A DNA stretch of 23,787 nt, taken from the NCBI GenBank assembly GCA_021158055.1, contig JAGGVJ010000009.1, forward strand, positions 1-23,787. Reading direction: 5' to 3'. Every line of letters starts with the position of its first letter. Positions within the stretch are counted from its first letter, which is position 1. The stretch is from Candidatus Iainarchaeum sp. Lineage in GTDB: Archaea > Iainarchaeota > Iainarchaeia > JAGGVJ01. Below, one piece after another: positions 1 through 23,787 of the stretch. The position numbers and the translations under genes were made by a program. The notes under the pieces were generated by a model. That model was not told the DNA's origin and searched no databases. It worked only from the letters and a program-made list of their open reading frames with translations.

Positions 1-1
1 A

Positions 2-2923
2 AAGCATTTGGGCTGGGTGGAAATTGACACCCAGAGGGCTGATGAGTTGAGGCCGTCGTTGAAAGAACCGGTTTTGACTGAAATACTCAGGAAAAAGATT
101 AAGGAACTCAATGGTTGGATTTCAGAGGAAAACACCAGCAGAGTCATCAGAAGCATTACCGGTGTTCAGGCGGCTTCCGTATTGGAAGCCAATGAAAGGA
201 TTCAGGCAATGCTTGAAAAAGGAACCACTGTCAGGCAGGATAAAAAAGACGGTTTGGGCTTGAAAAGCCATGACGTCCATTTGATGGACTGCAAGAATAT
301 TGAAAACAACGATTTTAATGTTGTCAGGCAATTCAAAGTGCTTCACTACAAAGAAAACAAGCCGGACATTGTCTTATTCATTAACGGTTTGCCTGTTGTT
401 GTCATTGAATGCAAGAGCCCCGCAATCCAGAATCCTTTGGAACAGGGAATGGTGCAGATATTCAGGTATCAGGAGTCCCAAGACAGTTATCGAAATACAG
501 GTTGCCCGAAATTGTTTAACACTGCACAGATTGTTGTGTCAACATACAATTACAAATTGAAATACGCCACCAATTTCACAAAAGAAAGGCATTGGAGCGA
601 GTGGAAAGAAGCATATCCGTTGAAGCTTGATGATTTGCAGAAGATTCTTGGAAGAACGCCGTATTCCCAGGATATTTTTTTGTTTGGCGTTTGCAGTAAA
701 AAACATTTGATTGACATAATTCAGAATTATATTGTTTATGAGAAAGAAAAAGGAAAAATCGTCAAAAAAATCTGCAAGTATCAGCAGTTCAAAGCAGTCG
801 CCAAACTAATCAAAAAAATTTCGCAGAAAAAGACAGCCAAAGGCGGGGTTGTATGGCATACGCAGGGAAGCGGAAAGAGCTTGTCAATGCTTTGGACTGC
901 CGTTAAATTGAGAAAAATGCAAGAGCCTGCTAATCCCACGATAGTTATTGTTACAGACAGAACTGATTTGGATGATCAAATCAGGGGAACTTTTCAAAGA
1001 TGCGGTTTTTCAAATCCCGTTCAGACAAAAAGCGCAAAACACTTGCAGGAATTATTGGCTGATCCGGTCGGGCAGACAATAATGACAACAATTCAGAAAT
1101 TTCAAGACGCAACCGATGAGTACCCGACGCTGTCAGAAAATTTTGATATATTTGTATTGGTTGATGAAGCTCACCGGACACAATACAAGACACTTGGAGC
1201 AAATATGAGAAAAGCAGTTCCCAATGCGACATTTATCGGGTTTACGGGAACGCCGATCAGCAAAAAATACAGAAGCACAAAAGAAACATTCGGAGACTAT
1301 GTAGATGTCTATGATCACAGGCAGGCAGTCAAAGACGGCGCAACTGTCGATATATTTTATGAGGGAAGAATGCCTGAGTTGACAATCACAGGCAACTCAA
1401 TAGATGAAATTTTTGACAGAGTATTTGCTGATTACTCGCAGAAAGACAAGGAAAGAATCAAGAAAAAATATGCAACACCCGAAGCAATAGCAACAGCCGC
1501 AACAAGAATAAAACTTATATGTGTGGATATAATAAAACATTTTGAAACGCATATACAGCCAAACAAATTCAAAGCGCAAATCGTTGCCTGCTCCAGAAGA
1601 GCCGCAATAATATACAAACAAGCACTTGACGATTTAAACGCGCCGTCAAGTGAAGTGTTAATCTCAAAAAATCACAATGATGAATCAGAGTTTATTCCGC
1701 ACCACAAGTCAAAAACAGAAGAACGAGAGGTCATCAGGCGATTCAAGGAAGAAAATGACCCGCAGATTATTGTGGTGTGTGACAAGTTATTGACAGGATT
1801 TGACGCGCCGATAGAACAAGTAATGTATCTTGACAGCCCGTTAAAAGAACACACGTTGCTCCAGGCAATCGCAAGGGTGAACAGGACATACAAAAACAAA
1901 AAGTACGGGCTTATAGTTGATTACTGGGGCGTGTCGCAAGACTTGCAGGACGCATTAGATATGTTTACGGTTGAAGAAAGCAAAGGGATGATCCATACAG
2001 ATTACAAGAAAGAGATACTTCCAAGATTGCAGGCAGCACACAATGCTGCAATGAATTTTTTTATGGATGTAGACAAAAAAGACACGGAAGCTTGTGTGCA
2101 ATCCCTTGCTCCGGAAGACATAAGGGTAACTTTTGACCAACGATTCAAACTATTTTCAAACTACATGGATATGTTATTCCCTGACCCTACAGCAATCCCA
2201 TTCATCAAAGACTTAAAATGGCTTGCTGAAATAAGAACAAGAGCAAAAAACAAGTACAGGGATGAACAACTGTCACTGCGGGAATGCAGCGATAAAGTCA
2301 GGCAACTCATAGAAGAACACATCAAAGCGGAAGGAATTACACACCTTGCAGAACCGACAAGCATATTTACGGAGAAGTTTGATGAGGAAATTGAAAGATT
2401 AACAAGCGATGAAGCAAAAGCAAGCGAGATAGAACACGCAGTCAAACATGAGATAACATTCAAAGTTTACGAAGACCCTGTTTACTATGAATCATTGAGA
2501 GAAAGGCTTGACAGGATACTTCATGATTTCAAAGCAGGAAGAATGGACGCGGCAGAACAGCTTGAGCTATTGAAAGAAATACTGGGGGAGATACGGCATC
2601 CGGAAAAGCAGGCTGAAAAGACAGGCATTGACCTGAAAGTATTTCCATTTTATAATATTTTATCCGAAACATCAGACAATATGATTGTAATGGAACAGCA
2701 GGCAACTTATGGTGAACAAAAATCATTGAAAGGTATTTCAAATGAAATTTTTAAGGCATTAGATGAACTTGCAGTAGTGGACTGGCAAATGAAAGAAGAT
2801 ATAAAGAGGGAAATGAGAAGGCAAATTAAAAGAGTTTTGCGCGCAAACAATTATCCGGCAGACAAAATTGAATCAATCACAGTTAAACTTCTTGATTTGG
2901 CAAGAGCGAGGTTTGTCAGATGA
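2..2923 (+). CDS. hsdR: Type I restriction enzyme R subunit, N-terminus cut off by window edge
   Basis: This is the DNA-translocating and cleaving subunit of a type I restriction-modification complex. Counting from the TTG at 8, a PD-(D/E)xK nuclease core is visible (D120, E134, K136 in a PDIVL...VIECK context). It is followed by the superfamily 2 helicase motor: Walker A QGSGKS at 286-291, DEAH at 386-389, GFTGTP at 411-416, and motif VI QAIARVNR at 619-626. A helical C-terminal domain of about 300 residues follows. The frame stays open upstream of the TTG (AAG CAT at 2-7), and the residues there look like the middle of the usual N-terminal helix and LGW strand. The gene is therefore 5' partial, probably lacking a few tens of residues. 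hsdM and hsdS are not in the window and would be expected to the left. The stop overlaps the next start by ATGA. Confidence 0.95.
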   Translation, partial: KHLGWVEIDTQRADELRPSLKEPVLTEILRKKIKELNGWISEENTSRVIRSITGVQAASVLEANERIQAMLEKGTTVRQDKKDGLGLKSHDVHLMDCKNIENNDFNVVRQFKVLHYKENKPDIVLFINGLPVVVIECKSPAIQNPLEQGMVQIFRYQESQDSYRNTGCPKLFNTAQIVVSTYNYKLKYATNFTKERHWSEWKEAYPLKLDDLQKILGRTPYSQDIFLFGVCSKKHLIDIIQNYIVYEKEKGKIVKKICKYQQFKAVAKLIKKISQKKTAKGGVVWHTQGSGKSLSMLWTAVKLRKMQEPANPTIVIVTDRTDLDDQIRGTFQRCGFSNPVQTKSAKHLQELLADPVGQTIMTTIQKFQDATDEYPTLSENFDIFVLVDEAHRTQYKTLGANMRKAVPNATFIGFTGTPISKKYRSTKETFGDYVDVYDHRQAVKDGATVDIFYEGRMPELTITGNSIDEIFDRVFADYSQKDKERIKKKYATPEAIATAATRIKLICVDIIKHFETHIQPNKFKAQIVACSRRAAIIYKQALDDLNAPSSEVLISKNHNDESEFIPHHKSKTEEREVIRRFKEENDPQIIVVCDKLLTGFDAPIEQVMYLDSPLKEHTLLQAIARVNRTYKNKKYGLIVDYWGVSQDLQDALDMFTVEESKGMIHTDYKKEILPRLQAAHNAAMNFFMDVDKKDTEACVQSLAPEDIRVTFDQRFKLFSNYMDMLFPDPTAIPFIKDLKWLAEIRTRAKNKYRDEQLSLRECSDKVRQLIEEHIKAEGITHLAEPTSIFTEKFDEEIERLTSDEAKASEIEHAVKHEITFKVYEDPVYYESLRERLDRILHDFKAGRMDAAEQLELLKEILGEIRHPEKQAEKTGIDLKVFPFYNILSETSDNMIVMEQQATYGEQKSLKGISNEIFKALDELAVVDWQMKEDIKREMRRQIKRVLRANNYPADKIESITVKLLDLARARFVR

Positions 2924-3651
2924 TAACACAAGACAGCATTCAGTTCGGAACAACAACTATTAACTATGATGTAGTTTACAGTGACAGGAAAAAGAATGCA
3001 ACTTTGTCGGTTTATCCGTTGAAACTTGTGGAGGTCAGCGTGCCGACAAATCTTGATCAAGAACACATACAAAAACTTGTCAAAAGAAAAGCTCATTGGG
3101 TGATGAAACAAATTCTTTGGTTTGATGAAATAGTTCAGACAGATTGCAGTAAAGAATATGTCAACGGAGAATCATACGTGTATCTTGGCAGGCAATACAG
3201 GCTGAAAATAATTAAAAATCATGAGAAGCCGCAGGCAAAACTAATGGGAAAATATTTAACAGTGCGGTTTCCGGAGAACACGCCGCAAAACAAAGAAAAA
3301 AATGTAATCAAGGCAGCAATATGGAAATGGTACAGAGAACAAGCAGACAAAAAAATCGAAGAGGCAATCAAAATATACAGCAATAAACTTGGGATACAGC
3401 AACCAAAATACAATATCAAAAACCAATACAAAAGATGGGGCAGCTGCACAAAAAACAACATATTAAATTTCAATCTTAGAATATCAATGGCACCAATTTC
3501 ATTACTTCAATACGCCGTAGCACATGAGATATGTCATGTGCAACACAAAGATCACTCAAATCAATTCTGGAAATTATTGCAGGCAATAATGCCGGACTAT
3601 GAACAAAGGAAAGACAGACTGCGAAAAGAGGGAACACAATATGTATTGTAG
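2920..3651 (+). CDS. YgjP-type (SprT-like, DUF45) zinc metallopeptidase
   Basis: This 243-aa protein belongs to the YgjP/DUF45 family of putative zinc-dependent hydrolases. The catalytic motif HEICH is at residues 202-206, with a third likely ligand at H212 (HKDHS) and the family's FW after it. Upstream is the typical KRWGSC segment that precedes the core helix. The N-terminal half (about 1-130) is the family's beta-rich region with an IxRRK-like YSDRKKNATLSV start. The ATG overlaps the hsdR stop (ATGA), so the two genes are co-translated. YgjP genes are often found next to type I restriction genes, but their job there is not established. A T-rich stretch follows the stop, so the operon probably ends here. 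Confidence 0.92.
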   Translation: MITQDSIQFGTTTINYDVVYSDRKKNATLSVYPLKLVEVSVPTNLDQEHIQKLVKRKAHWVMKQILWFDEIVQTDCSKEYVNGESYVYLGRQYRLKIIKNHEKPQAKLMGKYLTVRFPENTPQNKEKNVIKAAIWKWYREQADKKIEEAIKIYSNKLGIQQPKYNIKNQYKRWGSCTKNNILNFNLRISMAPISLLQYAVAHEICHVQHKDHSNQFWKLLQAIMPDYEQRKDRLRKEGTQYVL

Positions 3652-3652
3652 A

Positions 3653-3682
3653 TTTTCATTTTTTTTACAATTTTTATTTTTT
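3653..3682 (+). terminator. T-rich archaeal terminator after the hsdR operon
   Basis: Directly after the stop codon at 3651 there are three closely spaced T runs (TTTT, an 8-T run, then TTTTT and TTTTTT) with no GC hairpin. Oligo-T tracts are the usual archaeal intrinsic termination signal. Confidence 0.5.
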
Positions 3683-3732
3683 AGCTGGTATTTTTTCGGC
3701 ATGTTTAAAATCATTGCTGAAAAACTATTATT

Positions 3733-5517
3733 ATGCGTTTTTTGAAATTACTTTTCTTGTGCGCGTTGTCAGTGTCTTTTTTTGCTTTTGCCTGTGCTGA
3801 TGACTTGCCGGATTATGGTGGCAGCTTGCCGGATTATGCCAGTGATTCACAGGATTATGGCAGTGACTCGTTGGATGTTGTTCAGGAAAACATCAGCCCT
3901 GTGAGAATTTCAAAATCAGTGGTTTTCCTTGAGCTGAACGGCGAGCTGGTTGTGCCGACGCGCGACAGGGAAGTTAATTTGAAAACATTTGCTCCCCAGC
4001 AGGAACTCCCAAGGCAAAAAGTGACTTACGTTGATTTTCCTGAAAACGCGGAAATAATCACTGATTCTGACTGCGAGCCGAAAGAAGGCAGTTGCGACCC
4101 GTTTTTGTTGTTTCGCTGGAGCGACGTTGAAGGCAAGGTGCCTTTCGGTTTCAAGGCAAGAATTGTTGTTGACTCAACCGCGGACATTTTTACCGACCCG
4201 GAGTTTCCGCTTGAAGACACGCGTTACAATGAATTTACTTTGCCTTCGACGTACATTGAGTCAGACGACCCCCACTTGAAATTCAAGGCGCAAAGCATTG
4301 TTGAAGGCGCAGGAACAGAGCTTGAGGCAGTCAGGCGGCTTGTTGAATGGGTGCACAATTACGTTGAGTATGACCTGACAAATGATGAAAGAATTTTTTC
4401 GGCAAAAGAAGTGTTTGAATCAAAAAGAGGTGTTTGCGACGAGTATGGTCATTTGTTTGCGGCTCTTGCGCGCGGAGTTGGTATCCCGGCCCGTGTTGTT
4501 GCAGGTTATTCGTTTACAGGAAAAATTTGGGGTTATCATTTGTGGGTTGAAGTATATGTTCCCGGGCACGGCTGGATGTCTGTTGACCCCACTTACAACG
4601 AGGTGGGTTCAATTGACGCGTCCCACATAAAGATTGCAACAGCGCTGGACAACAAGGGAATAGGGGAAAAGATTTTTTCTGAAAAAGGAGAAGTTTCTAT
4701 TGTAAAAGAATCTGTTTTGAAATTTGAGTCAATGGAGCTTTCAAAAGACAGCGTGGAAATTTCCCTTGATTTTAAGGACAGCGTGAAAAAAAGCGAAATA
4801 GTTGAGATAACGGCTCACCTGAAAAACAAGACTAATTCCCATGTGTTTGTCCCGGTGGCTTTGGCTGTAAACAAAGACATGCAGTTAATCGGGTCAGGTC
4901 AAAAAGAGCAGCTTGCGCTTTTGAAGCCTTTTGGCGAAGCAGTTGTTTCGTGGAAGGTGATGATGCCGGATTCGATGGAGGGAGGGTTTGAATATCTGTA
5001 TGCAGTAAAAGTGGTTTCTTCACAGGGGCCGGTAAGCAAAAACCTTGTTTTGAAAAACGAGGATTCGCTTGACAATGGAGAGGTTGCACTTGGCGAGACA
5101 AGTTTTTCTTTTGACCGGGAAGGGTTTTTGAATGCGGTGGTTGAGGTCAGGAATGATTCAAATATTGATGTTTTGGTTTCAGTTGAAATGCAGAGCAACA
5201 AGGAAAATTCAGGGAAAGAGTCGGTGTTTTTGGTTTCCGGCTCAAAAAAGACGGTTTCTCTTTCGGTTTTGCGCGCTGCCGGCAAGGGGTTGCAGCTTGT
5301 GTCAATTGTGCTTTCAACAGACCAGGGTTCTGCAACGAAAACTTTTAACGTGAATTTTGATGAGAACGAAAGCGGCACAGGTTTGGAAACAGCGTTAAAT
5401 CCGCCTGATGGCAATGGCATTGGAAGTGATTTGTTTTACGGAAGCACTTCAGTGATGGTTTTGGGAGTTATATTTTTGGTTGTGGCAGCTATTGGTTTGC
5501 TTGTTTTCAGGAAGTAG
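3733..5517 (+). CDS. Exported transglutaminase-like protein with C-terminal membrane anchor
   Basis: This 594-aa protein begins with a signal peptide (MRFLKLLFLCALSVSFFAFACA). Next is a low-complexity stretch with three D-Y repeats (LPDYGGS, LPDYASDS, QDYGSDS). Residues about 195-295 form a transglutaminase-like cysteine protease fold: GVCDEY with C235, GYHLWVEV with H269 and SVDPTYN with D285 make the expected Cys-His-Asp triad. Two beta-sandwich-like regions follow (about 330-440 and 445-550). A final hydrophobic helix at about 572-592 ends in FRK, so the protein is probably anchored with its body outside the cell. A TATA-like GTTTAAAAT at 3702-3710 precedes the ATG. Archaeal homologues are common but their substrates are unknown; peptidase, ligase or amidase activity are all possible. 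Confidence 0.9.
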   Translation: MRFLKLLFLCALSVSFFAFACADDLPDYGGSLPDYASDSQDYGSDSLDVVQENISPVRISKSVVFLELNGELVVPTRDREVNLKTFAPQQELPRQKVTYVDFPENAEIITDSDCEPKEGSCDPFLLFRWSDVEGKVPFGFKARIVVDSTADIFTDPEFPLEDTRYNEFTLPSTYIESDDPHLKFKAQSIVEGAGTELEAVRRLVEWVHNYVEYDLTNDERIFSAKEVFESKRGVCDEYGHLFAALARGVGIPARVVAGYSFTGKIWGYHLWVEVYVPGHGWMSVDPTYNEVGSIDASHIKIATALDNKGIGEKIFSEKGEVSIVKESVLKFESMELSKDSVEISLDFKDSVKKSEIVEITAHLKNKTNSHVFVPVALAVNKDMQLIGSGQKEQLALLKPFGEAVVSWKVMMPDSMEGGFEYLYAVKVVSSQGPVSKNLVLKNEDSLDNGEVALGETSFSFDREGFLNAVVEVRNDSNIDVLVSVEMQSNKENSGKESVFLVSGSKKTVSLSVLRAAGKGLQLVSIVLSTDQGSATKTFNVNFDENESGTGLETALNPPDGNGIGSDLFYGSTSVMVLGVIFLVVAAIGLLVFRK

Positions 5518-5530
5518 TTTTGTTGCGCAA

Positions 5531-5544
5531 AAAGGTATAAATAG
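5531..5544 (+). promoter_or_regulatory. TATA box for tRNA-Gly
   Basis: AAAGGTATAAATAG lies about 40-45 bases upstream of the first base of the tRNA. This implies a start near 5563 and a short 5' leader removed by RNase P. Confidence 0.6.
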
Positions 5545-5582
5545 ATTTAAGCGCCCATTGATTACACTTTTGATTATTGTTT

Positions 5583-5658
5583 GCGCCGGTAGTCCAGTCG
5601 GTTAAGACGTTAGCTTGCCAAGCTAATGACCTGGGTTCGAATCCCGGCCGGCGCACCA
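5583..5658 (+). tRNA. tRNA-Gly (anticodon GCC), CCA encoded
   Basis: A full cloverleaf is present. The acceptor arms are GCGCCGG (5583-5589) and CCGGCGC (5648-5654). The anticodon stem is TTAGC/GCTAA around the loop TTGCCAA, with anticodon GCC at 5617-5619. The T arm is CTGGG-TTCGAAT-CCCGG (5631-5647). The discriminator base is A5655, and CCA is encoded at 5656-5658. No intron is present in the anticodon loop. Confidence 0.97.
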
Positions 5659-5669
5659 TTTTTAAAGAA

Positions 5670-5963
5670 TTAAATGCTGTTCAGCGTGCGCAGGTGCCTA
5701 TAAAGAGCGATTGCAAGGAGAAGCACAAACAGGATTTCTGTTCCGAAACCCGCTGCTTTCAACAGGTCTGTCTGGTAGAAGAAATTTGCTGCAGACACGG
5801 CATAGTGCGTAAAGAGAACGAAAAATGTGACTGAAAGTATTTTCCAGACATTGTTCATTTTGCCGTTTGAATAATTTTTTGCAATCAGCAGTGACAAAAG
5901 GAATGCAATGAGTGAAAAGAACATTGTTGCTCCGTGTATTGCCGGTTGTATTGTTTCAATCAT
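5670..5963 (-). CDS. Small three-helix membrane protein of unknown function
   Basis: The protein has 97 residues with three hydrophobic segments (about 10-30, 41-63 and 73-89) joined by short polar loops; YSNGK and YRHLRTLNSI give positive charge at the presumed cytoplasmic ends. I do not recognise the family. The ATG follows the stop of the upstream minus-strand gene with no gap (TAA then ATG), and GTGAGTGATT just before it can act as a ribosome binding site, so the two genes form an operon. Its 3' end converges on tRNA-Gly only 11 bases away. Confidence 0.75.
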   Translation of the reverse strand: MIETIQPAIHGATMFFSLIAFLLSLLIAKNYSNGKMNNVWKILSVTFFVLFTHYAVSAANFFYQTDLLKAAGFGTEILFVLLLAIALYRHLRTLNSI

Positions 5964-6299
5964 TTAATCACTCACAAATATTTTCGGGAGCTTTTGTTTA
6001 AGCCCCATTTCCGTAATTTCTGAAAGATGGTTTCGTGTAACCATTGGACAGACGCGTGATGCGACCGAGTTTACTACCCTGTCGCCCAAGTGGTTGCAGT
6101 AAACTGAATAGAAGAGGTTTGAGAAAAAAATGCTTGCCTCGAGAGCTTTTTTGTCCCTTGATTCAGGGGGCATTTCAGCCAGGTTGATTTTTGCGCTTGA
6201 AAGGTTTATCCTGTTCTGGGTTGCCTGCAGGTCAGCAAACACTTCAGGCATTTCAAGTTTTGATTCAAGCACTATTTTTGAAACGAGTTTTGAGGACAT
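5964..6299 (-). CDS. Small soluble protein of unknown function; start possibly 30 codons upstream
   Basis: From the first standard ATG (6299) the product is 111 aa, mostly helical, with a conserved-looking middle (ANIFF-like segment ASIFFSNLFYSVYCNHLGD) and two Cys. I do not recognise the family. The frame continues open upstream for more than 30 codons and encodes a plausible amphipathic helix (FIRLIDINQNYLNAL...). It reaches an AGGTG ribosome binding site at 6395-6399 with CTG at 6387-6389 or ATT at 6390-6392 but no ATG/GTG/TTG. The real start may therefore be non-standard, giving about 141 aa. Against this, AGGGGAAC precedes the ATG at 6299 and could serve that start. The gene is the first of an operon with the 3-TM protein. 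Confidence 0.65.
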   Translation of the reverse strand: MSSKLVSKIVLESKLEMPEVFADLQATQNRINLSSAKINLAEMPPESRDKKALEASIFFSNLFYSVYCNHLGDRVVNSVASRVCPMVTRNHLSEITEMGLKQKLPKIFVSD

Positions 6300-6399
6300 G
6301 TGTTCCCCTATTTCGAATGAAAGCTCGTGCGAGAGCGCGTTTAAGTAGTTTTGGTTTATGTCTATCAGACGAATGAATTTTTTGTTCAGAATAACACCT

Positions 6400-6557
6400 G
6401 TGTTGTTATGTTACATGTATTGCTGTCTTTTTATGATTTTGTTTTGACAGTTGTAAATTTGGTTTAGTTTAACCTGTTATTATATTGGAGTTGTTTCTTA
6501 TAAAATATACCTGAAGCAAGCTGCAATACAAATATATAAACTTGCGAATGCGCATTA
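6400..6557. promoter_or_regulatory. Divergent intergenic region with TATA boxes on both strands
   Basis: This gene-free stretch lies between the minus-strand operon and the plus-strand unit that follows. On the plus strand the best TATA box is AAATATATAAAC at 6530-6541. TTATAAAATATACC at 6499-6512 is a second AT-rich candidate. On the minus strand, CCAATATAATAAC (complement of about 6475-6487) could drive the operon ending at 5670. I see no coding sequence here. Confidence 0.5.
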
Positions 6558-6650
6558 GTTGTGTGGGATGAAGAACTCGCCGTGATGAGGTTTTTGCCTG
6601 TGATTTAGATCTTGAGTCCGGACCACAACCAGATTACAGCGAGTTAAACA
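6558..6650 (+). ncRNA. Possible short structured RNA, family unknown
   Basis: A strong TATA box (6530-6541) predicts a transcript starting near 6558-6562, but no ORF of any size follows for about 140 bases. The predicted RNA contains complementary segments: AACTCGC at 6574-6580 with GCGAGTT at 6639-6645, GTTGTG at 6558-6563 with CACAAC at 6624-6629, and a small AGG/CCT hairpin at 6588-6599. The first two helices cross, so they are either a pseudoknot or alternatives. GTGATGA at 6582-6588 matches the box C consensus RUGAUGA, but I find no matching CUGA box D, so it is not a clear C/D RNA. AT-rich sequence from 6651 could end it. It could also be only a leader of the next gene. Confidence 0.3.
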
Positions 6651-6667
6651 AAACCTTATTAAATATC

Positions 6668-6679
6668 ATTTTATATACC
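6668..6679 (+). promoter_or_regulatory. TATA box for the 61-aa gene
   Basis: ATTTTATATACC followed by T6 lies about 55 bases before the start at 6731. A transcript would begin near 6698-6700. Confidence 0.45.
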
Positions 6680-6730
6680 TTTTTTAGCAGGTGATGCATT
6701 GACGTCAGTTAAAAAACAAGGCATGGTGGT

Positions 6731-6916
6731 TTGTTGAAGGTTTCCAACAAGAAAAAAGTTTCTTTGATTGTGGATAGGATGATAAAGGAAGGCAGAAACC
6801 ATGCAGAAGTGATTGTTGCATTGAGGTCAGCGGGTTTTAGTTCCGGCGAAGTTGATGAGATACTGAACCACAGAAGCAATTTGAAAAACCAACCCGGTGT
6901 CGGGATTAAAAGCTGA
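6731..6916 (+). CDS. 61-aa protein with a small helical (UBA/TS-N-like) motif
   Basis: The start is TTG at 6731 or 6734, with GGTGGT at 6725-6730 as ribosome binding site; the second TTG has the better spacing. Residues about 9-43 follow the pattern V..IVDRMIKEG....EVIVALRSAGFSSGEVDEIL, a three-helix motif in which an alpha-helical pair is joined by an AGF/AGW turn. Similar motifs occur in many small archaeal and bacterial proteins, often as protein-binding or dimerising heads. The tail (44-61) is polar and probably disordered. The ATG at 6723 is out of frame and stops after five codons. Function unknown. Confidence 0.6.
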   Translation: MLKVSNKKKVSLIVDRMIKEGRNHAEVIVALRSAGFSSGEVDEILNHRSNLKNQPGVGIKS

Positions 6917-7104
6917 AAAATAAGCCGACCGATTCCAAAACACGTATTGTTGTTTCTATTCCTGCTTTTGTTTCTGCATTAATTTTGTTTTTGCCAAGCC
7001 ATTAATACTTTGAGTGACTTATTAAGCTAGTACTTTTTGCTTACGGCAGTTCCCGGCGAGCCCGGTGACTGTGTTGCAGAATAGTGTGAGTAGTGTGTGG
7101 TGTT

Positions 7105-8292
7105 ATGGAAATTGCTTTAGTTGGGGCTCCGAACAAGGGAAAAAGCACGTTTTTCAGTGCAGCGACTTTGGCCAGTGCAGAAATCGCAGCTTATCCTTTT
7201 ACAACCATCAAGCCCAATCAGGGAACTGCTTACGTGCGCGTTCCATGCGCGTGCAAAAAGTTTGGGGTGAAGTGCAACCCCAGAAATTCTGCCTGCGAGG
7301 ACGGCACAAGGCTCGTGCCCATTACTTTGATTGACGTTGCCGGGCTTGTTCCCGGTGCTTTCGAGGGCAAGGGGCTTGGAAACCAGTTTCTTTCAGACCT
7401 TGCGCAGGCAAGGGCGCTTATCCAGGTAATTGACTGTTCCGGAAAAACAGACCTTGAGGGAAACCAGGCAGACTGTTTTGATGTTTCCAAAGAAGTCGGG
7501 TTTTTGCCTGGTGAAATTGCAATGTGGATAAAGGGAATTCTTTCAAAAAACTGGGGGAAAATTGCAAGGCGCGTTGAACACGGCCAGATGAAGCTTTCGC
7601 AAGCGGTGATGGACCAGCTTGCAGGAATGCGCATCAGTGAACCGCAGGTTGAACTGGTTTTTTCAAGGACAACTCTTAATTTAGCAAAGCCGAGCCAGTG
7701 GAGCGAAAGCGACCTTGAGGAACTGTCGCGCCAGATACAAAAAGTTTCAAAACCCGTTGTTTTGGCTGCAAATAAGGCTGATTTGCCGCAGTCAAAGGAA
7801 AATATCAGGGTGTTGAATGAAAAGTTTCCAAAAAAACTGATTGTTCCGGTAAGCGCTGAGTCAGAGCTTGCATTGAGGCGCGCTTCAAAAGCAGGGGTAA
7901 TCAAGTATGTTCCGGGAGCGCAGGATTTTGAATTGCTTGGGCAGGCAAACGAAGCGCAAAAAAAAGCGCTTGATTATATAAAAAAAGCAGTGCTGGATGA
8001 CTTCAAAAGCACGGGAGTGCAAAAAACACTGGAATGCGCTGCTTTTGACTTGCTTGAACTGATTGTCGTGTACCCTGTTGAAGACGAGGGAAAGCTTTCC
8101 GACGCGCAGGGAAACGTTCTTCCGGACGTGTTCTTCCTAAAAAAAGGATCCACTGTGATTGACCTTGCGCTTAAAGTGCATTCTGATTTGGCAGAAAATT
8201 TTATCGGCGCAATCGACTGCGCCACCAAAAAAAGAATCGGAAAAGACCATGTTTTAAACAACGGCGACGTTATAAAAATCATTCACAAGTGA
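7105..8292 (+). CDS. YchF/Obg-family GTPase with C-terminal TGS domain (archaeal MJ1332 type)
   Basis: This 395-aa protein, counted from the ATG at 7105, has the translation-factor GTPase fold of the Obg/YchF/OLA1 group. G1 is GAPNKGKST at 7-15, G3 is DVAG at 77-80 followed by LVPGAFEGKGLGNQFL, and G4 is NKAD at 223-226. The last 80 residues form a TGS domain (VYPVEDEGKL to NNGDVIKI), which in this family contacts RNA or ribosome. The Cys-containing insert before G3 (CACKKFGVKCNPRNSAC) is typical of the archaeal subgroup. A GTG at 7093 would add four residues, but the ATG directly gives the family's MEIALVG start and has GGTG just upstream. The protein is probably cytoplasmic and ribosome-associated; its precise role is unsettled in archaea. 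Confidence 0.93.
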   Translation: MEIALVGAPNKGKSTFFSAATLASAEIAAYPFTTIKPNQGTAYVRVPCACKKFGVKCNPRNSACEDGTRLVPITLIDVAGLVPGAFEGKGLGNQFLSDLAQARALIQVIDCSGKTDLEGNQADCFDVSKEVGFLPGEIAMWIKGILSKNWGKIARRVEHGQMKLSQAVMDQLAGMRISEPQVELVFSRTTLNLAKPSQWSESDLEELSRQIQKVSKPVVLAANKADLPQSKENIRVLNEKFPKKLIVPVSAESELALRRASKAGVIKYVPGAQDFELLGQANEAQKKALDYIKKAVLDDFKSTGVQKTLECAAFDLLELIVVYPVEDEGKLSDAQGNVLPDVFFLKKGSTVIDLALKVHSDLAENFIGAIDCATKKRIGKDHVLNNGDVIKIIHK

Positions 8293-8326
8293 ATGTGCAT
8301 GAAGATTTGCCCGGAAAATGCCACGG

Positions 8327-8362
8327 TTTTCGTTTTTAGTTGGTTTCTGTTTTTTATTTTTT
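8327..8362 (+). terminator. T-rich terminator after the GTPase gene
   Basis: Several T runs (TTTT, TTTTT, TTTTTT, TTTTTT) lie within 36 bases after the GTPase stop and before the convergent 88-aa gene. Confidence 0.45.
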
Positions 8363-8371
8363 AGCCAAGGA

Positions 8372-8638
8372 TTATGCTTTGGTTATGTCTTCGTCAAAAG
8401 AAGGGAATTCAGGAAAAACCGGTACACCTTCCTTGACGTCTTTTTCAAGTTCCGTTTCTTCTTTTTTAATTGCCGGCTGCATTATTTCCATTTCTTTGTC
8501 GGTTTTTTCAAGCCGTGAAAGAGTGTAAACATAAGCGTTTATCAAGTCATCAAGTTCCATTTGCCTTCTTACCCCGGACCTTAAAAGCTCTTCAAAATAG
8601 ATTTTTGTCAGCCCAAGTGCAACTTCGCGTTTTTCCAT
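8372..8638 (-). CDS. 88-aa conserved-looking small acidic protein
   Basis: The ATG at 8638 is preceded by AAGGTGA at a good distance, so the start is well supported. The protein is soluble and probably helical in its first 60 residues (VALGLTKIYFEELLRSGVRRQMELDDLINAYVYTLSRLEK), then has an acidic, proline-containing tail (VPVFPEFPSFDED). No metal ligands or enzyme motifs are visible and I do not recognise the family. It is monocistronic, convergent with the GTPase gene, and has a palindrome-bearing promoter region. Confidence 0.7.
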   Translation of the reverse strand: MEKREVALGLTKIYFEELLRSGVRRQMELDDLINAYVYTLSRLEKTDKEMEIMQPAIKKEETELEKDVKEGVPVFPEFPSFDEDITKA

Positions 8639-8660
8639 AAAATCACCTTAACACAATGTA

Positions 8661-8671
8661 TGATTCAATCA
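8661..8671. promoter_or_regulatory. Palindrome TGATTCAATCA in the promoter of the 88-aa gene
   Basis: An 11-base perfect inverted repeat (centre C) lies just downstream, on the minus strand, of a TATA-like GGTTTAAAT (complement of 8672-8680) and about 25 bases before the start codon. Related half-sites ATTGATTG and ATGATTG occur at 8680-8696. This placement suits a transcription repressor operator; no regulator can be named. Confidence 0.35.
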
Positions 8672-8770
8672 TTTAAACCATTGATTGCATGATTGTTTGA
8701 ATTACTAAGACAGTTCAAAATATTTAATTTTATCTATGGTTGCATGCAAAGCATTTATCCAGGTGTGTTT

Positions 8771-8929
8771 TTATTCCTTGTTTTCAGGGTGCATGCATCT
8801 TCCGCCAAAGTACTTGCATTTTGTGTAAACTCCTCTTGCATAGTTTTTGTGGGTGCATACAAAAACCAAAATTTCTTTTTTCACTATCGGACAATATATT
8901 GTTTCGTTGGGTGTTGTTGTTTCAAGCAT
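8771..8929 (-). CDS. 52-aa four-Cys zinc-ribbon-like protein
   Basis: The product begins MLETTTPNETIYC and contains four Cys (YCPIV, FVCTHK, TKCKYF, RCMHP) in two pairs plus nearby His, the layout of a small zinc-binding domain. The open frame extends to TTG-like or ATG codons at 8962 inside the orc1 gene. However, AGGTGA seven bases before the ATG at 8929 marks the real start. The ATG lies 3 bases upstream of the orc1 stop (8922-8924), so the two genes overlap and are probably translationally coupled. The function is unknown; coupling to Orc1 makes a DNA replication or regulatory role possible, but that is inference. Confidence 0.65.
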   Translation of the reverse strand: MLETTTPNETIYCPIVKKEILVFVCTHKNYARGVYTKCKYFGGRCMHPENKE

Positions 8930-10088
8930 TTTTTTCACCTTCTTTTTTAGCTTCAACTTCATTCAGATTAATTGAAACGGACTGCAAAGGCACTTTAAGG
9001 GACACGACTTTTGTGTTTCCGCGGATGCCCTTTCCTGACCTTGGCGCTTCAATCAGCCCCATGGACTCAAGTCTTGACACGTAGTTTCGGAACGTTCTTT
9101 CTGCAACAGGGGTTTTTGAGGTTTCAAGGTATCTTTTGTATAGCTTTCCGGACGTTGTTTTTTCTCCTTTTGAAAGCAGGGAAAGGATTGTTTTTTCTTC
9201 AGGTGAAAGGTTTTCGATTATTTTGCTCACTTTTTTGCTGGACAAGTCATTTATTGCTTTCCTGACATGTTCAAGAAGCACTTTTTGGGAGTTTTCCCGT
9301 TCTGCAACCCGCCCTGACTTCCAAAGGGTCTCGATTGAAATTCTCGCGTCCCCGCCGTTCTTTGCTCCGTGCGCAGCGCAAAGAGGGATTACGTCGCCCT
9401 CAAGACACCCAGGCATGAAGGCGTATTCGCTTCGCTCGAGAAGTATGTCTTTTAGTTCATTTGGTGTGTATCTTTCAAACTCCACGTCTTCTTCGCGCAG
9501 GCTTGAGTAAACCCGGGCATCCGCACTTTTGCCAAGAGAAAGCACGTTTGAAATGGTTATGAGTCCGACAAAACCGGCACCCCACTCGTGAATGCGAAGC
9601 AGGTCGTAAAGCAGTTTCATGCCGTCGGGTTTTGAAAGGATCTGGTCGACTTCGTCAAGCACAAGAATGGGGATTTTGCCTGATTTTTTGAGCATTTCAA
9701 GAAACTTGTCATACACTTCGTCAGTTGCAATCCCGCGCCTTGAAACAGGGTATCCCATTGAGATGGTTATTTTTGAAAGGATTGAGTGGCGGGTGTTGTA
9801 CTCAAAGCAGTTTATGTAAACCGGAAGCACGCGGTCAGAGTATGAATCAAGTTCCCGGAGCACGTATTTTACGCAGGATGTCTTTCCGGTTCCAGGCCTT
9901 CCGATAACAGAAATATTCTGGGGGCGCCTCCCGTCAATTATCGGACGAAGAGCTGTTGCAACCGTGTTTATTTGCGTGTCTCGGTGAGGAAGAACATCGG
10001 GAAGAAACTCCGGCTGGAGCACTGACTCGTTTTTGAAAAGCGAGTTTGATTCGTCTGCCAGTTTTGAAAAAAGATTCCTTTTTACCAT
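8922..10088 (-). CDS. cdc6: Orc1/Cdc6 family replication initiator
   Basis: This 388-aa AAA+ protein has Walker A GRPGTGKT at 63-70, Walker B ILVLDEVD at 141-148, sensor 1 ISNV around N181, and sensor 2 region GDARISIETLWKSGRVAE at about 250-267. The C-terminal winged-helix domain occupies about 290-375 (SPEEKTILSLL...RTFRNYVSRLESMGLIEAPRSGKG) and in this family binds origin recognition boxes. In archaea Orc1/Cdc6 recognises the origin and loads the MCM helicase. Length is normal. A TATA box at 10118-10125 on the minus strand puts the transcript start within about 10 bases of the ATG, so the mRNA is nearly leaderless. No convincing origin recognition boxes are seen beside it. Confidence 0.96.
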   Translation of the reverse strand: MVKRNLFSKLADESNSLFKNESVLQPEFLPDVLPHRDTQINTVATALRPIIDGRRPQNISVIGRPGTGKTSCVKYVLRELDSYSDRVLPVYINCFEYNTRHSILSKITISMGYPVSRRGIATDEVYDKFLEMLKKSGKIPILVLDEVDQILSKPDGMKLLYDLLRIHEWGAGFVGLITISNVLSLGKSADARVYSSLREEDVEFERYTPNELKDILLERSEYAFMPGCLEGDVIPLCAAHGAKNGGDARISIETLWKSGRVAERENSQKVLLEHVRKAINDLSSKKVSKIIENLSPEEKTILSLLSKGEKTTSGKLYKRYLETSKTPVAERTFRNYVSRLESMGLIEAPRSGKGIRGNTKVVSLKVPLQSVSINLNEVEAKKEGEKNA

Positions 10089-10117
10089 GCTATCAGATTA
10101 AATGTGTGACAAGGCAT

Positions 10118-10125
10118 TATTAAAA
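10118..10125 (-). promoter_or_regulatory. TATA box of orc1/cdc6
   Basis: The minus-strand sequence TTTTAATA lies about 33 bases upstream of the start codon at 10088, the spacing of a nearly leaderless archaeal promoter. Confidence 0.5.
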
Positions 10126-10272
10126 TTACTGGCAAAACAACCGTTGCCGTTATTTGCGCAATTGAAACATCGGGTGCAACGGGAAATACGGAATGGAGGT
10201 ACAAGGGCTGGTTGTAAAGGGATTGTTGAAGAGGCACAGCAGGTAATACCGGCAAGTTACTGTCTTTAGATC

Positions 10273-10282
10273 CTTTAAAAAG
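10273..10282 (+). promoter_or_regulatory. TATA box of the 74-aa gene
   Basis: CTTTAAAAAG lies about 38 bases before the ATG at 10315. GGTGA at 10304-10308 is the ribosome binding site. Confidence 0.5.
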
Positions 10283-10314
10283 AAAAAGTTGAGTTTTGTA
10301 TTTGGTGATTCGAA

Positions 10315-10539
10315 ATGAGTGATAAAAAAGTGGTTGTATTGCCGATGCGAAAAGAAGAACTGTATGAACTTGACAAAGACGAACTTGTGCTTCAAAAAGA
10401 AGCGATAGAACAGGCATTCAGCGATGGCTTTGGAAACAGGATGTTGTTTTGTTCCTTCCTTGACGTCCTTGCTGCAATGGATTACAAGGCAAGGCACGAA
10501 TGCGGGTGCGGCTGTATCACAATAAGCAGCGTTTGCTAA
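10315..10539 (+). CDS. 74-aa protein with Cys-rich C-terminal tail
   Basis: TATA box, GGTGA ribosome binding site and ATG are all correctly spaced, which supports a real gene. The first 45 residues are charged and helical (RKEELYELDKDELVLQKEAIEQAF). The last 12 residues are CGCGCITISSVC, with C51 nearby in LFCSFLD. A helical head and a short Cys/Ser/Thr tail is the layout of a peptide precursor with leader and core, but it could equally be a small metal-binding protein. I do not recognise the family. It stands alone between orc1 (divergent) and the nfo-type gene. Confidence 0.6.
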   Translation: MSDKKVVVLPMRKEELYELDKDELVLQKEAIEQAFSDGFGNRMLFCSFLDVLAAMDYKARHECGCGCITISSVC

Positions 10540-10656
10540 ACAGGCCTGCTGGATCAGATTTGGTAAATCGGGCCGGGTTGCGAAGCAGAGTGTGCGACGG
10601 GCCACATTTATTTTGATGTGGGGTGATTTACAGGACAAACACAGTGTGTTGGTAAT
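10540..10656 (+). other. Intergenic sequence with foldable segments
   Basis: There is no ORF. GTAAATC (10563-10569) can pair with GATTTAC (10625-10631). Inside this, GTTGCG/TGCGAC (10577-10582 with 10593-10598, with wobbles) and CCACAT/ATGTGG (10602-10607 with 10616-10621) can form two hairpins. ACA triplets follow the outer stem. This could be the 3' end of the 74-aa transcript, a terminator, or a small RNA; none is proven. Confidence 0.25.
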
Positions 10657-10730
10657 TGCAGAATATGGTAATGTAAGCATATGCAGATGATACTGCAGAA
10701 TATGGTAATGTAAGCATATGCAGATGATAC
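10657..10730 (+). repeat. Two perfect 37-bp tandem repeats upstream of the nfo-type gene
   Basis: Units 10657-10693 and 10694-10730 are identical, each beginning TGCAGAATATGG and ending AGATGATAC; a third copy starts (TGCAG at 10731) and then runs into the TATA box. Each unit contains the palindrome GCATATGC, and each junction makes the inverted repeat TGCAG-ATGATA-CTGCA. Two exact copies suggest a recent duplication or a selected array of protein binding sites. Confidence 0.85.
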
Positions 10731-10733
10731 TGC

Positions 10734-10745
10734 AGATATAAATTA
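10734..10745 (+). promoter_or_regulatory. TATA box of the nfo-type gene (leaderless)
   Basis: AGATATAAATTA is centred about 26 bases before the ATG at 10766, the distance from TATA box to transcription start in archaea. The mRNA should begin at or next to the start codon. The tandem repeats abut this box. Confidence 0.6.
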
Positions 10746-10765
10746 CATTACACACAAGAACTATT

Positions 10766-11593
10766 ATGGTTCATTTTGGAACTGCAGGAAAACCAATATC
10801 CTGTAATGGAGGAACCCTTGAAGGGGTTTCATGCGTGCGCTCTCTTGGGCTTGATGCTCTCGAAGTTTCGTTCACTCACGGAGTCAGAATGGGTGAAGAC
10901 CTTGCAAAGAGAATTGCAGAAAGGGCAAAGAAAGAAAATGTTAAGCTAAGCGTGCACGCCCCGTATTATACAAACTTCTTAAGTAAGGAAAAAGAAAAAC
11001 TTGAAGCAAGCAGGAAAAGAATTCTTGACTCTGCAAGGATTGCAGGTTTCCTGAACGCTGAAAAAGTAGTTTTTCACATTGGGTTTTACGGGAGTTACTC
11101 AAAAGAAGAAGCGTTTAAGTTGGTTCAGGAAGAACTTGAAGGTTTAGCGGAACTGGTTCAGGAGTTTGATGTAGGGGTAAAGCTTGCCCCGGAAACCATG
11201 GGAAAGCAGAAAACTTTTGGAACTGTTGAAGAAATCCTTGAGCTTTCAAAAGATGTTTCCGGGGTTGTTCCGACTTTTGATTTTGCCCATGTTCACGCGC
11301 GGGGAAATGGTTGCCTTACTTCACAAGGGAATTTTTCAAGTCTTTTTGACCAGATTGAAAGTGCTCTTGGAAAAAAGCAATTGGACTGTCTGCATTGTCA
11401 CTTGACAGGTGTTGAGCATTCAAATGGAAACGAGAGGCGCCACTTGAACCTTTTGGAAAGTGATCTTGATTGGCGCGGGTTGGTTGATGAAATAATTGAG
11501 AGAAAAATCAACCCGACTATTATTTCTGAAAGCCCTTGCATTGAAGGCGATGCAATAATGGCAAGGGATTATTTCATTCAAAGAAGCAGGTGA
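10766..11593 (+). CDS. nfo: Endonuclease IV-type AP endonuclease (TIM barrel)
   Basis: This 275-aa member of the AP endonuclease family 2 would cut DNA 5' of abasic sites in base excision repair. The zinc ligands of E. coli endonuclease IV can be followed: H64 (SVHAPYY), H104 (VFHIGFYG), E143 (APETMG), D172 and H175 (FDFAHVH), H212 (HCHLTG), H227 (ERRHLNL) and E256 (ISESP). The bacterial D-R-H motif is replaced by E-R-R-H, so the Asp ligand is missing or replaced by E224; this resembles other archaeal homologues and need not mean loss of activity. Its promoter has two tandem repeats and gives a leaderless mRNA. A different sugar-isomerase-like TIM barrel role is less likely. Confidence 0.85.
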   Translation: MVHFGTAGKPISCNGGTLEGVSCVRSLGLDALEVSFTHGVRMGEDLAKRIAERAKKENVKLSVHAPYYTNFLSKEKEKLEASRKRILDSARIAGFLNAEKVVFHIGFYGSYSKEEAFKLVQEELEGLAELVQEFDVGVKLAPETMGKQKTFGTVEEILELSKDVSGVVPTFDFAHVHARGNGCLTSQGNFSSLFDQIESALGKKQLDCLHCHLTGVEHSNGNERRHLNLLESDLDWRGLVDEIIERKINPTIISESPCIEGDAIMARDYFIQRSR

Positions 11594-11616
11594 CTTGTTT
11601 TTGAGAAAAAGCAGAG

Positions 11617-11687
11617 ACCCGAGGGAGAGATTCGAACTCCCATACACGGGTTTGCAGCCCGTTACATAGCCATTCTGTCACCTCGGG
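11617..11687 (-). tRNA. tRNA-Cys (anticodon GCA), CCA not encoded
   Basis: On the minus strand the acceptor arms are CCCGAGG and CCTCGGG (11681-11687 with 11618-11624). The anticodon stem is CGGGC.../...CCCG around GCA (complement of 11653-11655). The T arm is GGGAG-TTCGAAT-CTCTC, and the discriminator is U73 (complement of 11617), the expected identity base for tRNA-Cys. The three bases after it are not CCA, so the tail must be added. No intron. Confidence 0.96.
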
Positions 11688-11723
11688 ACAATGAGTTTGT
11701 GATTGTAATTCCAATAGCTCTTG

Positions 11724-11734
11724 AATATAATATG
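11724..11734 (-). promoter_or_regulatory. TATA box of tRNA-Cys
   Basis: The minus-strand sequence ATATTATATTC lies about 42 bases upstream of the tRNA 5' end, the same geometry as for tRNA-Gly. It sits directly after the stop of the radical SAM gene. Confidence 0.5.
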
Positions 11735-11744
11735 TGTCTGGGAT

Positions 11745-12755
11745 TTAAAAAAGATTTGCAATGGATGGTTGTTGTTTTTTTGATTTTTTTACGCCGCCAG
11801 TTTTTTCCTTTTGCAATACTTTTTTAATTAGTTTATTTATGTTGGTATTTTTAACAGATTTAAGTTCTTTTGAGCCAAATAAGCGGAAATAATCTTCTCT
11901 TAAGCCTAAGCACAGGTGATTTAGTTTGCATTCTTTGCACGCGATTGATTTTACGTAATTGTTTTTTGATGAAACGGCATTTTTAAATGATTTTTTTTCT
12001 GTTATTATCCGGTCTTTTTTTTGTGAGATTATGTCCCGAAGATTTTGTGAATATTCTTCAAAACCAGTGATAAAACAAAGAGGCATTCCACATTGAGATA
12101 TAATGAAATTAATTTTGTTTTTTTGACACATTTTAAGGGTTTTTTTTACGCTGTTTTCTACTTGTTGTAAGCGAGGCATTATTTCTATGTTTTTTTCAAC
12201 ATTTTTGTTTAGGCCTACAAAACCAATGTCAAATCTGTTTATTTTTGAAAATTTTTGATTAATCCAAAGTATTGTTTTAGAAAGTTCAGAGTAGTTTAGG
12301 GTGTTGATTACAATGCTAATATTTACAGTTATGTTTGAATTAATCAAATGCTCTATTCCTTCAACTGTCTTGTAAAACCCCCCGTTTAGTTGGGTTATCT
12401 TGTCTGATATTTCTGCTTTATGTGAGTGAAGAGAAACAAGTGCAAAATCAAGACCAGAGCTTTTTAAGTCACATGCAATTTTTTTTGTAATTTCTGTTGC
12501 GTTTGTTTGAAGAATTGTATGACATTTATTTTGTTTGCAAAATGAGATTAATTGAGGTAAATCATTGCGTAGAGTGGGTTCTCCACCGGTAAAAATAATT
12601 GTTTGTGTGGAGTTATCGCTTTTTGATTGTAATTCAATATTAATTTTTTCCAGCACTGCCTTTGTTGAAAGCCAATAATTGGAGTCAAACGAAGAACTGC
12701 AAAAAAGACATTTTTCATTGCAGTGTGTATTCAGTAATATTGTTGAAGAGGACAT
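11745..12755 (-). CDS. Radical SAM enzyme with SPASM-like auxiliary Cys motif (rSAM 1)
   Basis: This 336-aa protein has the SAM cluster motif CNEKCLFC (C12, C16, C19), the GGEP motif at 57-60, and the barrel features ILQTNA and SLHSHKAEISDKI. A P-x-C (MPLC, C227) and C-x2-C-x5-C (C273, C276, C282) followed by LG..EDYFRLFGSKEL form a likely auxiliary 4Fe-4S site of the SPASM/Twitch type. Such enzymes often modify peptides, and HxsC-type maturases of His-Xaa-Ser systems share this layout. The C-terminus (about 315-336) is a basic, glycine-containing tail (KTGGVKKSKKQQPS). AAGGTAAG precedes the start. It is about 7 kb from the second radical SAM enzyme, with which it shares the same motifs. Substrate unknown. 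Confidence 0.88.
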   Translation of the reverse strand: MSSSTILLNTHCNEKCLFCSSSFDSNYWLSTKAVLEKINIELQSKSDNSTQTIIFTGGEPTLRNDLPQLISFCKQNKCHTILQTNATEITKKIACDLKSSGLDFALVSLHSHKAEISDKITQLNGGFYKTVEGIEHLINSNITVNISIVINTLNYSELSKTILWINQKFSKINRFDIGFVGLNKNVEKNIEIMPRLQQVENSVKKTLKMCQKNKINFIISQCGMPLCFITGFEEYSQNLRDIISQKKDRIITEKKSFKNAVSSKNNYVKSIACKECKLNHLCLGLREDYFRLFGSKELKSVKNTNINKLIKKVLQKEKTGGVKKSKKQQPSIANLF

Positions 12756-12945
12756 GTTATTTTCTTACCTTTTTTCCATTGTGCAAATATCTTGAAAGTT
12801 TTGAATAATCTTTTTAGTAAAGTAATAATGGGGTTGGTGTTTATTAATATTTGAGGTGTAGCCAGTTTGTTTTGAGGGATAGCTATAGAAAAGTGAGTGG
12901 TTTGAAAAAAGAAAGAATGATTAAATAACTCAAAAAGAAAAAAAA
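12756..12945. other. AT-rich intergenic sequence upstream of rSAM 1
   Basis: No ORF is visible. The part near 12766-12771 holds the ribosome binding site of rSAM 1, and A/T-rich boxes around 12800-12840 could hold its promoter. The A-run at 12932-12948 belongs to the terminator of the DUF4139 gene on the other strand. Confidence 0.4.
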
Positions 12946-12975
12946 AAACGCGGGTTCATTTATCTGCCCGCGTTT
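12932..12975 (-). terminator. Hairpin-plus-T-run terminator of the DUF4139 gene
   Basis: AAACGCGGG (12946-12954) and CCCGCGTTT (12967-12975) form a 9-bp perfect stem with a 12-base loop. Read on the minus strand, the stem is followed by a T run of about 12, then CTTTTTG. It lies 27 bases after the DUF4139 stop codon. The structure is like a bacterial intrinsic terminator, unlike the plain T tracts elsewhere in the window. Confidence 0.7.
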
Positions 12976-13001
12976 ATGGTTGGTTTGTTTTGATTGGCTG
13001 C

Positions 13002-14552
13002 TCAGTAGTAGTCAATGTATTCCACGGTGTAAGTGATTTTTTTCTCTCCGTCTGCCGGCACGTTTACCTTGAACTCGATTGTGTTTGAGTCAATCTTTTC
13101 GTACGGGTCGGTTTTGGATGTTATGGTCCAGTTTTTCCATCCGTACAGGTGTTCCGGCACAGTCACTTCCACGTTTGTTTCCTTGTGGTTTTTAAGGGTT
13201 ATCTCGAAAGTGAACCTGACTACCGAGCGGCTGATTTCAGTCCTGTCGGTCTGCTTTCGCTCTCCCACTATGTCAAACGCGTTTCCTATGAAAAGCTCGA
13301 TTTCCTCGTCTTTTGGAGTGTGGTCAATCAGGTCTTCTCCCACAAACTGCAGTTGCCCTTGGGAGTCTTCCTTGTACACCCTTACTTTTCCTTTCGGCAA
13401 CGGCATTCCAAGCCCTTGTTCTTCTGAGTTTTTCAGGTTTATTATGGTTCGCACTTTTGTTCCGAACCTTGACCCGTCGTACACGAATTCCTTGTCTGCG
13501 GAAACGTCACTTGAGCTCAAAAGGGAAATTTGTTTTGTCTGGTTGTTTTTTATGTCAGTGTTTCTTCCAAGCGAATACATGTGGTACTCGAACAAGGATT
13601 CTTCTTCAAACTGCTCCGGAGAGTATGCGGCCCCTGCCATTGATTTTTCATACATTACATTGTAGTCAAGGTAGCGCGGCGTGTCATACACGCGGTTTAC
13701 ATCTCCTGCGACAAGCTTGAGCTTTGAGTTCGGGTAAGTGGTTCCGGAAGCGTTTTTCACGGTCACCCACCCTTTCAGGTCAAGCGAATCGTCATTTTCC
13801 GACAGTTTTGCAACGTAGTCCGCGTTCCAGGTCATTCCCGTCGTCAAGTAAGAGGTTTGAGTGGATCGTTCGCCTGCGTTGTCAGTGTAAATTTGCCACA
13901 CAAGAGTTGGTTTTGTCAAAAGCCCGTCTGCAAGGGTTGGGAAAGAAATTTTTTGCACTGATGAAAGCGACACGACTCCTTGAAGCGTTTCAAGAAGGAT
14001 TCCGTCTGAGTAGCTCAAGAGCTTTCCTGTGTATTCCTCTGATCCCCCGTCTGATTTGTTCACGCTTACGGTGATTTCTTTTTCAAGGAATTTTTCAAGA
14101 AGCTTGTTTTTGCTTACTATGTCATATTCGTAGTTTTGTTCAACCACGAAAGTGCTCGGGTATTTTGTGTCAGTGAACATGACGCTTGTGGCGTCGATTC
14201 CTGATGCCACGTCTTTGAATTCCACTTTGTTGAGGCCTTTTGCAAGGTCAATTGTCCGGTTTTCCTTGACAAGTGCAAGGTTGTCGTTGTAGATTGTGAG
14301 TTCAGTCCCTTGTTTTGAAGAAACTTCCGATTCCCCTGCAAAAAGCGTCACTGCTTGAGGGGCTTTTTCCGAAGACACTATTCTTGCGTATTCACCTATG
14401 TTGAAGTGCGGTTCTGAAGATGTGTCTTTTTGGTTTGCCTGAGTGTTTGAGTTTTGTAAAAGCAAATCCACGCCTGTCGGGACAAGCGTTATCAACATGG
14501 CGCTGAATACAATCAGAACGGCTGTTGTTGCAATTAATGTGTTTTTTTCCAT
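13002..14552 (-). CDS. Membrane-anchored DUF4139 protein
   Basis: This 516-aa protein has an N-terminal hydrophobic segment (about 6-33, IATTAVLIVFSAMLITLVPTGVDLLL), a linker, and then a long beta-rich region. LTIYNDNLALVKENRTIDLAKGLNKVEFKDVASGIDATSV and LTTGMTWNADYVAKL...LKGWVTVKNASGTTYPNSKLKLVAGDV are the hallmarks of DUF4139. The C-terminal part (about 420-516) ends in a VEYIDYY tail. The ATG has GAGGTGG just upstream. The protein is probably exposed on the outer face of the membrane. The role of DUF4139 proteins is unknown; some bacterial members are called mucoidy inhibitors. It is monocistronic, with its own promoter and hairpin terminator. Confidence 0.9.
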   Translation of the reverse strand: MEKNTLIATTAVLIVFSAMLITLVPTGVDLLLQNSNTQANQKDTSSEPHFNIGEYARIVSSEKAPQAVTLFAGESEVSSKQGTELTIYNDNLALVKENRTIDLAKGLNKVEFKDVASGIDATSVMFTDTKYPSTFVVEQNYEYDIVSKNKLLEKFLEKEITVSVNKSDGGSEEYTGKLLSYSDGILLETLQGVVSLSSVQKISFPTLADGLLTKPTLVWQIYTDNAGERSTQTSYLTTGMTWNADYVAKLSENDDSLDLKGWVTVKNASGTTYPNSKLKLVAGDVNRVYDTPRYLDYNVMYEKSMAGAAYSPEQFEEESLFEYHMYSLGRNTDIKNNQTKQISLLSSSDVSADKEFVYDGSRFGTKVRTIINLKNSEEQGLGMPLPKGKVRVYKEDSQGQLQFVGEDLIDHTPKDEEIELFIGNAFDIVGERKQTDRTEISRSVVRFTFEITLKNHKETNVEVTVPEHLYGWKNWTITSKTDPYEKIDSNTIEFKVNVPADGEKKITYTVEYIDYY

Positions 14553-14598
14553 TTTTCCACCTCGCTGTTTTTGTTAAAATGTGTGTTTGGTTACAGGG

Positions 14599-14634
14599 TT
14601 GTTACTAACAATAGGAAGTGGTTTTTATTAAATT
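14599..14634 (-). promoter_or_regulatory. DUF4139 promoter with palindromic operator-like site
   Basis: On the minus strand a TATA-like TTTAATAAAAAC (complement of 14621-14632) is followed about 20 bases later by the perfect palindrome TTGTTACTAACAA (14599-14611) at the expected transcription start. A protein bound there would block initiation. Confidence 0.4.
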
Positions 14635-14738
14635 AACTAAATGGTTGGCTGGCAAACCTAAAGAGTTGGTTTGCATTGGCAATAATTGTTTCTGATGTAA
14701 TCTGTTTTTCAATTGCAGTGTTTTTAGTGTAATAAAAT

Positions 14739-16640
14739 TCATGGTGGCTGGGGTTTTGTGATGGTGTTGTCTGAGTAGTCGGTTTCAATCACGACTCTTC
14801 CCAGATACCCCAAGACATCAGATACGTCTGGATTTGCTTCAACGTTTAAATTGAACCCGGTGCCGAAGTCAATCCAGTAAATTGTATCTGTGGTGGTTTC
14901 CCCGGGCATGTTCCCTCCTCTTGTTCCCGGAACGTCAATTGTCTGGGTTCCGAGCAGCTTGAAGTCAATGGGGGCAGGGGTCGCATTATAGGGCTCTTCG
15001 CTGTTAATTTTAAAAGTGACAAGTATGTTTTTTGCATCGGCAGTGTAGTCTGCATCTACACTTGATACGTTGTTTTCTATTTTTGCTGCCAGTTCACATA
15101 TTTTTAGCAACAGACCCGTGCACGTTACTGAAATGTTGGCGGTTGAAGGAGCTGCAGGGTCAAACAGCCGTAGATTGGGTTTTGATTTTACTGTGATTAT
15201 TGTTTCCTGCCCGTATTCAAATAAGCCCTTGGTTCTGAGGTTGCTTTGCTCAAAGTTTATTTGGTTGTTAACTGCAGGATTTGTACTGAAATCAGGGGAG
15301 TAAACATATGAATAGTGTAAACTGTTTGGATCACTTGTTGAGGGTATGGCTTGAGGGCTTACTCCATCATGCCCGTCTAAGTCAGCGTGTTCTCCACCCA
15401 CTGGTTCTGCAACAGTTGTTTGGCCTTCGTGTCCTGGTACCGGGCCGGTGTTGCCTGCCGTGTCAATTGCGTCAATCCAGACCCATAATTCCTTTTGGCC
15501 AAATGAGTTATCATGTAAGTTTGTTGTGTCCCAGTCAACTGAAATTTGAACGGTGCTGTCTTTGTCTGCCAGATAAGGTATTCTAGTCCTGTCAATCAAA
15601 CATGGTGGTTCAATTCCGGCATCGCATCTTCCGGTATTGTCATTTTTTGGAGGCGCGCTGCAGGGTTGGGTTTTGTCTGGGCATGGGTCACCCAGATAGA
15701 ATTCAACGTAAGTGCTTTCCCGAATGGCATCCACATTTGTTCCTCCTGTAGCCAGATTGCTGTAGTCCATTGAGTTGTTTAGGTTTAGATTGAGTGTTAA
15801 TATATCCTCGCGGGTGATGTATTCAGTGTCAATTGCCGGTTTTCCGTGTTTTGACATTTTTAAGGTTGCAGTGGTCGTGCCTATTCCTGAAGGATAGCAA
15901 AAGTATGTGACAAATCTTTCAGGTGTTTCCGAATTAGTAGGTGTGTTGTTTTCAAAATTGCCGAGTGAACCAGATGTGTAATATTCGGTTCCAGAGCCTA
16001 TATTTGCGTAAGTATAATATTCTCTTGAAGTAGCGTTGTCTACATAAGGATTTGTATAATAAGAAGTTGTGCACTCGTTAGAACAGCCAGGGGTAGATGC
16101 AATGTATGTGGATTTGTCGTGTTTTGAGCCGGTGCTGTGATTAAATTCAATGATTGCTGTGTATTGTCCATAGTACGTGCAATCAAAAAACTCCTGGAAA
16201 ATGCACTCGCGTTCATTATCTGTTCCGGTTGTGTTGCAGCTGGTTGCGTTCACGGTGCTTATTGAGTTTCCGTCTGAGAGATGGGTTATTTCCATTGCTT
16301 TTTGGTTTCCTGTGGCACAGGGCGGCAGGGAACCGTCATAGCAAGGTGGTGGTGGGAGCAGGTAAGCGGGAGCAGTGCAGGGGGATGTGCTGCCATCAGA
16401 ACATATCGAATTGCTATAGGTGACTGGGTCAGGGTAATAATAGTGGACTTTTGCGCTGGTGACTAAGCAGTCGGAACAATAGTAATAACCTGACGAAGTG
16501 CTTTCTTCGTCTTCTGAATCGCAGACATTGTCATTGTAACCGCCACCGCATGATTGTACTTCCGTTAAGTTGATTGTGATTATTAAAATAACAAAAGTTA
16601 TAAGAATTGCTTTAATTGTTTCAAAATGGTTATTTGGCAT
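14739..16640 (-). CDS. Large secreted Cys-rich protein
   Basis: This 633-aa protein starts with a signal-peptide-like segment (about 8-30, FETIKAILITFVILIITINL) followed at once by a Cys-rich region (SCGGGYNDNVC, YYYCSDCLV). Repeated short motifs of the type C-x-DGS-x-PC occur (ICSDGSTSPC, CYDGSLPPC), with related DPCPDKTQPC and CDAGIEPPC around 320-350. There are about 20 Cys, nearly all in the first 350 residues, suggesting disulfides outside the cell. The second half is beta-rich and N/T-rich (WVWIDAIDTAGNTGP, LRLFDPAAPSTANISV), like Ig-type or CARDB-type extracellular modules. There is no C-terminal membrane helix. I do not recognise the family. It is divergent from the DUF364-type gene. 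Confidence 0.82.
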   Translation of the reverse strand: MPNNHFETIKAILITFVILIITINLTEVQSCGGGYNDNVCDSEDEESTSSGYYYCSDCLVTSAKVHYYYPDPVTYSNSICSDGSTSPCTAPAYLLPPPPCYDGSLPPCATGNQKAMEITHLSDGNSISTVNATSCNTTGTDNERECIFQEFFDCTYYGQYTAIIEFNHSTGSKHDKSTYIASTPGCSNECTTSYYTNPYVDNATSREYYTYANIGSGTEYYTSGSLGNFENNTPTNSETPERFVTYFCYPSGIGTTTATLKMSKHGKPAIDTEYITREDILTLNLNLNNSMDYSNLATGGTNVDAIRESTYVEFYLGDPCPDKTQPCSAPPKNDNTGRCDAGIEPPCLIDRTRIPYLADKDSTVQISVDWDTTNLHDNSFGQKELWVWIDAIDTAGNTGPVPGHEGQTTVAEPVGGEHADLDGHDGVSPQAIPSTSDPNSLHYSYVYSPDFSTNPAVNNQINFEQSNLRTKGLFEYGQETIITVKSKPNLRLFDPAAPSTANISVTCTGLLLKICELAAKIENNVSSVDADYTADAKNILVTFKINSEEPYNATPAPIDFKLLGTQTIDVPGTRGGNMPGETTTDTIYWIDFGTGFNLNVEANPDVSDVLGYLGRVVIETDYSDNTITKPQPP

Positions 16641-16764
16641 AGTTAAAGAAGAATGACTTTGCCGTATTAAATCTTTTCTTTTTTAGTTATTGTTTTGTTA
16701 GGTGGTTGTTATATTTGACTACGAAGCCAAATTATAAAACTGAGATATGCTCTTTTGAAAGGGT
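16641..16764. promoter_or_regulatory. Divergent promoter region
   Basis: AAATTATAAAAC at 16729-16740 is centred about 30 bases before the plus-strand ATG at 16765, so that mRNA has almost no leader. On the minus strand GATTTAATACGG (complement of about 16661-16672) lies about 25-30 bases before the start at 16640, again nearly leaderless. Confidence 0.5.
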
Positions 16765-17622
16765 ATGGGTATAATTGCTGATTGTTCCAGGGATTTGTTG
16801 AGTAGTTTCAACAGAAACAAACAAAATCTGCAGGATATTTTCGTGGAAAATATTTCTTTTGAATTTTTATATACAATGATTGGGCTTTCTGATGGTTCGC
16901 AGGGGATTGCACTTAATTACAATTATGCTGATCCATCTGGAACATCCGGAACAAAGTTTATGGGGTGTGATTGTGAATCTGTTTTGAAGAAAAATGCCTT
17001 TGGTCTGACTGAATTGTCAGCAAAAGTAGCTACAATGAGTGCTCTTTCCCAGCGGTTTTTTAATAAGAGGGAGATGGGGAAGATAGATGTTGATTTTCAG
17101 AAAGATAAATTTATGCTGGATTCTATTGTCAGGGATAATGAAACGGTTTCAATAGTTGGTTGGGGCGGATTGCTGGATGCTGCCGGCATGTCAAACGCAC
17201 GGAAAGTCAATGTTGTTGAGCTTCAGTACAATCGGTTGACATGTAAAAGGTTTGATGGTGCCTGTGAAAAATTGGGGCGCGTTTTCAATAAGCAGATTTC
17301 TTGTTTTGGCACTGATAAAATGGGCGTCCTTTTGGAGTCGGATGTGATATGCATTACAGCATCTGCTCTATGCAACAACACGATGGAGGATATTCTTTCT
17401 TATTGCAGTAATGCAAGGGAAGTCATAGTTCACGGGCCCAGTGGAAGTATATTTCCCAGTGCATTTTTTAACAGTGGCGTTACAGGTGTTTTGACATATC
17501 TTGTAAATGTTGATTTATTTAGTCTTAGCAAGAAAACGCCGGATATTGCAAGAGAACCAAATAAATATCTGGAGGGGGTTTATCTCAAAAAAAGCAAAAA
17601 TTTCAAAATGGTTGAGGGATAA
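16765..17622 (+). CDS. DUF4213/DUF364-type putative metal-chelating protein
   Basis: This 285-aa protein resembles the two-domain DUF4213-DUF364 proteins, annotated as putative heavy-metal chelation proteins. The N-terminal part (about 20-95) has the VENISFEFLYTMIGLSDGSQGIALNY pattern of DUF4213. The C-terminal part is Rossmann-like: DVICITASALCNNTMEDIL at 193-211, then VIVHGPSGSIFPSAFFNSGVTGVL at 220-243, with the diagnostic GPS at 224-226. Cys are numerous (C7, C68, C70, C160, C167, C180, C203, C214), and CDC at 68-70 may be unusual. It lies between a secreted Cys-rich gene and the HxsD-like gene, near radical SAM genes that need Fe-S clusters. A metal or cluster-related role is plausible but unproven. 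Confidence 0.75.
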   Translation: MGIIADCSRDLLSSFNRNKQNLQDIFVENISFEFLYTMIGLSDGSQGIALNYNYADPSGTSGTKFMGCDCESVLKKNAFGLTELSAKVATMSALSQRFFNKREMGKIDVDFQKDKFMLDSIVRDNETVSIVGWGGLLDAAGMSNARKVNVVELQYNRLTCKRFDGACEKLGRVFNKQISCFGTDKMGVLLESDVICITASALCNNTMEDILSYCSNAREVIVHGPSGSIFPSAFFNSGVTGVLTYLVNVDLFSLSKKTPDIAREPNKYLEGVYLKKSKNFKMVEG

Positions 17623-17642
17623 CTGAAAGTACCAATCAAAAT

Positions 17643-18086
17643 TTATTTGGGCGGACGCCATGGTTTGGTGATTCCGTTCGGATCATCAAGATAGCTTTTG
17701 GATTCTTCTTCTATTTCTTTGCAGATTTCTGTACTTGCGGGTCTGGTGCTGTCTTGGTTATTGAGTGCATTTGACATTGTCAGCGCAAGTGATGTGAGTG
17801 ATTCTCTTAGCGCTTGATTTCTAATTGTTTTTTCTACAAAAACAGAATACTCAATTAGTTTATTGTTAAAGGTTTCACCGACATCTTTTGATATTTCTTT
17901 GTCTTCTTTTTGCCTGATGCTGACAAGAATTTCATTTTCAACATCTCCGTCCAGCATTACGAAATAATTATTAACGAAGTCATTTGCTGCAAGAGTTATC
18001 ACTGGCAGTGGGTATATTGAAGGATCAATAGAGACTAGAATATGTCTTTTTGATTCATCTATTCTGAAATTGTTCATTTTTTCCAT
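17643..18086 (-). CDS. HxsD-like protein (His-Xaa-Ser system family)
   Basis: This 147-aa protein matches from memory the pattern of HxsD, the small partner of the HxsB and HxsC radical SAM enzymes. The core is ILVSIDPSIYPLPVITLAAN (16-35), then VNNYFVMLDGD (38-48), ILVSIRQKE (53-61), and a helix FNNKLIEYSVFVEKTIRNQALRESLTSLAL (73-102) corresponding to the family's LLNDYFLRE region. The tail is different: it ends in DDPNGITKPWRPPK. The ATG at 18086 has AGAGGAT upstream; ATG at 18077 is an alternative. It has its own promoter and sits 1.4 kb from the two tandem radical SAM genes. HxsD's biochemical role is not established. The assignment rests on recalled motif patterns, not a search. Confidence 0.6.
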   Translation of the reverse strand: MEKMNNFRIDESKRHILVSIDPSIYPLPVITLAANDFVNNYFVMLDGDVENEILVSIRQKEDKEISKDVGETFNNKLIEYSVFVEKTIRNQALRESLTSLALTMSNALNNQDSTRPASTEICKEIEEESKSYLDDPNGITKPWRPPK

Positions 18087-18142
18087 GCAATCCTCTTACA
18101 GATAACTTCAATAAAATGCGTCTATTTTTCTACGGTTTTTTG

Positions 18143-18154
18143 CATTTATAAATG
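18143..18154 (-). promoter_or_regulatory. TATA box of the HxsD-like gene, itself a palindrome
   Basis: CATTTATAAATG is a perfect 12-base palindrome containing a TATA box, about 60 bases upstream of the start codon. It separates the HxsD-like gene from the lipoprotein gene upstream, so the two are not obligatorily co-transcribed. Because it is symmetric it could in principle work on both strands. Confidence 0.5.
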
Positions 18155-18186
18155 TTTGTGGATGTAGCATATGTATTTTCGTTATT

Positions 18187-19266
18187 TCAGTATCTGTTGG
18201 AATAGTCCTCTTCGCATCCTTTTTGAATGTCTGTTTGGTCAATCATTTTGCATATTGTGATGTCTTTTTGCCTTATGGCCCCACCTGTGAAGCAATCCCA
18301 TTTTATTTTATCGATTGTTAAGCTTTCGCATAGTGTCGGATTGACCCGACTATATAATCTGGATAAGCATATCTCTTTTTTGTGGGAAGTTGACATTCTG
18401 TCACAAAGAGATTCATCGTTTATACGCCCGGAAACAAGTTCAATTATGCAATCGTCTTTTAAATTTTGATCTGATATGTAGTTGCATAAATCAGCATTGT
18501 ATTTGCGTTTGGCAAGGGTTTGGTAGCAGTTATCTTTTATGCCTTGGTCGTTTATTGAGTCACAGTATTGAGTCATATCCGATTGGTTGTCTTTGTTTGT
18601 TGAATCAGTATTCGAAAATAAAAACCGTGCAACCGCAGCATAACATGATGATGCGACTGATTGGTCGTTGATGAGGGCGCAGAAATTTTTGTCCTGTCTG
18701 TCCAGACCAAGATGGTAATTACACTTGTCTTTTAGGTTTTTGTCAGACACCGCGTTGCAGCTACCTGCATTTCCGGAAATGACTGAATAGTAATAAATGC
18801 AATTGTCTCTTTCATCACCAAGCGAATCGCATACTTCCGGGTTATTTTGCGAAACTGCATGAGTTACCGCACATTCCATGTCTGAAGGCGCAGGAATTGT
18901 TTCAGCGGAGCACCGGTTTATTCCATGATAATTGTCAAGAGAGTGTAAGCAATTGTTTCTAATTGTTGGTTCGCTTTTGATTTTCAGGCAGTTTGAACGA
19001 TTGTTTGTCACTTCGGCAGATAGTAAGTAACAAAAGCCTTTGTATCTTGAACTCTTTGCGTTTTCAACAATAATTGAGTCACAGTGTTTTGATGGCTCTG
19101 GGCTTTCAAGAGCCAGGGCCAGCCAGTTAAAATCAAGATTTCCGTTTTCGGTTTTCCAGCTTTCATTTTTTTCAGAAAAATTGTTTTCGCTGGAAATGCA
19201 TCCAATAAAGATTGCAATTGATAAAATGCTGATAAATACTGTTCCCTTAATTTTTGCATTGAACAT
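18187..19266 (-). CDS. Lipoprotein-like protein of about ten Cys-pair repeats
   Basis: The 359-aa product starts with a hydrophobic signal (about 9-22) and a lipobox-like IFIGC with C23. From about residue 90 on it is built of units of roughly 26 residues: C, about 11 residues, C, then 12-14 residues. Examples are CNAVSDKNLKDKC, CALINDQSVASSC, CDSINDQGIKDNC, CNYISDQNLKDDC, CDRMSTSHKKEIC, CESLTIDKIKWDC and CKMIDQTDIQKGC. The alternation of I-x-D, K-D and a following Y/L-rich helix suggests a helical hairpin solenoid held by one disulfide per unit. Ten clear units are visible, with an irregular one at the N-terminal end. I do not know a named family for it. It is near-leaderless (minus-strand TATA ATTTATTG near 19294-19301). 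Confidence 0.8.
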   Translation of the reverse strand: MFNAKIKGTVFISILSIAIFIGCISSENNFSEKNESWKTENGNLDFNWLALALESPEPSKHCDSIIVENAKSSRYKGFCYLLSAEVTNNRSNCLKIKSEPTIRNNCLHSLDNYHGINRCSAETIPAPSDMECAVTHAVSQNNPEVCDSLGDERDNCIYYYSVISGNAGSCNAVSDKNLKDKCNYHLGLDRQDKNFCALINDQSVASSCYAAVARFLFSNTDSTNKDNQSDMTQYCDSINDQGIKDNCYQTLAKRKYNADLCNYISDQNLKDDCIIELVSGRINDESLCDRMSTSHKKEICLSRLYSRVNPTLCESLTIDKIKWDCFTGGAIRQKDITICKMIDQTDIQKGCEEDYSNRY

Positions 19267-19489
19267 AATAAACGTTATTGAAGTTCACAATAAATAACTT
19301 TTGGTTGGTGGCCGGTTTTTGTTTTGCTTGCAATAGCCTCAGTTTGATACGTGGGATTAAAAACATATGGCGTAACTATCTAATGGTGGTAAAAATTAAG
19401 CGGGAGAATGCATGTGCAGTAGAGCATGGAAAAATAAATTATAAAATCCAACTATCTGATTATAAATTGATAAAAAGAGCAGATATACT
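19267..19489 (+). promoter_or_regulatory. Divergent intergenic region with promoter of the radical SAM pair
   Basis: Two plus-strand TATA candidates lie upstream of the ATG at 19490: AAATTATAAAATCC at 19436-19449, which gives a leader of about 20 bases, and GATTATAAATTG at 19459-19470, which gives a leaderless mRNA. The promoter of the lipoprotein gene lies at the other end. No ORF is supported in between. Confidence 0.45.
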
Positions 19490-20455
19490 ATGGTAAATAG
19501 TGTTGACCTTAATATCGGCACAATGTGCAACAATAATTGCCGGTTTTGTGTAGTTGATCACAGCAGGAATCCAACACATGATTGTTTTGAAGATATAGAA
19601 AAAGAACTTGAAGCATTCAGAGAAAAGGGCGTAGAATCAGTGGCTTTCCTTGGTGGTGAAGCTACAATTCGCAGAGATATCATTGAAATGATTTCGCTTG
19701 CGAAAAAACTTGGTTACGCTAAAATCCGGATTGTGAGCAATGGGAGGATGTATTGCTATCCTGATTTTTTGGAAAAAATTATCAAAGCAGGGGTGAACAG
19801 GTTTTCTGTTTCAATACATGCTCACAATGCGTCACTTGGGGATTACCTGTCAAGATCCAAAGGCAGTTTCACGCAGACAACAACAGGGATAAAAAATATA
19901 TGCAAAATGGGTTTTTCGTTAGACACAAATACCGTGATAAACAAATTAAATTACAAGCACCTTCCTGAAATTGTATTATTCTTAAATAATCTGGGCGTAA
20001 ACAACATGCATTTTTCAGTCATAAATCCGATGGGAAATGCAATGACTAATTTTGATGAGATGGTGCCCACGCTGACTGAAATTTCACCTTATATAAAAAA
20101 ATCACTGAAAATCTGTGACAAGAATAACATTTATTTAACCATTGATTCTCTTCCCTTTTGCATACTGCCGGAGTGCAACAGATACAAAAGCGAACTTTAT
20201 GATATTTTAACGCACGTTAGTTTTTCAAAAGGGAATGAAAGAGATCGATTTTATTGGCAGGAACGCAAAAAAAACAAACTAAAAACAAAACCAAAAAAAT
20301 GTTGTTCATGCAGGTATTTTGGGGTTTGTGAGGGAATTTGGAAAGGTTATGCCAAAAAATTTGGGTTTAAAGAAATACTCCCGATAAATGGGGTAGAAAT
20401 ACACAATCTCGATCAAATGAAAAGAATTCAGGGACAAGGATTAAAAGACATATGA
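19490..20455 (+). CDS. Radical SAM enzyme with SPASM-like auxiliary Cys motif (rSAM 2)
   Basis: This 321-aa protein has the SAM cluster motif CNNNCRFC (C13, C17, C20), GGE at 55-57 (FLGGEATIRRD), IVSNGR, and SVSIHAHNASLGDYLSRSKGSF typical of MoaA/PqqE-like barrels. P-x-C (LPFC, C224) and C-x2-C-x5-C (C271, C274, C280) followed by EGIWKGYAKKFGFKEILPI form the likely auxiliary cluster. C228/C229-region CNRYKS and C272 add extra Cys. It is clearly a paralogue of rSAM 1, with the same motif order and C-terminal signature. It is 93 bases upstream of the 831-aa tandem pseudoenzyme and probably in the same operon. With the nearby HxsD-like gene, it is the best candidate for the HxsC-type enzyme. Substrate unknown. 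Confidence 0.88.
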   Translation: MVNSVDLNIGTMCNNNCRFCVVDHSRNPTHDCFEDIEKELEAFREKGVESVAFLGGEATIRRDIIEMISLAKKLGYAKIRIVSNGRMYCYPDFLEKIIKAGVNRFSVSIHAHNASLGDYLSRSKGSFTQTTTGIKNICKMGFSLDTNTVINKLNYKHLPEIVLFLNNLGVNNMHFSVINPMGNAMTNFDEMVPTLTEISPYIKKSLKICDKNNIYLTIDSLPFCILPECNRYKSELYDILTHVSFSKGNERDRFYWQERKKNKLKTKPKKCCSCRYFGVCEGIWKGYAKKFGFKEILPINGVEIHNLDQMKRIQGQGLKDI

Positions 20456-20548
20456 ATTCTGAATGGTTTAATTTACAAATGAAAAGCCACAGTTATAGGA
20501 TATGGTGTCAGATTCTGAAATATCACAGCGCATTGGGAAAGTAATATT

Positions 20549-23044
20549 ATGGTTATTGAAAGTTCTGATGACAGGAACACATTTTTTTTTGACCTTTCGT
20601 TAGTTGATTATAAATGCATTAGCAAAACCAGGTTAAAATATTTTTTCAAGGAAGCGGTGGAAAGATATAAGAGAATTGTGTTTGAGAAAATAGAACCGGT
20701 TGAACACAAGTTCTTTTCTGAAATTATGAAAGATGCGAAAGATGCTGGATTTGAAGAAGTAATAATTACCACAAGTGGGAAAATCCCCCTTGAATCTTCT
20801 TTTTTTTTGAACTACAAATCATTTGGTTTAACATCAATAGCATTTTTTGTTGATAATAGTTTTTGCGAAGCGACTAAGAAGAACATGCTTGTGACAAGTT
20901 CTAACATTGAAAAGCAGGGGTTGTCCTGTTATTCTGTGGAAGTTTGTTTATCCCCCTCCAATTATAAAATGTGTTTAGAGACCTGTAAGTTTGCTGTGAA
21001 TCAACTCAATGCAAAGACAATCTGCTTTTCCCTGGATTTTCCTTTTGTTTGCGGCAGTAGTGAGAAAACATTTTTGTCAGAATCTGTAAAAACACAGTTT
21101 GGTCTGGCTGTTGACTGGTTGAGAAAAAAAGGAATTGATATCCAGACCAAAGGAATTCAGATAGCAGATTTGGAGGGGGGATTTGAAGAATTTATTGAAT
21201 CTTTCGGAGTTACTTGCAGCAGGATCTATTCAAGATCACCGGCGTTCCGTTCATATGGATTTACGACTCCTCTTTGTTTTGGATTGGATTGCAATTCGTG
21301 TGGTTGCAAGTCAATCTGTATTGAAATAAGCTGCATAAATAAATCTCTTCAGGAGCGTGCCGGTTTGGACACAGTGATGATTGATCTGGGAAATTCGTGC
21401 AATAACACATTAAAAACTTTTTCAAAAGTAAGGGATGAATTAATAATGATGAAAAAAGGAGGTTTTTCATCAGTTGTCTTCAGTGGGATTGAACCTGTTA
21501 ATTCTCCTTATTTTTGCGATTTGGTTTCCTTTTCACGCGAATTGGGTTTCAAAGAAGTGAGTGTGGCATGTGGAGGGTGGCATTTTTCAGACAAGTCATT
21601 TTGTCAGGCAGCAGAAAAAGCAGGACTCAAAAAAGTTATTATAAATGTTTTTGCGGGGGAACCGGAAACTTATTGCAGGATAGCCGGTTCACAATCCTCG
21701 GTTTCTGATTTTGAGAGGTGGCAAATGGGAATTGAGAATGTTGTGAATGCCGGTTTTGAAACAGAGTTTGTTGTTAATATCATGAAGAAAAATTTTTTTA
21801 GTCTGCCTAGTATTTCGGAATTTTTAAAGCAATTTAAATCAAAAATTATTTTTAAGTATGTTAATCCTATTTATGGCGTTAAAGATGATAATTCATTAAA
21901 AAAGGAAGATATTTTGAGGTTCAAAGAGCTTGAGCCTTATCTGGTCAAAGCGGTTTCTGGGCTTGAGTCAGAATTTACCCTGCGGGATTTTCCTTTCTGT
22001 GCGGTATCTCATATCAGTGGATTTAGTGAAGTTATTGAGTCAGATTTAAAAATCAAGGTTGAATCAAACTATATTGAGGATGTGTTTCATCTTAGGCGTG
22101 GTTTGATGGTCCCTGAATTTTTTGAACATATTCGTGACATTGTAAAGAAATCTTTTTTTGATGAAAGTCCCAAGTTGAGTTTTCCGTTTAGGGTTGATCC
22201 GCTGAAATTCGCATCTTTTTATAAATATCACGGGAAAACAAAATCAGTTTTGTGCAATGATTGTGTGCATTATCCATATTGCGATGGAATTTTTGAAACA
22301 CATGCCCGAGCAGGCGGGTTTGCTGAATTGACCTGCATTCATTCAGGAGCAGATGGGAAAAAACAAGGGGATAAATGCATTTCAAATCAGCTTGAAAGGA
22401 TGAAAAAGAACAGGAAAGAAGCAGTAGAAGTGCTTAAAACAAACGTTGAATTTACTGAACGGATATGTGAATATCAAAAGGAAAAAGATTATCTGATTAA
22501 TAATCCCCTGCCAAAAGATTTAGTCATGAGGAGGTTATCCGGACTGGCAAAAATAGTTGTGCCAAAGATCATTTGTAATGCAAGGGATTTTCTCAGACTT
22601 TACTATGGCTCAAACAGAAGGGTCGGAATAGAAATAAAGGATGACCGTCAAAGGATGAAACAATTGGAACTTCTTCTGGAGGAAGTTGATTGTGCAGAAT
22701 CCCAGCAAATTTATCTTGAGAATAATTTTTCAGATTTGAAAGATTTTTTGGGTTACATGAAAAAAGCAGTACTCTTGAGGGAAAGATTGACTTCAGCTAT
22801 TCACTTGAATATATTTTTGCTGGATATTCTTACAAGAGACGTTGAAGGCAACACCACAGCCGAACAACGCAAATGTGTTTTCAATGCATTTGAGAGTTTA
22901 AGCGAAGAAGGCTCAAAAAAGGCGCTTGATGAATTGGATTCACTTTGGTTTGCGTTTGAGAGCCAGTCAAAGTTTTTCTTTAAAACCAAAAAAGGATTTA
23001 TTTTTTCTAAATTCCCGGTTTTTCATGAAACAAAATCACTTTAA
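20549..23044 (+). CDS. Tandem double-barrel radical SAM pseudoenzyme with retained auxiliary Cys
   Basis: This 831-aa protein has two radical SAM-like barrels and a helical C-terminal domain. Barrel 1 (about 10-260) has C23 where the first SAM-cluster Cys belongs but T27 and K30 in place of the other two; GGEP has become KIEP (47-50). Barrel 2 (about 272-595) keeps C284 but has L288 and F291; GGEP has become GIEP (313-316). Both keep the auxiliary signature: PLC243 with C248, C251, C257, and PFC483 with C569, C572, C578, the latter followed by DGIFETHARAGGFAEL as in rSAM 1 and 2. Residues about 610-831 are helical with no known motif. The protein should not bind a catalytic SAM cluster but may hold two auxiliary clusters. 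It follows rSAM 2, whose partner it may be. Confidence 0.8.
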   Translation: MVIESSDDRNTFFFDLSLVDYKCISKTRLKYFFKEAVERYKRIVFEKIEPVEHKFFSEIMKDAKDAGFEEVIITTSGKIPLESSFFLNYKSFGLTSIAFFVDNSFCEATKKNMLVTSSNIEKQGLSCYSVEVCLSPSNYKMCLETCKFAVNQLNAKTICFSLDFPFVCGSSEKTFLSESVKTQFGLAVDWLRKKGIDIQTKGIQIADLEGGFEEFIESFGVTCSRIYSRSPAFRSYGFTTPLCFGLDCNSCGCKSICIEISCINKSLQERAGLDTVMIDLGNSCNNTLKTFSKVRDELIMMKKGGFSSVVFSGIEPVNSPYFCDLVSFSRELGFKEVSVACGGWHFSDKSFCQAAEKAGLKKVIINVFAGEPETYCRIAGSQSSVSDFERWQMGIENVVNAGFETEFVVNIMKKNFFSLPSISEFLKQFKSKIIFKYVNPIYGVKDDNSLKKEDILRFKELEPYLVKAVSGLESEFTLRDFPFCAVSHISGFSEVIESDLKIKVESNYIEDVFHLRRGLMVPEFFEHIRDIVKKSFFDESPKLSFPFRVDPLKFASFYKYHGKTKSVLCNDCVHYPYCDGIFETHARAGGFAELTCIHSGADGKKQGDKCISNQLERMKKNRKEAVEVLKTNVEFTERICEYQKEKDYLINNPLPKDLVMRRLSGLAKIVVPKIICNARDFLRLYYGSNRRVGIEIKDDRQRMKQLELLLEEVDCAESQQIYLENNFSDLKDFLGYMKKAVLLRERLTSAIHLNIFLLDILTRDVEGNTTAEQRKCVFNAFESLSEEGSKKALDELDSLWFAFESQSKFFFKTKKGFIFSKFPVFHETKSL

Positions 23045-23787
23045 ATAGGATTAGTTTTTGTTAAGATCCATGTTTTGAAAGCAAGAAAAGTAATAAAATA
23101 TCTGCCACATTTGTTTTTTATAAAGCTATTTTCAATACTTAAAAGATGTTTGTTAATTGTTTTTAAGGGGATATTCAAAGTGTTAATAATATCTTTTTTT
23201 GAGAGACCGTCGTGAGTGGCAATTTCAGTCATGATTTTCAAGCATATGTTATTTTCTTTCTGCGTGGCGGCATTTATGTTTATTAGTTTTTGGAAATAAA
23301 TAGTGAAAATTGAGTTTTTTGAATATATTTCTTTTTCACAAAAGATTAAAAAAGAATTGTGATTAATGGGTTTTTCTGTTGAATTTATTTGAATCAAATA
23401 TTTTTCCAGGAGAAATTTGGCAATTAAAGGAAATCCATGAGAGTATTCAAATAAGATGTCAGTTATTTTTTTTATTTCACGGGTGGTTAGATTGTTTTTT
23501 GCAGATATTCCTAAAAAAAGCATTGGGAATAACTCAAGAATCTTCTCCGTAAATATTCTCATTTGGTGTTTCTTGAATGCTTTGATTTCAATTAGTTTTA
23601 TTCTTTCAATTTGTTTGCACAATTTTTTTGTTTTCTGCAGTTTTGATTTTTTGTTACAGGTACTACAAAAGATGAAAGAAACATTTTCTTGCTGCAAAAA
23701 AGCATTGATGAGTTTTTTTGAGTTGAAAGTCAATTCTTTTTTTTTGGAAAAAAAATGAAATTCATCTAAAATTATTATTGTTTTTTC
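23041..23787 (-). CDS. Archaeal AAA/STAND-type ATPase, N-terminus beyond window edge
   Basis: The first standard start is TTG at 23733, but the frame stays open to the window edge. The 18 extra codons there encode a Walker B strand and its context (TIIILDEFHFFSKKKE), leading into the next strand VSFIFCST. The gene is therefore 5' partial, with Walker A outside the window. The visible part holds the ATPase lid (LTTREIKKITDILFEYSHGFPLIAKFLLEKYL, with the HGFPL motif of archaeal ATPases) and a C-terminal winged helix (about residues 160-215 from the TTG: GLSKKDIINTLNIPLKTINKHLLSIE). Such ATPase_2-type proteins are common in archaeal genomes, often with mobile or variable roles. It converges on the 831-aa gene with a 4-base overlap of the stop codons. 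Confidence 0.75.
   Translation of the reverse strand, partial: EKTIIILDEFHFFSKKKELTFNSKKLINAFLQQENVSFIFCSTCNKKSKLQKTKKLCKQIERIKLIEIKAFKKHQMRIFTEKILELFPMLFLGISAKNNLTTREIKKITDILFEYSHGFPLIAKFLLEKYLIQINSTEKPINHNSFLIFCEKEIYSKNSIFTIYFQKLININAATQKENNICLKIMTEIATHDGLSKKDIINTLNIPLKTINKHLLSIENSFIKNKCGRYFITFLAFKTWILTKTNPI

Follow-up and report, generated by a model that had tools for sequence, protein, structure and literature searches.

The window, meaning the whole 23,787-nt stretch of DNA analysed here, is the entire contig C29 of a 1.15-Mb archaeal genome in 45 contigs that carries an Orc1/Cdc6-type gene. Its forward strand encodes P0001, an intact, stop-free reading frame of 831 codons, and the positions of this gene, its parts and its relevant neighbours are collected in Table 1. 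In barrel 1, barrel 2 and the C-terminal part alike, the P0001 frame has a higher codon score than either alternative frame, and it therefore looks like a gene rather than a chance reading frame. The first-pass annotation had proposed that P0001 contains two tandem radical-SAM barrels; this architecture, with both barrels HxsC-like, is borne out by HMM searches, hhalign, AlphaFold models and the radical-SAM enzymes found as structural neighbours.

Table 1 Features of the window discussed in the text, with the evidence for each.
Feature	Position	Strand	Evidence
P0004, second intact HxsC-type radical-SAM enzyme in the window	11745..12755	-	
HxsD-like protein	17643..18086	-	32.5 vs 50 bits, below curated cut-off
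P0003, intact single HxsC-type radical-SAM enzyme, 93 nt upstream of P0001 on the same strand	19490..20455	+	
P0001, 831-aa tandem HxsC-type protein, both SAM sites lost	20549..23044	+	ORF, HMM matches, alignment
Barrel 1 (residues 1-272), degenerate HxsC barrel, KIEP replaces GGEP, SAM-cluster loop shortened	20549..21364	+	AF2, structure neighbours, HMM, trees
C23, in shortened loop after strand 1; SAM-cluster Cys equivalence uncertain	20615..20617	+	Alignments
A206, at family-invariant PxC auxiliary Cys column, Cys lost in barrel 1	21164..21166	+	Alignment
Barrel 1 auxiliary set C243/C248/C251/C257 (+C262), C-x4-C-x2-C-x5-C-x4-C	21275..21334	+	Paralogue and bacterial tandems
Barrel 2 (residues 273-600), degenerate HxsC barrel, GIEP replaces GGEP, two of three SAM Cys deleted	21365..22348	+	AF2, structure neighbours, hhalign
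C284, sole SAM-cluster Cys left in barrel 2 (first position)	21398..21400	+	Alignment
Barrel 2 auxiliary set C484 (PxC), C569/C572/C578 (CxxCx5C)	21998..22282	+	4/4 family-invariant columns
C-terminal ~220 residues of P0001	22376..23041	+	Helical by prediction, low confidence, no family match

No Pfam family matches P0001 at E<=1, and PF04055 recovers its neighbours P0003 (3e-25) and P0004 (8.5e-20). With no such match and no CxxxCxxC motif in either barrel, P0001 is not assigned to PF04055. NCBIfam returns only weak matches (HxsC4, MoaA and other radical-SAM models), all of them within residues ~280-442 of barrel 2, and P0001 falls under the cut-offs for HxsC (TIGR03977; 20.8 vs 267.9 bits), HxsC4 (NF038332; 35.1 vs 500 bits) and the pseudo-SAM/SPASM model TIGR04347 (20.2 vs 525 bits). 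Judged by its model name alone, this last family comprises haloarchaeal radical-SAM homologues with a SPASM region and no SAM site, so that a SAM-less homologue is already precedented at the annotation level; unlike TIGR04347, P0001 is a tandem of the HxsC branch. Common descent with HxsC-type proteins is supported by hhalign (E 7.9e-30 for barrel 2 against single-domain HxsC relatives), HMM matches and trees. Both barrels are homologous to the HxsC/HxsC4 maturases, from which P0001 differs in being a tandem with neither CxxxCxxC nor GGE in either half. The C-terminal ~220 residues were previously described as an unknown helical domain; helices are indeed predicted and Pfam gives no match for the region, although model confidence is low there (pLDDT about 45-70 in the AlphaFold2 model of barrel 2 plus the C terminus). 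Comparison of this region with the C terminus of the paralogue P0002, described below, does not demonstrate homology.

We compared the cysteines of each barrel with a reference set of 43 intact single-domain HxsC-type proteins from the same genome and six others of its class. A full-length alignment of P0001 with these singles sent nearly all of them to barrel 2 and misplaced P0002, and the barrels were therefore modelled separately. Seven Cys columns are invariant in all 43 singles: the three of the SAM triad and four auxiliary ones, namely the PxC Cys and the three of CxxCx5C. The auxiliary cysteines are thus conserved across homologues, and the match of P0001 to these columns evidently exceeds chance.

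Barrel 2 is the better preserved of the two with respect to the auxiliary site. It has no CxxxCxxC, and the GGEP position reads GIEP (residues 313-316). C284 aligns with the first SAM-site Cys, as the first-pass annotation had it. All four auxiliary Cys are present, although the PxC Cys is C484 and not C483 as originally numbered. The AlphaFold blocks of this barrel have pLDDT values mostly of 90-98, and the closest structural neighbour is SkfB (Z 17.4, rmsd 3.2, 241 aligned residues), with NifB and viperin also at Z of about 17.

Barrel 1 has diverged further. It also lacks CxxxCxxC and carries KIEP (residues 47-50) at the GGEP position, which confirms the earlier observation that GGE is altered in both halves. 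C23 had been taken as the remaining first SAM-site Cys here too. This label is unsupported: different alignments pair it either with the third SAM-site Cys or with a loop Cys, and the barrel 1 loop is about 17 residues short. An intact PxC plus CxxCx5C set had likewise been assigned to barrel 1. The CxxCx5C triplet is kept (C248/C251/C257), whereas the PxC column is occupied by A206 in P0001 and by K229 in P0002. C243, four residues before C248, has a counterpart in P0002 (C264) and looks like a relocated auxiliary ligand; C262, also common to both proteins, brings this region of barrel 1 to five Cys. In the HMM search, barrel 1 gives an i-E of 1.6e-6. Its AlphaFold2 model (43 sequences; mean pLDDT 75.4, pTM 0.76) shows regular strand-helix alternation between strands 11-15 and 197-201, and viperin is its nearest structural neighbour (Z 14.1, rmsd 3.8, 199 aligned residues), with PqqE and SkfB also among the nearest. 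Structure prediction thus yields barrel folds in both halves, and P0001 conforms to the partial (beta/alpha)6 barrel of radical-SAM enzymes with best Z of 14.1 and 17.4, in AF2 models whose input alignments contained radical-SAM relatives; since they did, the barrel 1 fold is supported but not independently proven. Thirty-two columns are conserved in at least 80% of singles; barrel 1 retains 13 of these and barrel 2 retains 20, compared with 23 and 20 in the respective barrels of P0002. Besides the auxiliary four, barrel 1 contains 11 Cys, or 4.0 per 100 aa, where the 43 singles average 1.05 and reach at most 2.4; its terminal branch is extremely long (4.5 and 3.6 changes per column in two trees).

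P0002, a 764-aa paralogue on contig C5 of the same genome, is 28% identical to P0001 and shares all nine of its auxiliary-region Cys. Its first barrel is of the active type (CNNKCIFC and GGEP), and its second is degenerate, with GYEP and all four auxiliary Cys. In the maximum-likelihood tree, the first barrels of P0001 and P0002 pair with each other (98/98), as do the second barrels (99/98). The barrels pair by position across the two proteins, so the fusion preceded the gene split. Most simply, inactivation of barrel 2 would also predate the split. That of barrel 1 came afterwards and affects P0001 alone; because of its very long branch, the position of this barrel in the tree is the less certain one. 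The first barrels of both proteins cluster with those of bacterial tandems (SH-aLRT 96). Beside P0002 lies P0005, a single HxsC that clusters with the singles beside bacterial tandems (98), so a two-gene module of tandem plus single HxsC appears to be common to bacteria and this archaeon. Long branches meet in this part of the tree, and the grouping of P0005 is its less secure part.

Relatives with one active and one dead half are found in both domains. The tandem L167, from a groundwater Deltaproteobacteria MAG, is among the pattern-search matches listed, and with P0002 as query, 130 of 377 genomes from the phylum of that MAG have matches at E<=1e-25 (best 1.2e-50), mostly within frames of 500-870 aa. 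The bacterial counts that follow rest on 28 proteins whose full sequences were read. CxxxCxxC and GGE are present in barrel 1 of 28/28, and in every one the PxC Cys is replaced and a Cys stands four or five residues ahead of CxxCx5C. The second half never contains CxxxCxxC (0/28) and always retains both the PxC-position Cys and CxxCx5C (28/28 each). It aligns to the HxsC profile over 205 columns (E 1.7e-8, probability 95%), which marks it as a remnant HxsC that has lost the SAM-Cys-bearing start. In the phylum of a Woesearchaeota genome, the active-plus-dead pair occurs in four loci, and the dead half keeps the auxiliary Cys in all four. The pair makes up the 661-aa L254. L255 (1082 aa), L256 (864 aa) and L258 (828 aa, truncated at its start by a contig end) each combine it with one or two more HxsC domains, an arrangement that argues for joint action of such proteins.

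Among members with a readable first half, only P0001 has a dead one. Its second half follows the family pattern, with no CxxxCxxC, C484 at the PxC position and C569/C572/C578, and its first half carries the relocated-Cys pattern C-x4/5-C-x2-C-x5-C without the CxxxCxxC and GGE of an active barrel 1. Two-half layout, relocated barrel 1 Cys and the auxiliary set of the dead half are thus common to P0001 and the active-plus-dead tandems. We therefore place P0001 at the extreme of a family of tandems that are normally active plus dead, and do not regard it as a lone oddity. The earlier suggestion that both catalytic sites were lost while the second Cys sets were retained gains support from P0001 itself, the paralogue on C5, and the bacterial and Woesearchaeota-phylum relatives. 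The other 86 genomes of the archaeon's phylum gave no tandem match, and the searches turned up no orthologue with both halves dead. NCBIfam assigns no family above cut-off to the active-plus-dead members scanned. On viral contigs, the tandem alignment query returned generic radical-SAM matches or none. A plasmid search gave partial matches only, which span at most 36% of the query and include several with an HxsC annotation.

Loss of the SAM site with retention of the auxiliary Cys extends beyond the tandems to 12 further HxsC derivatives, comprising 10 bacterial singles and two archaeal standalone proteins. The tandem is preceded at 10 bacterial loci by a gene for an HxsC relative with PxC and CxxCx5C and no CxxxCxxC; at others of the bacterial tandem loci, an intact enzyme occupies this position. 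In two related archaeal genomes, proteins of 209-215 aa consist of the HxsC auxiliary part and a C-terminal extension. These are 71% identical to each other (149/209) and adjoin a SufS-like cysteine desulfurase, named from sequence only. The SAM-site losses in these relatives are evidently separate from that of the tandem, and together the SAM-less derivatives argue that the auxiliary site is worth keeping without SAM chemistry.

The genome contains further parts of a His-Xaa-Ser (Hxs) system. HxsB scores above the NCBIfam cut-off (426.5 vs 370 bits), and HxsD-like and HxsA-like genes match significantly but below theirs. The HxsA-like ORF, on contig C28, has a His-Xaa-Ser run and many Cys and is truncated by the contig end. 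Among the HxsA, HxsB and HxsD genes, only the HxsD-like one is adjacent to P0001; HxsA is not beside it. Similar islands, again with several HxsC genes, occur in related archaea. No obvious HxsA is seen in those bacterial tandem operons that were examined. The literature searched contains no description of a His-Xaa-Ser system product. P0003 is most closely related to an HxsC-type gene on C28 (76% identity) and not to P0005, and is evidently a recent copy of the C28 gene. The trees place it away from the P0005 type, which leaves P0003 unsupported as a dedicated orthologous partner of P0001. This weakens the earlier proposal that P0001 is a scaffold for the active enzyme upstream, because the single HxsC that goes with the tandem on C5 and in bacteria is of the P0005 type and is no orthologue of P0003.

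FbiC-type proteins have two radical-SAM domains per chain, both catalytic. P0001 resembles them in having two radical-SAM-type domains and differs in that neither has a canonical site. A further parallel is offered by TrnC/TrnD of thuricin CD, two related radical-SAM proteins in complex, in which one SAM cluster is dispensable and the partner with the dispensable cluster is modelled on the leader peptide (PMC12093266). TrnD carries a three-Cys CxxCx5C auxiliary motif (PMC12093266); unlike P0001, it has a working SAM cluster, and TrnC and TrnD are separate chains and sactisynthases, not HxsC proteins. When PapB is reactivated, electrons pass between molecules, probably by way of an auxiliary cluster, and the role of such clusters in radical-SAM enzymes has been called largely enigmatic (PMC10470005). 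By analogy, TrnC/TrnD and PapB fit a partner role as experimental precedents. In the literature searched, with subscription journals largely outside it, no active-plus-dead HxsC tandem, doubly dead member or radical-SAM pseudoenzyme of this kind is described.

The reading we favour, at about an even chance, is that P0001 acts as a non-catalytic partner subunit of HxsC, with cluster-assisted substrate docking as the main element. P0001 would belong to an expanded archaeal Hxs radical-SAM peptide-maturation system. The sequences show that it descends from an active and a dead HxsC barrel joined in one chain, and that its auxiliary Cys were retained. Each Cys set would still bind an Fe-S cluster, and the protein would be unable to cleave SAM. 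It may dock on an active HxsC (the adjacent P0003, the C5 enzyme or one of the C28 set), where its barrels and clusters could hold or orient a Cys/His-rich HxsA-like precursor, relay electrons between clusters, or both. Labour would then be divided within one chain in P0002, between its active and its dead, cluster-bearing barrel, and between chains for P0001. Against this reading stand the non-orthology of P0003, the lack of an HxsA gene beside P0001 or of an obvious one in the bacterial tandem operons examined, the failure to find a doubly dead orthologue, and the extreme divergence of barrel 1 with its 11 extra Cys, which a partner role does not explain. The new role suggested by the first-pass annotation fits the recurrent retention of auxiliary Cys if it is non-catalytic, and it may equally be electron transfer, substrate holding or a scaffold.

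The Cys sets could instead bind zinc or be purely structural, making P0001 a scaffold or leader-binding protein with no redox function. A Cx2Cx5C knuckle is able to hold Zn, prediction preserves both barrel folds and the C-terminal helices could serve as a docking module. In relatives, however, the same columns are auxiliary Fe-S positions, invariant in all 43 singles, and a PxC Cys kept alongside a distant CxxCx5C points to the ligands of a cluster more than to a short zinc knuckle; we consider this reading unlikely. Quite unlikely, in our view, is that P0001 serves mainly as an electron relay, with its two auxiliary clusters exchanging electrons with the SAM cluster of a partner HxsC that is active. 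Neither a ferredoxin-like nor a flavin partner domain is apparent, a double barrel of 600 residues would make a bulky relay, and the bacterial dead halves also keep much of the remaining barrel, as their 205 aligned columns indicate, even though the transfer proposed for PapB (PMC10470005) and the recurrence of SAM-less HxsC derivatives that keep the auxiliary Cys alone both speak for it.

Loss of both catalytic sites, the very long barrel 1 branch, the missing orthologue and a paralogue that is still half active would also suit a relic: a tandem gene that has been inactivated, is being lost and stays open by chance. We find this improbable, given 831 stop-free codons with a coding signal in each of the three segments, nine auxiliary-region Cys in common with a paralogue of only 28% identity and two barrel folds predicted to be maintained. 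The 11 Cys outside the auxiliary four, at nearly four times the mean density of the singles, raise the further idea that barrel 1 is still catalytic through a non-canonical metal or SAM site built from them. These Cys are scattered, GGE is lost as well, and the 13 conserved columns kept compare poorly with 23 in the active barrel of P0002, all of which makes continued catalysis highly improbable.

Beyond P0001 as a proposed partner subunit, the spread of the family over bacteria and archaea suggests that the dead barrel has a useful non-catalytic job in peptide modification, and His-Xaa-Ser systems probably use multi-component complexes. More tentatively, and at somewhat less than an even chance, HxsC enzymes may have repeatedly yielded SAM-less, cluster-bearing co-maturases in which only the auxiliary Fe-S site is under selection and which work within or beside an active HxsC, with P0001 as a doubly converted end point. 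Intact enzyme, active-plus-dead fusion, SAM-less singles, standalone auxiliary protein and doubly dead tandem form a series within one family, and its value lies in the graded losses and in their spread over both domains: it opens the function of the auxiliary cluster to study without SAM chemistry.

A join of contig C5, which carries P0002, to the end of the window would bring together in frame what may be the two halves of an AAA ATPase gene. The two contigs do not overlap in sequence, and comparison of the C-terminal half with a Cdc6 homologue by blastp was insignificant.

Barrel 1 (window 20549-21364) of P0001, the 831-aa tandem HxsC-type protein, carries 11 Cys on top of the auxiliary four and is enriched in Cys relative to the 43 intact single-domain relatives (4.0 vs 1.05 per 100 aa). 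At 10 bacterial loci, SAM-less HxsC singles lie immediately 5′ of the tandem gene; every one of them retains PxC + CxxCx5C, and several carry a CxH...CPxC motif close to the N-terminus. Two archaeal genomes encode standalone auxiliary-only derivatives that are 71% identical and lack the radical-SAM N-terminal part; genes for active HxsC and a SufS-like cysteine desulfurase, named from sequence, adjoin them.

Larger fusions contain 3 or 4 HxsC-type domains, one of which is dead in each protein. Both HxsC domains of the bacterial L204 protein keep CxxxCxxC, and its source genome, G087, has 34 HxsC-type matches. Sequence resembling a BFD-like [2Fe-2S] protein and an acetyltransferase separates these domains, and HxsB- and HxsD-like genes lie close by.

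Were the window contiguous with C5, the contig carrying the half-active paralogue P0002, a single ATPase gene would lie between both tandem genes; we saw no overlap between the two contig ends at the ATPase halves. Within the Hxs region of the window, the DUF364 gene adjoins an HxsD-like gene. The secreted or lipoprotein-like protein has repeated Cys-containing units, and no family match was found for it.

Archaeal Hxs islands contain putative prepilin peptidase-like genes, which suggests a connection with surface or pilus proteins. A second, weak HxsA4-like match in the source genome (G000) has a TGA within its frame.

Coordinates of HxsC derivatives and associated genes
Feature	Location	Strand	Remark
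Giant HxsC-type fusions	L255:141-3389, L256:4699-7293	+	Woesearchaeota-containing phylum
Giant HxsC-type fusion	L258:9532-12018	-	Woesearchaeota-containing phylum
Two-HxsC-domain bacterial protein	L204:12694-15720	-	1008 aa; contig shared with L167
Bacterial SAM-less HxsC singles	L224:1093-2085, L220:867-1826, L219:140-1036, L213:162-1019, L230:1251-2144, L234:1-1194, L223:340-1332	+	
Bacterial SAM-less HxsC singles	L233:3608-4561, L229:3714-4697	-	
Bacterial SAM-less HxsC single	L212:3-611		cut
AAA/Orc-like ATPase, C-terminal half	window 23041-23787	-	in frame to window end
AAA/Orc-like ATPase, N-terminal half	L009:5483-5923	+	in frame to C5 end
Auxiliary-only HxsC derivative	L060:449-1096	+	standalone, 215 aa
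Auxiliary-only HxsC derivative	L063:10222-10851	-	standalone, 209 aa
DUF364 gene	window 16765-17622	+	putative heavy-metal chelation
Secreted or lipoprotein-like protein	window 18187-19266	-	
Prepilin peptidase-like proteins	L010:5168-6307, L059:1460-2530	-	by sequence
Prepilin peptidase-like protein	L061:6261-7331	+	by sequence
HxsA4-like match	contig C36:6587-6739 (L189)	-	weak
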